This document shows, in pieces, positions 1 through 64,000 of a stretch of 64,000 nucleotides of DNA. Each line of letters opens with the position of its first letter. Within the stretch, counting starts at the first letter, position 1. Made by a program: the position numbers and the translations under genes. Below the pieces are notes generated by a model. It saw only the letters and a program-made list of their open reading frames with translations, had not been told where the DNA came from and did not search any database. Source of the stretch: Labedella endophytica (lineage in GTDB: Bacteria; Actinomycetota; Actinomycetes; Actinomycetales; Microbacteriaceae); NCBI RefSeq assembly GCF_003990045.1, contig NZ_RZGZ01000005.1, positions 62,001 to 126,000 of the forward strand, in the 5' to 3' direction.

Positions 1-483
1 GGCGGCTGCCGAGCCACCTCCGGACCCGCCAGGGATCCGGTCGAGATCCCACGGATTGTGGGTGGGTCCGTACGCGGAGTGCTCGGTGGAGGAGCCCATC
101 GCGAACTCGTCCATGTTGGTCTTGCCGATCGGGACGAGGCCAGCGGCCCGCGACTTCGCGACGACGGTCGCATCGAACGGCGACATGTAGCCCTCGAGGA
201 TGCGGCTACCCGACGTCGACGGCATGTCCGTCGTGACGAGCACGTCCTTGACGGCCAACGGGATCCCGGCGAGCGGCCCCAGGGCGTCGCCGGCGGCGCG
301 GCGCTCGTCGATCGATCGGGCGTTGTCGAGGGCGTCGGACGACACGTGCAGGAACGCCGCGACCTCGCCGTCGACGGCCTCGATGCGATCGAGGTGGGCG
401 CGCGTGACCTCGACGCTCGAGACCTCGCCGGAGGACAGGAGCTCGGAGAGCTCGCTCGCGGACTTGCGGATCAACTCGCTCAC
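1..483 (-). CDS. gatA: Asp-tRNA(Asn)/Glu-tRNA(Gln) amidotransferase subunit A (partial, N-terminal 161 aa)
   Basis: GatA is the amidase subunit of GatCAB. It releases ammonia from glutamine to amidate misacylated Glu-tRNA(Gln) and Asp-tRNA(Asn) in the cytoplasm. Only the first 161 codons are inside the window. They include the LAVKDV motif with the catalytic-triad lysine and end in the glycine/serine-rich stretch GGSGGGSA that leads to the cis-serine of the amidase signature. The start is GTG at 483-481, in a GTGA overlap with the gatC stop, so the two are translationally coupled. The C-terminal part, including the nucleophilic serine region, lies off the edge. Identity is confident. Confidence 0.93.
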
Positions 484-779
484 TGCTCCTCCCCCAGGAT
501 CGCCGAGACCTTGAAGCGGTCCTCGGTACGCTCGGGGGCGTTCGCGAGCGCCTGCTCACGCGTGAGGGTCTGGCCCACGACGTCGTCGCGGAAGACGTTC
601 TGCAGGGGGACCGGGTGGCTCGTGGCGGGCACGTCCGGCGTCGCCACCTCCTGCACCTTCGCGATGCTGTCGACGATCTGATCGAGCTCGGTCGTGAGGC
701 TCGTGATCTCTTCGGGTGTGAGTGCGATGCGGGCGAGGTTCGCGAGATGCGCGACCTGCTCCTCCGAGATTTCGGACAT
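480..779 (-). CDS. gatC: Asp-tRNA(Asn)/Glu-tRNA(Gln) amidotransferase subunit C
   Basis: GatC is the small subunit that wraps around GatA and GatB and stabilises the amidotransferase. The 99-aa product has the usual family length. It opens with the typical [18 protein letters not shown] helix and has the conserved [18 protein letters not shown] segment in the middle. The start is ATG at 779 with a GGAG ribosome site just upstream. It is the first gene of a gatC-gatA pair that overlaps by four bases. ligA ends 58 bases upstream, so read-through from the ligA side is possible. Confidence 0.95.
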
Positions 780-837
780 GGATCTCCGTCAGATGGATGT
801 CGGGGTGTCGACCCATTCTAGGCCGTGGCCGACCGCC

Positions 838-3363
<2,526 letters not shown>

Positions 3364-3412
3364 GGCAGCGCCACCGACATGCTCAGGGGGTGGCGTCCGG
3401 GCGGTCGGAGCG

Positions 3413-4537
3413 TCAGCCGACGGCGGCAACGGGGACCGCGCTGACGGTGCGGTCGATCGTGAACTGACCGAGCACTCGTGTGCCGAGGTACACGACCGCC
3501 GTCTGGCCGGGGGCCACACCGTCGAGGGGCACGTCGGGGACGACGACGAACTCGACGCCGCCGCTACCCTGCACGACTCGCGCCTCCGCGGGAACGGGAT
3601 CGGCATGGGCGCGGATCTGCACGTCGCAGCGGAACGGCTCGCCCGTCTCATCGGCCGGATCGCCGGCCCAGGTGAAGCGGTGCCCCGCGATCTCCGCGAT
3701 CGCGAGCGCCTCCTTCGGACCCACAACGACCTCGTTCGTCTTCGGTCGGACCTCGAGGACGAAGCGGGGCTTGCCGTCGTCCGCGGGAACACCGAGCCGA
3801 AGGCCGCGCCTCTGGCCGACCGTGAATGCGTGCGCGCCGTCGTGGTCGCCCACGACACGGCCCTCGCGATCGAGGATGGAACCCGTCTCCGCGCCGACGC
3901 GCTCGGCGAGCCAGCCGCGGGTGTCGCCGTCCGGAATGAAGCAGATGTCGTGACTGTCGGGCTTCGACGCGACGCTCAGTCCCCGAGCCGCCGCCTCGGC
4001 CCGCACGACGGCCTTCGAGGGGGTCTCGCCGAGAGGGAACATCGAGTGCTCGAGCTGCTCACGCGTGAGCACTCCGAGCACGTAGGACTGATCCTTCGCC
4101 TCATCGCTCGCGCGGTGGAGCTCGATCGATCCAGAGGAGGAGCGGTCGAGTCGGGCGTAGTGACCGGTCGCCACGGCGTCGAAACCGAGATCGACGGCCT
4201 TCTCGAGCAGGGCGGCGAACTTGATCTTCTCGTTGCAGCGCATGCAGGGGTTCGGGGTGCGTCCCGCCGAGTACTCGGCGACGAAGTCGTCGACGACGTC
4301 GAGCTTGAATCGCTCCGAGAAGTCCCAGACGTAGTACGGGATTCCGATGAGGTTCGCGGCCCGCTGAGCGTCCATCGAGTCCTCGATCGTGCAGCACCCG
4401 CGGCTTCCCGTGCGCAAGGTACCGGGCATCCGGCTGAGGGCGAGGTGGACGCCGACCACGTCGTGACCGGCGTCGACGGCTCGCGCCGCGGCCACCGCCG
4501 AGTCGACACCACCGGACATCGCCGCGAGAACCTTCAT
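3413..4537 (-). CDS. mnmA: tRNA-specific 2-thiouridylase MnmA
   Basis: MnmA adenylates U34 of Lys, Glu and Gln tRNAs and replaces the 2-oxygen with sulfur from a protein persulfide. The 374-aa product has the PP-loop motif SGGVDS (residues 8-13), the first catalytic cysteine in [12 protein letters not shown] (C98) and the second in [10 protein letters not shown] (C199). The C-terminal beta-barrel carries the GQRRGL motif region. The chosen ATG at 4537 begins [10 protein letters not shown] and lies seven bases after a TAGACT hexamer. A longer open frame upstream has no family-like sequence. A cysteine desulfurase gene 41 bases upstream is the likely sulfur donor. Confidence 0.96.
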
Positions 4538-4544
4538 GCGTACC

Positions 4545-4550
4545 AGTCTA
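4545..4550 (-). promoter_or_regulatory. Putative -10 hexamer TAGACT of mnmA (leaderless type)
   Basis: TAGACT on the minus strand is followed by seven bases and then the mnmA ATG. This is the same hexamer as at ligA. It suggests mnmA has its own promoter in addition to any read-through from the desulfurase gene. Confidence 0.5.
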
Positions 4551-4578
4551 CGGCCGGGTGCCGTCGGAGGTCCCTGGG

Positions 4579-5802
4579 TCAGCGGGCCCCCACGTCCCGC
4601 TCGGAGAGGCCGGCTCTCCGAGCCGAGACGATCACTCCGGGGATCGCGGCGAGGAACGCGTCGACATCCGTCTCCGTCGTCGTGCGGCCGAGCGTCACCC
4701 GGAGTGCGGACCGAGCGGCGTCCTCGGAACGACCCATGGCGAGGAGCACGTGCGACGGTTCCGGCACCCCCGCCTGACACGCCGACCCCGTCGACACCGA
4801 GATCCCGGCCATGTCGAGGAGGAAGAGGATCGAGTCGCCCTGGCACCCGGAGAACGCGAAGTGGGCGTTGCTCGCGAGGCGGCGATCGCCTGCCAGGGGC
4901 GGACCGTTCAGGACGACGTCGGGCACCTGGGCGAGGACACCGGCCACGAGCCGGTCCCGCAGCCGCTTCAACCGCTCCTGCTCGGGGTCCATCTCGGAGG
5001 CCGCGAGCCGCGCGGCAGTCGCGAACGCGGCGGCCGACGCCACGTCCTGCGTGCCGGAGCGGAGCCGACGCTGCTGTCCGCCACCGTGCTGGAGGGGCTC
5101 GACCGTCGCGGTCCGGTGCAGGGCGAGCACGCCGATCCCCTGGGGCCCGCCGATCTTGTGCGCCGACACGGAGAACGCGACCGGCCCGATCGCCCCCGAC
5201 GCCCCGGAGGCCTCGCGAAGCGCGCGGAGGTCGAGGGGGACGTGGCCGTATGCGGCCACGGCGTCGAGGTGCAGGGGAACGCGGGCGTCCACGGCGAGCC
5301 GCGCGATCCGGTCCACCGGGTTGACGGTGCCGACCTCGTTGTTCGCGATGATCGCCGTCACGAGCGCCGTGCGATCGGCGTTCTCGCGGAGAACGCGCTC
5401 CAGGTGCACGGTGTCGATCGAGCCGTCGTCCAGCAGATCGACCCAGGCCGCCTCGGCACCCTCGTGCGCGACGAGCCAGTCGATGGCGTCGATCGTGGCG
5501 TGGTGCTCGCCGCGCGCGACGACGACGACGGGTCGATCGGCATCATCGTTGCGCGACCAGTACAGGCCCTTGACGGCGAGATTGATCGCCTCGGTCCCGC
5601 CGGAGACGAAGAGGGCCTCGATCCCGTCGACGCCGAGCGTCGCGGCGATGTCCTCACGCGCCTCCTCGAGCGTGCGCCTGGCCGCCTGGCCATGACTGTG
5701 GATGGAAGAGGAGTTGCCGATCGAGGACGCCGTCTCGATCCACGACGCGGCGGCCTCCGGGCGCAGCGGAGTGGTCGCGGAATGGTCGAGGTACACCGCC
5801 AC
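4579..5802 (-). CDS. iscS: Cysteine desulfurase (NifS/IscS group I)
   Basis: This PLP enzyme turns cysteine into alanine plus a protein-bound persulfide for tRNA thiolation or Fe-S assembly. The 407-aa product opens with [14 protein letters not shown]. It has the PLP lysine in [12 protein letters not shown] (K216), the histidine of GEHHA, and the catalytic cysteine in STGSACQAG (C342) on a group I loop. The GTG start at 5802 has a strong GGAGGAG site. It sits directly upstream of mnmA, which suggests its main client is MnmA. Whether it also serves Fe-S clusters cannot be seen here. Its promoter overlaps that of the divergent glgX. Confidence 0.92.
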
Positions 5803-5847
5803 GATCCCGCTCCTCCCCAGCCGTCACGCCGACGACGTCCGTCCCCC

Positions 5848-5854
5848 TACTGTA
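5848..5854. promoter_or_regulatory. Overlapping divergent -10 hexamers between the desulfurase gene and glgX
   Basis: TACTGT (5848-5853, plus) lies seven bases before the glgX ATG and so fits a leaderless glgX mRNA. TACAGT (5849-5854, minus) would serve the desulfurase gene with a leader of about 40 bases that contains its ribosome site. The two hexamers share five base pairs, so the promoters should compete. Confidence 0.45.
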
Positions 5855-5860
5855 GAACGC

Positions 5861-7909
5861 ATGACAGCCGCCGACGCCCTCCGCGACCTCGGTGTGAGAC
5901 TCACCCCCGGCGGCGGCGAGATCCGCGTCTGGTCGGCTCATGCCACGGCCGTGGACCTCGTGATCTTCGACGACACCGACCTCGACTGGATCGTCAAGAC
6001 GGTCCCGTTGCACCCCGTCGGATCCGGCGTCTGGGCGGCTCGGACCCGCAGCCTCACGGTCGGCACCCGCTACGCGCTCCGGGCGGACGGTCCCACCGGA
6101 CCGAATCACGCGTTCGATCCCTCCCGGTTCCTGCTCGATCCGTGGGGCAGGGGACTCGTCCGTCGGAAGCCGGGAGTGTTCCGCTCCGCCGTGCCGGACA
6201 CGGAGTTCGACTTCGGCGGCGTACCCAAACCGCGTGTGCCGCTCGACCGCACGGTCGTGTACGAGGCCCACGTGAAGGGGCTCACGCGGCTGGACCCGGC
6301 CATTCCCGAGGAGCTACGCGGCAGCTACGCGGGGCTCGCCCATCCCGCGACCATCCGGTCGCTGCAGGACCTCGGCGTCACGACCGTCGAGCTGCTCCCG
6401 ATCCACGCCTTCGTGTCGGAGCAGCGCCTCATCAAGCAAGGACTCACGAACTACTGGGGGTACAACACCCTCGGCTTCTTCGCTCCTCACGCGGCCTATG
6501 CGTCGAAGCGCGCGCAGGCGGACGGCCCCTCCGCCGTGCTCCGGGAGTTCAAGGGAATGGTCAAGCTCCTGCACGAGGCCGGACTCGAGGTCGTGCTCGA
6601 CGTGGTCTACAACCACACCGCGGAGGAGGGACCCGGCGGGCCGACCACGAGCCTGCGCGGTCTCGACAATGCGAGCTACTACCGGCAGACCGATGCCGGT
6701 CACTACATCGACACCGCCGGCACCGGCAACACCGTCAACTTCGCGACGGAGGCCGCCCAGCGCCTCGTGATCGACTCGCTGCGTTACTGGTCGAACGACC
6801 TGCAGGTGGACGGCTTCCGCTTCGACCTCGCACCGGCCCTCGGGCGGGACGCGACGCACGAATACCGTCGGGATCACCCGCTCCTGCGCCGCATCGTGGA
6901 GGACCCGCAGCTCGCCGGCATCAAGATGATCGCCGAACCCTGGGACACCGGGATGGGCGGATGGCAGACCGGCAACTTCACCGGCGGCTGGCACGAGTGG
7001 AACGACCGGTACCGGGATCGCGTCCGGAACTTCTGGTTGAGCGATGTGGACTACGCCCGCCGGGCCGAGCACGCCCCCGTCGGCATCGGCGGTTTCGCGA
7101 CGCGATTCACCGGTTCGTCGAACACGTTCTCCGCCGAGCGCGGCCCCCTCGCCTCGGTCAACTTCGTCACGGCCCACGATGGATTCACGCTCGCCGACCT
7201 CGTGTCCTACGACGTCAAGCACAACGCCGGGAACGGCGAGTCGAATCGCGACGGCAGCGACAACAACCGCTCCTTCAACCACGGCGCCGAGGGCGACACG
7301 GAGGATCCGGCCATCCTCGCGACCCGGCGGAAGGCGATGAGGAACCTCCTCGGCACGCTTCTCCTCTCGGCGGGCATCCCCATGATCACGGCTGGCGACG
7401 AATTCGGTCGCTCCCAGCGCGGCAACAACAATCCCTACTGCCACGACTCCGAACTCACGTGGATGAGTCACAGCCTGCTCGACTGGCAGAACGACCTGCG
7501 CACGCACACCGCTCGCCTCATCCGACTGCGGGCCGAGAATCCGGCGCTGCGTCCCACCCGCTACGGCCGGCCGGGAGCGGCCACACCGGGTGCGACCAGG
7601 ATGGACTGGTACGACGCCGACGGCGGGACCATGAGCGACGACGAGTGGACGCGACCCGACCACCGCACCCTGCAGTACCTCGCGAGCTCGACACCCGAGT
7701 CGGAGGGGCCGAACACGATCCTGCTCGTGGTGCACGGCATGGAGCACCCGACGACGATCCGGCTGCCGCTGCATCACGGCGTCGACCGCTACGACCTGCT
7801 CTGGTCGAGTGCGGACGAGCGTCCGCTCACGGAGGAGACGACCCACGCGCCCGGGGAGAGCGTCGAGATCCCCGGGACCTGCTTCCTGCTCTTCCGAGCG
7901 GTGTCGTGA
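5861..7909 (+). CDS. glgX: Glycogen debranching enzyme GlgX (GH13 isoamylase type)
   Basis: GlgX hydrolyses alpha-1,6 branches of glycogen after phosphorylase has shortened the outer chains. The 682-aa product has an N-terminal CBM48-like domain followed by the GH13 barrel. Visible motifs are DVVYNHTAEEG, the nucleophile in DGFRFDLA (D322), the acid/base in IAEPWD (E359) and the third acid in TAHDGFTL (D440). The ATG at 5861 was chosen because it starts the family-like sequence and follows a TACTGT hexamer by seven bases. The open frame continues upstream without similarity. Its stop overlaps the ybaK start. Confidence 0.95.
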   Translation: MTAADALRDLGVRLTPGGGEIRVWSAHATAVDLVIFDDTDLDWIVKTVPLHPVGSGVWAARTRSLTVGTRYALRADGPTGPNHAFDPSRFLLDPWGRGLVRRKPGVFRSAVPDTEFDFGGVPKPRVPLDRTVVYEAHVKGLTRLDPAIPEELRGSYAGLAHPATIRSLQDLGVTTVELLPIHAFVSEQRLIKQGLTNYWGYNTLGFFAPHAAYASKRAQADGPSAVLREFKGMVKLLHEAGLEVVLDVVYNHTAEEGPGGPTTSLRGLDNASYYRQTDAGHYIDTAGTGNTVNFATEAAQRLVIDSLRYWSNDLQVDGFRFDLAPALGRDATHEYRRDHPLLRRIVEDPQLAGIKMIAEPWDTGMGGWQTGNFTGGWHEWNDRYRDRVRNFWLSDVDYARRAEHAPVGIGGFATRFTGSSNTFSAERGPLASVNFVTAHDGFTLADLVSYDVKHNAGNGESNRDGSDNNRSFNHGAEGDTEDPAILATRRKAMRNLLGTLLLSAGIPMITAGDEFGRSQRGNNNPYCHDSELTWMSHSLLDWQNDLRTHTARLIRLRAENPALRPTRYGRPGAATPGATRMDWYDADGGTMSDDEWTRPDHRTLQYLASSTPESEGPNTILLVVHGMEHPTTIRLPLHHGVDRYDLLWSSADERPLTEETTHAPGESVEIPGTCFLLFRAVS

Positions 7910-8400
7910 ACCGTCCCTCCCGGCGTGTGCCCGCCACTCCCGCGACCCGGATCCTCGATGCCGCCGGAGTCCGCTGGGTCGGTCGCGCCTACGCTCACGA
8001 CCCGTCGGTGACCGCGTTCGGCCTCGAGGCGGCCGCGGCACTCGGGGTCCCGGCCGAGCGCGTCTTCAAGACCTTGATGGCCGACGCCGACGGAGAGATC
8101 GTCGTCGCGATCGTGCCCGTCGCGGGCCGCCTCGACCTGGGGGCGCTCGCCGCCCTGTTCGGGGCCAAGCGTGCTGTGCTCGCCGAGAGGGTCGTCGCCG
8201 AGCGCCGCACGGGCTACGTATCCGGCGGCATCAGTCCATTGGGCCAGCGGAACGCTCACCGGACGGCGATCGATGCGACGGCGATGTCCCTCGACACGGT
8301 CTTCGTCTCGGGCGGTCGACGCGGATTCGACGTCGAGCTCTCGCCGGCCGACCTCGTCTCGATCACCCGCGCCACGATCGGAGCGATCGGCGCCCCGTGA
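7906..8400 (+). CDS. ybaK: Cys-tRNA(Pro) deacylase, YbaK/EbsC family
   Basis: YbaK proteins hydrolyse cysteine mischarged onto tRNA(Pro) by prolyl-tRNA synthetase. The 164-aa product has the family features: an N-terminal lysine-containing segment (RVFKTLMADADG), a central AKRAVLAE stretch and the TGYVSGGISPLGQ loop that lines the active site. The start is GTG at 7906, in a GTGA overlap with the glgX stop, so it is translated from the glgX mRNA. The link with glycogen debranching is probably only positional. The gene ends 25 bases before the convergent glgP stop. Confidence 0.92.
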   Translation: MNRPSRRVPATPATRILDAAGVRWVGRAYAHDPSVTAFGLEAAAALGVPAERVFKTLMADADGEIVVAIVPVAGRLDLGALAALFGAKRAVLAERVVAERRTGYVSGGISPLGQRNAHRTAIDATAMSLDTVFVSGGRRGFDVELSPADLVSITRATIGAIGAP

Positions 8401-8425
8401 GACCGGCCCACCGCTGAGGCGCCGG

Positions 8426-11000
8426 TCACGCGACCGCGATGAGCCCCATCTCGACATCGCTCGCGACGTCCACGTGGTGGGGCACGATGCGCACCGTGTA
8501 CCCGAAGCTCCCGGAGTGCTCGAGTCGCAATTCGCCACCGTAGACGAGGCCACCGTCCCCGGTCCCTCGACCACTCGTCGCGTCGACCGGGTGCAGCGGC
8601 ATCGTCGAGATGTCGGTCAGCTCGCCGTCCATCGCGCCCGATCCGTAGACCAGTTCGACGCTCACGTCCGACGCTGCGAGTCCCCCCGAGCGACACCGAG
8701 GCGCGGAGCCGGAGCGTCTCCCCGACCTGCGGGGTGACGTCGAGACCACCCGACTCGACGTGCGTGATCGCGACCCGCGGCCACGCCTCGACGACGCGGG
8801 CCTTCCACGCGGCGAGCTCGCGTGCCGGCCGGGCCGACGACTCGGTCAAGCGCCGGGCCGCTCCCGCCGCCGGAACATAGAGCGCCCCGACGTACTCCCG
8901 CACCATACGATCGGCGCTCAGCACCGGTGACAGGGTCGCGAGGGAGTGACGTACCCGTTTGAGCCAACCGTGCGGGACCCCGGACTCGTCACGGTCGTAG
9001 AAGCTCGGGACGATGTGGTGCTCGAGCAGCTCGTAGAGCGAGGAGGCCTCGATCCGGTCCCGTTCCTCCGCCGTCACGTTCGCGGCGGCCGTCGGGATGG
9101 ACCATCCGTTGTCGCCGTCCGCGAACTCCGCCCACCAGCCGTCGAGGACCGAGAGGTTGAGAGATCCGTTGAGCGCCGCCTTCATCCCAGAGGTCCCGCA
9201 CGCCTCGAGAGGGCGGAGCGGGTTGTTCAACCACACGTCGGTGCCGGGGAAGAGCGTCTTGGCCATCGCCATGTCGTAGTCGGGGAGGAAGACGATCCGC
9301 GAGCGTACGTCCGGTTCCGCCGCGAACTCCACGAGCTGTTGGATGAGGCGCTTGCCCTCGTCGTCCGCCGGGTGGGATTTACCCGCGACGACGATCTGCA
9401 TCGGGCGTTCGGGATCGAGCAGGAGGGCTCGGAGGCGATCCTCGTCGTGCAGCATGAGCGTCAGCCGCTTGTACGTGGGCACCCGCCGCGCGAACCCGAT
9501 CGTCAACAGCGCGGGATCGAGCACCCCGCGCACCCACTCGGGCACGACACCACCCGGGTTCTGGGACAGCCACGAGGCCCCGACCCGTCGTCGAGCGTCC
9601 TCGACGAGGTCGACGCGGAGCCGGCGCTTGGTCTCCCACAGGTCCGCATCCGATACGCGGGCGTCACGCCACTCCACCGCCGTCGTATCCCGGGTCCCCC
9701 ACGTGCGTTCCGCGAGATCGGCGATCTCGGGGCTCGTCCACGTGGCCGGGTGAACGCCGTTCGTGATGGAGCCGATGGGGATGTCGTCCTCGTCGAAGCC
9801 CGGCCAGAGCGAGGAGAACATCCGGCGGGAGACCTCGCCGTGCAACTGGGAGACCCCGTTCGCGCGCTGCGCGAGCCGGAAGCCCATGATGGCCATGTTG
9901 AAGGCCGGATCCCGCCCGTCGCTCGTCGAGGCCTCGAGGCCGAGCGAGAGGACGTCAGCCCTCTCGACCCCCGGGAGCAGCTCGGTCGAGAAGTACCGGC
10001 CGATGAGCTCGGGATCGAAGCGATCGATACCGGCGGGAACGGGAGTGTGCGTCGTGAAGACGGTCCCGCCCCTGACCACCTCGAGGGCCTCGGCGAAACT
10101 CAGGCCGCCTCCGACGAGATCGGAGATCCGCTCGAGACCGAGGAAACCGGCGTGCCCCTCGTTGGTGTGGAACACCGTCGGCATGTCCGCCCCGGTGAGG
10201 TCGCTCCAGCGCTTGATCGCCCGGACCCCTCCGATGCCGAGGAGCAGCTCCTGACGGAGCCGGTGCTCCTCCTCTCCGCCGTAGAGCCGGTCGGTGACCT
10301 GGCACAGGTCCGGTTCGTTCTCGGGAACATCGGTGTCGAGCAGGAGGAGCGTGACCCGCCCCACGTGGGCGACCCACACGCGAGCGTTCAGGGACCGGCC
10401 GTCCGGGAGGGCGAGCACCACATCGACGGGGGTGCCGTCGAGGTCGCGCAGGACGGACAGCGGGAGTCCGTCCGGGTCGACGACGGGGTAGGTCTCCTGC
10501 TGCCATCCATCGGACGAGAGGGACTGGCTGAAGTAACCGGCCCGGTAGAACAGCCCGACCGCGACGAGCGGGACGCCGAGGTCCGACGCGCTCTTCACGT
10601 GGTCGCCAGCGAGGATGCCGAGACCACCGGAATACTGGGGCAGCGCGGCCGTGATCCCGTACTCCGGCGAGAAGTAGGCGATCGAACGGGGTGCGGACTC
10701 GCCGAGTCCCTGGTACCAGCGCGGCTCGGTGAGATACCGCTCCAGGTCGTCTCGAAGGTCCTCGACGCGGCGAACGAAGTGGTCGTCGTCTGCGAGTTCG
10801 TCGAGCCGCGATTGGGAGAGCGAGGCGAACAGTTCGGAGGGATCCCGTGTGAGACGGTTCCCGTTCCCGGGGACCATGTCCGCGAAGAGCGCCATGGTCG
10901 GTTCATGCCAGACCCACCGCAGATTCCCCACGAGGGTCTCGAGCGCCGCGAGGCGCTCGGGTAGGGCTGGACGGACGGCGAAACGACGGATGGCCTTCAC
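8426..11000 (-). CDS. glgP: Alpha-glucan phosphorylase GlgP, frameshifted near the C terminus in this sequence
   Basis: GlgP releases glucose-1-phosphate from alpha-1,4-glucan ends. It belongs to the actinobacterial alpha-glucan phosphorylase family that starts with a DUF3417 domain. The PLP lysine lies in SGMKAALNG (K607). Reading in frame from GTG at 11000 is family-like up to LRASVSLGG. It then turns into arginine-rich nonsense that runs into ybaK. The expected C terminus (LAASDVSVELVYG to VEMGLIAVA) is in another frame and ends at 8426. One extra G in the six-base C/G run at 8682-8687 explains this. Repaired, the product is about 857 aa, normal for the family. It may be a sequencing error or a true lesion. 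Confidence 0.9.
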
Positions 11001-11006
11001 GCGCTC

Positions 11007-11012
11007 AGCTTA
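11007..11012 (-). promoter_or_regulatory. Putative -10 hexamer TAAGCT of glgP (leaderless type)
   Basis: TAAGCT on the minus strand is followed by exactly six bases and then the glgP GTG. No ribosome site is needed or seen. The divergent glgE promoter lies about 100 bp away. Confidence 0.5.
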
Positions 11013-11110
11013 GAGGAGCGGGCCTGGCCGGAAAGGAGGCGGAGTGTAGCGGGTCGTGACTCCACTGCCACAGCCGCGTCGCGCCCCTGCCGTTGCGGAG
11101 CCCGACCCGG

Positions 11111-11116
11111 TACGGT
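11111..11116 (+). promoter_or_regulatory. Putative -10 hexamer TACGGT of glgE (leaderless type)
   Basis: TACGGT is followed by six bases and then the GTG at 11123. The GGAGG between them directly abuts the GTG and is too close to act as a ribosome site, so a leaderless start is the simpler reading. Confidence 0.45.
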
Positions 11117-11122
11117 CGGAGG

Positions 11123-13279
11123 GTGGCTAAGAAGAAGGCCGGTCTTCCGGCCGCACGCGATGTCCAGTCGGCGGCGACGCCGAATCGAGCGGTCTCGGAA
11201 CCGGTGAGCCCCTCGGTGCCGGGGTCCGGCACTGCCGTGGCGGAGGACCCGGCGCCCGCCGCGGAGGTCCAGCAGACCACCTCGGCGACCGCGACCATCG
11301 GGCGGTTGCCTATCCTCGGGATCTCCCCGGAGGTCGAGGGCGGACGGTGGCCCGCGAAGGCCTTCGCCGGCGAGGTCGTCACCTTCGGTGCGACCGCCTT
11401 CCGCGAGGGACACGACCTGATCGGTGTCCGTGCCCTCCTCACCTCCCCGACCGGCGTCTCGTCGAGCGTCGTCCTGGACCCCGGCCCCGCTGGAACGGAC
11501 ACCTGGTACGGAGACGCCCGACTCGACGAGGAGGGAGCCTGGTCCTTCCGCATCCTCTCGTTCGCTGACGAGTTCGCCACGTGGCACCACAACGCCGAGA
11601 TCAAGATCGATGCGGGCGTCGACGTCGAGCTCATGTACACGATCGGCGAGCAGCTCCTGAACGCCGCGGCGACCGATCCGGAGCGCTCCGAGGAGAAGCG
11701 ACGCCTTCTCGCACGGCACGCCGCGACCCTGGCCTCGTCGAGCGATCCGGACGCCCGGCGCGCCGTCCTCGACGACACGGATCTCGCCGCGATCGCTCGC
11801 GAGAACCCCTTCATGGGGATCCGATCGTTCTCGGACGAGCGCACCATCACGGTCGAGCGCACCCGCGCCGGATTCGCCTCGTGGTACGAGTTCTTCCCCC
11901 GATCGGAGGGCGCGAAGCGCAACCCGGACGGCTCCTGGATCTCCGGAGACTTCACGACGGCGACCAAGCGCCTCCCCGCCGTCGCCGCCATGGGCTTCGA
12001 CGTGGTCTACCTCCCGCCGATCCACCCGATCGGTCGCGCCTTCCGCAAGGGACCGAACAACACGCTCGACGCGGGCCCGAACGATCCCGGCTCGCCGTGG
12101 GCGATCGGATCGGCGGAGGGTGGTCACGACGCCATCCACCCCGACCTCGGCTCCGTCGCCGACTTCGAGGCCTTCGTCGCGTCGGCCGTGGACCTGGGTA
12201 TGGAGGTCGCGATCGACCTCGCCCTGCAGGCGTCGCCCGACCACCCCTGGGTCACCGAGCACCCCGAGTGGTTCACGACCCTGCCGGACGGCACGATCGC
12301 CTACGCGGAGAACCCTCCCAAGAAGTACCAGGACATCTACCCGATCAACTTCGACAACGATCCGGAGGGTATCCGCACCGAGGTCCTGCGCATCGTCCGC
12401 TACTGGATGTCGCTCGGGGTCCGCACGTTCCGTGTCGACAACCCGCACACCAAGCCCGTCGAGTTCTGGGAATGGCTCATCGGGCAGGTCAACGCGACCG
12501 ACCCGGACGTTGTCTTCCTCGCCGAGGCGTTCACCCGACCCGCGATGATGCGAGCCCTCGCGAAGGTCGGCTTCCAGCAGGGGTACTCCTACTTCACGTG
12601 GCGCAACACCCGCGAGGAGCTCGAGGAGTTCTTCACGAGCATCTCCACGGAGACCGCCGACTACTACCGCCCGAACCTCTTCGTCAACACCCCCGACATC
12701 CTCACCGAGTACCTGCAGTTCGGCGGACCGGCCGCCTTCACGATCCGCGCGGCCCTCGCGGCCACCGCCGGTCCGCTCTGGGGCGTCTACTCGGGCTTCG
12801 AACTGTTCGAGAACGTCGCCCGTCCGGGTTCCGAGGAGAACATCGACAACGAGAAGTACGAGTACAAGCCGCGCGACTACGCGGCGGCCGAAGCCGCCGG
12901 GTCTTCGCTCGGGCTCTTCATCGGCACGCTCAATCGCGCTCGCCGCGAGCACCCGGCGCTCGGCCAGCTCCGCAATCTGCGCCTGCACTCGTCCGACGAC
13001 GACAACATCCTCGTCTACTCGAAGCACCTGAGCGCCGAGCTCTCCCCCACCGGTTCGGCCGACACCGTCATCGTCGTGGCGAACGTCGACCCGCACTCGG
13101 TCCGTGAGACCGTCGTGCATCTCGACTCCACGGCGTTCGGCATTCCCCACGGCACCCCCTTCCGCGTCCGCGACGTCGTCACCGACACCGTCTGGGAGTG
13201 GGGCGAGCACAACTACGTCCGCCTGGACGCCTTCACCACCCCTGTGCACATTCTCGAGATCCTGGAGGACCGACCGTGA
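11123..13279 (+). CDS. glgE: Alpha-1,4-glucan:maltose-1-phosphate maltosyltransferase GlgE
   Basis: GlgE (GH13_3) adds maltosyl units from maltose-1-phosphate to alpha-1,4-glucan. With the start at 11123 the product is 718 aa. About 60 low-complexity residues (starting after AKKKAGLPAARD) precede the conserved start RLPILGISPEVEGGRWPAKA. The nucleophile is in FRVDNPH (D439) and the acid/base is in FLAEAF (E468), 29 residues apart as in characterised GlgE. The third acid lies in PDILTEY. The stop overlaps the glgB start by four bases. treS and maltokinase genes, which normally supply the donor, are not in the window. The start is uncertain, as a TTG at 11093 is also in frame. Confidence 0.93.
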   Translation: MAKKKAGLPAARDVQSAATPNRAVSEPVSPSVPGSGTAVAEDPAPAAEVQQTTSATATIGRLPILGISPEVEGGRWPAKAFAGEVVTFGATAFREGHDLIGVRALLTSPTGVSSSVVLDPGPAGTDTWYGDARLDEEGAWSFRILSFADEFATWHHNAEIKIDAGVDVELMYTIGEQLLNAAATDPERSEEKRRLLARHAATLASSSDPDARRAVLDDTDLAAIARENPFMGIRSFSDERTITVERTRAGFASWYEFFPRSEGAKRNPDGSWISGDFTTATKRLPAVAAMGFDVVYLPPIHPIGRAFRKGPNNTLDAGPNDPGSPWAIGSAEGGHDAIHPDLGSVADFEAFVASAVDLGMEVAIDLALQASPDHPWVTEHPEWFTTLPDGTIAYAENPPKKYQDIYPINFDNDPEGIRTEVLRIVRYWMSLGVRTFRVDNPHTKPVEFWEWLIGQVNATDPDVVFLAEAFTRPAMMRALAKVGFQQGYSYFTWRNTREELEEFFTSISTETADYYRPNLFVNTPDILTEYLQFGGPAAFTIRAALAATAGPLWGVYSGFELFENVARPGSEENIDNEKYEYKPRDYAAAEAAGSSLGLFIGTLNRARREHPALGQLRNLRLHSSDDDNILVYSKHLSAELSPTGSADTVIVVANVDPHSVRETVVHLDSTAFGIPHGTPFRVRDVVTDTVWEWGEHNYVRLDAFTTPVHILEILEDRP

Positions 13280-15630
13280 GCACGATTCCCCCCATCCCCC
13301 CGCTCCCGTCGGACGCCCCGTCGTCGACACCGTCTCCCGACGGCGCCCTCGACGCGGCCGACACCGTGGAGCCCACGCCCGTCGACGCCGGGAGCGTCGA
13401 GCACGTCTCCCCCGCGAGCCAGCGATCCGCCCCGGACAAGGTGGCGCTCCCCGACGTCTCCGACGACGTCCTCGACGCCGTCGCGGCCGGCACCTACCAC
13501 GATCCCCACTCCGTGCTCGGCAGCCACCCGGTCTCCTCAGAGGGCGTCTCGGACGCGCTCACGGTGATCCGGACGCGTCGTCCCGTCGCCTCGCGCGTCG
13601 CTGCGGTCCTGGACTCCGGTGCGCGCGTGGAACTCACCCATGTGCGATCCGGGATCTGGCAGGGAGCCCACGTGGCCGGCCACCAGCCCTACCGCATCGA
13701 GGCGAGCTACGAGGGCGGTCCGGACTGGATCGCCGACGACGCCTACGCCTTCGCTCCGACGGTCGGCGAGCTCGACCTCCACCTCATCGGTGAGGGCCGG
13801 CACGAGAGGCTGTGGGACGTGCTCGGCGCCCACCATCGCACCCTCGGCACCGCCGAGCGCGCCGTGTACGGAACCTCGTTCAGCGTCTGGGCGCCCCATG
13901 CGAGCGCCGTGCGCGTCGTCGGTACCTTCAACGACTGGAACGGCGAGGGGCACGCGTTGCGCTCGATGGGCGGCTCCGGCGTGTGGGAGATCTTCGTTCC
14001 CGGCGTCGACCCCGGCGCGCTCTACAAGTTCCAGCTCCGCGGTCGCGACGGCGAGTGGCTCTCGAAGGCCGATCCGCTGGCCCGGCACGCCGAGACCGAG
14101 GGCCTCACGGCCTCCATCGTCACCGAATCGCATTACGCGTGGAACGACGATGCGTGGATGACGAAGCGCGCCGCCACGAACCCGCACGATGGCGCGATGA
14201 GTGTCTACGAGCTGCACGCCGGCTCGTGGAGGCTCGGGCTCGGCTACCGCGAACTCGCCGATCACCTGATCGAATACGTCACTGAGCTCGGGTTCACCCA
14301 CGTCGAGTTCATGCCGCTCGCCGAGCACCCCTTCGGCGGCTCCTGGGGCTACCAGATCACGGGCTACTACGCGCCCACGAGCCGCTTCGGTTCTCCCGAC
14401 GACCTGCGGTACCTGATCGACCGACTCCACCAAGCGGGCATCGGCGTGCTCATGGACTGGGTGCCCGGACACTTCGCGACCGACGCCTGGGCCCTCGCCC
14501 GCTTCGACGGCGAGGCACTCTACGAGCACCCGGACCCCCGTCGCGGGGAGCACAAGGACTGGGGAACGTTCATCTTCGACTTCGGGAACCCGCAGGTGCG
14601 GAACTTCCTCGTCGCCAACGCGCTCTACTGGATCGAGGAGTTCCACGTCGATGGTCTTCGGGTCGACGCGGTCGCGTCGATGCTCTACCTCGACTACTCC
14701 CGTGAAGACGGCGAGTGGCTGCCGAACATCCACGGCGGGAACGAGAACCTCGAGGCCATCAGCCTCCTGCAGGAGGCGAACGCGACCGCTTACCGCCGGA
14801 ATCCCGGTGTCGTGATGATCGCCGAGGAGTCGACCAACTGGGGCGGTGTCACGGCGCCGACGAGCGGGGGCGGGCTCGGGTTCGGGTTCAAGTGGAACAT
14901 GGGCTGGATGCACGATTCGCTCCAGTACATCGCCAACGATCCGATCCACCGCACGTACCACCACGGCGAGATCACCTTCTCGTTCCTGTACGCGTACAGC
15001 GAGAACTTCCTCCTGCCGATCAGCCACGACGAGGTCGTGCACGGCAAGGGGTCGCTCCTCAACAAGATGCCGGGCGACCACTGGCAGAAGCTCGCGAACC
15101 TCCGCGCCTACCTCACCTTCATGTGGTCGCACCCCGGCAAGCAGCTGCTGTTCATGGGCCAGGAGTTCGGTCAGCTCTCCGAGTGGTCGGAGGCCCGCGA
15201 CCTCGACTGGTGGATCCTCGACCAGCCGGCTCACCGGGGCCTGCACTCCCTCGTGATGCAGCTCAACCGCGTCTACCGCGAGAACCCGGCGCTGTGGGCC
15301 CTCGACAACGACCCGTCCGGTTTCGAGTGGCTCGACGGCGGGGACTCCACCCACAACATCGTGTCGTTCCTCCGACGCGACGGGAACGGAGACGAGATCG
15401 CCGTGTTCATGAACTTCTCGGGCGCCACCGTCGGTCCCTACCGTGCTGGACTGCCCCAGGCCGGCGTGTGGGACGAGATCCTGAACTCCGACGCCGGCGA
15501 CTTCGGCGGTTCGGGTGTCGGCAATCTCGGGAGCGTCACGGCACGCGACGAGCCGTGGGCCGGCCGACCGGCCTCCGCCGACATCACGCTGCCCCCGCTC
15601 GCGGGACTCTGGCTGAAGCGCCGGCGCTGA
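13276..15630 (+). CDS. glgB: 1,4-alpha-glucan branching enzyme GlgB
   Basis: GlgB (GH13_9) cuts alpha-1,4 chains and rejoins them as alpha-1,6 branches. The 784-aa product has a long proline/serine-rich N-terminal leader, an N1 domain, a CBM48 domain (about residues 190-280) and the catalytic barrel. Catalytic residues are D464 in DGLRVDAVASMLY, E517 in IAEEST and D585 in SHDEVVHG, with the same spacing as in E. coli GlgB. The GTG start at 13276 lies in a GTGA overlap with glgE and has GGAGG seven bases upstream. Coupled glgE-glgB marks the GlgE route to alpha-glucan. A strong bidirectional terminator follows. Confidence 0.96.
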   Translation: MSTIPPIPPLPSDAPSSTPSPDGALDAADTVEPTPVDAGSVEHVSPASQRSAPDKVALPDVSDDVLDAVAAGTYHDPHSVLGSHPVSSEGVSDALTVIRTRRPVASRVAAVLDSGARVELTHVRSGIWQGAHVAGHQPYRIEASYEGGPDWIADDAYAFAPTVGELDLHLIGEGRHERLWDVLGAHHRTLGTAERAVYGTSFSVWAPHASAVRVVGTFNDWNGEGHALRSMGGSGVWEIFVPGVDPGALYKFQLRGRDGEWLSKADPLARHAETEGLTASIVTESHYAWNDDAWMTKRAATNPHDGAMSVYELHAGSWRLGLGYRELADHLIEYVTELGFTHVEFMPLAEHPFGGSWGYQITGYYAPTSRFGSPDDLRYLIDRLHQAGIGVLMDWVPGHFATDAWALARFDGEALYEHPDPRRGEHKDWGTFIFDFGNPQVRNFLVANALYWIEEFHVDGLRVDAVASMLYLDYSREDGEWLPNIHGGNENLEAISLLQEANATAYRRNPGVVMIAEESTNWGGVTAPTSGGGLGFGFKWNMGWMHDSLQYIANDPIHRTYHHGEITFSFLYAYSENFLLPISHDEVVHGKGSLLNKMPGDHWQKLANLRAYLTFMWSHPGKQLLFMGQEFGQLSEWSEARDLDWWILDQPAHRGLHSLVMQLNRVYRENPALWALDNDPSGFEWLDGGDSTHNIVSFLRRDGNGDEIAVFMNFSGATVGPYRAGLPQAGVWDEILNSDAGDFGGSGVGNLGSVTARDEPWAGRPASADITLPPLAGLWLKRRR

Positions 15631-15671
15631 CGCACCGGTGCCGCCGCGTGCGGCGCCGGACGACCGAGAAA

Positions 15672-15703
15672 GGGGGCGTCCCGACCATGGTCGGGACGCC
15701 CCC
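15672..15703. terminator. Bidirectional intrinsic terminator between glgB and the YbbN-like gene
   Basis: A perfect 32-bp inverted repeat (GGGGGCGTCCCGA arm, CATG in the centre) is flanked by GAAA on the left and TTCCTC on the right. It lies between two convergent genes and can end transcription from both sides, although the U-tract is short. Confidence 0.8.
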
Positions 15704-15741
15704 TTCCTCGTGTGACGGTGCGTGCCGCACCACCGCCGGGA

Positions 15742-16695
15742 TCAGTAGAGCAGGCCGGCCAGCCGGGCACGCGCCGAGACGACGAGTGGGTCGGTGACAC
15801 CGACGATCTCGAAGTACTGGAGGATCCGCTCACGCACTCGGTCCCGATCGTCGGGGTCGAGCGTCGGGAAGAGGGCGAGCAGCCGGTCGAAGGCGTCCGT
15901 GACGTGACCGCCGGAGAGATCGAGGTCGGCGACGTCGAGGGCGGCGTCGACGGAGGTGGCGTCGGCGGCCGCGGCGGAGCGCATGGCGTCGACGGTCTTG
16001 CCGTCGAGGCGATCGAGCAGGCTCACCTGAGCGAGACCGGCCACGGCCTCCCTGTCGTTCGGCTGCTGCGCGATCTGCTTCGTGTACGCCGCGATGGCGG
16101 TCGCGTAGTCGCGTCGGGCGATCGCGTCGTATGCCTCCTGGTGGAGCGGCGGGAGCTCGGGCTCCGGAGCCGGCTGATCCGCGGCGCCGTCCACGACGAC
16201 CTGACCCGCGACGCCGCTCTGTGCGGCCGCCTCGATGACGCGACCGAGCACGTCCGCGAGCTGTGCTTCCGGGACGGCGCCCTGGAAGAGCGGCATCGGC
16301 TGCCCGCCGATGAGCACGACGACGGTCGGTGCCGTCGTGGCCTGCAGCCCCTGGACGAGCTGAGGGTTCGCGTCGATGTCGACGCGCACGATGACGAGGT
16401 GCCCATCGTGCTGGCCCACGAGGCGTTCGAGGACGGGGCTCAGGGCGACGCTCACGTCCGAGCGAACGGAGTAGAGGTCGACGACGACGGGCACCCGCGA
16501 GGACAACTCGATGAACTGGCCGAAGTTCTGGTCGTTCCCCTCGAGCACGAGCGACGGGACGCGGACGGTGTCGGGTGCGGCGCCCGACGGCGCCGGTCGG
16601 CTGCCGGCGGCCTGGGGGGCCGGCTGGCGGCTCGACAGACCGGAGAGGTCGACGGCACCGCGGAGGTTCGCTCCCGGGTTCATGGGGATGCTCAT
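15742..16695 (-). CDS. YbbN/CnoX-like thioredoxin-fold protein with TPR-like C terminus, no cysteines
   Basis: YbbN/CnoX proteins are holdase chaperones with a thioredoxin fold plus tetratricopeptide helices. The 317-aa product has a short N-terminal leader, a thioredoxin-like domain (about residues 60-165) with the cis-proline loop TAPTVVV, and a helical TPR-like half (EAYDAIARRDYATAIAAY). At the usual CxxC place it reads SVRSDVS, and the whole protein has no cysteine, so it cannot be a redox enzyme. The start is ATG at 16695, in an ATGA overlap with the upstream membrane-protein gene, so the two are coupled. Cytoplasmic, as no signal peptide is seen. Confidence 0.85.
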   Translation of the reverse strand: MSIPMNPGANLRGAVDLSGLSSRQPAPQAAGSRPAPSGAAPDTVRVPSLVLEGNDQNFGQFIELSSRVPVVVDLYSVRSDVSVALSPVLERLVGQHDGHLVIVRVDIDANPQLVQGLQATTAPTVVVLIGGQPMPLFQGAVPEAQLADVLGRVIEAAAQSGVAGQVVVDGAADQPAPEPELPPLHQEAYDAIARRDYATAIAAYTKQIAQQPNDREAVAGLAQVSLLDRLDGKTVDAMRSAAAADATSVDAALDVADLDLSGGHVTDAFDRLLALFPTLDPDDRDRVRERILQYFEIVGVTDPLVVSARARLAGLLY

Positions 16696-18617
16696 GGCAG
16701 TTCCTTCGCAGAGATGAGTGACTGGCTGAAACCGAGCAGGACGACCTGATCGGTCGAATCCGCTGGCGGGACGTAGAACAGGAGCTGATCCGCGTATTGG
16801 ACCTCGGCCCCCTTCGCCGTCTCCTCGAGCCCGACGATGGCGGCCACGGCTCCCTGGAGCTTCACGACGGCTCCCGTCTCGGTGGGCTTGACCGTCTCGC
16901 TCTCCATCATGCTCACGGCGACGATGGCGCCGGACGAGATCGTCGAGAGGCCGATCGGTTCGGTCTCCCCCGGGCCGACGGAGAAGTCGATGTTCGCCGT
17001 CGACGGGAGCTGCTCCTGCTTCGTCGCCCGGTCGGCGGCGATGAGCTCACGGAACGGATCCGATTCGGCGAACGACGCCGCGAACTGGCTCTCGGCTCCG
17101 TTGGCGATCAGGTCCGAGTACTGCGCGGCCAGATCGGCGGGAGGGACGAGCATGAGCGGCGAGTCGGGCGGGATGAACGCCGCTCCGATGGAGGCCGGTG
17201 CCGACTCGGGAATGGTCGCGTTCGGCTCCAGAGCGACGGCATAGGAGACCTTGTAGCTGGACCGCGGGGTCTCCTGCTGGAGCATCATGGCGATGAGCGG
17301 GGTCTCGGTGTCCTCCTGGTCGCCGACGACGGTGAAGACGGACCGCGGCCATACGTCCGTTGCCTGGGGAAGCGAGAGGAGCAGCGGCGAGGACGGGATC
17401 GTCCGCGGCACCGCGTAGTCGGAGACCTTCCCGCGCGTGGTGTAGTTCGACTGACGCTCGAGCAGAGCGGCACCGGTGAACCGGGTCGCCGCGAGTTCGC
17501 TGTTCCGATCGGCGTCGGCCTCGGTCGCAACCGCCGAGATCCGGGAGATGACGCGCTCGAGCTGGGCAACCGTGACGGCGGGAGCAGGCGCGTCCTCGGT
17601 CGCCTCGGGGACGATGGCGGCGCTGTCGGTGGGTTCCGGGGTCTGTCCGGCGGAGGACAGGTCCGGCCAGTAGTTGGCCGAACAGCCGCTCAGAAGAAGG
17701 CCGGAGATGAGGAGCACGGGCATCCCGACCCGCATGCTCGCGCGCACTCGGGCGCGGCGCTGCCGGCGGCGGCGGCGCGGCGGTTTCGCGGTCTGCTCGA
17801 GCCCAGGACCGGCGGTGATCCCCTTGCGGCGAGGGCCGCGGGACTTCCGGAGGTGGTTCAGTCCGAGGAGATAGAGGACGAGTCCGACCACGAGAAGCAG
17901 GATCCCCCCCGCGATGAGGGGGCCGGCCCAGGGAGTGGCGTTGCTCACGGGCCAGGACAGGCGCACGGTCGCCGGGGCGGCCTGCTCTCCGTCGGAGGCG
18001 ATGAGGACGCTCACGTCGTCCGGGACGCTGATCGGCGCGATGACGGCCTGATCCTCGACGTATTCGCTCAACCAGAGGTCGGAACCGCGGGGGTCGACCG
18101 TCTCGTCCGACGAATCGGCGTCGGACCCGGCTTCCGCTTCGGCCCCCTCGTCGGTCTCCGCCTCGGCGTCGCCCTCGTCCTCGGGTGCGGCGGTCTCGGG
18201 CGCGGCGGTCTCGGGCGCGGTGGCTCCCGGATCGGTGGTCTCGGGAGCGGCACCCTCGGACGGATCCGGGGTGGCGTCTGGTGTCTCCTCGGCTCCGCCC
18301 CGGATCGTCGTCTCGAGTTCCCCGGTCTCCTCGTCGACGGAGAGTTCGGCGTACTCGCTGTCGCCGAGCCAGGCCATGACGTCGCTCGTGCGGCCGTAGG
18401 CGACGAAGACCGTGTCCGACCCTGTGGCGGTGACCGTCTGAGATCCCTCGCGGGAGTTGAGGACGGCTCCGCTGACGAGCGTGTAGGGAAGGCCCCCGGA
18501 CACGACGCCTTCCGAGGCGACGGTCGACGGCGGCAGGAAGACCGTCCGCTGGGCGATGCCCAGGACGATCATCGCCGCGGCGACGACGAATGCGGCGATG
18601 GCGAGAACGAAACGCAC
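16692..18617 (-). CDS. Conserved multi-domain membrane protein with an internal lipobox-like motif
   Basis: Not recognised as a characterised family. The 641-aa protein has an N-terminal membrane segment (residues 1-25), a first extracytoplasmic domain, a long Glu/Thr/Ala/Pro-rich linker (ETAAPETAAPED and similar) and a second extracytoplasmic part. A second membrane segment (GPLIAGGILLLVVGLVLYLL) follows, then a very basic cytoplasmic loop (RRRRRQRRARVR) and a third hydrophobic stretch ending LLISGLLLSGCSAN, which looks like a lipoprotein signal. The last 310 residues would be extracytoplasmic. The GTG start at 18617 has an AAGGAG site. The open frame extends 20 codons upstream without support. 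It is coupled to the YbbN-like gene. Confidence 0.7.
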   Translation of the reverse strand: MRFVLAIAAFVVAAAMIVLGIAQRTVFLPPSTVASEGVVSGGLPYTLVSGAVLNSREGSQTVTATGSDTVFVAYGRTSDVMAWLGDSEYAELSVDEETGELETTIRGGAEETPDATPDPSEGAAPETTDPGATAPETAAPETAAPEDEGDAEAETDEGAEAEAGSDADSSDETVDPRGSDLWLSEYVEDQAVIAPISVPDDVSVLIASDGEQAAPATVRLSWPVSNATPWAGPLIAGGILLLVVGLVLYLLGLNHLRKSRGPRRKGITAGPGLEQTAKPPRRRRRQRRARVRASMRVGMPVLLISGLLLSGCSANYWPDLSSAGQTPEPTDSAAIVPEATEDAPAPAVTVAQLERVISRISAVATEADADRNSELAATRFTGAALLERQSNYTTRGKVSDYAVPRTIPSSPLLLSLPQATDVWPRSVFTVVGDQEDTETPLIAMMLQQETPRSSYKVSYAVALEPNATIPESAPASIGAAFIPPDSPLMLVPPADLAAQYSDLIANGAESQFAASFAESDPFRELIAADRATKQEQLPSTANIDFSVGPGETEPIGLSTISSGAIVAVSMMESETVKPTETGAVVKLQGAVAAIVGLEETAKGAEVQYADQLLFYVPPADSTDQVVLLGFSQSLISAKELP

Positions 18618-18704
18618 GAACACTCCTTCTACGTTGCCGATGGACGGCCGGAAAGGCACGTCGAGCGGTATGGACACGGCGCGGCAACGGACACGGGACG
18701 ATCC

Positions 18705-18710
18705 AGAATA
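18705..18710 (-). promoter_or_regulatory. Candidate -10 hexamer TATTCT in the divergent region 18618-18835
   Basis: TATTCT on the minus strand would give the membrane-protein gene a leader of about 85 bases. On the plus strand TAGGAT at 18802-18807 could serve the AI-2E-family gene. No convincing -35 elements are seen, and nothing else stands out in this 218-bp divergent region. Confidence 0.3.
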
Positions 18711-18835
18711 TCCGATAAAGACTGTGCGCCGCCTCCGGGGCGTCCTGGGACGGCCCGATACACCCCTCTCGCCGTGTCGCGGACCGTGCCCCGGCCGCCC
18801 ATAGGATGATCGGATCGCGAGCGAAATGAGGGCGG

Positions 18836-19882
18836 ATGAGGATTCAGAACGCGTTCCGCGTCGGGCTCGTCGGCACGCTCGGTGTCGGCCTCGGCCTCCT
18901 GATCCTGCTGTCGATCGTCACGCTGCAGACGATCCTCGTCTACATCGGGGCCGCGCTGTTCCTGGCGCTCGGGCTCGACCCCATCGTCACGTGGCTCGAG
19001 CGCCGCGGACTCCCCCGCTGGGTCGCCCTCGTCATCGTCGTCGTCGTCCTCCTCTGTCTGTTCGGCGGCCTCGTCTGGATGGTCGTGCCGATCATCGTCG
19101 ATCAGATCAGCGACCTCGCGCGACTCGTTCCGCTCCTGCAGCAGCAGGTCGCCTCGAACGAGTTCATCGAGAACCTGCGCGAGCAGTTCCCGTTCCTCAA
19201 CGTCGACCTCATCATCAGCGAAGCCGGGTCGTTCATCACCGACAACATCACGAACATCGGAAGCGGTGCCGTGCAGGTCGTGTTCGCGATCGGCTCCGGA
19301 TTCTTCGGCGCCCTCATCGTGCTCATCCTCACGATCTATTTCACGGCGTCGCTGCCCGCCACCATGCGCGGGCTCTACCAGCTCGTCCCCGCCACGAAGC
19401 GTGAGCGTTTCGCCGATCTCGCCGAGCAGATCACGACCTCGGTCGGGCGGTACGTCACGGGCCAGGTGACGATCGCCGCATGCAGCGGGATCCTCAGCTA
19501 CATCATGCTGTCGATCATCGACGCGCCGTTCCCGCCCGTGCTCGCCTGCATCGGCTTCTTCTTCTCCCTCATCCCGCTCGTCGGCACGCTGACGGGCTCG
19601 ATCATCATCTCGCTCGTCTGCCTCATCCCGGGTCTCGGTTCACCCGTCACCGCCCTGATCGCGGCCGTCTACTACCTCGTGTACATGCAGGTGGAGGCCT
19701 ACGTGCTCAGCCCGAACATCATGAAGCGCGCCGTCGCCGTCCCCGGTGCCGTCGTCGTCATCGCCGCCCTCGCGGGCGGCTCCCTGCTCGGGATCCTCGG
19801 CGCCCTCATCGCCATCCCCACGGCGGCCGCCGTCCTGCTCATCATCAAGCAGGTCGTCATCCCCCGCCAGAACGAGCTCTGA
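18836..19882 (+). CDS. AI-2E family transporter (PerM-like permease)
   Basis: AI-2E family (UPF0118) proteins are membrane exporters or permeases of about 350 aa. Their substrates range from autoinducer-2 to ions and differ between members. The 348-aa product shows the family plan: N-terminal membrane helices (LGVGLGLLILLSIVTLQTIL), a large middle segment with amphipathic helices, then several membrane helices with the motif FFFSLIPLVGTLTGS and a C-terminal VVIAALAGGSLLGILGALI. The ATG at 18836 has a GAGGG-type site. It is monocistronic and faces the hydrolase gene convergently. The substrate cannot be inferred. Confidence 0.88.
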   Translation: MRIQNAFRVGLVGTLGVGLGLLILLSIVTLQTILVYIGAALFLALGLDPIVTWLERRGLPRWVALVIVVVVLLCLFGGLVWMVVPIIVDQISDLARLVPLLQQQVASNEFIENLREQFPFLNVDLIISEAGSFITDNITNIGSGAVQVVFAIGSGFFGALIVLILTIYFTASLPATMRGLYQLVPATKRERFADLAEQITTSVGRYVTGQVTIAACSGILSYIMLSIIDAPFPPVLACIGFFFSLIPLVGTLTGSIIISLVCLIPGLGSPVTALIAAVYYLVYMQVEAYVLSPNIMKRAVAVPGAVVVIAALAGGSLLGILGALIAIPTAAAVLLIIKQVVIPRQNEL

Positions 19883-19963
19883 CGCGGCAGGCTGCGCCGG
19901 GTCCGCCACCCACACGTCGGACTCTGACGCGCCGAGCACTCATGCGCCGCGCCCTGACGCGTC

Positions 19964-20683
19964 CTATTCGGCGTCGGGCCACGTCGTCGCGAGCGGGAGC
20001 GCGTCGGGGTTGACGGCCGCGACGATCTCGGTGAGGACCCGGCGGGTGAGGTTCTCCCCCACCCAGAGGTGCTTGCCGCCCTCGACCGGGATGAGGACGG
20101 CGTCGGGCACCGACGCGAAGCGCTCGACCGCCTCGGGGGGACGGAGGTAGTCGTCGAATTCGGGAACGAGCACGATGAGACGCCTGGCGTCGCCGTTCCA
20201 CGCCGCGACCTCGTCGGCCGTCGCACGATGCAGCGGCGGGGACAGCAGGATCGCTCCCTCCACCGGGTGCTCCCGCCCGTACTTGAGAGCGAGCTCGGTT
20301 CCGAACGACCATCCGACGAACCAGGGGTGCGGGAGGCCTCGCTCCGTCACGAATCGCATCGCGGCCGCGACATCGGCGCGTTCGGCGATCCCGCCGTCGA
20401 AGTCGCCGTCGCTCGTCCCGCGCGGCGATGTCGTCCCGCGCGTGTTGAAACGCAGCACGTTGAGGGAGGCGAGCGCCGGGAGGCGCCCCGCCGCCTTGCG
20501 GAGGACGTGCGAATCCATGAATCCGCCGGCCGTCGGAAGAGGATGCAACGTCACGAGAGTCGCGACCGCGTTCCCGTCCTCGGGACCCGCGAGCTCTCCG
20601 ACGAGGGTCAGCCCGTCTTCCGTCGTCAGCTCGATGTCCTCTCGACGCGCGGGCAGCTCGATTCCCCCACGGATCTCCATCAT
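19964..20683 (-). CDS. Alpha/beta hydrolase, dienelactone-hydrolase/CocE-like short form
   Basis: The 239-aa product has an alpha/beta-hydrolase layout. The nucleophile elbow is in VGWSFGTELALKYG (GWSFG), the oxyanion region is in VTLHPLPTAGG, an acidic residue lies in VLVPEFDDYLRP, and the late histidine is in VEGGKHLWVG. It resembles bacterial hydrolases of the PRK-type KANL3/DienelactoneH family, whose substrates are unknown. Two adjacent ATGs lie at 20683 and 20680. The first is chosen because of AAAGGA upstream. It is probably co-transcribed with the small zinc-site gene 28 bases upstream. Cytoplasmic, no signal peptide. Confidence 0.82.
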   Translation of the reverse strand: MMEIRGGIELPARREDIELTTEDGLTLVGELAGPEDGNAVATLVTLHPLPTAGGFMDSHVLRKAAGRLPALASLNVLRFNTRGTTSPRGTSDGDFDGGIAERADVAAAMRFVTERGLPHPWFVGWSFGTELALKYGREHPVEGAILLSPPLHRATADEVAAWNGDARRLIVLVPEFDDYLRPPEAVERFASVPDAVLIPVEGGKHLWVGENLTRRVLTEIVAAVNPDALPLATTWPDAE

Positions 20684-20711
20684 CGACGTCCTTTCGTCCA
20701 GGTGCGGCCGG

Positions 20712-21011
20712 TCATCCGATCCGCCAGCAGTGCAGATGCCAGTGGCGGCGAGCCGCGAGGTCGGCCGCATCGCCGAGCGGCCCGTCCGTACGCCACGCGA
20801 CGACGTGCGCGATGCCGGCATCGATCGTCCCGCCGCACCCGGGGCAGACGTAGTCCTTCTGTGCGCGCGATGTCGAGATCGGCTGCACGGACCACGTCAC
20901 GCCCCGACGCACCTCGGTACGCTTCCATCCCTGGAGGAGCGAGGACAGATCGGACTCCTCGCGACCGGAGGATGCCGCGCCCGATCGTCGCGGTCGATTA
21001 CTGCGTGGCAT
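20712..21011 (-). CDS. Small conserved protein with a CxxC...HxHC zinc-binding-like site
   Basis: Function not recognised. The 99-aa product has a basic N terminus (MPRSNRPRR), then YVCPGCGGTIDAG and a C-terminal RRHWHLHCWRIG. The two cysteines plus the His/Cys cluster could bind one zinc ion. Similar short proteins in related actinobacteria are often labelled ATP/GTP-binding, but no nucleotide motif is visible here. The ATG at 21011 is preceded by a GGAGG/GGGAG region and a TACGAT hexamer. The hydrolase gene follows after 28 bases. Confidence 0.7.
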   Translation of the reverse strand: MPRSNRPRRSGAASSGREESDLSSLLQGWKRTEVRRGVTWSVQPISTSRAQKDYVCPGCGGTIDAGIAHVVAWRTDGPLGDAADLAARRHWHLHCWRIG

Positions 21012-21036
21012 GGCGCTCGGCTCCCGTCCTCCATCG

Positions 21037-21042
21037 ATCGTA
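21037..21042 (-). promoter_or_regulatory. Candidate -10 hexamer TACGAT for the zinc-site gene and hydrolase
   Basis: TACGAT on the minus strand lies 25 bases before the ATG at 21011, with a purine-rich ribosome site in between. The rest of the 138-bp gap to 21149 shows nothing else. Confidence 0.35.
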
Positions 21043-21149
21043 CGCGGTCGGCACGGTGCGAGTCGGATCGGGAGGGACAGCGGCGAATCACGGAGGTGCC
21101 GACGCTCTCCCCTCAGTGCACAGGGCGCAACGACGGACGGATCAGCCGA

Positions 21150-21842
21150 TCAGTACCACCCGACGGACTGGGAATGTCCCCAGGCCCCGCACGGTGTTCC
21201 GTATCGACCGCTGATGTAGCCGAGACCCCACTCGATCTGCGTGGCGGGATTGGTCGCCCAATCCGCACCGGCACTCGCCATCTTGCTGCCGGGCAGCGAC
21301 TGGGGAATGCCGTAGGCACCGGAACTGGTGTTGTGGGCGTTGACCCGCCAACCCGATTCCTTGTTCCACAGGGCGACGAGGCAGGAGTACTGGTCCTCGC
21401 CCCACCCGCGCGCCGCGACCTTGTCGTAGGCGATCGCCTGAGCGGTGCCCGGGTCGGGGACGGCGGCGCTCGGAGCGACGAAGCCGGAACCGGAGTCCTC
21501 GTCGTCCTCCTCTTCCTCCACCACGGGGGGCGGAGGAGGAGGCGGGGGCGGCGGAGCGGCCTCCGAGTCGTAGACATCACGCGTGAACGTCGTGTCGTAC
21601 GCCCCCGAGAGGGCCAGGGACTGGACCTCGGTCTGCTCGTAGCGCGGCACGATCTGGAAGTACGGCGACGCCGTGGCTCCCGAGTACGGGTCGACCACAT
21701 TGACGGCGATGAACCCGATGGCCGCCGCGGATCCCAGGAGGGTCAGCGGAAGGCTTCTGCGCGAACGCGTTCGGGAACGACCGACGTTCCGCCGGCGGTC
21801 TGCGACCGGGACAGGAGTTGAGAGTGCTTGATGCTTACCCAC
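21150..21842 (-). CDS. Secreted transglycosylase-like protein (aggregation-promoting-factor C-terminal type)
   Basis: The 230-aa product has a basic N terminus (RSRTRSRRS) and one membrane/signal segment (LPLTLLGSAAAIGFIAVNVV). A linker with ten consecutive prolines and an acidic run (EEEEDDED) follows, and then a C-terminal lysozyme-like domain. That domain shows LVALWNKESGW, GAYGIPQSLPGSKM and IEWGLGYISGRYGTPCGAW, as in actinobacterial Apf/resuscitation-like hydrolases that act on peptidoglycan. The glutamate of NKESGW is the expected catalytic acid. The GTG start at 21842 follows GGGGGA. Whether the segment is cleaved or stays as an anchor is unclear. Confidence 0.85.
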   Translation of the reverse strand: MGKHQALSTPVPVADRRRNVGRSRTRSRRSLPLTLLGSAAAIGFIAVNVVDPYSGATASPYFQIVPRYEQTEVQSLALSGAYDTTFTRDVYDSEAAPPPPPPPPPPVVEEEEDDEDSGSGFVAPSAAVPDPGTAQAIAYDKVAARGWGEDQYSCLVALWNKESGWRVNAHNTSSGAYGIPQSLPGSKMASAGADWATNPATQIEWGLGYISGRYGTPCGAWGHSQSVGWY

Positions 21843-21851
21843 GATCCCCCG

Positions 21852-21879
21852 ATTTTAGCGTAGATCACGGAAATGTCAC
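21852..21879 (-). promoter_or_regulatory. Promoter with direct-repeat operator candidate for the transglycosylase-like gene
   Basis: On the minus strand GTGACA (21879-21874) and TAAAAT (21857-21852) are separated by 16 bases, a good -35/-10 pair that ends nine bases before the GTG. Two half-sites CGTGAC and CGTGAT lie exactly 11 bp apart (21875-21880 and 21864-21869), the spacing of OmpR-family response-regulator sites. The first overlaps the -35. Confidence 0.5.
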
Positions 21880-21895
21880 GAAAGCGTTCAGCGGG

Positions 21896-22504
21896 TCACC
21901 GAACGGCGAGCATCACGTCGACGACCGCGTCGAGCACACGGTCCACCTGCTCCTCGGAATAGCCGCCGCGCTGCGCGCGGAAGACGGACGTCCGGACGAC
22001 GTCCACATCCACGGCCGCCCCCGTCTCGAAATAGGCCACCAGGCGCTTCGCGAGAGCATCGACGTCCTCGATGTCGTACCCCTGGGTGAGGCGGCCGACA
22101 CGCCGGAACCTCTCCCCCGTCGGCCGCGACAGACGGTTGAGCAGGACCTGAGCGGTCTCGCGCGTCTCCGCGAGCCACGCCCGGCGTCCCACGACATCGA
22201 GGGACCGTTCCCGCTCCCTCACCGCGAACGCATCCTCGAGACGCTCGAGGGCCGCGTCGACGTGGGAGGTCGAATAGCCCTTCCGGACGAGCCCGAACGA
22301 GACCCGTCGGATGTCATCGGCCGTCAGGACCGGTTCGGCGGAGGGATCCAGATCGTACGCGGCACGGGCATCCCGGAGGAACGAGTCGACCTCGTCGGGA
22401 TCGTAGCCGCGGCCACGACGGACACTGGGGAAGGGAGGCGTGGTCACCGTCCCATTCTTGCTCACGTCGCGGCGCGTCGCCGTGCGACCTTCCGTCACGC
22501 TCAC
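21896..22504 (-). CDS. DivIVA-repeat protein with four GYxxxxVD units
   Basis: DivIVA-type domains bind curved membrane or organise polar growth in actinobacteria. The 202-aa product carries four copies of a short unit: GYDPDEVDSFL, GYSTSHVDAAL, GYDIEDVDALA and GYSEEQVDRVL, spread from about residue 25 to 195. It lacks the long coiled coil of Wag31/DivIVA itself. The start is set at GTG 22504, which forms a GTGA overlap with the cdsA stop. Later GTGs in frame near 22466 are possible. Cytoplasmic. Its target is unknown. Confidence 0.75.
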   Translation of the reverse strand: MSVTEGRTATRRDVSKNGTVTTPPFPSVRRGRGYDPDEVDSFLRDARAAYDLDPSAEPVLTADDIRRVSFGLVRKGYSTSHVDAALERLEDAFAVRERERSLDVVGRRAWLAETRETAQVLLNRLSRPTGERFRRVGRLTQGYDIEDVDALAKRLVAYFETGAAVDVDVVRTSVFRAQRGGYSEEQVDRVLDAVVDVMLAVR

Positions 22505-23502
22505 GTGAAGATCACGAACAGCAGGTACGCGGCCGGTGCAGACGGCAGGATCGAGTCGAGACGATCGAGGAAACCACCGTGGCCCGGTAGCCAGGAACTC
22601 ATGTCCTTCACGCCGATGTCGCGCTTGATCATCGATTCGGACAGGTCCCCGATCGTCGCGGTCACGATGATGACGGCGCCGAAGATCATGCCGACCCACC
22701 AGGGCTGATCGAGGAGGAAGACCGCCAGCAGGACTCCCGCGACCTGGCTCAGCACGAGCGCTCCCGCGAACCCCTCCCAGGTCTTGTTCGGGCTGACGCG
22801 CGGGGCCATCGGGTGCTTGCCGAAGGTCAGGCCCGAGGCGTACGCGCCGACGTCGACCACGACCACGAGCGCGATGAACGCGAACACCCACAGCTCGCCA
22901 CCGTCGCGAGCGACGAGGATGACCGCGAAGCTCGCGAGTCCCGCGATGTAGGCCTGGACGAAGACCGCGGCGGCGAGGTCGAGGATCACCGCGAGCGGCG
23001 CACGACCGTCCGCATCGGCCATCTGCGCGATGAGACGCCAGACGAGCACGAAGGTGATCGCGGCGATCATGACGGCCCAGCGGGTGGGGCCGTCGGTGAA
23101 GTAGGCGGCGGCGACGATGACGAGGCCAGCGCCGGCGGCCGGCCAGCGGTCCGCGCGGCGGTCGGAATGGCGGAGCGCCGTCGCGAGCTCGAGGGTCGTG
23201 AAGACGATGACAGCTGCTCCGAAGACCGCGAAGAGACCCTTGAACAGGAAGAGGCTCAGGAGGAGCGCGGCACCGAGACCGACGCCGATGCCCACGGCCA
23301 TGAGCAGGTTCCGACCCACGCGTGCCTCCACACGTTCGTTCGCCTGGTCGAACTGCGCACGGGCCTCGGTCACGCGTCCCTCGAGGTCCGCGCGCGTCGT
23401 CCGCACGCGGTCCTCGATCTCGGCGCGCTTCGCGTTCAACTGCGACTGCCGACGAGCCTCAGAAGGGACTGTCGGAGACGCCGGTTCGTCACCGTCCGGC
23501 AT
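22501..23502 (-). CDS. cdsA: Phosphatidate cytidylyltransferase CdsA
   Basis: CdsA makes CDP-diacylglycerol from CTP and phosphatidate for phospholipid synthesis. The 333-aa membrane protein has a charged N-terminal region (about 70 residues, predicted helical), then about seven or eight membrane segments. The family signature is near the end: SMIKRDIGVKDMSSWLPGHGG followed by FLDRLDS. The ATG at 23502 is preferred, with a GTG two codons before as an alternative. It follows frr by about 40 bases and is coupled to the DivIVA-repeat gene, so it belongs to the pyrH-frr-cdsA operon. Confidence 0.94.
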   Translation of the reverse strand: MPDGDEPASPTVPSEARRQSQLNAKRAEIEDRVRTTRADLEGRVTEARAQFDQANERVEARVGRNLLMAVGIGVGLGAALLLSLFLFKGLFAVFGAAVIVFTTLELATALRHSDRRADRWPAAGAGLVIVAAAYFTDGPTRWAVMIAAITFVLVWRLIAQMADADGRAPLAVILDLAAAVFVQAYIAGLASFAVILVARDGGELWVFAFIALVVVVDVGAYASGLTFGKHPMAPRVSPNKTWEGFAGALVLSQVAGVLLAVFLLDQPWWVGMIFGAVIIVTATIGDLSESMIKRDIGVKDMSSWLPGHGGFLDRLDSILPSAPAAYLLFVIFT

Positions 23503-23542
23503 CGTCACGTCCGACGCCGTCCTGCCGGGTTTCGACTCACGG

Positions 23543-24097
23543 TCAGACCTCGAGCAGCTCTGCTTCTTTGCGCTTGAGCGCCTCGTCGATGGCGTCGATG
23601 TGCGACTTGGTGAGCGCCTCGAGTTCCTTCTCACCACGGGCGACGTCGTCGTCACCGACCTCGCTCTTGAGGGCGTCGAGGTCGTCCTTCGCCTTGCGAC
23701 GGATGTTGCGGACGGACACCTTCGCGTCCTCGGCCTTCGTTTTGACGAGCTTGACGAACTCCTTGCGGCGCTCCTGCGTGAGCTCGGGGAGGCTCACACG
23801 GACGAGGTTGCCGTCGTTGGTGGGGTTGGCACCGAGATTCGGCATGTCCCGGATGGCCTGCTCGATGTCGCGCAGCGCACCCTTGTCGTACGGCGTGACG
23901 ATGAGTGTGCGCGCCTCCTGGTTCTGCAGGGAGGCGAGCTGCCCGAGGGGCGTCGGGGTGCCGTAGTAGTCCACGAGCACCTTCTGGAACATCTGCGGGT
24001 TGGCCCGCCCCGTGCGAACGGTGGCAAAATCGTCCTTCGCCACCTCGACGGCCTTGTCCATTCGGCTCGATGCATCGGCCAAAACGTCCGCGATCAC
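23543..24097 (-). CDS. frr: Ribosome recycling factor
   Basis: RRF splits the post-termination ribosome together with EF-G. The 184-aa product has the tRNA-mimic fold sequence: [11 protein letters not shown] near the N terminus, [31 protein letters not shown] and the C-terminal arm [20 protein letters not shown]. The start is GTG at 24097 with AAGGAG at the right distance. The eight extra codons upstream in the open frame overlap that site. It lies 36 bases after pyrH, in the usual pyrH-frr-cdsA order. Confidence 0.97.
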
Positions 24098-24133
24098 TCG
24101 GTTCTCCTTACGTAACGACAATCCTCGACGAGT

Positions 24134-24847
24134 CTAGTTGCTGACGAGGGTTCCGATTTCCTTGCCCTCGATCGCCGCGGTCACGTTGCCCTCGGGCTCC
24201 ATGCCGAACACGCGCATCGGCATGCCGTTGTCCATGCAGAGGCTGAAGGCGGTGGAGTCGACGACCTTCAGGCCGCGCTGGAGCGCCTCCTGGTAGGAGA
24301 TGCGGTCGATCCGTGTGGCGTCGGGGTCCGTGCGCGGGTCGGCCGTGTAGACCCCGTCGACGCCGTTCTTGGCGAGCAGCACGCTCGAGGCGCCGATCTC
24401 GAGGGCCCGCTGCGCCGCGACGGTATCGGTGGAGAAGTACGGGAGGCCCGCTCCGGCACCGAAGATGACGACCCGCCCCTTCTCGAGGTGGCGCTCGGCC
24501 CGGCGCGGGATGTACGGCTCGGCGACCTGCGTCATCGCGATCGCCGACTGGACGCGGGTCTCGGCGCCGGCCTGCTCGAGGAAGTCCTGGAGCGCGAGGG
24601 CGTTCATGACCGTTCCGAGCATGCCCATGTAGTCGGCCCGTCCGCGGTCCATACCGCGCTGGGACAGCTCGGCCCCGCGGAAGAAGTTGCCTCCGCCGAC
24701 GACGATCGCCACCTCGACCTCGCGGGCCGCCGCGGCGATCTCGCGGGCGAGCTGACTGACGACGTCGGGATTGACCCCGAGAGCTCCGGCGCCGAACGCC
24801 TCCCCCGAGAGTTTCAGAAGTACACGTCGTTTCTGCGGTGCGGTCAT
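24134..24847 (-). CDS. pyrH: Uridylate kinase PyrH
   Basis: PyrH phosphorylates UMP to UDP. The 237-aa product has the amino-acid-kinase fold motifs [12 protein letters not shown] at the start, [13 protein letters not shown], and [11 protein letters not shown] near the ATP site. The ATG at 24847 is preceded by GAAGGA, and a TAGTTT hexamer lies a little further up. A terminator hairpin separates it from tsf, so pyrH-frr-cdsA is expected to run from its own promoter. Confidence 0.97.
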
Positions 24848-24879
24848 GTGGGCCGGTTCCTTCCCGAAGGTCTTGCCTA

Positions 24880-24885
24880 AAACTA
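24880..24885 (-). promoter_or_regulatory. Candidate -10 hexamer TAGTTT of the pyrH operon
   Basis: TAGTTT on the minus strand lies 32 bases before the pyrH ATG, between the tsf terminator and the ribosome site. This position suits an operon promoter. No clear -35 is seen. Confidence 0.4.
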
Positions 24886-24915
24886 GTGGGCGGCGGGGTT
24901 CGCCGTACACACGAA

Positions 24916-24948
24916 AGAGTCCGGATCGCCATGGGCGATCCGGACTCT
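24916..24948 (-). terminator. Intrinsic terminator after tsf
   Basis: A perfect 15-bp stem (AGAGTCCGGATCGCC arm) with a three-base loop lies 13 bases after the tsf stop. On the minus strand it is followed by TTCG, a short U stretch. It separates rpsB-tsf from pyrH. Confidence 0.85.
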
Positions 24949-24960
24949 CTCATTCATGGG

Positions 24961-25788
24961 TTACGCGCCGACCTTGAAGCGGACGAAGTCGGTCACCGTG
25001 AGGCCTGCGGCCTCGAGGATCTTCCCGACCTGCTGCTTGTTGTCGCGAGCGTAGTCCTGCTCGAGCAGGGCGACCTGCTTGAAGAAGGCCGTGAGACGAC
25101 CCTCGACGATCTTCGGCAGCGCGGCCTCCGGCTTGCCTTCGCCGCGGGAGATCTCCGTGACGATCTCGCGCTCCTTGTCGACGGCGTCCGACGGCACGTC
25201 CTCACGCGTGAGGTACTGCGGGGCGAACATGGCGACGTGCTGCGCGATGCCACGAGCAGTCTCGGCGTCCGAGCCCGTGTAGGCCACGACGACACCGATC
25301 TGCGGCGGCAGGTCCTTCGACGTGCGGTGCAGGTAGACCGAGAACTGGTCGCCGGTCACGAGGGCGACGCGGCGCAGTTCGACCTTCTCGCCGATCGTGG
25401 CTGCCTGGTCGTCGATCGCCTGTGCCACCGTGATGCCGTCGACGGGGGCCGCGAGGGCCTCCTCGAGCGTGGTCGCGGCGGCGGCCGAGACGGCCGCGAC
25501 GACCTTCTCGGACAGGGCGACGAACTTGTCGTTCTTCGCGACGAAGTCCGTCTCGCACGCGAGCTCGATGATCGTGACGCCGGCGTCCGTCTGAGCGGTG
25601 GCGACGAGGCCCTCGCTCGTGGAACGGTCGGCGCGCTTCGCGTTGCCCTTGGCACCCTTGAGACGCAGGATCTCCGTGGCCTTCTCGACGTCTCCGTCGG
25701 CCTCGACGAGTGCGTTCTTCGTGTCGGTCATTCCCGTGCCCAGCTGCTCGCGGAGAGCCTTCAGGTCGGCGATGTTGAAGTTTGCCAT
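24961..25788 (-). CDS. tsf: Translation elongation factor Ts
   Basis: EF-Ts exchanges GDP for GTP on EF-Tu. The 275-aa product has the UBA-like N-terminal domain (ALREQLGTGMTDTKNAL), the signature ELACETDFVAKNDKF whose TDFVAKN loop contacts EF-Tu, and the dimerisation/coiled-coil region towards the C terminus. The ATG at 25788 fits. It lies 22 bases after rpsB in the standard rpsB-tsf operon and is closed by a strong hairpin. Confidence 0.97.
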   Translation of the reverse strand: MANFNIADLKALREQLGTGMTDTKNALVEADGDVEKATEILRLKGAKGNAKRADRSTSEGLVATAQTDAGVTIIELACETDFVAKNDKFVALSEKVVAAVSAAAATTLEEALAAPVDGITVAQAIDDQAATIGEKVELRRVALVTGDQFSVYLHRTSKDLPPQIGVVVAYTGSDAETARGIAQHVAMFAPQYLTREDVPSDAVDKEREIVTEISRGEGKPEAALPKIVEGRLTAFFKQVALLEQDYARDNKQQVGKILEAAGLTVTDFVRFKVGA

Positions 25789-25810
25789 GCGGCGGTTACT
25801 CCTTCAGTGC

Positions 25811-26794
25811 TCAGTTGTTGTCGGCGTCGGCGGCGGGGACCTTCTCGTCCGCACCGGCCTCGGCCTCGAGACGCGCCTCGGTCTCGGCGTCCGTCTCGGG
25901 GGTCTTGGGGTCCTCGACGGGAGCGTCGTCGCCCTTGGCCGCGTTCTTCTCGGCGACCTCGGCATCGGCGTCGTTCTCCTCGGTGGGGAGCTCGGCGGGC
26001 TCGGCTGCCGCAGCAGGCGCCTCGGCGGCCTGACCGGCCTGGAGGAGCTCGGCTTCCCACTCGGCCATCGGCTCGGCGGGCTCGGCGCCCTCCTCGGGCT
26101 TCTGGTGGCGCTGGATGAGACCCTCGGCGGCGGCGTCGGCCACGATGCGCGTGAGCAGGCTCACGGAGCGGATCGCGTCGTCGTTACCCGGGATCGGGTA
26201 CTGGACCTCGTCCGGGTCGCAGTTGGTGTCGAGGATGCCGATGACGGGGATGCCCAGCTTCTTCGCCTCGTCGATCGCGAGGTGCTCCTTCTTGGTGTCC
26301 ACGACCCACAGCGCCGACGGCGTCTTGGTGAGGTTGCGGATTCCACCGAGCGACTTGTGGAGCTTGTCCAGCTCGCGCTTCTTGATGAGGAGTTCCTTCT
26401 TCGTGAAGCCGGACTTCGAGCCGTCCTCGAAGTCGAGCTCCTCGAGCTCCTTCATGCGGGCGAGTCGCTTGGAGACCGTCTGGAAGTTCGTGAGCAGTCC
26501 ACCGAGCCAGCGCTGGTTGACGTAGGGCTGGCCGACGCGCATGGCCTGCTCGGCGATGGACTCCTGAGCCTGCTTCTTGGTGCCGACGAAGAGGATGGTT
26601 CCGCCGTGGGCGACCGTCTCCTTGACGAAGTCGTAGGCCTTGTCGATGTAGCCGAGCGACTGCTGCAGGTCGATGATGTAGATGCCGGAACGCTCCGTGA
26701 AGATGAATCGCTTCATCTTCGGGTTCCAACGGCGGGTCTGGTGCCCGAAGTGCACGCCGCTGTCGAGCAGCTGGCGAATGGTGACGACGGCCAT
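25811..26794 (-). CDS. rpsB: 30S ribosomal protein S2 with a long acidic C-terminal tail
   Basis: S2 binds the 30S subunit near the mRNA exit side. The 327-aa product begins [19 protein letters not shown] and has the usual S2 core, including [24 protein letters not shown] and [13 protein letters not shown]. After about residue 240 a tail of about 80 Ala/Glu/Asp/Pro-rich residues follows, longer than in most bacteria but seen in Micrococcales. The ATG at 26794 has an AAGGAG site. A structured leader lies upstream and tsf follows. Confidence 0.97.
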
Positions 26795-27000
26795 GAGCCG
26801 TTCTCCTTTTCCGGCGCGCGAGCGCCATTCGGTTGTCGTCGGTCGGTCGACCGATCTCCTGGTGCCCTGGTGCACGACCGCCCCCGCGACCGACCGTCCG
26901 AGTGGGACTCGGACGAGGAGAGGGGACCGGTGGTTGTGCTGCCGCGAGTGGGCACGCGTAGTCACCCCGCAGAGCGAGGTGCTCTGCCCATGATACACGA
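26795..27000 (-). promoter_or_regulatory. Structured 5' leader and promoter region of rpsB
   Basis: This covers most of the 308-bp gap 26795-27102. On the minus-strand transcript three stems are visible: 26969-26987 (7 bp, loop GAGGT region), 26896-26914 (8 bp, 3-base loop) and a longer pairing of 26841-26849 with 26887-26895 (9 bp). A possible -10 TATCAT lies at 26990-26995. Ribosomal-protein leaders of this kind often bind their own product. Nothing specific was found for the plus-strand gene in 27001-27102. Confidence 0.5.
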
Positions 27001-27102
27001 CAGCCGTCCCCACCCGTCGTCCCCGACACGCGATCGGCGCGCCCATCCCCGGGTGTCGTTGGTCGCACGCCGAGGACATCGCCCGCCTGGTGTGGTGGTC
27101 CG

Positions 27103-27768
27103 ATGACCCCGCCCCTCCTCGCGTCGCCCGTGCCCTGTGAGACTCCGCCTTGGCAGCGCGACGCGGCCCCGAGACGCAGGGTTCTCCGGGCATCCGCGAT
27201 CGTTGTCGTGATCGTCGGTTCGCTGGTCCCCGCGGTTTCGGGGACCGTGCCTCCGGTCGCCGCCGACGTGACGAGCGCGTCCGCGCCGAGCGCGACAGGC
27301 GGATCCTCTTCTGCGCTCGACCGTGCCGCCGCAGCGACTCCCGGGCCGGGCTCCGGGTGGCTCTGGCCGGTCGCCTCTCCCCGGTCCGTCCTCCGTCCGT
27401 TCGACGCGCCCGAGCACGAGTACGGGGCCGGCCACCGTGGAATCGATGTGGGAGCGCGGCCCGGGACCGCGGTCGCATCGGCCGCGGCGGGCGTCGTGAC
27501 GTTCGCCGGACCCGTTGCGGGTCGATCCGTGGTGACGGTCGACCATGGCGGTGGTGTCGTCTCGTCGTTCGATCCCGTCGTGCCGACCGTCGCCCGGGGC
27601 ACCGCCGTCTCCGCGGGAACGGTGATCGGGCTGCTCGAAGCGGGTGAGGCGATGCACTGCGCCGACGGCTGCCTGCACGTGGGCGTCCGGGTGCAGGGTG
27701 CCTACGTCGACCCGTTGCCGTTCTTCGCCCCTCCCGAGCGGTCCGTCCTGCTCCCGCTCGGCCCCTGA
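27103..27768 (+). CDS. M23 (LytM-like) peptidase-domain protein with an altered HxH motif
   Basis: The 221-aa product has an N-terminal signal/anchor segment ([18 protein letters not shown]), a low-complexity linker and a C-terminal M23 domain from [12 protein letters not shown]. The first zinc motif HRGIDVG is intact. The second motif reads GCLHVGV, so the catalytic first His of HxH is Cys while the zinc-ligand His remains. The protein could be a peptidoglycan endopeptidase with changed activity or an amidase activator. It is divergent from rpsB and convergent with xerC. The ATG at 27103 lacks a clear ribosome site. Confidence 0.82.
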
Positions 27769-27795
27769 GAGGACCCGCCGTCGTGCGGCCCGATG

Positions 27796-28716
27796 TCAAG
27801 CGCGCGGATGCGCCTGCCGGTAGCTCTGCGCGAGGCGCTCCATCGAGACGTGCGTGTAGATCTGCGTCGTTCCGAGGCTCGCGTGCCCCAGGAGTTCCTG
27901 GACGCTCCGGAGATCCGCTCCTCCGTCGAGCAGATGGGTGGCAGCAGAGTGTCGGAGGCTGTGGGGGCCGGAGGCGGCGATCCCTTCGGTCCCCGCGAAG
28001 ACGCGCTCGACGATCGTGTACGCGGCCCGGGTTCCGAGGCGGCGACCCCGTGCCCCGAGGAAGAGCGCGGTCTCCGCCCCCGAACGCTCCCCCGCCCGTT
28101 CCAACAGTCGCACGCGGGCGTCGGCAAGGTAGTCGACGACGGCCGATCGCGCGGGGATCCCGAAGGGTACGACGCGCTCCTTGTCTCCCTTACCGGTCAC
28201 TCGCGCCGTCAGCCGGTCGAGGTCGAGGTCGCCGAGGTCGAGGCCGCAGAGTTCCGAGACGCGGATCCCGCTGGCGTACAGCAGCTCGATCACGGCCCGG
28301 TCGCGTCGCGCGATCGGCTCGCCCGACTCGGCCTCGGCGGCGAGTCGCTCGAGGAGGTCGTCGATCTGCGTGCGTTGGACCACCTCCGGGAGACGCGATC
28401 CGCTCTTCGGAGTGCGGAGGCGGCCGGCGAGGTCGTGCGGCGTCGCCTCCGTGACGGCCAACCAGTGGCAGAAGCTCTTGAGGGCGGCGGAGCGTCGGGC
28501 GAGCGTGCGCGGCGCGAGGCCGTCCTGGGCCGATGCCCAGAGCCAGTCGCGCAGCACCGGGAGGTCCAGGGACTCGACCGTCGTGACGGATCGGCGTTCG
28601 GCCCACGCGCGGAAGGTCGCGAGGTCCGAGCGGTACGCCCGCACGGTCTCGGACGAGTAGTTGCGCTCGTCCCGGACGTAGGCGACGAATGAGTCGGTCG
28701 CGGCTGCCAGGTCCAT
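27796..28716 (-). CDS. xerC: Tyrosine recombinase XerC
   Basis: XerC with XerD resolves chromosome dimers at dif. The 306-aa product has the N-terminal SAM-like DNA-binding domain (residues 1-95) and a complete catalytic set: R152 (ASGIRVSEL), K176 (GKGDKERVV), H252 and R255 ([12 protein letters not shown]), H278 ([11 protein letters not shown]) and Y287 (IYTHV). The ATG at 28716 starts [14 protein letters not shown]. The open frame runs further upstream without similarity. It may instead be a XerD paralogue, but its place between rpsB and dprA is the usual actinobacterial xerC locus. Confidence 0.9.
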
Positions 28717-28857
28717 GACGACCAGCCTGCACCAGAAGAGGCGGAGCGGGCATGCGGCTGGCGGTCGGCTCCGCGATCCAGGAGCCCGGTCGGTCCTCTG
28801 CATCACCACCACCATGGGTCGCGAGCACTCCGCCAGCCCGTCCTGGACGGAGCAACG

Positions 28858-29865
28858 ATGTGTTGGAATCGGATCATGGACGCCCCGGACCTCGTCGCCA
28901 TCGCCGACGCACTCTTCGCCGGACCGTTCGGGGATTTCACGGCGTCCCGGAACGCCCGGGCATCGGAGGCCAAGAAGGCAGGGAACGGCGACCTCGCGGC
29001 CGCCGTCCGAGCACTCCCGAAGCCGACCGCCGCCGCGTGGATCCTCGGCCGCATCGTGCGGAACCGTCCCGGGGTGATCGATGATCTCGCCGACGTGCGC
29101 CACCGGATCGAGGCGGCGACGGCGGCCGGCGAGCGGGACGAGCTGCGCGCGGCCTCGCATGACCGCCAGATGCTCGTCGTCCGTCTCGTCGAGGAGGCGC
29201 GGGCCGCGGCGGCCGACGCCGGCAGGCCGCTGAGCGCGAGCGTCGCCGACGAGGTCTCGGATGGGTTGCTCGCCGCCCTCGGAGACTCCCCGATCGCGGA
29301 CGCCCTCGCCTCAGGCCGCCTCGTCTCCGTCCCGCGCACGGGTGGGATGACCCCTCCGGAGATCCGTGCACTCGTTGCGATCCCCCCGGACGGTCTCGCC
29401 CCGGAGGACGCCGACGACCCCGATTTCGACGTCACGGGTCACGAGGCGGCGGATCCGGCAGAGGCTGGTGCCGACACCCGCAGCCGTCCGAGACGGGTGC
29501 CTTCCCCTGCCGCCAGGGCCGCAGCGCCATCACGCACCCCGGGGCCCGCCGCGTCCGATCGACGCCGACTCCAGAGGGAGCTCGCCGTCGCGGAGAAGTC
29601 GGTCGAGGCCGCACGAACGGATCGAGCGCGGCGCGAGTCCGACCGGGACACCCTGGTGGAGCGTCGCGCAGTGGCACAGGCCGAGCTCGAGGCGCGGCGC
29701 GAAGCGGTGCGTGCCGCGCAGGCGGATCTCGACGCTGCCGACGAAGCCCTCGCCGCGATGACCGCCGATCTGCGGTCCCGGGAGCTCGAGTGGAAGCGTG
29801 CGGAGGCCACGATGAAGCGCGCCCGGGCGGCGGTCGAGGATGATCCGACCGATCCGCGAGCGTGA
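28858..29865 (+). CDS. Unrecognised coiled-coil protein
   Basis: No known function. The 335-aa product has an N-terminal helical domain with ADALFAGPFGDFTASRNARA and LPKPTAAAWILGRIVRNRP, a flexible Pro/Arg/Ala middle (about residues 200-230) and a C-terminal coiled coil (ELAVAEKSVEAARTDRARRE onwards). The motif pattern KPxxAAW is shared by a family of uncharacterised actinobacterial proteins. No signal peptide or membrane segment is seen. The ATG at 28858 has GGAG six bases upstream. A second ATG at 28876 is possible. It sits alone on the plus strand between xerC and dprA. Confidence 0.7.
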   Translation: MCWNRIMDAPDLVAIADALFAGPFGDFTASRNARASEAKKAGNGDLAAAVRALPKPTAAAWILGRIVRNRPGVIDDLADVRHRIEAATAAGERDELRAASHDRQMLVVRLVEEARAAAADAGRPLSASVADEVSDGLLAALGDSPIADALASGRLVSVPRTGGMTPPEIRALVAIPPDGLAPEDADDPDFDVTGHEAADPAEAGADTRSRPRRVPSPAARAAAPSRTPGPAASDRRRLQRELAVAEKSVEAARTDRARRESDRDTLVERRAVAQAELEARREAVRAAQADLDAADEALAAMTADLRSRELEWKRAEATMKRARAAVEDDPTDPRA

Positions 29866-29883
29866 GACCCGGCCGACCGCCTC

Positions 29884-31110
29884 TCACACTCTGGTCCACC
29901 CGCCTCCCGACTCCCGGACGGTCCCCTCGAGATCGAGCAGCCCCAGGACCGCCTGCACGTCTCCGCTGATGAGTCCTGTCGCCTCGGCGAGTTCCGACAC
30001 GGACGCCGCTCGTCGACGGGAGAGCGCTCCGAGGATCTGCTCAGCCTCCACTGATCGGGAGGGTCGGTCGGACCCCGGCCCTCCGACGTCCGTCGACGAG
30101 CCGCTCGCCGCCAGTTCCGCCATCTCCGCCGCCGAGGTGACGCACGTCGCGTCGTACTCGCGGAGGAGGCGGTGGCATCCCGCCGATGCCACGGAGGTGA
30201 CGGGTCCCGGTACCGCTCCGAGCGGGCGGCCGAGGGATGACGCGTGACCGGCGGTGTTGAGGGAACCGCTCCGCGCTCCGGCCTCGAGCACCACCGTGGC
30301 GGCGGAGGCCGCCGCGATGAGTCGATTGCGTTGCAGGAACCGCCATTTGGTGGGAGCAACGCCGCAGGGGACCTCGGCGTAGACCGCCCCGGTCGTCGCG
30401 ATCCGCGCGAGCAACGCGGTGTGGCCGCTCGGATACGGGCGATCCACTCCCCCGGCGAGGAACGCGATCGTCGTGCCGCCGTCGGCGAGGGCTGCCCGAT
30501 GAGCCATACCGTCGATCCCGTACGCCGCGCCCGAGACGATGGCGAACCCGCGGTCGACGAGGCCGCTCGAGGCCTCGAGGGTGACGTGCTCGCCGTAACC
30601 CGTCGCCGCGCGGGCACCGACGAGGGCGATCGACCGGCCGAACTCCCCCGCGAGTGCCCGGCCGCGCACCCAGAGGGCGAGCGGCGCGTGGACCCCGAGG
30701 TCGTCGACGCGGGACGGCCAGGACGGCGAACCCGGGACCGCCAGGCGAGCACCGGACGATCGCGCACGACCGAACGCCTCCACCACCGCGTCGGCGTCGA
30801 ACCTCGAACGCCAGCGCGTGACACCGGACACCCAGGCGGAGAGGACCGCTTCGGTGATCTCGCCGAGCCCCTGCTCCTCGCACAGCCCACGGATCCGCGC
30901 CGTCGATCCCCTCGACGACAGCAGACGCATCGTCGCCGAGGCGCCGAGCGCCGCGACGACCCCACCGGCGGCCCCGTCACCCGGTTCCGCGACGGACGAC
31001 CAAGCCGCCCGCGCGGCGATCTCCTGGAGCGACTCGTCCGTCACGTCGCCGTCGGCGACCGGCACGGCGAGCTCGGCCATCCGGGCGTCTGAGAGACCGG
31101 CGACCGTCAT
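29884..31110 (-). CDS. dprA: DNA-processing protein DprA
   Basis: DprA loads RecA onto incoming single-stranded DNA during transformation. The 408-aa product has a Rossmann-like core with ALVGARAATGYGEH, IVSGAAYGIDGMAHRAAL and GVDRPYPSGHTALL, and the late motif EAGARSGSLNTA. A winged-helix C-terminal domain (SVEAEQILGALSRRRAAS) follows. The start is ATG at 31110, in an ATGA overlap with the comM stop. The genomic order yraN-comM-dprA is typical. DprA is widespread in bacteria not known to be competent, so natural transformation is not proven. Confidence 0.94.
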   Translation of the reverse strand: MTVAGLSDARMAELAVPVADGDVTDESLQEIAARAAWSSVAEPGDGAAGGVVAALGASATMRLLSSRGSTARIRGLCEEQGLGEITEAVLSAWVSGVTRWRSRFDADAVVEAFGRARSSGARLAVPGSPSWPSRVDDLGVHAPLALWVRGRALAGEFGRSIALVGARAATGYGEHVTLEASSGLVDRGFAIVSGAAYGIDGMAHRAALADGGTTIAFLAGGVDRPYPSGHTALLARIATTGAVYAEVPCGVAPTKWRFLQRNRLIAAASAATVVLEAGARSGSLNTAGHASSLGRPLGAVPGPVTSVASAGCHRLLREYDATCVTSAAEMAELAASGSSTDVGGPGSDRPSRSVEAEQILGALSRRRAASVSELAEATGLISGDVQAVLGLLDLEGTVRESGGGWTRV

Positions 31111-32642
31111 GCCGCGATCCCCTTCCGGAGGAAGAGGGCTCGGCTGACGTCGTCGAGCTCCGGGCGTTCGGCTCCGCGGAGATCCGCGAGCGTCCATGCC
31201 ACTCGGAGGACCCGGTCGTAGCCGCGCATCGTGAGAGCACCCCGTTCGAGACCGCGGTCGAGCGGGCGGATCGTCGCGGGCGCGAGCGCGACGGGTGATG
31301 ACCGCAGCCACGACCCGGGCACATGGGCGTTGAGGGACCACGGGGTGCCGCGCAAGCGGTGCTCGGCGCGCTCGCGCGCCTCGAGGACGCGGACCCGCGC
31401 CGTCTCGGTGGTAGCCCCGGGCCGTTCCCCGGCGGCGCGCGCGGCGGCGCTCGATACGCGCCGCACCGTCACCTGCAGGTCGATGCGGTCGAGCAGAGGC
31501 CCCGAGACGCGAGAGAAGTAGCGCCGGATCGCCGCGGGAGGGCATTGGCAGGACGACTCGGGCGCACCGTACTGACCGCACGGGCACGGGTTCGCGGCGA
31601 GGACGAGCTGCACCCGGGCGGGGAAGCGGGCGATCGCATTGGCCCGGTGGATGGTGATCCATCCCGTCTCGAGCGGTTGCCTCAGGCAATCGAGGACCAC
31701 GCGAGCAAATTCCGGTGCCTCGTCGAGGAACAGGACGCCGTGGCTCGCCCGCGCGACGGCCCCTGGACGGATGAGACCGCTCCCGCCGCCGACGACGGCC
31801 GCCGCCGTCGCCGTGTGGTGCGGGCTCTCGAACGGCGGGACCGTGTCGAGCGAGGCCCCGACCCGCTCGCCGCCGAGCGATCGGACGGAGCAGACGTCGA
31901 GAGCGGCCTCCGTCGACAGGGGCGGAAGGATGCCGGGGAGCCGTTCGGCGAGCATCGTCTTCCCCGATCCGGGGGGTCCGAGCAGAAAGAGGTGGTGTCC
32001 GCCCGCGGCCGCCGTGACGAGGGCCTCGACGGCGTCCTCCTGTCCGAGCACGTCGCCGAGCTCCAGGGCTCTGGCGGAGGGACGCCCCGGCGCGGCCGGG
32101 GCGTCGAGGACCGGTTCACCCGCCTCGAGCTCGGCCCCGTGCCAGATCGCGGCCGCGCGCAGGGAATCCACCGCGACCACCTCGATGTCCGGCACGAGGG
32201 ATGCCTCGGCGGCATTGGCCGAAGGGACCATGACGACGGTTCGTCCGGCGCGACGGGCGGCGCGCACGATCGGGAGGATGCCCGGCGTCGGACGCAGTCT
32301 GCCGTCGAGGCCGAGCTCTCCGGCGTGCACGACGCGGCCGATCGACTCCGCGGAGACCGCACCCGTCGCCGCGAGGCAGGACAGCGCGATCCCGAGGTCG
32401 AAGGCCGTGCCGTTCTTGGGAAGCCCCGCCGGTGAGAGGTTGACCGTGATGCGGTGGGGCGGCAGCGTGCAATCGGAGTTGACGATCGCCTGACGCACCC
32501 GTCCCTCCGCCTCCGAGATCGCACGATCGGCCAGTCCGATGATCGTGAAGCGGGGAAGCCCTGCGGAGACGTCCGTCTCGACCTCGACGATCGCGCCGTC
32601 GAGTCCGAGCAGACTCACGGCCCACGTGCGCCCGACCGCCAT
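31107..32642 (-). CDS. comM: ComM/YifB family Mg-chelatase-like AAA+ ATPase
   Basis: ComM is a hexameric helicase that promotes branch migration when transforming DNA is integrated. The 511-aa product has an N-terminal Lon-protease-like domain (residues 1-170), Walker A GPPGSGKTM, Walker B region GVLFLDEAPEF and a cysteine-rich insert NPCPCGQYG...CQCPP. A C-terminal Mg-chelatase domain (RGYDRVLRVAWTLADL) closes it. The ATG at 32642 shares one base with the yraN stop; a GTG one codon upstream would give GTGA. It is coupled to dprA by ATGA. Confidence 0.93.
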   Translation of the reverse strand: MAVGRTWAVSLLGLDGAIVEVETDVSAGLPRFTIIGLADRAISEAEGRVRQAIVNSDCTLPPHRITVNLSPAGLPKNGTAFDLGIALSCLAATGAVSAESIGRVVHAGELGLDGRLRPTPGILPIVRAARRAGRTVVMVPSANAAEASLVPDIEVVAVDSLRAAAIWHGAELEAGEPVLDAPAAPGRPSARALELGDVLGQEDAVEALVTAAAGGHHLFLLGPPGSGKTMLAERLPGILPPLSTEAALDVCSVRSLGGERVGASLDTVPPFESPHHTATAAAVVGGGSGLIRPGAVARASHGVLFLDEAPEFARVVLDCLRQPLETGWITIHRANAIARFPARVQLVLAANPCPCGQYGAPESSCQCPPAAIRRYFSRVSGPLLDRIDLQVTVRRVSSAAARAAGERPGATTETARVRVLEARERAEHRLRGTPWSLNAHVPGSWLRSSPVALAPATIRPLDRGLERGALTMRGYDRVLRVAWTLADLRGAERPELDDVSRALFLRKGIAA

Positions 32643-32998
32643 CACATCACCCCCGTGAGGTGCTCGACCACGGCCGGCGCATCGGCAGGGGCGACCACCC
32701 CGACGACATCGATGCGGAGCACGGCCGAACGACGCGGATCACTCGCGCTCCACTCCGCCGCCAGCGCGCGGAGACGTTTGAGCTTCCGGAACGTGACCGC
32801 CTCGAAGGGATGACCGGACGCGACACTCGTTCGGGTCTTCACCTCCACGATCGCCGTGATCCCGTCCATGCGGGCGACGATGTCGACCTCACCCGTCCTC
32901 GTCCGCCAGTTCCGAGCGAGGATCTCGTATCCCGCTCGTTCCAGGAAGTCGACGGCGAGGTCTTCTCCCCGTCGCCCCAGTTCGTCCTTGCGTGCCAT
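32642..32998 (-). CDS. yraN: YraN family endonuclease-fold protein (UPF0102)
   Basis: UPF0102 proteins have a restriction-endonuclease-like fold and accompany comM and dprA in many genomes. Their precise role is unsettled. The 118-aa product has LGRRGEDLAVDFLERAGY, the acidic pair in TGEVDIVAR and the EVKTR motif, which together make the PD-(D/E)xK-like site. The ATG at 32998 has GGAGG six bases upstream. The extra upstream codons in the open frame cover that site. The stop overlaps the comM start. Confidence 0.9.
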   Translation of the reverse strand: MARKDELGRRGEDLAVDFLERAGYEILARNWRTRTGEVDIVARMDGITAIVEVKTRTSVASGHPFEAVTFRKLKRLRALAAEWSASDPRRSAVLRIDVVGVVAPADAPAVVEHLTGVM

Positions 32999-33123
32999 GT
33001 GCACCTCCGCACACGAGCATGCGGCGACGCAGAACACGGCCGGAGGCCGGAACGGGGAACGGTGGAGGGACGTGCGATCAGCCGCCTGTGGACGACGGCC
33101 GTGTGTGGGGTGGAGTCACCCCG

Positions 33124-33456
33124 CTACTCGTCGAGCGCGAGTTCCTTCGGGAGCTCGAAGTCGCGGCTCGAGAGCTCCTCGACGTTGACGTCCTTGAAGG
33201 TGAGGACGCGCACGGACTTCACGAAACGGTCGGAGCGGTACACGTCCCAGACCCAGACGTCCTTCATCGTGATCTCGAAGTAGAAGTCGTGCTCGGTGTC
33301 GCGGCGCACGAGATCGACCTCGTTCGCGAGGTAGAACCGCCGCTCCGTCTCGATGACGTAGGCGAACTGTCCGACGATGTCCCGGTACTCGCGGTACAGC
33401 GCGAGCTCGACTTCGCGGTCGTAGTCTTCGATCTCTTCGTCGTCCATCGATCCCAT
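33124..33456 (-). CDS. DUF2469 domain-containing protein
   Basis: DUF2469 is a small actinobacterial family of unknown function, nearly always beside rnhB. The 110-aa product is strongly acidic and shows the family core ELALYREYRDIVGQFAYV, ERRFYLANEVDLV and FEITMKDVWVWD, and it ends ELPKELALDE. The ATG at 33456 lies one base after the rnhB stop. A second ATG at 33447 (MDDEEIEDY) is equally possible. Either way it is translationally linked to rnhB. The 123 bases to yraN show no clear signal. Confidence 0.88.
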   Translation of the reverse strand: MGSMDDEEIEDYDREVELALYREYRDIVGQFAYVIETERRFYLANEVDLVRRDTEHDFYFEITMKDVWVWDVYRSDRFVKSVRVLTFKDVNVEELSSRDFELPKELALDE

Positions 33457-33457
33457 C

Positions 33458-34105
33458 TTATGCCGTCGCGTGGAGCCAGGTGCGACGGTGGTGAGACGTG
33501 GGCCCTCCGGCCCCGATCGCCTCGAGGTGGGCGGCGCTGCCATACCCCTTGTTGCCTGCCCATCCGTAGTCGGGGTGCTCGGCGTGACGCGCGATCATGA
33601 CCCGGTCTCTCGCGACCTTGGCGATCACGGAGGCGGCCGCAACGGATCCGCAATCGCGGTCGGCCTTGATGCGCGTGACGATGTTCAAGGGCCTGGAGAG
33701 GGAACCGCTGAGGTAGTCGTGGTTCCCGTCGAGGAGCAGGGTGCCGCGGCGGACGTCGACCCCCTGGGCGTGGAGGGAGGCGAGGGCGCGCTTCCCGGCG
33801 AGACCGAGACACATCATGATCCCGAGCTCATCGATCTCGTGCGCCTCCGCGTAGCCGACGGCCGTCGCCACGGCCCAGTCCCGCACGACGGGCTCGAGGA
33901 TCTCGCGACGCTTCTCGCTCAGGAGCTTGGAGTCACGTACTCCGTCGGGCAGGGGCGCGCACGACGAGGCGACAGCCGCCACTCCGACGGCGACGGGGCC
34001 GGCGATGGCGCCGCGGCCGACTTCGTCGATGCCTATGACCACGGGCGCGCCGGCGGCGAGCATCTCGAGCTCGATGTCGAGGTGCGGAAGGACGACGGCC
34101 ATCAT
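33458..34105 (-). CDS. rnhB: Ribonuclease HII
   Basis: RNase HII removes ribonucleotides from DNA and RNA primers. The 215-aa product has GIDEVGRGAIAGPV with the first catalytic acids (D27, E28), DSKLLSEKRRE, LLLDGNHDYL and the C-terminal ASVIAKVARDRVM and GYGSAAHLEAI motifs. Two ATGs in a row lie at 34105 and 34102; the first is used. It sits 24 bases after lepB and one base before DUF2469. Confidence 0.95.
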   Translation of the reverse strand: MMAVVLPHLDIELEMLAAGAPVVIGIDEVGRGAIAGPVAVGVAAVASSCAPLPDGVRDSKLLSEKRREILEPVVRDWAVATAVGYAEAHEIDELGIMMCLGLAGKRALASLHAQGVDVRRGTLLLDGNHDYLSGSLSRPLNIVTRIKADRDCGSVAAASVIAKVARDRVMIARHAEHPDYGWAGNKGYGSAAHLEAIGAGGPTSHHRRTWLHATA

Positions 34106-34129
34106 GCAGCCGTGGTCGCCCGTCGGCGA

Positions 34130-34906
34130 TCACTCATCAGAGGGCTCGGGAACAGCGTCGAAGACGGTCGGATAATTGTCGAGCCAGGACCAGTGGGCCA
34201 TCGGCCAGCTCACGACGAACGCGCGACCGACCACATCGTCGATGGGCACGTAGCCCCCGCCGGGGGTCGTCGTGTTGTAGCGCGAGTCCTTCGAATTCCA
34301 TCGGTTGTCTCCCATGACCCACAGCGAGTCGTCGGGAACGGTGATGTCGAAGGCGTCCTTCGAGACCGGGGAGGACGGGTCGGGCAGGAGCACGTAGGGC
34401 TCGTCGAGCGGCACACCGTTGACACTCATCTGCCCGAGCGTGTTGCAGCAGACCACGTGATCGCCGGGGAGCCCGATGAGTCTTTTGATCAGGTGCTCGT
34501 CGTTGTCCGGCGACGTGAGTCCGACGAGGCCAAGGGTCCAGTCGACGGCCTCGACGACGGGCGAGCGCTCCGGCTCGGGAGTGGGCGTGAGCCACCCCCC
34601 GGGATCACGGAAGACGATGACGTCTCCCCTGGCCAGCGGGACCACATCGGGCACGAGCTGGTTCACGATGATCCGGTCGTCGATCTGCAACGTGTTCTGC
34701 ATGGATCCGGACGGGATGTAGAACGAACGGACCAGGAACGTCTTCACGAGGAAGGACACGAGGAGCGCCACCACGAAGATGACGAGCAGGTCGCGGAGGA
34801 AGTAGAGCGCTCCGCGCTTGCGGGATGTGTCGCCGTCGCCGGCCGACCGTCGGGTACGTCTCGGACGGGTGGACGCGTCGTCCACCGAGAGAGTGTTGTC
34901 TGTCAT
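34130..34906 (-). CDS. lepB: Signal peptidase I
   Basis: LepB removes signal peptides at the outer face of the membrane. The 258-aa product has a short basic cytoplasmic N terminus, one membrane segment (LLVIFVVALLVSFLVKTFL), the catalytic serine in YIPSGSMQNTL (S68) and the lysine in LIKRLIGLPGD (K141). A CC pair (HVVCCN) follows, as in other actinobacterial members, then the GDNRWNSKDSR motif. The ATG is at 34906. A hairpin lies between it and rplS. Confidence 0.95.
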   Translation of the reverse strand: MTDNTLSVDDASTRPRRTRRSAGDGDTSRKRGALYFLRDLLVIFVVALLVSFLVKTFLVRSFYIPSGSMQNTLQIDDRIIVNQLVPDVVPLARGDVIVFRDPGGWLTPTPEPERSPVVEAVDWTLGLVGLTSPDNDEHLIKRLIGLPGDHVVCCNTLGQMSVNGVPLDEPYVLLPDPSSPVSKDAFDITVPDDSLWVMGDNRWNSKDSRYNTTTPGGGYVPIDDVVGRAFVVSWPMAHWSWLDNYPTVFDAVPEPSDE

Positions 34907-34915
34907 TTAACCGCC

Positions 34916-34951
34916 CGGAGCTCCCCACCAGTGTAACCGGGGGGAGCTCCG
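34916..34951 (-). terminator. Hairpin between rplS and lepB
   Basis: CGGAGCTCCCC and GGGGAGCTCCG form a perfect 11-bp stem with a 14-base loop, ten bases before the lepB start. No U-tract follows on the minus strand. It could weaken read-through from rplS or act on lepB translation rather than be a full terminator. Confidence 0.45.
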
Positions 34952-34984
34952 TGGAGATGACGCGCAAGGCGTCCGGCGCGTTGC

Positions 34985-35332
34985 TTACGCGTCGCGCTTC
35001 TCCTTGATCTTCGCCTTCTTGCCGCGCAGGTCGCGCAGGTAGTAGAGCTTGGCGCGACGCACGTCGCCGCGGGTGATGACCTCGATCAGGTCGATGTTCG
35101 GGGAGTGCACGGGGAACGTACGCTCCACACCCACCTGGAAGCTGACCTTGCGGACCGTGAAGGTCTCGCGGACGCCCTCGCCCGAGCGGCCGATGACGAC
35201 ACCCTGGAAGATCTGGATTCGAGAGCGGGTGCCCTCGATGATGTTGACGTGCACCTTGACGGTGTCGCCGGCACGGAAGGCGGGGATGTCCGCCTTCAGG
35301 GATGCTGCATCGACGGAGTCGAGGATGTGCAT
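34985..35332 (-). CDS. rplS: 50S ribosomal protein L19
   Basis: L19 sits at the subunit interface of the 50S particle. The 115-aa product matches the family throughout: [49 protein letters not shown] and the basic end [19 protein letters not shown]. The ATG is at 35332. Unlike the usual rimM-trmD-rplS order, map and a membrane-protein gene separate it from trmD. Confidence 0.97.
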
Positions 35333-35441
35333 GATGGATTCGCTCTCTGCGACCGCCTCTGGACGACCGCGCAGTCAGGGTTTCAACGATGAGGTGCGCT
35401 GCTCGAAACACGGGAAACCCCAGAGGCAGACCCCGAGAGCG

Positions 35442-35460
35442 GCACAATCGTCTATTGTGC
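35442..35460. promoter_or_regulatory. Short inverted repeat in the rplS upstream region
   Basis: GCACAAT and ATTGTGC form a perfect 7-bp inverted repeat around CGTCT. It lies in the 155-bp gap between the membrane-protein stop and rplS. It could be a weak terminator for the upstream gene or an operator near the rplS promoter. Nothing else stands out in the gap. Confidence 0.35.
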
Positions 35461-35487
35461 CATGCGCACGACCCCTACCGCAAAGCG

Positions 35488-35979
35488 TCAGCGGACGGTG
35501 CCGTCGTGGGTCTCCTCCACGACGATGACGCGACCGTCGACGGAATGGGCGCGTGGGGCGCTCGTCGGGGACGTCGCCATCTGCTCGAACTCGCGCAGAG
35601 CGGCTCGAGCCCGCTCGCGGGTCTCCTGCACGAGCTGCCACACGGCGCCCCAGAACGCGGCGAGGCCGAGGACGACGCCGAGCACGGCCACGGCCGACGT
35701 GGCCTCCGTGAAGAGACCGAAGACGACGATGGCCACGTGCACGGCACCCACGAGGGCCATGTCGAGCCACGACACGGCGTTCGACCGACGCACGCCCGCC
35801 CGCATGTAGACGAGGACGCTCACGATCGTGAGGAAGACGAAGAGCAACGGAGCGAGGACGAGCAGGCCGACGAAGGACCAGCCGCTCGCATCGGACACAC
35901 CCCACCCGACGAAGAGCCAGAGCGGGAGCACGATCGCGGCGATGAACTGCCAGTAGAAGAACGCGCGTCGCAGAAGCAT
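35488..35979 (-). CDS. Predicted four-helix membrane protein, unknown function
   Basis: Not recognised. The 163-aa product has four hydrophobic segments: FIAAIVLPLWLFVGWGV, FVGLLVLAPLLFVFLTIVSVLV, LDMALVGAVHVAIVVFGLF and VAVLGVVLGLAAFWGAVWQLV. A charged helical stretch (ETRERARAALREFEQM) and a soluble C terminus follow. The ATG at 35979 is divergent from map. Its stop lies about 155 bases before rplS, which is on the same strand. No motif hints at transport or catalysis. Confidence 0.7.
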   Translation of the reverse strand: MLLRRAFFYWQFIAAIVLPLWLFVGWGVSDASGWSFVGLLVLAPLLFVFLTIVSVLVYMRAGVRRSNAVSWLDMALVGAVHVAIVVFGLFTEATSAVAVLGVVLGLAAFWGAVWQLVQETRERARAALREFEQMATSPTSAPRAHSVDGRVIVVEETHDGTVR

Positions 35980-36076
35980 GGGGCGATTCTAGGATCGGCC
36001 GCTGGGAGTTGGCGGAGCGTGCCCTGTGACGGGAGCACCCCGATCGGGCTGTCAGAATGGGACACGGAGGTTCACG

Positions 36077-36844
36077 ATGATCGAATTGCGCACGCCAGCC
36101 GAGATCGAGGAGATGCGACCGGCCGGCCGCTTCGTCGCCGAGGTCCTCACCCGGCTCTCCGCCGAGGCGGCCGTGGGGGTGAACCTGCTCGAGCTCGATG
36201 CGATCGCCCATCAGATGATCCGGGACCGCGGGGCCGTCTCCTCCTACATCGACTACCACCCGTCCTTCGGCGCGAGCCCGTTCGGAAAGGTGCTCTGCAC
36301 CTCCGTCAACGACGCCGTGCTCCACGGACTCCCGTTCGACTACCGCTTGCGCGACGGCGACCTGCTGAGCCTCGACTTCGCGGTCGCGGTGGACGGTTGG
36401 GTCTCCGACTCCGCGGTGAGCATCATCGTCGGTCGGGAACGACCGGAGGACCGCCGCCTCATCGACGTCACGAGCGCGGCGCTCGACGCCGGCATCCAGG
36501 CGGCGACGACGGGCTCGAAGGTCGGCGACATCTCGGCGGCCATCTCGGCCGTGGCCACCGCCGCCGGCTATTCGATCAACACCGACTTCGGCGGCCACGG
36601 CGTCGGGCGCACGATGCACGGGGATCCGCACGTACCGAACGACGGTCGAGCGGGACGAGGCTTCCCGCTGCGCCCGGGGCTCGTCATCGCCGTTGAACCC
36701 TGGTTCCTCGAGACGACCGACGAGATCTACACCGATAGGGACGGCTGGACGCTCCGCAGCGCCGACGGATCGCGCGGCGCCCACATGGAGCACACGATCG
36801 CCATCACGGACGACGGACCGATCGTCCTCACCGCGCGGGGCTGA
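36077..36844 (+). CDS. map: Methionine aminopeptidase
   Basis: MAP removes the initiator methionine. The 255-aa product has the pita-bread fold and all metal ligands: two aspartates in [21 protein letters not shown], His in [11 protein letters not shown], Glu in AVEPWFLE and Glu in MEHTIAI, plus the substrate His in AVLHGLPFD. The ATG at 36077 has GGAGG six bases upstream. The codons before it in the open frame are not conserved. The last 17 bases overlap the end of the convergent trmD. Confidence 0.96.
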
Positions 36845-37541
36845 CGCCCTCGTCGTCTGGCGGAAGCAGATCGGGACGCACGCGCCTCGTACGCTCGCGG
36901 CTCGCCTCGAGCCGCCAGTCGGCGATCGCCTTGTGGTTGCCGCTCCGCAGCACGTCGGGCACATCGAGCCCACGCCACGCGGGCGGCTTCGTGTACGACG
37001 GGTATTCGAGGAGACCGGCCTCGTGGGACTCCTCGACGAGACTCTCCGGGTTCCCGACGACCCCCGGAACGAGACGCACGATGGCTTCGAGCATCGCGAC
37101 GACCGCGACCTCTCCCCCGTTGAGCACGTAGTCCCCGATGCTCACGAGACGGGTCCTGGCTCGCGTCGCCGTGTGCTCGAAGACCCTCTGGTCGATTCCC
37201 TCGTACCGCCCGCACCCGAAGACGAGGTGCTTCTCCTGGCTCAGTTCCCGTGCCAGCGACTGGGTGAAGACCTCGCCGGCCGGCGAGGGGAAGATCACGA
37301 CGGGGTCGTCGGCGTCGTCGAGGATGCCGTCGAGTGCTTCGCCCCACGGCTCGGGGCGCATGACCATGCCGGCTCCCCCGCCGTAGGGGGTGTCGTCGAC
37401 GGTCCGGTGACGGTCGTGGGTGTGGTCACGCAGGTCGTGGATCCCCCACGACACCGTCCCCCCTCGCCGAGCACGGCCGAGGAGGGAGATGTCGAGCGTG
37501 TCGAAGAACTCCGGGAAGATCGTCACGACGTCGAATCGCAC
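36828..37541 (-). CDS. trmD: tRNA (guanine-N1-)-methyltransferase TrmD
   Basis: TrmD methylates G37 of tRNAs that carry G36, using SAM bound in a trefoil knot. The 237-aa product begins [12 protein letters not shown]. It has [17 protein letters not shown], the knot region [26 protein letters not shown] and the late [10 protein letters not shown]. The GTG start at 37541 has GGAGG at the right spacing. The stop lies inside the 3' end of map on the other strand (17-bp convergent overlap). It is the last gene of rpsP-khpA-rimM-trmD. Confidence 0.96.
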
Positions 37542-37551
37542 GGGTCCTCCG

Positions 37552-38268
37552 TCAGGATCGGTCAGCGGGATCCGACGACACGTCGTCGGGAGTACCGGTG
37601 TCGGCGTTCGCGACCGCATCGGTCTCGATGCCGTCGTCGTCGACACTCGCGGAGCCGTCACCCGCCGCGTCGACCTCCGAGGGTTCCTCGGCGGTGGCAC
37701 TGTCGTTGTCCGTGCTGTCGGCGTCCGCGTTCATCTCGAAGAGACCGGGAGGAGGGGTCACCGTCACGGTGCCCGCGACGACGTCGACGGACGGCACGAT
37801 GGCGGCGACGAACGGAACGAGGACCTCGCCGCTCGGTGTGGTCACGACGAGAAGGTCCTGCGCCGGGAAGTGATCGACCCGCGCGACGCGTCCGACCTCG
37901 TCGTCCCCGTCGAGGACACGGAGGCCGACGAGCTGGTGGTCGTACCAGGCGTTCTCCTCTTCGGGGAGGGCGTCGGGGTCGAGAGAGACCCACAGGATCG
38001 CCTTCACGAGGGTCTCGGCAGCGGTGCGATCGTCGATCCCGACGAAGAAGGCCACCGGCTGCTGGTTGTACCAGCGCATCTCGGCGAGCTCGAGGGTCTT
38101 ACCGGCCCACGGCGACTCGTCGGGGACCTGGAGCGTGAAGACGGCTCCGGGCGTGAAGCGCGTCGACGGGTCGTCGGTGTAGAGCTCGACCTTCAACGCG
38201 CCCTTGAGGCCGTGCGCCTTCGTGAGTCGACCGACGCGCAGTTCGGTCTTGCGATTCGCGTCCGACAC
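37552..38268 (-). CDS. rimM: 16S rRNA processing protein RimM with an acidic C-terminal tail
   Basis: RimM helps mature the 30S head and binds S19. The 238-aa product has the N-terminal RimM domain ([20 protein letters not shown]) and the PRC-barrel domain ([20 protein letters not shown] to [16 protein letters not shown]). The last 55 residues are an Asp/Ala/Ser-rich tail absent from most homologues. The GTG start at 38268 lies one base after the khpA stop. A longer upstream open frame overlaps khpA and is rejected. Confidence 0.94.
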
Positions 38269-38269
38269 G

Positions 38270-38506
38270 TCAGGCGTCGGTGTCGACGACGTCGACGCGC
38301 ACACGGCGGCCGTCGGCGAGGGCGGTGACGAGCGTGCGGAGCGCCTTGGCGGTGCGGCCCGAACGACCGATCACGCGGCCGAGGTCCTCGGGGTTCACGT
38401 GAACCTCGAGGACCTCACCGCGAGCGGTGTTCTGTTCGACCACGCGGACGTCGTCGGGATTGTCGACGATCCCCTTGACGAGGTGTTCGAGCGCGGGTCC
38501 GAGCAA
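38270..38506 (-). CDS. khpA: KH-domain RNA-binding protein KhpA
   Basis: KhpA is a small KH protein that binds RNA with KhpB and affects division and sRNA use. The 78-aa product is a single KH domain with the loop GRVIGRSGRTAKALRTLV. It starts at TTG 38506, two bases after the rpsP stop, and reads M/LLGPALEHLVKGIVD as in the family. It ends directly before rimM. The position between rpsP and rimM is standard for Gram-positive bacteria. Confidence 0.93.
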   Translation of the reverse strand: MLGPALEHLVKGIVDNPDDVRVVEQNTARGEVLEVHVNPEDLGRVIGRSGRTAKALRTLVTALADGRRVRVDVVDTDA

Positions 38507-38508
38507 CG

Positions 38509-38937
38509 TCAGGCCTTGTCTGCGTCGGCGGCCTCTGCGGCGGGCGCCTCGGTGTCGGCGGCCTCCGGAGCGGGAGCGGCCTTCGGCTCCGACTTGGGCT
38601 TGAGGACGGGCTTCTTCTTCTCGTCGGCGACGAAGGCGACCTTCGGCTCCTTGACCTTGACGGTCGAGACGGCGTCCTTGTCACCCTTGAAGCGACCCCA
38701 GTCGCCCGTGAGCTTGAGGAGGGCGGCGACCTGCTCGGTCGGCTGGGCGCCGACGGAGAGCCAGTACTGCGCACGCTCGGAGTCGACCTCGATGAACGAG
38801 GGCTCTTCCGTGGGGTGGTACTTGCCGATCTCTTCGATCACGCGGCCGTCGCGCTTGGTGCGCGAGTCGGCGACGACGATGCGGTAGTAGGGCGCGCGGA
38901 TCTTACCGAGGCGCTTGAGACGGATCTTGACGGACAA
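38509..38937 (-). CDS. rpsP: 30S ribosomal protein S16 with a low-complexity tail
   Basis: S16 binds the 5' domain of 16S rRNA. The 142-aa product has the core [20 protein letters not shown], then [13 protein letters not shown] and [17 protein letters not shown]. After about residue 85 an Ala/Lys/Pro/Glu tail follows. The start is TTG at 38937 with AGGAG six bases upstream. The first codons TTG TCC GTC fit the usual MxVKIRL start. It leads the rpsP-khpA-rimM-trmD operon. Confidence 0.95.
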
Positions 38938-39206
38938 ACGATGCTCCTGATGTGTATGAGATGTCGTATGAACTGTCGCCGTGAGCGTGGGGGCACACTC
39001 GGCATGAGCTCGAGGGGACGCAGCCGGACCGGATAGAGGGTCGGCACGGCGCATCCAACTCTCTATTCTGTCATGAGGCGGGCACGGTTCCTAATCACCT
39101 CGTCGCGGACGACTCACCGCGCAACGTGCCCGACCGGTCGCGAGAAACCGCCTCCCCTCGTGGAAGGATGTCGACGACGCCCGTCCGCCACCGAAAGGGA
39201 CATCAC

Positions 39207-40346
39207 GTGCAGATCGAGTTCGCCTCGTCGGACCGCTCGACGATCGGTCTCGAGTGGGAGCTCGCCCTCGTGGACAGGGAGAGCGGTGAACTCCGCTCGA
39301 TCGCCGACGACGTCCTCGAGGGGCTCAGACGTCCGGACGGCTCGGAACACCCCCGCATCACCGGCGAACTCCTCCTCAACACGATCGAGCTCGTGAGCGA
39401 CGTGCACCGCGACGTCCCGTCGGCGATCCGCGACCTCGAGGGACAGATCAACGAGGTCCGGGAGATCATCGATCCCCTGGGCGTCGAGCTGATCGCGAGC
39501 GGATCGCACCCGTTCGGCCAATGGTTCGACCAGCCCATCACCGACAAGGAGCGCTACCACAAGCTCATCGACCGCACCCGGTGGTGGGGACGGAACATGA
39601 TGATCTGGGGCGTGCACACCCACGTCGGCATCGAGGACCGCGACAAGGTGATGCCGCTGCTCGACGCCCTCCTCACGTGGTCGCCGCACGTCCAGGCCCT
39701 GTCCTCGTCGAGCCCGTTCTGGGCCGGGGTCGATACCGGATACCCGTCGAACCGCGCCCTCATGTTCCAGCAGCTACCCACGGCGGGGTTGCCATACCAG
39801 CTCCCCGACTGGTCGGCCTTCGAACGCTACGTCGACGACATGACGAGGACCGGCGTCGTCGACGACGTCACCGAGGTCCGCTGGGACATCCGGCCGGCTC
39901 CCCGCTGGGGCACCGTCGAGTTCCGCGCATGCGACAGCGCATCCACCCTCACCGAGTTCGGCGCCGTCGCCGCACTCATCCACTGCCTGACGGACCACCT
40001 GTCCACCGTGCTCGACCGCGGCGAGGCCCTCGTCTCCCTGCCACCCTGGTACGTGAGGGAGAACAAGTGGCGCGCGGCCCGGTACGGGCTCGACGCCGAG
40101 CTCATCGTCGGGGCCGACGGCCGGGAGTCGCTCGTATCCGACGACCTCCGCGAACTCGTCGGGACCCTCGCCGACACCGCGGACCGCCTGGGGTGCTCTG
40201 CGGAACTCGCGTCGATCGTGGACATCCTGGACGCGGGAGCGAGCTACCAGCGACAGCTCCGCGTGGCGGAGAAGAACGGGGGCGACCTGACGGCCGTCGT
40301 CCGCTCCCTCGCGTACGAGCTGCGGCACGGCATCACGGGCCGCTGA
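39207..40346 (+). CDS. ybdK: Carboxylate-amine ligase, YbdK family (glutamate-cysteine ligase type 2)
   Basis: YbdK/GCS2 enzymes join glutamate to an amine, with weak glutamate-cysteine ligase activity in the E. coli member. The 379-aa product has the ATP-grasp-like GCS2 features: STIGLEWELALVD, ITGELLLNTIELVSDV, WGRNMMIWGVHTHVGIED, SSSPFWAGVDTGYPSNR and PRWGTVEFRACD. The GTG at 39207 has an AAGGGA site. An ATG at 39168 would have its purine run too close. The true substrate is unknown. Actinobacteria mostly use mycothiol, so a glutathione role is not implied. In the 269-bp gap to rpsP a TATTCT at 39064-39069 is the only promoter-like element seen. Confidence 0.88.
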   Translation: MQIEFASSDRSTIGLEWELALVDRESGELRSIADDVLEGLRRPDGSEHPRITGELLLNTIELVSDVHRDVPSAIRDLEGQINEVREIIDPLGVELIASGSHPFGQWFDQPITDKERYHKLIDRTRWWGRNMMIWGVHTHVGIEDRDKVMPLLDALLTWSPHVQALSSSSPFWAGVDTGYPSNRALMFQQLPTAGLPYQLPDWSAFERYVDDMTRTGVVDDVTEVRWDIRPAPRWGTVEFRACDSASTLTEFGAVAALIHCLTDHLSTVLDRGEALVSLPPWYVRENKWRAARYGLDAELIVGADGRESLVSDDLRELVGTLADTADRLGCSAELASIVDILDAGASYQRQLRVAEKNGGDLTAVVRSLAYELRHGITGR

Positions 40347-40352
40347 GTCTCG

Positions 40353-40377
40353 CGGTCGTGACGCTCACGACCGCGAA
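40353..40377. terminator. Hairpin between convergent ybdK and ffh
   Basis: CGCGGTCGTGA and TCACGACCGCG form a perfect 11-bp stem with a CGC loop, six bases after the ybdK stop. Flanks are not U-rich, so it is a likely but not ideal bidirectional terminator. Confidence 0.6.
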
Positions 40378-40424
40378 CCTCCCGGCCGCGTCGCCCGCCG
40401 CCTCCGATCGGAGCCGGCGGCGAA

Positions 40425-42005
40425 TCAGCCGCGACCGAGGAACTTCTGGAGGGCGGCGAGCTCGTCCTCGGACGGTCCGTCCGCACCGGCGGGCGCCGCG
40501 CCCGGTGCCCCGAGTCCGAATCCGGAACCGGAACCCGGTTGCGGGGCCGCGGCACCGAGGCCCGAGTTCTCCGCCGCGCGCTTCGCGGGGTTGCCGGAAC
40601 GGGAACTCCCGCCCTTCTTCTTCGCCTTCGCGAGCTGCTTGCGGTTCGCCCCGCCGTGCGCACCCGGGACCGGCCCCATTCCGGGCATCTGGGGCATACC
40701 GCCGCGTGCGACGGTCTTCATCATCTTCGCGGCCTGCTCGAAGCGCTGCACGAGCTGGTTGACCTCGGTGACGCTCGTCCCGGCACCGCGCGCGATCCGG
40801 AGTCGACGAGACCCGTTGAGGAGCTTGGCGTTGCGCCGCTCGGCGGGCGTCATCGACTGGATGATCGCTTCGGTGCGAACGATCTCGCGCTCGTCGAAGG
40901 AGTCGAGCTGCTCACGCATGGCGCCGGCGCCAGGGAGCATGCCGATCATCTTCTTGATCGAGCCCATGTTGCGCAGCTGCTGCATCTGCTTGAGGAAGTC
41001 CTCGAGCGTGAAGGTGTCGGTCGCGAACTTCTCGGCGACCTTTCGGGCCTCCTCCTCGTCGAAGGCCTCCTGGGCCTGCTCGATGAGGGTCAGGATGTCA
41101 CCCAGGTCGAGGATGCGCGACGCCATCCGGTCGGGGTGGAAGGGCTCGAAGTCGTCGAGTCCCTCGCCCGTGGAGGCGAAGATGATGGGGCGACCGGTGA
41201 CGGAGGCGACCGAGAGCGCGGCACCGCCGCGAGCGTCGCCGTCGAGCTTCGAGAGCACGACTCCCGTGAAGTCCACGCCGTCCTGGAAGGCCTTGGCAGT
41301 GTTGACGGCGTCCTGGCCGATCATCGCGTCGATCACGAAGAGGACCTCGTCGGGGTCGACGGCCTTGCGGATGTTCGCGGCTTGCTTCATGAGCTCGGCG
41401 TCGACGCCGAGTCGACCGGCCGTGTCGACGATCACGGTGTCGTATTGGCGCGAACGGGCGTAGGCGACGCCGTCCTTCGCGACCTTCACCGGGTTCCCCA
41501 CGCCGTTGCCCGGCTCCGGGGCGAAGACCGCGACACCCGCCTGCTCCGCGACGACCGAGAGCTGCGTCACCGCGTTGGGGCGCTGGAGGTCGGCTGCGAC
41601 GAGGAGCGGCGTGTGACCGTCCTTCGCGAGCCACTTCGCGAGCTTGCCGGCGAGCGTGGTCTTACCGGCACCCTGGAGGCCCGCGAGCATGATGACCGTC
41701 GGGGGGTTCTTGGCGAACTCGAGGCGACGCTGCTGTCCACCCAGGATGCCGACGAGCTCCTCGTTGACGATCTGAACGACCTGCTGCGCCGGGTTCAGGG
41801 CCTTGTTGACCTCGTCGCCGAGCGCGCGCTCGCGGATGCGCGAGGTGAACTGCTTGACGACGTCGAAGGCGACGTCGGCCTCGAGCAGTGCCCGACGGAT
41901 CTCCCGCACGGTGCCGTCGACGTCGGACGCCGACAGCGTGCCCTTCTTGCGCAGGTTCTTGAAGGTGTCCGCGAGGCGGTCGGAGAGGTTTCCAAAGGTA
42001 GCCAT
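40425..42005 (-). CDS. ffh: Signal recognition particle protein Ffh
   Basis: Ffh binds SRP RNA and signal sequences and targets ribosomes to FtsY. The 526-aa product has the N domain (residues 1-95), the G domain with GLQGAGKTT (109-117), DTAGR and SKLDGDARGG, and the M domain with the methionine-rich FLKQMQQLRNMGSIKKMIGM. The RNA-binding part SRRLRIARGAG follows. A Gly/Ala/Pro tail extends the C terminus. The ATG is at 42005. A TAAACT hexamer lies nine bases upstream of it. Confidence 0.97.
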   Translation of the reverse strand: MATFGNLSDRLADTFKNLRKKGTLSASDVDGTVREIRRALLEADVAFDVVKQFTSRIRERALGDEVNKALNPAQQVVQIVNEELVGILGGQQRRLEFAKNPPTVIMLAGLQGAGKTTLAGKLAKWLAKDGHTPLLVAADLQRPNAVTQLSVVAEQAGVAVFAPEPGNGVGNPVKVAKDGVAYARSRQYDTVIVDTAGRLGVDAELMKQAANIRKAVDPDEVLFVIDAMIGQDAVNTAKAFQDGVDFTGVVLSKLDGDARGGAALSVASVTGRPIIFASTGEGLDDFEPFHPDRMASRILDLGDILTLIEQAQEAFDEEEARKVAEKFATDTFTLEDFLKQMQQLRNMGSIKKMIGMLPGAGAMREQLDSFDEREIVRTEAIIQSMTPAERRNAKLLNGSRRLRIARGAGTSVTEVNQLVQRFEQAAKMMKTVARGGMPQMPGMGPVPGAHGGANRKQLAKAKKKGGSSRSGNPAKRAAENSGLGAAAPQPGSGSGFGLGAPGAAPAGADGPSEDELAALQKFLGRG

Positions 42006-42096
42006 GAGACGTCCAGTTTAACGTGTCGAGACACGTGCGGGCGCGCACAGGCGTGTCGCATTTGTGTACTGAGTCCATTAATCAGACACTGGCGTC

Positions 42097-42729
42097 ATGA
42101 CCGACGTCCTGCTTCCCGGGTTCTCCCCGCACACCCTCCCGTACGACGAGGGGCTGCGCCTCCAGCGCACGATCCACGCCGAGGTCGTCGCGGGGGAACG
42201 CCCGGACACCGTCATCCTGTGCGAGCACGATCCCGTCTACACCGCCGGCAGCCGCACGGAACCGGGTGACCTGCCCCGCGACGGCAGTCCCGTCGTCGAG
42301 GTCGACCGGGGTGGGCGCATCACGTGGCACGGACCGGGACAGCTCGTCGGGTACCCCATCGTGCGTCTCGGCTCGAACCGCGACGTCGTGGGCCACGTCC
42401 GCCGGCTCGAGCAGGTCATGATCGACGCGGCGGGTCGTGTGGGCGTCTCGGGCGTCCGGATCCCCGGTCGCTCCGGCGTCTGGGTCCTGGCGTCGGGCGG
42501 GCCCGTCAAGGTCGGAGCCGTCGGCGTGCGGGTCGTGTCGGGGACCACGATGCACGGCTTCGCACTCAACTGCTCCAACACGCTCGACGCCTACGGGACG
42601 ATCGTGCCCTGCGGCATCTCCGACGCCGGTGTCTCGACGCTCTCGATCGAGGCGCATCGTCCCGTCGATCCCGTCGACCTCGCCGAGATCGTCGCGGCAG
42701 GGTTCGCCGCGGAACGGGCGATCGCGTGA
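42097..42729 (+). CDS. lipB: Octanoyltransferase LipB
   Basis: LipB moves octanoyl from acyl carrier protein to the lipoyl domains of 2-oxoacid dehydrogenases and GcvH. The 210-aa product has the motif [17 protein letters not shown], the catalytic lysine in [11 protein letters not shown] (K138), MHGFALNCS and the catalytic cysteine in VPCGI (C172). The ATG at 42097 has no ribosome site. GACACT lies six bases before it, a weaker form of the leaderless pattern seen elsewhere. The stop overlaps the lipA start. Confidence 0.95.
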
Positions 42730-43733
42730 GCGCCGCACCCGAGGGCCGCCGGCTCCTCCGCATCGAAGCGCGGAATGCCGAGACGCCGATCGAACGCAAG
42801 CCGGAATGGATCAAGACGCGAGCTCGGATGGGGCCCGAGTACACCCAGCTCCGCGATCTCGTGGCGGCGCAGAGCCTCAACACGGTCTGTCAGGAGGCCG
42901 GCTGTCCGAACATCTACGAGTGCTGGGAGGACCGCGAGGCGACCTTCCTCATCGGGGGCGCCCAGTGCACGAGGCGGTGCGACTTCTGCCAGATCGACAC
43001 GGGGAAGCCGGCGGCCTACGACACGGGCGAGCCCACGCGGGTCGCGGTGTCCGTCCGGCGGATGGGGCTGCGTTACGCGACCGTGACGGGAGTCGCACGC
43101 GACGATCTCCCGGACGAGGGTGCGTGGCTGCACGCCGAGACCGTCCGGCGCATCCACGCGTTGAATCCGGGCACCGGAGTCGAGATCCTCGCGACGGACT
43201 TCTCGGGCGATCCCGATCTCCTCGACGTCGTCTTCGCCGCGGCCCCTGAGGTCTTCGCGCACAACGTCGAGACGGTACCGCGCCTGTTCTCCCGCATCCG
43301 GCCCGCCTTCCGCTACGAGCGTTCCCTCGGCGTCATCACACGCGCACGGGAGGCTGGTCTCGTCACGAAGTCCAATCTGATCCTCGGCATGGGTGAGGAA
43401 CGCGGGGAGATCTCCGAGGCCTTGCGCGATCTGCGCGCCGCCGGGTGCGACATCATCACCGTGACGCAATATCTGCGTCCCACGCCACGCCATCTGCCCG
43501 TCGCGCGCTGGGTGACACCGCAGGAGTTCGTGGAGATCAGCGCGGAGGCCGAGGAGATCGGCTTCTCCGGGGTGCTCGCCGGACCTCTCGTGCGCTCCTC
43601 CTATCGCGCGGGTCGACTCTGGGCCCGCACGATGGAAGCGACCGGCCGCCCCGTCGCCGACGCGCTCCGGCACCTCGCCGGCGACGGTGAGTTCCGGCAG
43701 GAGGCGCGCACGGCGGGCGTCAAGACGCGCTGA
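42726..43733 (+). CDS. lipA: Lipoyl synthase LipA
   Basis: LipA inserts two sulfurs into protein-bound octanoyl using radical SAM chemistry. The 335-aa product has the auxiliary-cluster cysteines C55, C60 and C66 ([12 protein letters not shown]), the radical SAM cysteines C81, C85 and C88 (CTRRCDFC) and the C-terminal RSSY motif whose serine ligates the auxiliary cluster. The GTG start at 42726 is in a GTGA overlap with lipB, so octanoylation and sulfur insertion are made together. Confidence 0.97.
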
Positions 43734-43756
43734 CCGACGACGTGCCGCGTCAGCGC
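43727..43756 (+). terminator. Hairpin spanning the lipA stop
   Basis: GCGCTGAC and GTCAGCGC form an 8-bp stem with a 14-base loop that includes the lipA stop codon. It lies before the convergent DUF2004-like gene. No U-tract, so it is only a candidate. Confidence 0.35.
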
Positions 43757-43769
43757 CTATCGCGGGGGG

Positions 43770-44270
43770 TCAGCCCTGGATCTCCGTGTCGACCATTTCG
43801 CCGGTGCGATTGATCGACGCCACGAGGTAGTCCTCGCTGAGGTCCTCCCCCAGGGTGTACTCGAGGACCGCGAAGACGTCGTCCGTACCGCGCGAGAGGG
43901 GACGGAACTCGACGCGCGAGACGATGAGCGATCGCAGCACGTCCATCGGGAGGTCGCCCGAGGAGTCCGTGAGCACGTCGTGCACCGCGTCGCCGAGCTC
44001 CTCGATGAGGGCGTCGACGTAGGTGACCGTGACGGACGAGCGGTCACCCAGCTCGGCGACCATCGACTCGCGGGTCTCGCGATCGATCCCGTCGAGCGAG
44101 AGGATCATGGCCTGGACGAGGTCGAGGTCGTCCTCGCGCAGGTCGCTCGCGTCGTCGGCGACGAGAGAGACGTCGACGGACAGATCGCCGAGCTCGACGT
44201 TCTCCGACCAGTACGCGCTTCCGTCGCTCCCGGCGTCGACGACACCGAAGAAGTCGTGTTCCACTGCCAT
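43770..44270 (-). CDS. DUF2004-like acidic protein downstream of ftsY
   Basis: Function unknown. The 166-aa product begins MAVEHDFFGVVDAGSDG and is very acidic. It contains SYWSENVELGDLSVDVSL-type beta-rich sequence near the N terminus and DDLDLVQAMILSLDGIDRE. I assign DUF2004 from memory of this family next to ftsY in Microbacteriaceae; a profile search would settle it. The ATG at 44270 lies one base after the ftsY stop, so it is coupled to ftsY. No signal peptide or membrane segment. Confidence 0.7.
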   Translation of the reverse strand: MAVEHDFFGVVDAGSDGSAYWSENVELGDLSVDVSLVADDASDLREDDLDLVQAMILSLDGIDRETRESMVAELGDRSSVTVTYVDALIEELGDAVHDVLTDSSGDLPMDVLRSLIVSRVEFRPLSRGTDDVFAVLEYTLGEDLSEDYLVASINRTGEMVDTEIQG

Positions 44271-44271
44271 C

Positions 44272-45147
44272 TCAGCCCACCAGTTTCTGTGCGAAGACGT
44301 GGGGGGTGAATCCGGTGAGGTCCCCGATCCCCTCACCCTGCCCCACGAGTTTGATCGGGATGCCTGTCTGCTCCTGCACGGCGAGCACGAAGCCGCCCTT
44401 GGCCGAGCCGTCGAGCTTCGTGACGACGAGCCCCGTGACCCCTGCGTGCTCGATGAAGGCCTGCGCCTGAGAGAGTCCGTTCTGGCCGGTCGTCGCGTCG
44501 AGCACGAGCAGCACCTCGGCGATCGGCGCCTGCTTCTCCACGACGCGGCGGATCTTCGTGAGCTCGTCCATGAGCCCGCCCTTGGTGTGGAGGCGCCCGG
44601 CCGTGTCGATGAGCACGATCTCGACACCGGTGCGCTGCGCGAACTCGACCGTCTGGTAGGCGACCGAGGCCGGATCCTGCCCCTGCTGCTGCGGCCGCAC
44701 GATCTGGGCGCCGCCTCGCTCGGCCCACGTCGCGAGCTGGTCGACGGCCGCGGCGCGGAACGTGTCGGCGGCACCCACCACGACCGTGCGGCCGTACGTG
44801 CCGAGGAATCGCGCGAACTTTCCGATCGTCGTGGTCTTGCCGACGCCGTTGACCCCGACGACGAGCACGACCGCCGGGCGGTCCGTGAGCCGGAGCGTCG
44901 TGTCGTACTTCGCGAGCCGCTCCTCGATCGTCTCGCGGAGCATGCGCTGGAGGTCGCGCGGATCGGTCGTGCGGAAACGCTCGACGTTCGCTCGGAGCTC
45001 GGAGATGACCGCCTCCGTCACGTCGGGACCGAAGTCGGCACCGATGAGGGCGGTCTCGAGATCGTCCCAGGTCTCGTCAGTGATGGTGGGGCGCTGGAAC
45101 ATGCCGCGCAGGGCACCGCTCAGGGACCACGGAGTGCGTTCTGCCAT
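44272..45147 (-). CDS. ftsY: Signal recognition particle receptor FtsY
   Basis: FtsY is the membrane-associated SRP receptor GTPase. The 291-aa product has a short N domain and the NG core with VGVNGVGKTTTIGK (G1), DTFRAAAVDQL, DTAGRLHTKGGLM, TKLDGSAKGG and GQGEGIGDL. The acidic A domain of E. coli FtsY is missing, as usual in actinobacteria. The ATG at 45147 is six bases after TAGGCT, which supports it over the GTG at 45153. smc ends just upstream. Confidence 0.95.
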   Translation of the reverse strand: MAERTPWSLSGALRGMFQRPTITDETWDDLETALIGADFGPDVTEAVISELRANVERFRTTDPRDLQRMLRETIEERLAKYDTTLRLTDRPAVVLVVGVNGVGKTTTIGKFARFLGTYGRTVVVGAADTFRAAAVDQLATWAERGGAQIVRPQQQGQDPASVAYQTVEFAQRTGVEIVLIDTAGRLHTKGGLMDELTKIRRVVEKQAPIAEVLLVLDATTGQNGLSQAQAFIEHAGVTGLVVTKLDGSAKGGFVLAVQEQTGIPIKLVGQGEGIGDLTGFTPHVFAQKLVG

Positions 45148-45153
45148 CCTCAC

Positions 45154-45159
45154 AGCCTA
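45154..45159 (-). promoter_or_regulatory. Putative -10 hexamer TAGGCT of ftsY (leaderless type)
   Basis: TAGGCT on the minus strand is followed by six bases and the ftsY ATG. It lies in the 52-bp gap after smc, so ftsY may be transcribed separately from smc. Confidence 0.45.
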
Positions 45160-45199
45160 CCCGCGCGACCCGGCCCTGCTGTCGGCGACCGACGTGCGC

Positions 45200-48100
45200 T
45201 CAGGAGGCCTGTTCCGCCACGACCCGCTGACCGACGACGGCGGAGACCCCGTCCTGCCTCATCGAGACTCCGTAGAGAGCGTCGGCGATCTCCATCGTTC
45301 GCTTCTGGTGCGTGATGACGATGAGCTGACTCGACTCGCGCAGGTCCTGGAAGATCGTGAGCAGGCGACCGAGGTTCGCGTCGTCGAGCGCCGCCTCGAC
45401 CTCGTCCATGATGTAGAACGGGCTGGGACGAGCCTTGAAGATCGCGATGAGCAGAGCGACCGCGGCGAGGGAACGCTCTCCACCCGAGAGCAGCGACAAC
45501 CGCTCGATCTTCTTGCCGGCGGGCTTCACGCTCACCTCGATGCCGGTCGTCAGGAGGTCGTCCGGGTCGGTCAGCCGGATGGAGCCAGTACCCCCAGGGA
45601 AGAGCACGGGGAAGACCTCCGTGAAGGCGGTGCGGGTGTCCTCGAAGGCCGCGGCGAAGATGACCTGCATCTTCTCGTCGAGCTCCTCGATGATGGTCAC
45701 GAGGTCCGCCCGGGTCTTCGTGAGGTCCGTCAACTGCTCCGTCAGGAACGTGTGGCGCTGCTCGAGGGCGGCGTACTCCTCGAGCGCGAGCGGATTGACG
45801 CGACCGAGTTGGGCGAGCTTGCGCTCCGCCTGGTCGAACCGCCGCTGCTGCTGCGCGCGATCGAACGGCGCGCTCGGGCGCTCGCCGTTCTCGTCGGGTT
45901 CCGCGTCCGCCTCGGGGATCGGCACGTCCGGCCCGTACTCGGAGACGAGGACGTCCTCGACGAGGCCGAGCTCGGACCCCGCCCGTTCCAGCAGGCTCGA
46001 GAGGTGCAGCTTCTTCTCGTAGATCTGGAGCTCCAGGCCGTGCACGCTCTCGGTGATCGCCTGGAGGCGCTCCCGGAGGGCCTGTTCCTCGCGTCGCAGG
46101 CGCCCGAGCTCCTCGTTCTGGCTCGACCGGTCGGCCTCGGCGCGCGCGAGCACGAGGCGGGCCTCGGCGACGGAACGATCGATCGAGGACAGGACATCGG
46201 GAAGGGCGTCGACGACCCGCTGCGCGGTCTCCATCTGACGACGACGGATCACGGCGCGTCGAGCGGCCTGCTCGGCGGCCTGGCGTTCGGCCGCCCTGCG
46301 GCGCTCGAGAGCGCGGACGCGCTCCTGCTCCGAGCGGATCCGCTCACGCGCCGTCTCGACCTCGAGGCGCGCCTCGATCTCCCGCTCCCTCGTCTGCTCG
46401 AACTCACCGGACAGGGCGTCGCGGGTCGACACGTCGAGGATCGGCCGTGGTCGCGACCGGGCCGTCTCGAGGTCGGCTCGCGCTCGATCCGCCGCCGTCT
46501 CGGCTGCCGCGACCTGCTCGGTGGAGGACTCGAAAGCGAGCACGAGCCGGTCGAACTCGGCGGCGGAGGCCTCCGCCTGCACGCGTGCCCTGTTGACCTT
46601 CTCCGTCTCGGCGGCGAGCTGGGCGTCGTACTCGCGCAACGCAGAGAGAGCGAGTTGCGAACGCTCCTTGGCCGCCGTCACCGTCGCGCGCTGTTCGGCG
46701 AGCTCGAACCGCTCCTCGTCGATCGTCCGTTCCACCTCGGTGAGGCGTTCGGCCGCGGCGTCGCGTTCGGCGACGAGCTCGATGCGTCCCTGCTCTCCGC
46801 CGGATCCGCCGCGGAGCAGGTGCTCCGTCAGGACCTCTCCCCCGCGCGTCACGAGCGTGAGCTGGACGCCGATCCCGGACGATCGGAGCGCTGGGGCGGC
46901 CGCTCGGGCCGAGTCGAGATCATCGGCGATGCCGACGAAGGAGAGGAGGCCGCGGACACCGTCGGGTGCCGTCACGACCGCGGCGGCCGGCGTGATCCCG
47001 TCGAGTTCGGGCCAGTCGACGGCGACGACCTCGCCGTCGGCGATCACGACCTCGACACGGCCGAGGTCGTTCTCGGTCGCGCGCGTCACGGCGGCGACGG
47101 CGGCGTCGAGATCCTCGGCGAGCACGGCGTCGGCCGTGGACCCGAGCGCCGCCGCGATGGCGGTCTCGAAGCCCGCGTCGACCTGGACCGAGTCCCCCAC
47201 GATGCCTCTGATTCCCGGAAGCGATGCCCGGATGAGGTCGGAGGCGCCGTCCTTGACCTCGAGGGCGCGGCCGAGCGCACGGACCTGCGCCGTCAGTGCA
47301 TCCCTCTCGCGTTCGTGACCGTGCAGCTGTTCCCGGAGTCGATCGATCTCCGCCTCCGCCTCGAAGACCTCTCCCTGGGCGAGCTCGTACGCCTCGTCGA
47401 GTCCGCTGTCCCCGAGGTCGCGCAGCGGCGATTCGTCGTCGATGCGCGCGAGGGTCGCGGCCGCCTCGTCGCGGCGCGCCTCCGCCTGGTCGATCGCGTT
47501 CTGCTGACGGAGCCGCTCCCCGCGCACCGCGGCGAGGCGACTGGCGGCGGTCTCCGCCTGGCCGGTGAGCTTCGTGATCTCGAGGTCGTGGCGGGACACG
47601 AGTGCGCTCTGTGCCGCGATCTCCACGTCGATCGCGTCGAGCCTCTCGCGTGCCGATGCCGTGTCCGCCTGCGCGGACTGCCAGGCGGCATCCGCCGCGA
47701 CGAGCCCCTCCTGCAGTTCGACGACGAGAGCGGCGGCACGCGCGACCCTCTCGGGCGTCACTCCGTCGGCCAGCTCGGTCGGTTCGGTTTCCGCACCGAG
47801 CAGCGCGAGCTTCTGCGTGGCGAGGGTGTGGAGGCTCCTCGTCCGCTCCTGGACGGATTCGAGCGCGAAGCTCGTCCGGCGCGCGCCGTCCACCGCATCG
47901 CCCTGCTGCTCCTGTTCGATCCGCGCGATCCGCAGGGTCTTCTGCTCGAGCTGCTCCTGCAGCACGATCCGTTCGGTGTGCCGTTCCGACTCGTTCCGCG
48001 AGAAGTCCTCGAGCTGCCGGCGCAGTCCGACGACCTCGTCGGCGAGGAGCCGGGCGCGGGCGTCGCGCACGACGGCCGCGATCGTCTGCGCCTCCCGCGC

Positions 48101-48733
48101 GACCTCCGCCTGCCGTCCGAGCGGCTTCAGCTGCCGCCGGATCTCCCCGGCGAGGTCGCTCAATCGGGTGAGGTTCGTCTGCATCGCTTCGAGCTTGCGG
48201 ACCGTCTTCTCCTTGCGGCGACGGTGCTTGAGGATGCCGGCGGCCTCCTCGACGAAGCCACGGCGCTCCTCGGGGCTCGCACGGAGGACGGCGTCGAGCT
48301 GCCCCTGACCGACGATGACGTGCATCTCGCGACCGAGTCCCGAGTCGGACAGGAGCTCCTGGACGTCGAGGAGGCGGCAGCTCTCCCCGTTGATCGCGTA
48401 TTCACTGCCGCCGTTGCGGAAGAGCGTGCGGCTGATCGTGACCTCGGTGTACTCGATCGGCAGGGCGCCGTCTGCGTTGTCGATCGTGAGCGTGACCTCG
48501 GCCCGGCCGAGCGGACCCCTCGTCGACGTACCGGCGAAGATCACGTCCTCCATCTTGCCGCCGCGGAGCGTCTTGGCGCCCTGCTCGCCCATGACCCAGG
48601 CGAGCGCGTCCACGACGTTGGACTTGCCGGAGCCGTTCGGGCCGACGACGCACGTCACCCCCTGCTCGAAGGCGAAGGTGGTCGGGGACGCGAACGACTT
48701 GAAGCCCTTGAGCGTGAGGCTCTTCAAGTACAC
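45200..48733 (-). CDS. smc: Chromosome segregation ATPase SMC
   Basis: SMC dimers with ScpA and ScpB compact and segregate the chromosome. The 1177-aa product begins VYLKSLTLKGFKSFASPT. It has Walker A GPNGSGKSN (31-39), two long coiled coils, a hinge domain (about residues 500-630, GIVGDSVQVDAG to GGSGGEQGR), the ABC signature LLSGGERSLAAVAL and Walker B FYIMDEVEAALDD. The GTG start at 48733 has AAGGGA upstream. A very large palindrome lies just before it. ScpAB are not in the window. Confidence 0.97.
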   Translation of the reverse strand: MYLKSLTLKGFKSFASPTTFAFEQGVTCVVGPNGSGKSNVVDALAWVMGEQGAKTLRGGKMEDVIFAGTSTRGPLGRAEVTLTIDNADGALPIEYTEVTISRTLFRNGGSEYAINGESCRLLDVQELLSDSGLGREMHVIVGQGQLDAVLRASPEERRGFVEEAAGILKHRRRKEKTVRKLEAMQTNLTRLSDLAGEIRRQLKPLGRQAEVAREAQTIAAVVRDARARLLADEVVGLRRQLEDFSRNESERHTERIVLQEQLEQKTLRIARIEQEQQGDAVDGARRTSFALESVQERTRSLHTLATQKLALLGAETEPTELADGVTPERVARAAALVVELQEGLVAADAAWQSAQADTASARERLDAIDVEIAAQSALVSRHDLEITKLTGQAETAASRLAAVRGERLRQQNAIDQAEARRDEAAATLARIDDESPLRDLGDSGLDEAYELAQGEVFEAEAEIDRLREQLHGHERERDALTAQVRALGRALEVKDGASDLIRASLPGIRGIVGDSVQVDAGFETAIAAALGSTADAVLAEDLDAAVAAVTRATENDLGRVEVVIADGEVVAVDWPELDGITPAAAVVTAPDGVRGLLSFVGIADDLDSARAAAPALRSSGIGVQLTLVTRGGEVLTEHLLRGGSGGEQGRIELVAERDAAAERLTEVERTIDEERFELAEQRATVTAAKERSQLALSALREYDAQLAAETEKVNRARVQAEASAAEFDRLVLAFESSTEQVAAAETAADRARADLETARSRPRPILDVSTRDALSGEFEQTREREIEARLEVETARERIRSEQERVRALERRRAAERQAAEQAARRAVIRRRQMETAQRVVDALPDVLSSIDRSVAEARLVLARAEADRSSQNEELGRLRREEQALRERLQAITESVHGLELQIYEKKLHLSSLLERAGSELGLVEDVLVSEYGPDVPIPEADAEPDENGERPSAPFDRAQQQRRFDQAERKLAQLGRVNPLALEEYAALEQRHTFLTEQLTDLTKTRADLVTIIEELDEKMQVIFAAAFEDTRTAFTEVFPVLFPGGTGSIRLTDPDDLLTTGIEVSVKPAGKKIERLSLLSGGERSLAAVALLIAIFKARPSPFYIMDEVEAALDDANLGRLLTIFQDLRESSQLIVITHQKRTMEIADALYGVSMRQDGVSAVVGQRVVAEQAS

Positions 48734-48755
48734 GCGTGCTGTCCCTTCGTCCGGC

Positions 48756-48792
48756 CCGGGTCGTTCGGCTCTACGGTAGCCGAACGACCCGG
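48756..48792. promoter_or_regulatory. 37-bp interrupted palindrome over the putative smc promoter
   Basis: CCGGGTCGTTCGGCT (48756-48770) and AGCCGAACGACCCGG (48778-48792) are perfect 15-bp inverted arms around CTACGGT. The centre holds TACCGT on the minus strand (48773-48778), a possible smc -10 that would start the RNA inside the left arm. It may be an operator for a dimeric repressor, or a leader hairpin 22 bases before the smc GTG. Confidence 0.55.
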
Positions 48793-48864
48793 CCCGGCCG
48801 GGTTCCCACGCTGCGCGACGACGGGGGTCGGAACGCGGTCTGGTCAGGGACCACGCGTGCGCGG

Positions 48865-48870
48865 TAGCCT
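48865..48870 (+). promoter_or_regulatory. Candidate -10 hexamer TAGCCT for the GNAT gene
   Basis: TAGCCT lies 37 bases before the GNAT GTG. This leaves a leader of about 30 bases with a purine-rich GAAGAAGGG stretch as ribosome site. Confidence 0.35.
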
Positions 48871-48907
48871 CGGCTGCCCATCGGCGGCGGAGAAGAAGGG
48901 CGAGAGA

Positions 48908-50005
48908 GTGGACGAGCGAGTGCATGAACGCGTCGTCATCGAGGAGGGACGCATCCCTGCCACCCTCGATGGACCGGACGGCGCGTCCTTCCGGGAGATG
49001 GTCGACGTCCGGAACGCCGTGGAAGCCGCGGCGTTCGGTACGGACGAATACGCATCGACGGCCGAGGAGATCCTCCCGGGCTGGCTCAACTCCACGGACG
49101 GTCCGAGACGGCTGCTGCTCGCGCGGGTCGACGGGCGCATCGTCGGGCGCGGCGTGCTGGATCTGCCGGCCGAGCCCGGATCGCCCACCGCCTTCGTCTC
49201 GGCCGAGGTGCTGCCCGACTTTCGCGATGCGGGGATCGGGACGGCTCTCCTGACCCGTATCGAGGAGTGGGCGACCGAGGCCGACCGCACGATCCTCAAG
49301 GCGTTCGTCACCCATGGACCCTTCCGCGGCGGACGAGCCCTCCGGCCCCCGACGGGATTCGGCCGGATCGATTCGGACGCCCCGGAGGTGTCGTTCGCGC
49401 AGGGCCGCGGGTACCGCCTCGAACAGGTCGAGCGCATGTCCCGCCTCGATGTCGCCGATACCCTCCCCGTCCTCGCCAGCGTCTCCGCCGAGGTCGGTGC
49501 CCGGGCCACCGGCTACACGACCCTCACCGTGTCCGGCGCGCTTCCCGACGAGTGGCTCGCCGACATGGTCGTGCTGCAGCAGCGGATGTCGACGGATGCG
49601 CCCGCCGGTGGGCTCGACGTCGACGAGGAGGTCTGGGACACGGATCGTGTACGACGCATGGAGTCCGATCGCGCCGCGGGAGGTCAGCTCGCCCTCACGA
49701 CCGTCGCGCGTCACGATGCGAGCGGGCGCCTCGTGGCCTTCACGGAGTTACTCGTACCGACCGACCGCGGCCGGCCCGTGTTGCAGGATTCGACGCTCGT
49801 CCTCTCGGAGCATCGTGGTCACCGTCTCGGCATGCTCGTGAAGGCGACGAACCTGCTCGCGCTGCGCGACGCCTCCCCCGCGTCGACCACCGTCACGACC
49901 TACAACGCCGAGGAGAACAGGCCGATGCTGAGCGTCAATGAGGCTCTCGGGTTCCGTCCCATCGGCGCCGAGGGCGGGTGGCGGAAGGACGTCTCGCTGC
50001 CGTGA
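48908..50005 (+). CDS. GNAT family N-acetyltransferase (two-domain)
   Basis: The 365-aa product has two GNAT-like halves. The first (residues 1-170) has the acetyl-CoA region EVLPDFRDAGIGTALLTRIEEWA. The second (about 185-365) has STLVLSEHRGHRLGMLVKATNLLAL with the RGHRLG loop and ends with the typical NEALGFRPIG. Such tandem GNAT proteins include aminoglycoside and mycothiol-synthase-like enzymes, but no feature here picks a substrate. The GTG at 48908 is chosen because coding similarity begins near there. The open frame upstream runs antisense to smc. Confidence 0.83.
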   Translation: MDERVHERVVIEEGRIPATLDGPDGASFREMVDVRNAVEAAAFGTDEYASTAEEILPGWLNSTDGPRRLLLARVDGRIVGRGVLDLPAEPGSPTAFVSAEVLPDFRDAGIGTALLTRIEEWATEADRTILKAFVTHGPFRGGRALRPPTGFGRIDSDAPEVSFAQGRGYRLEQVERMSRLDVADTLPVLASVSAEVGARATGYTTLTVSGALPDEWLADMVVLQQRMSTDAPAGGLDVDEEVWDTDRVRRMESDRAAGGQLALTTVARHDASGRLVAFTELLVPTDRGRPVLQDSTLVLSEHRGHRLGMLVKATNLLALRDASPASTTVTTYNAEENRPMLSVNEALGFRPIGAEGGWRKDVSLP

Positions 50006-50036
50006 CGGGACGTCGTCCGCAGCTCCTGGCAGCCGC

Positions 50037-50933
50037 CTAGGCCTCCCGCAGCACCTGACACACCGGGCAGTAGTGGCTCGAGCGGTTCGCGAAGGCCACC
50101 CGGACGATGCTCGTGCCGCACCGTCGGCAGGCATCGCCCTGGCGACCGTAGGCGTTGAGGCTGTGGGCGAAGTAGCCGGCCTGGCCGTTGACGTTGACGT
50201 ACTGGGCGTCGAAGCTCGTACCGCCCTCCGCCAGCGCCTTCCGGAGCACGGCGCGGACCTCCTCGAGGATCCGGCGCACGTCCGTGACCGAGAGGCTGAC
50301 CCCTGGCTGCTCGGGGGCGATCATCGCTCCCCAGAGGGACTCGTCGGCGTAGATGTTGCCGATCCCGCTCAGGATCGTCTGATCGAGCAGGAGTCGCTTG
50401 ATCCCGCTGCGACTCGCTCGGATCCTCGAGACGACCCGCTCCTCGTCGATGAACGGGTCGAGCGCATCCCGGCCGATGTGCGCGACGCGTTCGGGGAGCA
50501 GGGCGTCCGCGACGACGGCTCCAGCGTGGCCGGCGGGTCGAGCGTCCGGTGCGACCACCAGCGGGTCGATCGCGAGCCCGCCGAAGATGCGCTGGTCGGC
50601 GAAGTTCACGGCGAGCTCGCCGTGCTCGGGATGCTCGAGGGACAGCGCGACCCGGGTGAACCGGTCCGTCTCACCGGGCCGGCGCAACAGCATCTGTCCG
50701 CTCATGCCGAGGTGCGCGGTGAGCGCACGACCATCGTCGAGGGGGAACCACAGGAACTTCCCTCGACGCACGGCCGACCGGATGATGAGCCCCGTCAGAT
50801 CGTCCTCGAACGCCGTTCCGAGGTGGCGTCGAAGGGAGCGGCGGTCGAGGACCTCGACACCGGTGACCCGTGCCCCGGTCACCGCCGGCTCGAGTCCGGC
50901 CCGGACGACCTCGACCTCCGGCAGTTCAGGCAT
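50037..50933 (-). CDS. mutM: Formamidopyrimidine-DNA glycosylase
   Basis: MutM/Fpg excises 8-oxoguanine and cuts the DNA backbone. The 298-aa product begins MPELPEVEVVRAGL, with the catalytic N-terminal proline and E3. It has the lysine of RRGKFLWF, the H2TH region SGIGNIYADESLW and the C-terminal zinc finger CRRCGTSIVRVAF...CPVCQ. The ATG at 50933 is fixed by the need for proline 2. Copies of its first bases occur upstream. It follows rnc by 45 bases. Confidence 0.96.
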   Translation of the reverse strand: MPELPEVEVVRAGLEPAVTGARVTGVEVLDRRSLRRHLGTAFEDDLTGLIIRSAVRRGKFLWFPLDDGRALTAHLGMSGQMLLRRPGETDRFTRVALSLEHPEHGELAVNFADQRIFGGLAIDPLVVAPDARPAGHAGAVVADALLPERVAHIGRDALDPFIDEERVVSRIRASRSGIKRLLLDQTILSGIGNIYADESLWGAMIAPEQPGVSLSVTDVRRILEEVRAVLRKALAEGGTSFDAQYVNVNGQAGYFAHSLNAYGRQGDACRRCGTSIVRVAFANRSSHYCPVCQVLREA

Positions 50934-50995
50934 CGGCGAATTCAGGCATCGGGGAGTTCGGGCATCAGGGAGCGGGGGTCAGTGAGTTCGGGCAT
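50923..50995. repeat. Four copies of the mutM start region (ATGCCYGAAYT)
   Basis: The 11-base motif AGTTCRGGCAT (plus strand; ATGCCYGAAYT on the coding strand, one copy with AATTC) occurs at 50923-50933, 50939-50949, 50955-50965 and 50985-50995. The first is the real mutM start. The 16-base steps put neighbouring copies in different frames. The two middle copies make seven-codon open frames that end just after the next ATG. The last copy lies in the end of rnc. Confidence 0.8.
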
Positions 50996-51671
50996 CGAGC
51001 TCTGTCCACGCGGTCAGGGCCGCGGCCATCTCGGCGTGCTTCTTGCTGCTGCCGGTGCCCTCCGCCGACACGATGTCGCCGACGGCGACCCGTGCCACGA
51101 AGACGCGCGAGTGATCGGGCCCCGAGGCCGTCACCGTGTACGTGGGTGCGGGGCCGCCCAGAGCCGCCGCAGCCTCCTGGAGGCTCGTCTTCGGATCCAT
51201 GGTCGCGCCGAAGCGATCGATCTCGCCGATGAGCGGCGACACGAGCCGGAGGACGAGGTCCTTCGCCACAGCCGGTCCGCTGTCGAGGAAGACGGCGCCG
51301 AACACGGCCTCCATCGTGTCCGCGAGGATCGACGCCTTGTCTCGGCCACCCGTGAGCTCTTCGCCCCGACCGAGACGGATGTGCTCCCCGAGATCGATGC
51401 GACGGGCCACGACGGCGAGGGCGACGGTCGAGACGACGCTCGCCCGCATCTTGGCGAGCGATCCCTCCGGGAGGTCGGGATTGTCCCGGTAGAGCGTCTC
51501 GGTGACGGCGAGCCCCAGGACGGAGTCGCCGAGGAACTCGAGGCGCTCGTTGTGTGGGATGCCGCCGTTCTCGTACGCGAAGGACCGGTGGGTGAGCGCG
51601 AGCTCGAGCAGGTCGGGACTCACGGGCACGCCAAGAGCCACGATGAGCGAGGTGTGCTCATCGTGGCTCAT
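50979..51671 (-). CDS. rnc: Ribonuclease III
   Basis: RNase III cuts double-stranded RNA, including rRNA precursors. The 230-aa product has the signature [13 protein letters not shown] (E45, D49), the second acidic pair in [14 protein letters not shown] (D118, E121) and a C-terminal dsRNA-binding domain ([20 protein letters not shown] to [15 protein letters not shown]). The ATG is at 51671. It follows rpmF by 45 bases. Its last codons lie in the ATGCCYGAAYT repeat. Confidence 0.96.
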
Positions 51672-51716
51672 GGGAAGACGGACCGATCGCGGGTCGGAGA
51701 GGACCCGAGAAGGGAA

Positions 51717-51920
51717 TCAGACGTCGGCGACCTTGCGGCCCTTGTACTCGAGGAAGAGCGGGGTGCCCGCGGAATCCTCGACGACCTTGGCGCGGTGCGG
51801 CAGGCTGTAGGTGACCTTGCCGTTCTCGACGGTCTTGACGAGCTTGGGGGCCTCAGCCTTCCACTGCGAACGACGAGCGTGCGTGTTGGCTCGGGATTGT
51901 TTCCGCTTCGGAACAGCCAT
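51717..51920 (-). CDS. rpmF: 50S ribosomal protein L32
   Basis: L32 is a small 50S protein. The 67-aa product has the family start [20 protein letters not shown] and a C-terminal part [17 protein letters not shown]. It lacks the CxxC zinc pair, so it is the cysteine-free form. The ATG at 51920 lies three bases after the yceD stop, in the standard yceD-rpmF pair. Confidence 0.97.
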
Positions 51921-51923
51921 GAT

Positions 51924-52484
51924 TCAACCTTCTTCTTTGTCTTCAGCGCCCGATCCTGCGGCGCCTGGTCTGGGGGCGAACTCCGCGAGCGCAGCCCACC
52001 GAGGATCGGAGGCTTCACGGGATTCCGGTTCCGGGCGACTCTCCATCCGCTCGCCGGTCTCGGGGTCGAGACCGGGGCAGTCGGGAGTGCACACCGGTTG
52101 AAACGGCAGTGACAAAACCACTGCATCTCTGACGAGAGATTCTAGATCGACATGGTCGTAGAGAACCTCGTACTCAGACGCTTCCGATCCAGAGTACGCG
52201 AAAAGTTCCTGAAACTCGACTTCGACAGGCTGGGACATCTCCCGCAGGCACCGTCCGCACTCCCCGTCCGCCGTCGTCTCGATCTCCGCCGTCACGAGGA
52301 TGCCCTCGTGCACGGATTCGAGTCGGATATCGGCGTGGAGGTCCGTGCCCGCCTTGACGGCGACGAGTCCCTCACCCAGCTGGTCGGGAGCGGGGAAATC
52401 GTAGGAGTGCTCGCGCATCTCCCCCGGTCGCCCCTCGAGGTCTCTCACTCCGACCGTGTACGGCGTCCTCTTCAGTCCAGTCAC
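51924..52484 (-). CDS. yceD: YceD/DUF177 family protein (23S rRNA accumulation protein)
   Basis: YceD is needed for normal 23S rRNA levels and is almost always encoded before rpmF. The 186-aa product has the family core ECGRCLREMSQPVEVEFQEL, FAYSG and the late cysteine motif VCTPDCPGLDPETG. The GTG start at 52484 forms a GTGA overlap with the transglutaminase stop, so yceD is coupled to a gene outside its usual context. Confidence 0.92.
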   Translation of the reverse strand: MTGLKRTPYTVGVRDLEGRPGEMREHSYDFPAPDQLGEGLVAVKAGTDLHADIRLESVHEGILVTAEIETTADGECGRCLREMSQPVEVEFQELFAYSGSEASEYEVLYDHVDLESLVRDAVVLSLPFQPVCTPDCPGLDPETGERMESRPEPESREASDPRWAALAEFAPRPGAAGSGAEDKEEG

Positions 52485-54787
52485 CGGGGAATTCTACCCT
52501 CTGTGGGGCGCCGGGGGTCCCGACCCGCGCGAACCGGCGTCGCGATGGCTCCCCGCCGCCGAGCGACGACCGAGGCCGGCACCACCGCCGCGCGGACGCG
52601 ATGCGCCCGCGTGGTGGCAGCGGCCAGGGCACCGCGCACGATCTCGGCGTCGTCACGGAGGTCGGCGACCACCGGAGAGCTCGCCTTCGCGTACCTCTCG
52701 AACTCGACCGCGGCGAGGAGTCGGTCGAGCGATGCCGTCGCACGCCGATCCTCCGCGACGACACGTCGGAGCCGGGCCGCGAGGTCCCGTTCGGAATCGG
52801 CGTCGCCGACGGGATACCCGAGATCCAGCACCGCGTCCACGAGATCGTCCCACAGCGGCGCGACCGTCGACTCGGCGCGGGCGAGGTCCCAGCGCCTCCT
52901 GCGCCGGACGGTCCTCACGATGGCCGGCACGACAATGACCAGAAGCACGAGCACGAGCAGGACGCTCCCGACGGCCGTCGTCTGCGTCGAACGACCACTC
53001 CCTCCAGCGCCCGCCTCCGCCTCGTCGGGATCCGTCGATGCCGTCGGGGTGGGGGTCGACGACGGGTCCTGCGACGCCGCCCCCGTCGGTACGTCATCGG
53101 GGGCGGCGGCATCCGCGGCCTCGACGGCATACGACGGGACGATCCCGCGACCCGGCGTCGGCTCGAACGGGACCCACCCGACACCCGCGAAGTACAACTC
53201 CGGCCAGGCGTGGAGGTCGTCGCTCCCGACCCGGTAGGCCACGAACCCGTCGTCGTCGGATCCCACACGGTCACCCGGGAGGTATCCGAGGGACACGCGA
53301 GAGGGGATGCCCGCCATGCGCGAGAGGATCGCCATAGCCGACGCGAAGTGCACGCAGTAGCCGCTCTTCTGCTCGAGGAAATCGGCGATCGCCTGGAAAC
53401 CGTCGCCGTCGTAGCCGTCCTGCACCGGCGTCGTCACGGAGTAGGCGAAGTCCGTGCGGAGGTACTCCTGGATCGCGAACGCCGCGTCGTACTGGTTCGT
53501 CGTCCCCGCCGTGACGTCGTCGAAGACGGATCGGAGCGTTCCGGGGACCTCGTCCGGCAGATCGAGGAACGGGGTGACTCCTGCGGGGTAGTCCGGCTCA
53601 GCTCCGCGGAGTTGATCGGCACTCGGCTGGATCAGCAACGACGTCACCGAGTATTCCTGGTCCTCGACGGAGTCCGACGGGCTCGACACCGTCAGCCCCT
53701 CGGTGTCCCACTCCCATGATCCGTCGAGGCCGGTGATCGCGACCGAGGGGAACGGAACGGGCAGAAGGTCCCCGACGAGGCCGGTGATCGAGATGTTCAC
53801 CGTCTCCTCCTCCACGGGGACCTCCGCAGTGAGCCCGGGAACGATGAGTCTCTCGCCCTCCGATTGTCCGACCATCTCGCTCTCCCCGCTCGAGCTCCAC
53901 TGCGCTCCCTCGAATCGATCGAGGGTGAGGATGCGCAGGTACTGCGCGGTCGTCGATGTCGTCTGGTAAGTGAAGTGAGGCGTGTTGCCCGGCCGCTGGA
54001 GGTCGCGCCCGAGGTCGGCGAGTTCGCTGATGCCCGAGCCGAGCGCGGATTCCCCGTCGGGCTCCACGAGACTCCGCGACGAGAAGGCCGGGACGAGGGT
54101 CGCCGCGAGGACCGTCGTCACGACGGCGGCCGCTCCGATCCCGAGCGCAGAGGCCCTCGACGACGCCGTCAGCGCGGTGACCCGTCCGCGTCGTCCGTCC
54201 ACGCGCAGCACGACGAGGAAGGCGATCGCGACGAGCACATAGGCGACGATGTCGATGCTTCCGGTGAAGATGGACGGCGGAACGAGCATCCCGACGGCGA
54301 GCACACCGGTGAGCGCGGGCGAGCGCAGCGAGATGCCGACGACGTCGGCGAGGACGGCGAGGGCCCCGAGTCCCACCGCCAGGAGGAAGAGCAACGGGGT
54401 GATCGGCTCGACGGGCACGGCCTGCACGTACAAGGAACGGCCGGCGTCGACCGCGAGCTGTTGGACGGCCGAGACGGTGTCGAGCGTGGGGAGGACTCCG
54501 AGCAGGGCGGAGCCCGGCGCGAAGACCACTACGAGCCCGATCAGCCAGACGCCGGTTCCGACGAGGGTACCCACCCAGGGGGCACCTCCGAGAGAACGGA
54601 CGATCGCCGCGGGGACGAACACCGCGGCGATCGCCGTGATCGCCGTCAGCCACCAGTCGGTCCCCTGGATGACGGCACCGAGGGGGATGAGGGAGACGAT
54701 GAGAAGGACGGCTATGGAGAGCACGCCCGCCCAGTTCGCGGCTGGCGCGTCACCGCGCCGGTCCGACGGTGCGGTCTCGTTCGTCAT
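52481..54787 (-). CDS. Membrane transglutaminase-like protein (TgpA-type)
   Basis: The 768-aa product has a bundle of N-terminal membrane helices (about residues 18-215), an extracytoplasmic part and a transglutaminase-like domain. That domain has the catalytic cysteine in SGYCVHFASAM (C478) and the histidine in DDLHAWPELYF (H526), followed by GWVPFEPTPG. A Ser/Thr/Pro linker, another membrane segment (VGSVLLVLVLLVIVVPAIV) and a cytoplasmic DUF4129-like helical tail close it. The start is ATG at 54787, overlapping the DUF58 stop by four bases. With MoxR and DUF58 it forms a common module whose substrate is not known. Confidence 0.9.
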   Translation of the reverse strand: MTNETAPSDRRGDAPAANWAGVLSIAVLLIVSLIPLGAVIQGTDWWLTAITAIAAVFVPAAIVRSLGGAPWVGTLVGTGVWLIGLVVVFAPGSALLGVLPTLDTVSAVQQLAVDAGRSLYVQAVPVEPITPLLFLLAVGLGALAVLADVVGISLRSPALTGVLAVGMLVPPSIFTGSIDIVAYVLVAIAFLVVLRVDGRRGRVTALTASSRASALGIGAAAVVTTVLAATLVPAFSSRSLVEPDGESALGSGISELADLGRDLQRPGNTPHFTYQTTSTTAQYLRILTLDRFEGAQWSSSGESEMVGQSEGERLIVPGLTAEVPVEEETVNISITGLVGDLLPVPFPSVAITGLDGSWEWDTEGLTVSSPSDSVEDQEYSVTSLLIQPSADQLRGAEPDYPAGVTPFLDLPDEVPGTLRSVFDDVTAGTTNQYDAAFAIQEYLRTDFAYSVTTPVQDGYDGDGFQAIADFLEQKSGYCVHFASAMAILSRMAGIPSRVSLGYLPGDRVGSDDDGFVAYRVGSDDLHAWPELYFAGVGWVPFEPTPGRGIVPSYAVEAADAAAPDDVPTGAASQDPSSTPTPTASTDPDEAEAGAGGSGRSTQTTAVGSVLLVLVLLVIVVPAIVRTVRRRRRWDLARAESTVAPLWDDLVDAVLDLGYPVGDADSERDLAARLRRVVAEDRRATASLDRLLAAVEFERYAKASSPVVADLRDDAEIVRGALAAATTRAHRVRAAVVPASVVARRRGAIATPVRAGRDPRRPTEGRIPR

Positions 54788-56049
54788 CGTTCCCTCTCGC
54801 GCACGAGCGGATCGAGCAGGACGGTCTCGTTCCAGATATCCGAGACCGTGCGACCGGCACCGAGGACGCCGGTGATCCACCCGCCGGAACCGAGCTCGGC
54901 GCGGCCTGCGTCGTCAGGGGGCACGAACGCGACCGCGGGATCCGCGAGCCGAGCGATCGGCACGAGTCGTCGCACCGATGGGACGCTGCCGTCAGCGAGC
55001 ACCGCGATCACCGGAACAGGTGCGCCCGCCCGATCGAGGACGTCCCGTGTGACGGCGGCGATGTCGGGCGTGTCCTCGTCCCGCCGGATCGGTTCGACGA
55101 CCGCGAGCCGCGTCAGGACGTCCGCCGATTGCGACGGCTCGAAACGGCGGGCGGCGTCCGTGTCGCGCGGGACGGACTCCACGAGCGTCAGGCGGAACCC
55201 CGCACCGAGCGCGTGGACCGCGATCGAAGCGGTCAACTCGACCATGAGCTCGAACGCCCCGGGGTCGGGCCGGGCACCCGGTTCACCGGCCGCGGTATCG
55301 AGGACGAGGACGATCGCCGGATCGACCTCCTGCTCCTCCTGCCGCACCATGAGTTCGCCACGCCGCGCCGTCGCGCGCCAGTGGATCCGACGCATGGGGT
55401 CTCCCGCTCGGTACTCCCGGGCGATGAGCTCGTCGACGCGCGGGTGGCTGGACATGCGGTGCTCGTGCCTCGCGCCTTCGCCGCTCGCCTGGATCAGTTC
55501 CGAGTGCAGGAGGGGGACGACCCGCGGGGTGACGACGACGTCGCTCCCGCCCGTCGATGAGCGCTCGGCCTGGACGAGCCCGAACGGGTCCTCCCTCGTG
55601 ACGACGAGAGGGCCGAGCACGAACTCGCCGCGCCTCTCCGGACGCACCAGGTAGCTCGCTCGCACCGAACCGCCGACGCTCGCCGCGGTGAGGGCATCGG
55701 CGTCGCCCGCGGGTGCCGGCCCGAACGACCCCGGTACGACGTCCCGCCACCGCTGGATCGAAGCGTCCCACGACTCTGTCCGCACGTCGAGCACGACGAC
55801 GGACTCCTCCCCCGCCGCGAGGATGTCGGACGGCAGACGTCGCGCGACATCGAGGCTCGCGCGACGCACCGTGACGAACACGGTCGCGACGGCGAGCAGG
55901 CTGACGAGGAAGACCGCGACGACGAACCCTTCCCGGCGGTCGAACACCGCAGAGGCCACGAGTAGGACCGTGGCGCTCGCGGCGACGGCCCACCCTCTCC
56001 GTGTCGGGCGAAAGGACAGGCGTCGTCGCGGCGGGAGGCGGCGGGCCAC
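54784..56049 (-). CDS. DUF58 domain protein
   Basis: DUF58 proteins partner with MoxR ATPases and often carry a von Willebrand A-like fold. The 421-aa product has two N-terminal membrane helices (AVAASATVLLVASAVF and VVAVFLVSLLAVATVFV) and the family signature REYRAGDPMRRIHWRATARRG at about residues 215-235. A C-terminal vWA-like part begins with AIVLVLDTA. The GTG start at 56049 lies one base after the moxR stop, and the end overlaps the transglutaminase start. Confidence 0.9.
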   Translation of the reverse strand: MARRLPPRRRLSFRPTRRGWAVAASATVLLVASAVFDRREGFVVAVFLVSLLAVATVFVTVRRASLDVARRLPSDILAAGEESVVVLDVRTESWDASIQRWRDVVPGSFGPAPAGDADALTAASVGGSVRASYLVRPERRGEFVLGPLVVTREDPFGLVQAERSSTGGSDVVVTPRVVPLLHSELIQASGEGARHEHRMSSHPRVDELIAREYRAGDPMRRIHWRATARRGELMVRQEEQEVDPAIVLVLDTAAGEPGARPDPGAFELMVELTASIAVHALGAGFRLTLVESVPRDTDAARRFEPSQSADVLTRLAVVEPIRRDEDTPDIAAVTRDVLDRAGAPVPVIAVLADGSVPSVRRLVPIARLADPAVAFVPPDDAGRAELGSGGWITGVLGAGRTVSDIWNETVLLDPLVRERER

Positions 56050-56050
56050 G

Positions 56051-57066
<1,016 letters not shown>

Positions 57067-57070
<4 letters not shown>

Positions 57071-57552
57071 GCGCGTTGGATCCGTTCCGCGACCGCGGGG
57101 GGCACGTAGGGCGACACGTCGCCGCCGAGGGCGGCCACCTGGCGCACGAGCGAGCTCGACACGTGCCCGTGCGCCGGGTCGGGCAGGAGGAAGACCGTCT
57201 CGACCCCCGCGAGCTTGCGATTGACGATGGCCATCGGCGTCTCGTAGGCGACGTCGACCTGCGAGCGGATGCCCTTCACCAGCACGTGTGCGCCGACGTC
57301 GGTGCAGTAGTCCACGAGGAGACCCATGCTCCAGGACGCGACGATGATCGTGCCCGGATACCCGGCGTCGGCGATCGATCGTTCGAGGAGAGAGACCCGC
57401 TCGTTGATGGGGAGCATCGCCTCTTTCGCAGGATTGTGCACGACGACGACGTGGACTTCGTCCCACAGTCCCGCGGCACGCTCGATGACATCGAGATGAC
57501 CGAGAGTCACGGGGTCGAACGAGCCGGGAATCACGGCGATCCGGTGAACCAT
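57067..57552 (-). CDS. coaD: Phosphopantetheine adenylyltransferase
   Basis: CoaD makes dephospho-CoA from 4'-phosphopantetheine and ATP. The 161-aa product has the nucleotidyltransferase motif [13 protein letters not shown] (H19), [13 protein letters not shown] and the late [17 protein letters not shown]. The ATG at 57552 is six bases after TAAGCT. It couples to moxR by ATGA. recG lies 51 bases upstream. Confidence 0.97.
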
Positions 57553-57558
57553 TCGGCC

Positions 57559-57564
57559 AGCTTA
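57559..57564 (-). promoter_or_regulatory. Putative -10 hexamer TAAGCT of coaD (leaderless type)
   Basis: TAAGCT on the minus strand is followed by six bases and the coaD ATG. It is identical in hexamer and spacing to the glgP element. It would drive the coaD-moxR-DUF58-transglutaminase-yceD run. Confidence 0.5.
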
Positions 57565-57603
57565 TCCGCCCCACAGGAACACGCTAGGCTCCCCCGGACA
57601 TTC

Positions 57604-59787
57604 TCAGTTCTTCGCGAGAGCGGCGCGCGTCTGCTCGTCGAGCCGCCGTTCGAGGGCGTCGCGGAGCGCCCGGTGCGACTCGAGCGCCGGGTCGTCCGTG
57701 AGCAGGTCGAGGGCGAATCGGCGCGCCCGCTCGATGACGTCGGAGTCGGAGACGACCCGAAGGAGCTTGAGCGACGAGCGACCGCCCGACTGCGCACTGC
57801 CGAGCACGTCTCCCTCCCGGCGCAGTTCGAGATCGACCTGGGCGAGTTCGAAACCGTCGAGGGTGGCTGCGACCGCCTCGACCCGGTCGCGGGCGATCGT
57901 CTCCTCCGGGGCGTTCGTCACGAGGAGGCACAGTCCGGGCAGACCGCCCCGGCCCACCCGGCCACGGAGCTGGTGGAGCTGGGAGACACCGAAACGATCC
58001 GCGTCGAGCACGACCATCATCGAGGCCCCGGGTACGTCGACCCCCACCTCGATCACGGTCGTCGCGACGAGCACATCGATGTGGGCGTCCGCGAACCCGC
58101 GCATCACACGGTCCTTCTCGTCGGAGGTCATCCGACCGTGCAGGGGCTCGATGACCCGACCGGCGAGGGATGGGTGCGCCCTCAACTCCTCGAGCACGAC
58201 GCTCACCGTCGACAGCGGCGGGCGGGCGTCCTCCCCCGGACCGTCGCCATCGTCCGCCGGGGACTCGGCGCCGTCCTCCGCGGCGATCTTCTCCCCCGGT
58301 TCGATGGCCGGGCACACGACGAACGCCTGTCGTCCAGCGGCGAGCTCCTCCGACAGTCGCTCCCACGCCCGGCGGATCCAGAGCGGCTTCTCGGCGAGAG
58401 GCACCACGAAGGACTCGATCGGCTGACGACCGGCCGGCAGCTGCCGGAGGGAGCTGACGTCGAGGTCGCCGAAGACGGTCATCGCGACCGTTCGGGGAAT
58501 GGGCGTGGCCGTGAGGACGAGGACGTGGGGTGGGATCGAGCCCTTCCGCCGCAGCGCCTCCCGCTGCTCGACGCCGAACCGGTGCTGTTCGTCGACCACC
58601 ACGAGCCCCAGATCGTAGAACTCGACCCCGCTCGACAGGAGGGCGTGCGTGCCGACCACGATCTGCGCCTGACCGCTCACGATCCGCAGGAGAGCCTTGC
58701 GCCGCTCCGCCGTGGACATCTGGCCCGTGAGGAGGACCGGCGCCAGTCGGGCCGCGAGGTCGGGGCCGAGGGACGCCACGATCGAGCGCAGGTGCTGGGC
58801 CGCGAGGACCTCCGTGGGCGCGAGGAGGGCCGACTGGCCACCCGACTCGGCGACGGCGAGCATGGCCCGGAGCGCGACGAGCGTCTTGCCCGAGCCGACC
58901 TCGCCCTGGACGAGTCGGTTCATCGGAGTTCCCGACGCGAGTTCCGCCGCGATCTCCGCACCGACCACGCGCTGGTCGTCGGTGAGATCGAAGGGAAGGG
59001 CCGCGTCGAACCGTTCGAGGGCGCCGCCGGGAAGGGCCGCACGTTCCGTGGCCCGCTCGGCCCGCTCGGACAGCCGCCTCTGGAGGAGACCGGCCTGGAG
59101 CACGAAGGCTTCATGGAAGCGCAGGGTCTCGCGCGCCCTCTTCCAGTCGGGGTCGTCCTGCGGGCGGTGGACCCGCTCGAGCGCATCGCGCAGACCGAGG
59201 ATCCTCTCCGCGACCGCGACGTCTCCGGGTACGGGGTCGTCGATCGGGCCGAGGCCGTCGAGCACGAGTGCGATCGACTTCTGGATGACCCAGCTCGTGA
59301 CCGCCGCGGTCGCCGGATAGATCGGGATCGGCGTCTCCGCCCAGACCTTGGGCGAGATGCCGCTCGGCGCATCGGGCTCGAACAGCTCGTACGTGGGGTG
59401 GGCGAGCTGGTTGAGGCCCTTGTACGAGCCGATCTTTCCGGCGAACACGCCGGCGCGTCCCGGCTTGAGGTCGTTGGCCCGCCACGACTGGTTGAAGAAG
59501 GTGAGCGTGAGCGCGCCGTTGCCGTCGGAGATGAGCACCTCGAGGATGGATCCTCGACGGGCGCGCATCGGCCGTTCGTTGACCTCCACGACCTGCGCGA
59601 CGATCGTGACGTTCTCGTCCATCGGAAGCTCGGAGAGGACCGTCAGATCACCGCGTCGGGCGTACCGGCGGGGGTAGTGCGACAGGAGGTCGCCGACGGA
59701 GCGGAACCCGAAAGCACGCTCGAACACCCCGGCCGTCTTGGCCCCGAGGACCCCGTCGAGGCGGTCGTCGAGTCCGAGTGCGGTCAT
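57604..59787 (-). CDS. recG: ATP-dependent DNA helicase RecG
   Basis: RecG remodels stalled forks and branched DNA. The 727-aa product has the N-terminal wedge/OB domain (YARRGDLTVLSELP), the helicase motifs GEVGSGKTLVALRAML, LLAPTEVLAAQH, VVDEQHRFGVEQR and LTATPIPRTVAMT, and the C-terminal LRGRVGRGG and SQSGGRS regions. The ATG at 59787 is seven bases after TAGAAT. The ten codons before it in the open frame are not used by homologues. It is divergent from rsmD. Confidence 0.96.
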   Translation of the reverse strand: MTALGLDDRLDGVLGAKTAGVFERAFGFRSVGDLLSHYPRRYARRGDLTVLSELPMDENVTIVAQVVEVNERPMRARRGSILEVLISDGNGALTLTFFNQSWRANDLKPGRAGVFAGKIGSYKGLNQLAHPTYELFEPDAPSGISPKVWAETPIPIYPATAAVTSWVIQKSIALVLDGLGPIDDPVPGDVAVAERILGLRDALERVHRPQDDPDWKRARETLRFHEAFVLQAGLLQRRLSERAERATERAALPGGALERFDAALPFDLTDDQRVVGAEIAAELASGTPMNRLVQGEVGSGKTLVALRAMLAVAESGGQSALLAPTEVLAAQHLRSIVASLGPDLAARLAPVLLTGQMSTAERRKALLRIVSGQAQIVVGTHALLSSGVEFYDLGLVVVDEQHRFGVEQREALRRKGSIPPHVLVLTATPIPRTVAMTVFGDLDVSSLRQLPAGRQPIESFVVPLAEKPLWIRRAWERLSEELAAGRQAFVVCPAIEPGEKIAAEDGAESPADDGDGPGEDARPPLSTVSVVLEELRAHPSLAGRVIEPLHGRMTSDEKDRVMRGFADAHIDVLVATTVIEVGVDVPGASMMVVLDADRFGVSQLHQLRGRVGRGGLPGLCLLVTNAPEETIARDRVEAVAATLDGFELAQVDLELRREGDVLGSAQSGGRSSLKLLRVVSDSDVIERARRFALDLLTDDPALESHRALRDALERRLDEQTRAALAKN

Positions 59788-59794
59788 ACGGGAG

Positions 59795-59800
59795 ATTCTA
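59795..59800 (-). promoter_or_regulatory. Putative -10 hexamer TAGAAT of recG (leaderless type)
   Basis: TAGAAT on the minus strand is followed by seven bases and the recG ATG, the best match to a -10 consensus in this set. No ribosome site is present in between. Confidence 0.5.
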
Positions 59801-59846
59801 CGGCGGACCCCCGACACCGCCGATCGGCGACCCTCCCGGCGGCCGG

Positions 59847-59852
59847 TACGCT
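59847..59852 (+). promoter_or_regulatory. Putative -10 hexamer TACGCT of rsmD (leaderless type)
   Basis: TACGCT is followed by six bases and the rsmD GTG. The GAGGG between them touches the GTG, too close for a ribosome site. It lies 47 bp from the divergent recG element. Confidence 0.45.
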
Positions 59853-59858
59853 CGAGGG

Positions 59859-60494
59859 GTGACGAGGATCATCGCCGGCCGTGCCCGATCGGTCCGTCTC
59901 TCCGTGCCGTCCGCCGGCACCCGGCCGACGAGCGAACGCGTGCGCGAGGCGCTCTTCTCGACCCTCGAGTCGTGGGACGCGATCTCGGGGGCCCGCGTAC
60001 TCGACCTCTACGCCGGTTCCGGCGCGCTCGGACTCGAGGCGGCGTCGCGGGGTGCCGCGTCGGTCGTGCTCGTCGAGCGCAATGCGAAGGCCGCGGCCCT
60101 CTGCCGAGCGAACGCCGCGGCTGTGGTGCGGTCGCTCGGCCCCGATTCGGTGCCCATCGACGTCTCCGCCCGGTCGGTCCGGTCCCATCTCACGGTCTCG
60201 GCCGCTCCCGCCGATCTCGTGCTCGTGGACCCGCCGTACGACGTCGGCGACGCCGACATCGCCGAGGACCTCGCCGGCATCGCGCGGGTCCTCGCCCCCC
60301 GCGGGGTCGTCGTCGTCGAACGCAGCACCCGCTCCCCCGAGCCCGTCTGGCCGTCGGGCATCGCCGCGATCCGGAGCCGTGCTTACGGCGAGACGACCCT
60401 CTGGTTCGCCGAGGCGGAGACGGCGGCCGAGGGCGAGACGGCCACAGAGGCCAACACGGGCTCCTGGTCCGATACCGGCCCCGACTCCGACTAA
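59859..60494 (+). CDS. rsmD: 16S rRNA (guanine-966-N2)-methyltransferase RsmD
   Basis: RsmD methylates G966 of 16S rRNA with SAM. The 211-aa product has TRIIAGRARS at the start and GTRPTSERVREALFSTLE. The SAM motif VLDLYAGSGALGLEAASRG follows, with the catalytic motif VDPPYD. The last 25 residues are acidic and probably disordered. The GTG at 59859 is fixed by the conserved TRIIAG start. The stop overlaps the convergent thiL stop by four bases (CTAA). Confidence 0.95.
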   Translation: MTRIIAGRARSVRLSVPSAGTRPTSERVREALFSTLESWDAISGARVLDLYAGSGALGLEAASRGAASVVLVERNAKAAALCRANAAAVVRSLGPDSVPIDVSARSVRSHLTVSAAPADLVLVDPPYDVGDADIAEDLAGIARVLAPRGVVVVERSTRSPEPVWPSGIAAIRSRAYGETTLWFAEAETAAEGETATEANTGSWSDTGPDSD

Positions 60495-61501
60495 CCCCGG
60501 CCGCCGTCCCATCCGACGTAGGGATCCCATCCGACGGGGTCCACGACGACACCGTCGCACGTGAGCGCGCCGGTCGCCGGGTCGACGACGCGTCCGACGG
60601 CACGGAAGCCCCCGGGCAGCTCGGCCGTCGCCGGGAAGGTCGCGAGCAAGGAGTGATCCTCGCCGCCGCGGAGGGCAAGAGCCACGTCGCGGCCGAGCGT
60701 CGCTCCGTCGAACGCGATGCCGACGCCGCTCGCCGCCGCGATCCGAGCCGCGTCCCGCGCGAGGCCGTCGGAGAGGTCGAGCATCGAGGTGGCACCTGCG
60801 CGCGCCGCGAGCACGCCGTCCCCCACGGGCGGTCGCGGCGCGAACTGCGCAGCCAGCATCTCCCCGTGCCGCTTGCGCAGCGCGGCGGTGAGCGCACGAT
60901 CGGGCACGCCGTCCTCGTCGACCCCGTCACGGAAGAGGAGCTGGAGGGCCGCCGCGGCCTCACCGAGCACCCCGGACACCGCGACCACGTCGCCCACACG
61001 GGCTCCGGAGCGGAGGACCGGCGCCCGCCCCTCGAGATCCCCGAAGGCCGTCACGGCGATCGTGAAGGTCTCCGACACCGACAGGTCGCCCCCCACGACG
61101 CCGCAGCCGGGGCTCAAGGCGGCGACGGCCTCGGAGACCCCGCCGGCGAACTCCTCGAGCGAGGCCACGGGCATGTCGGGTGTCACCGCGAGCGCGAGGA
61201 CGAGCGCCGTCGGACGAGCACCCATCGCGGCCACGTCGGACAAGTTCGTCGCGACGGCCTTCCACCCGAGCTCCCACGGCGTCGACCAGGCGAGCCGGAA
61301 GTCGGGCCCGTGCACCATGAGATCGGTGGTGACGACGAAGCGACCGTCGACGGCGGCGACGACCGCGGCGTCGTCCCCCGGCCCGATCGTCGCGGCGGGA
61401 GCCGCCGGGAGCAGCGGGAGGATGCGCGCGAGGATCGCCGCCTCGCTCTCGTCCGCGACCGTCGGTCCCGGTGCGCCCGGTGCTCGGCCTCGATCGCTCA
61501 C
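60491..61501 (-). CDS. thiL: Thiamine-monophosphate kinase ThiL
   Basis: ThiL phosphorylates thiamine monophosphate to the active diphosphate. The 336-aa product has the AIR-synthase-like fold with IGPGDDAAVV, DLMVHGPDFRL, WKAVATNLSDVAAMGA, GGDLSVSETFTI, MLDLSDGLARDAARIA and the late GGEDHSLLATFP. The GTG at 61501 is in a GTGA overlap with ddlA. About 14 residues precede the first conserved motif, so a later start is possible. It is the last gene of plsC-gpsA-ddlA-thiL. Confidence 0.93.
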   Translation of the reverse strand: MSDRGRAPGAPGPTVADESEAAILARILPLLPAAPAATIGPGDDAAVVAAVDGRFVVTTDLMVHGPDFRLAWSTPWELGWKAVATNLSDVAAMGARPTALVLALAVTPDMPVASLEEFAGGVSEAVAALSPGCGVVGGDLSVSETFTIAVTAFGDLEGRAPVLRSGARVGDVVAVSGVLGEAAAALQLLFRDGVDEDGVPDRALTAALRKRHGEMLAAQFAPRPPVGDGVLAARAGATSMLDLSDGLARDAARIAAASGVGIAFDGATLGRDVALALRGGEDHSLLATFPATAELPGGFRAVGRVVDPATGALTCDGVVVDPVGWDPYVGWDGGRG

Positions 61502-62595
61502 CGGGCTCCGCGCGCCGCCGCGAGCTCGAGGAGCTCGGTGATGAGGTCGGGGTACGCGAGTCCGCTCGCGAGCCAGCACTTCGGGAACATCGAGATCGGG
61601 GTGAAGCCCGGCAGCGTGTTGAGCTCGTTCACGACGAAACCGTCGTCGGTGAGGAAGAAGTCGACACGAGCGAGCCCCTCGGCCCCCACCGCATCGAACA
61701 CCGCCGCCGCGATCCGACCCATCTCGCCGAACTCGTCGTCCGTGAGGTCGGCCGGGCAGACGAGGTCGATCCCCGGGGCATCGAGGTACTTGGACTCGAA
61801 GTCGTAGAAGCCCCGTCCTGAGACGACGATCTCTCCCGCGACGGAGGTCCGCGGCGGTGCGCCGTCCCTGCCCTCGAGCACGGCGATCTCGACCTCGCGG
61901 CCGACCACGGTGGACTCGATGAGGACGCGGTCGTCGTGCGTCAGTGCCTCACGGATCGCGGCGTCGAGCCCGGCCGGCTCCTCCACCTTCGCGACCCCCA
62001 CGCTCGATCCGGCGCGGGCCGGCTTCACGAACACCGGGTAGCCGAGACCGTCGGCGCTCCGGTGCGCTGCCTCGGGATCGGCGCGGAACCCCGTCGCCGA
62101 CACGGTCGCCCACGGCGCCACGGCGATCCCGGCGTGCTGGAGCACGGTCTTGGCGAAGTGCTTGTCCATCGAGACCGACGAGGCGAGCACACCGGACCCC
62201 ACGTAGGGCAGTCCCACGAGCTCGAACAGCCCCTGGACCGTGCCGTCCTCGCCGTAGCGACCGTGAAGGATCGGGAACACGACATCGATCGTGCCGAGCG
62301 AGGTGACGACGCCGTCAGCCGAGGTCACACGGAGCTCCCGGGAGGAGGCGTCCTCTGGCCACAGCACGCGGGAACCGTTGTCGATCACCTCGGGAAGGCG
62401 CTCGGGATCGAGCGCGAACTTCGACGGGTCGTCCTCCTCCAGCACGAACGCACCGGCACGGGTGATCCCGATCGGCACGATGTCGAACAGCTCACGGTCG
62501 ATCGCCGAGAGCACCCCTCCGGCCGTTGCGCAGCTGATCGAATGCTCGCTTGAACGTCCGCCGAAGAGGACCGCCACTCGTCTCTTCACTGTCAT
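61498..62595 (-). CDS. ddlA: D-alanine--D-alanine ligase
   Basis: Ddl joins two D-alanines for peptidoglycan precursors. The 365-aa ATP-grasp protein has VAVLFGGRSSEHSIS, the FPILHGRYGEDGTVQG loop, KPARAGSSVGV, the Mg-binding ARVDFFLTDDG and VNELNTLPGFTPISMFPK. The ATG at 62595 gives the standard N terminus. Its first 104 bases overlap, out of frame, with the end of gpsA. The stop overlaps the thiL start by four bases. Confidence 0.95.
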   Translation of the reverse strand: MTVKRRVAVLFGGRSSEHSISCATAGGVLSAIDRELFDIVPIGITRAGAFVLEEDDPSKFALDPERLPEVIDNGSRVLWPEDASSRELRVTSADGVVTSLGTIDVVFPILHGRYGEDGTVQGLFELVGLPYVGSGVLASSVSMDKHFAKTVLQHAGIAVAPWATVSATGFRADPEAAHRSADGLGYPVFVKPARAGSSVGVAKVEEPAGLDAAIREALTHDDRVLIESTVVGREVEIAVLEGRDGAPPRTSVAGEIVVSGRGFYDFESKYLDAPGIDLVCPADLTDDEFGEMGRIAAAVFDAVGAEGLARVDFFLTDDGFVVNELNTLPGFTPISMFPKCWLASGLAYPDLITELLELAAARGAR

Positions 62596-63619
62596 CGCTC
62601 GTCCTCTCGCCCTGGGGCTCGTCACTGTCTGTCGTCAAATGGGGCGCGATGTCGCGCGGGTCGAGCGTGCCGTCGAGCACTTGTTTGACCTGCTCGACGA
62701 TCGGCATCTCGACGCCGATCTCCCGCGCGAGCTCGAGCACCGGCGCCACCGACGCCAGCCCCTCGGCCGTCTGCTGCATCTGTTTCACCACGGCCTGGAA
62801 ACTGTATCCCTGTCCGAGCAGCCGTCCCGCGGTGTTGTTCCGTGACAGGGGCGACTGGCACGTCGCGATGAGGTCGCCGAGGCCGGCGAGCCCGGCGAGC
62901 GTCTCCGCCTTCGCGCCGCGAGCGACCGCGAAGTCGGTCATCTCCACGAGCCCGCGCGTGATGATCGACGCCTTCGTGTTCTCGCCGTACCCCACTCCGT
63001 CGACGATGCCGATCGCGACGGCGATGAGGTTCTTGAGCACTCCACCGAACTCGGTGCCGATCACGTCGGTGTTCACGAACGACCGGAAGTACCCGTTCCG
63101 TGCGAGCATCGCGACGCTCTGGGCGGTCTCGAGCCTGCTCGAGGAGATGACGGCGGCGGTCGGCTGCTCGCGGGCGATCTCGAGGGCGAGGTTCGGACCC
63201 GAGGCGACCGCGACCCTGCCTGGATCGATGCCGAGGCTCTCGATGATGACCTCGCTCATCCGCAGTCCCGTGCTCTTCTCGACGCCCTTCATGAGCGACA
63301 CGACCGTCGCCCCGGGTGCGAGCAGCGGCCGGATGGCCGTGAGGTTGTCCCGTAGCGTCTGGCTCGGCACGGCGACGAACACGTGGCTCGCCCCCGCGAG
63401 TGCCACCTTCAGGTCGGAGGTGGCGGAGAGGCCGTCCGGCAGCGTGATGCCCGGGAGGTAATCGCTGTTGCGGTGCGTGCGGGAGATCTCAGCGGCGATC
63501 TCCGGGCGTCGCGCCCACATGGTGACCGATGCCCCGCCGTCGGCGAGGATCTTCCCGAACGTCGTGCCCCAGCTGCCCGTGCCCAGCACGGCGACCCTGG
63601 CCTGTTGTCTCCGGCTCAA
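62492..63619 (-). CDS. gpsA: NAD(P)H-dependent glycerol-3-phosphate dehydrogenase
   Basis: GpsA makes sn-glycerol-3-phosphate for lipid synthesis. The 375-aa product has the Rossmann motif VAVLGTGSWGTTF, AVPSQTLRDNL, GTEFGGVLKNLIAVAIG with the catalytic lysine, and GLGDLIATC. The start is TTG at 63619, in a TTGA overlap with the upstream acyltransferase. The C terminus runs about 40 residues past the usual end and overlaps ddlA by 104 bases. These codons have weaker GC third positions than the core. Confidence 0.93.
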   Translation of the reverse strand: MSRRQQARVAVLGTGSWGTTFGKILADGGASVTMWARRPEIAAEISRTHRNSDYLPGITLPDGLSATSDLKVALAGASHVFVAVPSQTLRDNLTAIRPLLAPGATVVSLMKGVEKSTGLRMSEVIIESLGIDPGRVAVASGPNLALEIAREQPTAAVISSSRLETAQSVAMLARNGYFRSFVNTDVIGTEFGGVLKNLIAVAIGIVDGVGYGENTKASIITRGLVEMTDFAVARGAKAETLAGLAGLGDLIATCQSPLSRNNTAGRLLGQGYSFQAVVKQMQQTAEGLASVAPVLELAREIGVEMPIVEQVKQVLDGTLDPRDIAPHLTTDSDEPQGERTSDDSEETSGGPLRRTFKRAFDQLRNGRRGALGDRP

Positions 63620-64000
63620 AAGCGCCCCGTCTCCGTCTGTCCTCGTTCGGTCGGGTCCCACCGCGTCGCGGGGGCCTTCTCGTCGCGGAGCTCCTCGAGC
63701 TCGCGCGTGATGGCCTGCATGACGACATCGGTGGCCGCTGAGAGGGTGGCGCCGTCGAGGGGCCGACCGGCGAACGCCGAGAGGTCCACGGCGTCTCCGA
63801 AGCGCACGCGCACGGTCTTCGGGGGAAAGAAGTGGATCTTCTTGGAGTACCGCGCCATGACCTTCTGCGTCCCCCAGTGCGCGACCGGGTGGATCGGGAT
63901 CCCGTGCTGCAGCGCCAGCCGCACCGCCCCGGTCTTGCCCCGCATCGGCCACATCGCCGGGTCTCGCGTGAGGGTTCCCTCGGGGCAGACCACGAGGACC
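63616..64000 (-). CDS. plsC: 1-acyl-sn-glycerol-3-phosphate acyltransferase (PlsC-like), partial
   Basis: PlsC acylates lysophosphatidate. Only the C-terminal 127 codons are in the window. They include the substrate-binding motif VCPEGTLTRD (the EGTR block) and the family stretch KTGAVRLALQHGIPIHPVAHWG. The HX4D active site lies outside the window. The stop overlaps the gpsA TTG, so two steps of phosphatidate synthesis are coupled. Confidence 0.88.
   Translation of the reverse strand, partial: VLVVCPEGTLTRDPAMWPMRGKTGAVRLALQHGIPIHPVAHWGTQKVMARYSKKIHFFPPKTVRVRFGDAVDLSAFAGRPLDGATLSAATDVVMQAITRELEELRDEKAPATRWDPTERGQTETGRF

Follow-up and report, generated by a model that had tools for sequence, protein, structure and literature searches.

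How can one uninterrupted open reading frame provide both a membrane protein and a lipoprotein, when the signal of the lipoprotein lies in the middle of the chain? This question is raised by a gene of Labedella endophytica located in the window analyzed here, i.e., the whole stretch of 64,000 nucleotides taken from contig NZ_RZGZ01000005.1 (positions 62,001 to 126,000). The original prediction had described a 641-aa protein in which a basic cytoplasmic loop is followed by a hydrophobic stretch ending in LLLSGC at about residue 310. We found this frame, with all of these elements, at 16692–18617 on the minus strand; the lipobox is present as described and its cysteine is residue 312. The frame starts with GTG and remains open over its entire length. 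An in-frame GTG located upstream, at 18677, would extend it by 20 aa; we prefer 18617 as the likely start because the homologues begin there with a conserved MRF. The homologues found in Labedella phragmitis and L. populi share 77–78% identity with it.

All parts of the protein are encoded on the minus strand. The chain begins with a first transmembrane segment (TM1), predicted to be an N-in signal anchor (residues 2–25; 18543–18614), which starts with the conserved MRF and is modelled by AlphaFold2 as a helix over the same residues. It is followed by a predicted extracytoplasmic beta domain (residues 26–230; 17928–18542), which contains a disordered acidic insert at about 110–175 and a conserved GSDLW motif with D180 and W182 invariant in the homologue alignment. 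A second transmembrane segment (TM2; residues 231–259; 17841–17927), also modelled as a helix over its full length, leads to a basic disordered loop of low pLDDT, predicted to be cytoplasmic (residues 260–294; 17736–17840; RRRRRQRRARVRA), which would act as the n-region of an internal signal. The predicted internal lipoprotein signal peptide itself covers residues 295–311 (17685–17735; MRVGMPVLLISGLLLSG), an in-frame ATG at residue 295 (codon 17735–17733) lying inside it. The hydrophobic stretch MRVGMPVLLISGLLLSGC ends with the lipobox LLLSGC, preceded by the basic loop as in a lipoprotein signal, and its Cys312 (17682–17684) is the predicted lipidation site and the +1 position of the putative LspA cleavage. 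The remainder of the mature lipoprotein (16695–17681) would consist of a linker (residues 313–340) and a C-terminal globular domain (about 341–641).

The two proteins that share this frame are separate genes in relatives. The original prediction proposed a fusion of two ancestral genes and a search for split homologues; in a scan of 59 relatives, the whole protein was fused in genomes of the same family, and most of the order's other families had its parts in separate frames. Among the loci first scanned, 160 were fused (N, middle, and C parts in one frame) and 17 were split. Where the genes are split, the start of the second one mostly shares 4 nt with the end of the first (ATGA); this second gene usually possesses a strong Shine-Dalgarno sequence (mostly −6 to −12 kcal/mol) and carries its own N-terminal lipobox. 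In a survey of the family, each of the 250 Microbacteriaceae genomes tested, representing 76 genera, gave a match, and the survey of the order, with the loci drawn from it, revealed fused frames in families f1, f6, and f7; one open frame is thus carried by the Microbacteriaceae and two related families. In a C-domain tree of 188 rows, every fused row belongs to the part delimited by a branch with a support of 98 and, since the fused rows are found together, one fusion event is enough within the order. The proposal is therefore well supported: the gene would derive from two ancestral genes, coupled in translation, that became fused in frame. A second fusion, made of 13 rows on a separate branch (support of 100), is found in family f35, which belongs to the same class and to another order; judging from the tree, it is independent of the first one. 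The fused loci of this family (L310 and L312–L323) have an internal lipobox and lack a Shine-Dalgarno sequence, and the lipobox is kept in the 12 fused f35 junctions that were read (12/12).

Is the internal signal a site of cleavage? We called lipobox and A-x-A sites by sequence pattern alone, the lipobox being [LVI][ASTVI][GAS]C after a basic n-region and a hydrophobic h-region, and the strict A-x-A site being one not followed by proline, in a window after the hydrophobic core; the same window after the TM2 of the same proteins served as a control. Cys312 is conserved in at least 90% of 97 fused homologues, and a cysteine occupies the lipobox in 244 of 261 fused loci, 17 being devoid of it (once duplicates are removed, it is found in 220 of the remaining 237). 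The original prediction regarded a non-conserved cysteine as an argument against cleavage; in fact, 16 of the 17 loci that lack it have, at the corresponding position, a strict A-x-A site for signal peptidase I (e.g., SQAYA|ET, GSAFA|TT, ATAMA|DS, GPAHA|EQ, or MTAHA|ST, the latter in L148). Such a site is found in 12 of the 237 TM2 control windows (Fisher's test, 5.6e-17) and is matched, loosely, in 43 of the 220 cysteine-containing loci (5.4e-10 against the cysteine-less ones), p-values that overstate the independence of related rows and for which the tree is a fairer measure. Parsimony on this tree gives seven changes between the lipobox and A-x-A types and, some forks being weak, about five to seven switches is a fair reading. 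Alanine richness by chance does not explain this excess of A-x-A sites well. The simplest reading of these patterns is that cutting of the chain at this place would be under selection, the peptidase being exchangeable. That a single chain is divided to give a membrane protein and a lipoprotein appears strongly supported by this evolutionary record, in which the cysteine is either retained or gives way to an A-x-A site.

The cysteine-less loci are L017, L019, L034, L036, L037, L086, L128, L140, L148, L157, L160, and L188–L193; within this set, L188 has no strict A-x-A site and the site of L190 is ambiguous. All the fused loci of family f6 that were read lack the cysteine and are of the signal peptidase I type. 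Locus L156, from a relative of a switched genus, has LAGC plus SAIA|D shortly downstream, and is a possible intermediate between the two types.

The predicted topology is compatible with such a cleavage. The full-length AlphaFold2 run, based on an alignment of 97 sequences, reached a pLDDT of 87 and a pTM of 0.79, with about 79% of the residues at a pLDDT of at least 70. It shows, in this order, TM1, the beta ectodomain, TM2, the disordered basic loop, a low-confidence short helix (residues 298–310), and the C domain, and this topology places Cys312, as predicted, at the outer face of the membrane. Lgt and LspA work at this face, and the genome encodes its own Lgt (PF01790, E 8.1e-65) and LspA (PF01252, E 1.1e-32). 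In the homologues, the loop has a median net charge of +15, TM2 has a median uncharged length of 28 aa, and about 17 aa separate the last charge from the cysteine; the best 19-mer of the signal reaches a hydropathy of 1.76 versus 2.5–2.7 for TM1 and TM2. The segment thus appears shorter and less hydrophobic than the two transmembrane segments, as for a signal peptide. Hence, the segment leading from the cytoplasm to the outside agrees with a cleavable signal by pattern, predicted topology, and conservation. In some fused relatives (L031, L165–L167, and L172), the loop between TM2 and the signal is very long, in some cases acidic, the longest loop of the set reaching 268 aa.

These properties bear directly on the possibility that the chain stays uncut and spans the membrane three times, Cys312 being at most lipidated without cleavage, or merely conserved. 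Such a chain would fit a model in which both domains are folded together, as in the AlphaFold2 run; however, it leaves unexplained why a signal peptidase I site arises at the same place in repeated lineages that lost the cysteine, and a transmembrane helix would be expected to be longer and more hydrophobic than this segment. We consider this reading very improbable.

Another way to obtain a lipoprotein from the same mRNA, also raised by the original prediction, would be a separate start at the internal ATG (MRVGMPVLLI), the fused frame then being incidental. Two in-frame ATGs do lie beside the signal in the gene of the window, and the separate lipoprotein genes of the split relatives begin at the equivalent place. 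However, no conserved start codon near the signal was found among 159 fused loci: in 48 of them, the 25 codons that precede the core contain none of ATG, GTG, and TTG, and ATG is missing from this stretch in 98. Moreover, no Shine-Dalgarno sequence above background was found at the candidate starts of the fused loci examined, where the energies of duplexes with the anti-Shine-Dalgarno sequence resemble those of ordinary internal codons (Mann–Whitney, p 0.20), unlike those of the split genes; the candidate starts of the fused f35 loci are equally weak. The open frame is also maintained in each well-assembled fused homologue. A separate start is thus disfavored and, overall, very improbable; for M295 itself, we rejected initiation in view of the Shine-Dalgarno and start-codon evidence.

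Finally, that the fused frame is an artefact of annotation or sequencing, as the broken frame of one relative (L027) might suggest, has almost no chance of being right, given open frames without stops in 76 genera of the family as well as in two further families, and given that the L027 break is accounted for by a piece of the C half copied into TM2. L027 (about 1290–1650) is the sole split locus of the Microbacteriaceae, and its break, which coincides with this copied segment, is probably a misassembly. A programmed frameshift was also considered for L027 and ruled out by the duplicated C-half segment within TM2, leaving misassembly or insertion. In G123, another genome of the same genus, a contig break falls in the same gene.

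We are thus led to a single chain that is cut at its internal lipobox to yield a membrane protein plus a lipoprotein, a reading which we regard as very probably correct. The comparison of homologues shows the fusion, the conservation of the site, the switches to signal peptidase I, the lack of internal initiation signals, a topology compatible with cleavage, and the presence of lgt and lspA; we infer cleavage, lipidation, and complex formation. The ancestral partners would be a membrane protein with two transmembrane segments and a beta ectodomain, and a lipoprotein, now translated as a single chain. TM1 would insert N-in, leaving the ectodomain outside, and TM2 would bring the chain back to the cytoplasm, where the basic loop and residues 295–311 would serve as an internal lipoprotein signal, re-translocating the C half. 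Cys312 would then be lipidated by Lgt and the chain cut by LspA just before it. The N half, which would end at Gly311 unless trimmed, would retain the used signal peptide as its third transmembrane tail, and the C half would become a lipoprotein of 330 residues on the outer leaflet (the original prediction of a lipoprotein product holds, its size having been given as 300 aa), both products being made 1:1. They would probably stay together as a complex; the model suggests that the two halves dock, because a pTM of 0.79, the one measure on which this is based, is hard to reach unless the relative placement of both ordered domains is confident. More broadly, the gene likely represents a polyprotein widespread among actinobacteria, which evolved on at least two occasions and was already fixed in the common ancestor of three or more families. 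It would be resolved at a lipobox inside the chain by signal peptidase II, which signal peptidase I and vice versa would have replaced repeatedly at this site during evolution, and its signal would remain as a third transmembrane tail of the upstream product.

The genomic context provides a hint on function. The fused gene is followed, in the same operon, by a gene for a YbbN/CnoX-like protein with thioredoxin and TPR_20 domains according to Pfam (15742–16695, minus strand), whose start codon and the stop codon of the fused frame overlap by 4 nt (ATGA). Such an overlap is found in 155 of 220 fused loci, and a thioredoxin/TPR homologue adjoins the pair in the 12 neighborhoods examined (12/12), split or fused. 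Our best guess, from this gene context, is a complex in the cell envelope that is linked to a thioredoxin/TPR partner in the cytoplasm.

The C half appears to be a distant homologue of known lipoproteins. Residues 341–638 match NCBIfam NF053531 (SCO2278 family lipoprotein) with an E-value of 1.4e-11, at a score of 43.9–46.6 bits that lies far below the curated cut-off of 210 and leaves the protein outside the family as defined; 35 of 37 C-halves match this profile. In the literature covered by our search, SCO2278 is named solely as a hypothetical protein (PMC5733086). Loci L300–L303, which exceed the cut-off, encode a stand-alone lipoprotein, and no N-half gene or thioredoxin/TPR neighbor was detectable in the stretch examined around them. 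Modelled alone, the C domain (pLDDT of 94.4) consists of two similar helix-sheet modules, which may be NTF2-like: Foldseek gave weak likenesses to the Tim44 C-terminal, ARC6/PARC6, and CagV/VirB8 folds (NTF2-like group), nothing falling under an E-value of 0.001 for either model. NF053531 apart, sequence searches in Pfam, NCBIfam, PHROGs, and PDB returned only sub-threshold or transmembrane-only matches.

To our knowledge, bacterial subunits are generally thought to be made from separate cistrons. Throughout the large clade examined here, two coupled cistrons seem to have become one, the separation of their products being left to the secretion machinery. A polyprotein cut by an internal lipoprotein or secretion signal is a rarely described route in bacteria, and lipobox annotation limited to N termini would overlook such lipoproteins. 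The clade offers a natural test of whether Lgt and LspA accept internal signals, of the fate of a signal peptide still joined to an upstream protein, and of the reason for exchanging a lipid anchor for plain secretion.

How does this gene compare with known systems? In the literature covered by our search, which left most subscription journals outside, we found no paper on internal lipoboxes or on bacterial polyproteins resolved by signal peptidases, LspA included. At the level of fold alone, the C domain resembles the Tim44 C-terminal domain and the ARC6 and VirB8-like NTF2 folds, and the YbbN/CnoX-like proteins share their architecture with the downstream operon partner, without being homologous to the fused protein. 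The SCO2278 family is homologous to the C half over almost the whole NF053531 profile; unlike the fused frame, however, its members above the cut-off are stand-alone proteins with no detectable adjoining N partner. A close parallel in design is the bacterial polyprotein FbcH of Bradyrhizobium japonicum (cytochrome b/cytochrome c1), cut by signal peptidase I. There, a membrane protein, an internal signal peptide, and an extracytoplasmic protein are encoded by one gene and separated by the signal peptidase; the genes are split in relatives and the products are respiratory subunits. The fused frame described here likewise joins a membrane protein, a predicted internal signal, and an extracytoplasmic protein, and is split in relatives, but its products are unrelated to those of FbcH and, whereas FbcH uses signal peptidase I, it mostly bears a lipobox (signal peptidase II), with several switches. 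The polyprotein principle being known from FbcH, we therefore call new the variant with an internal lipobox, which would be resolved by LspA.
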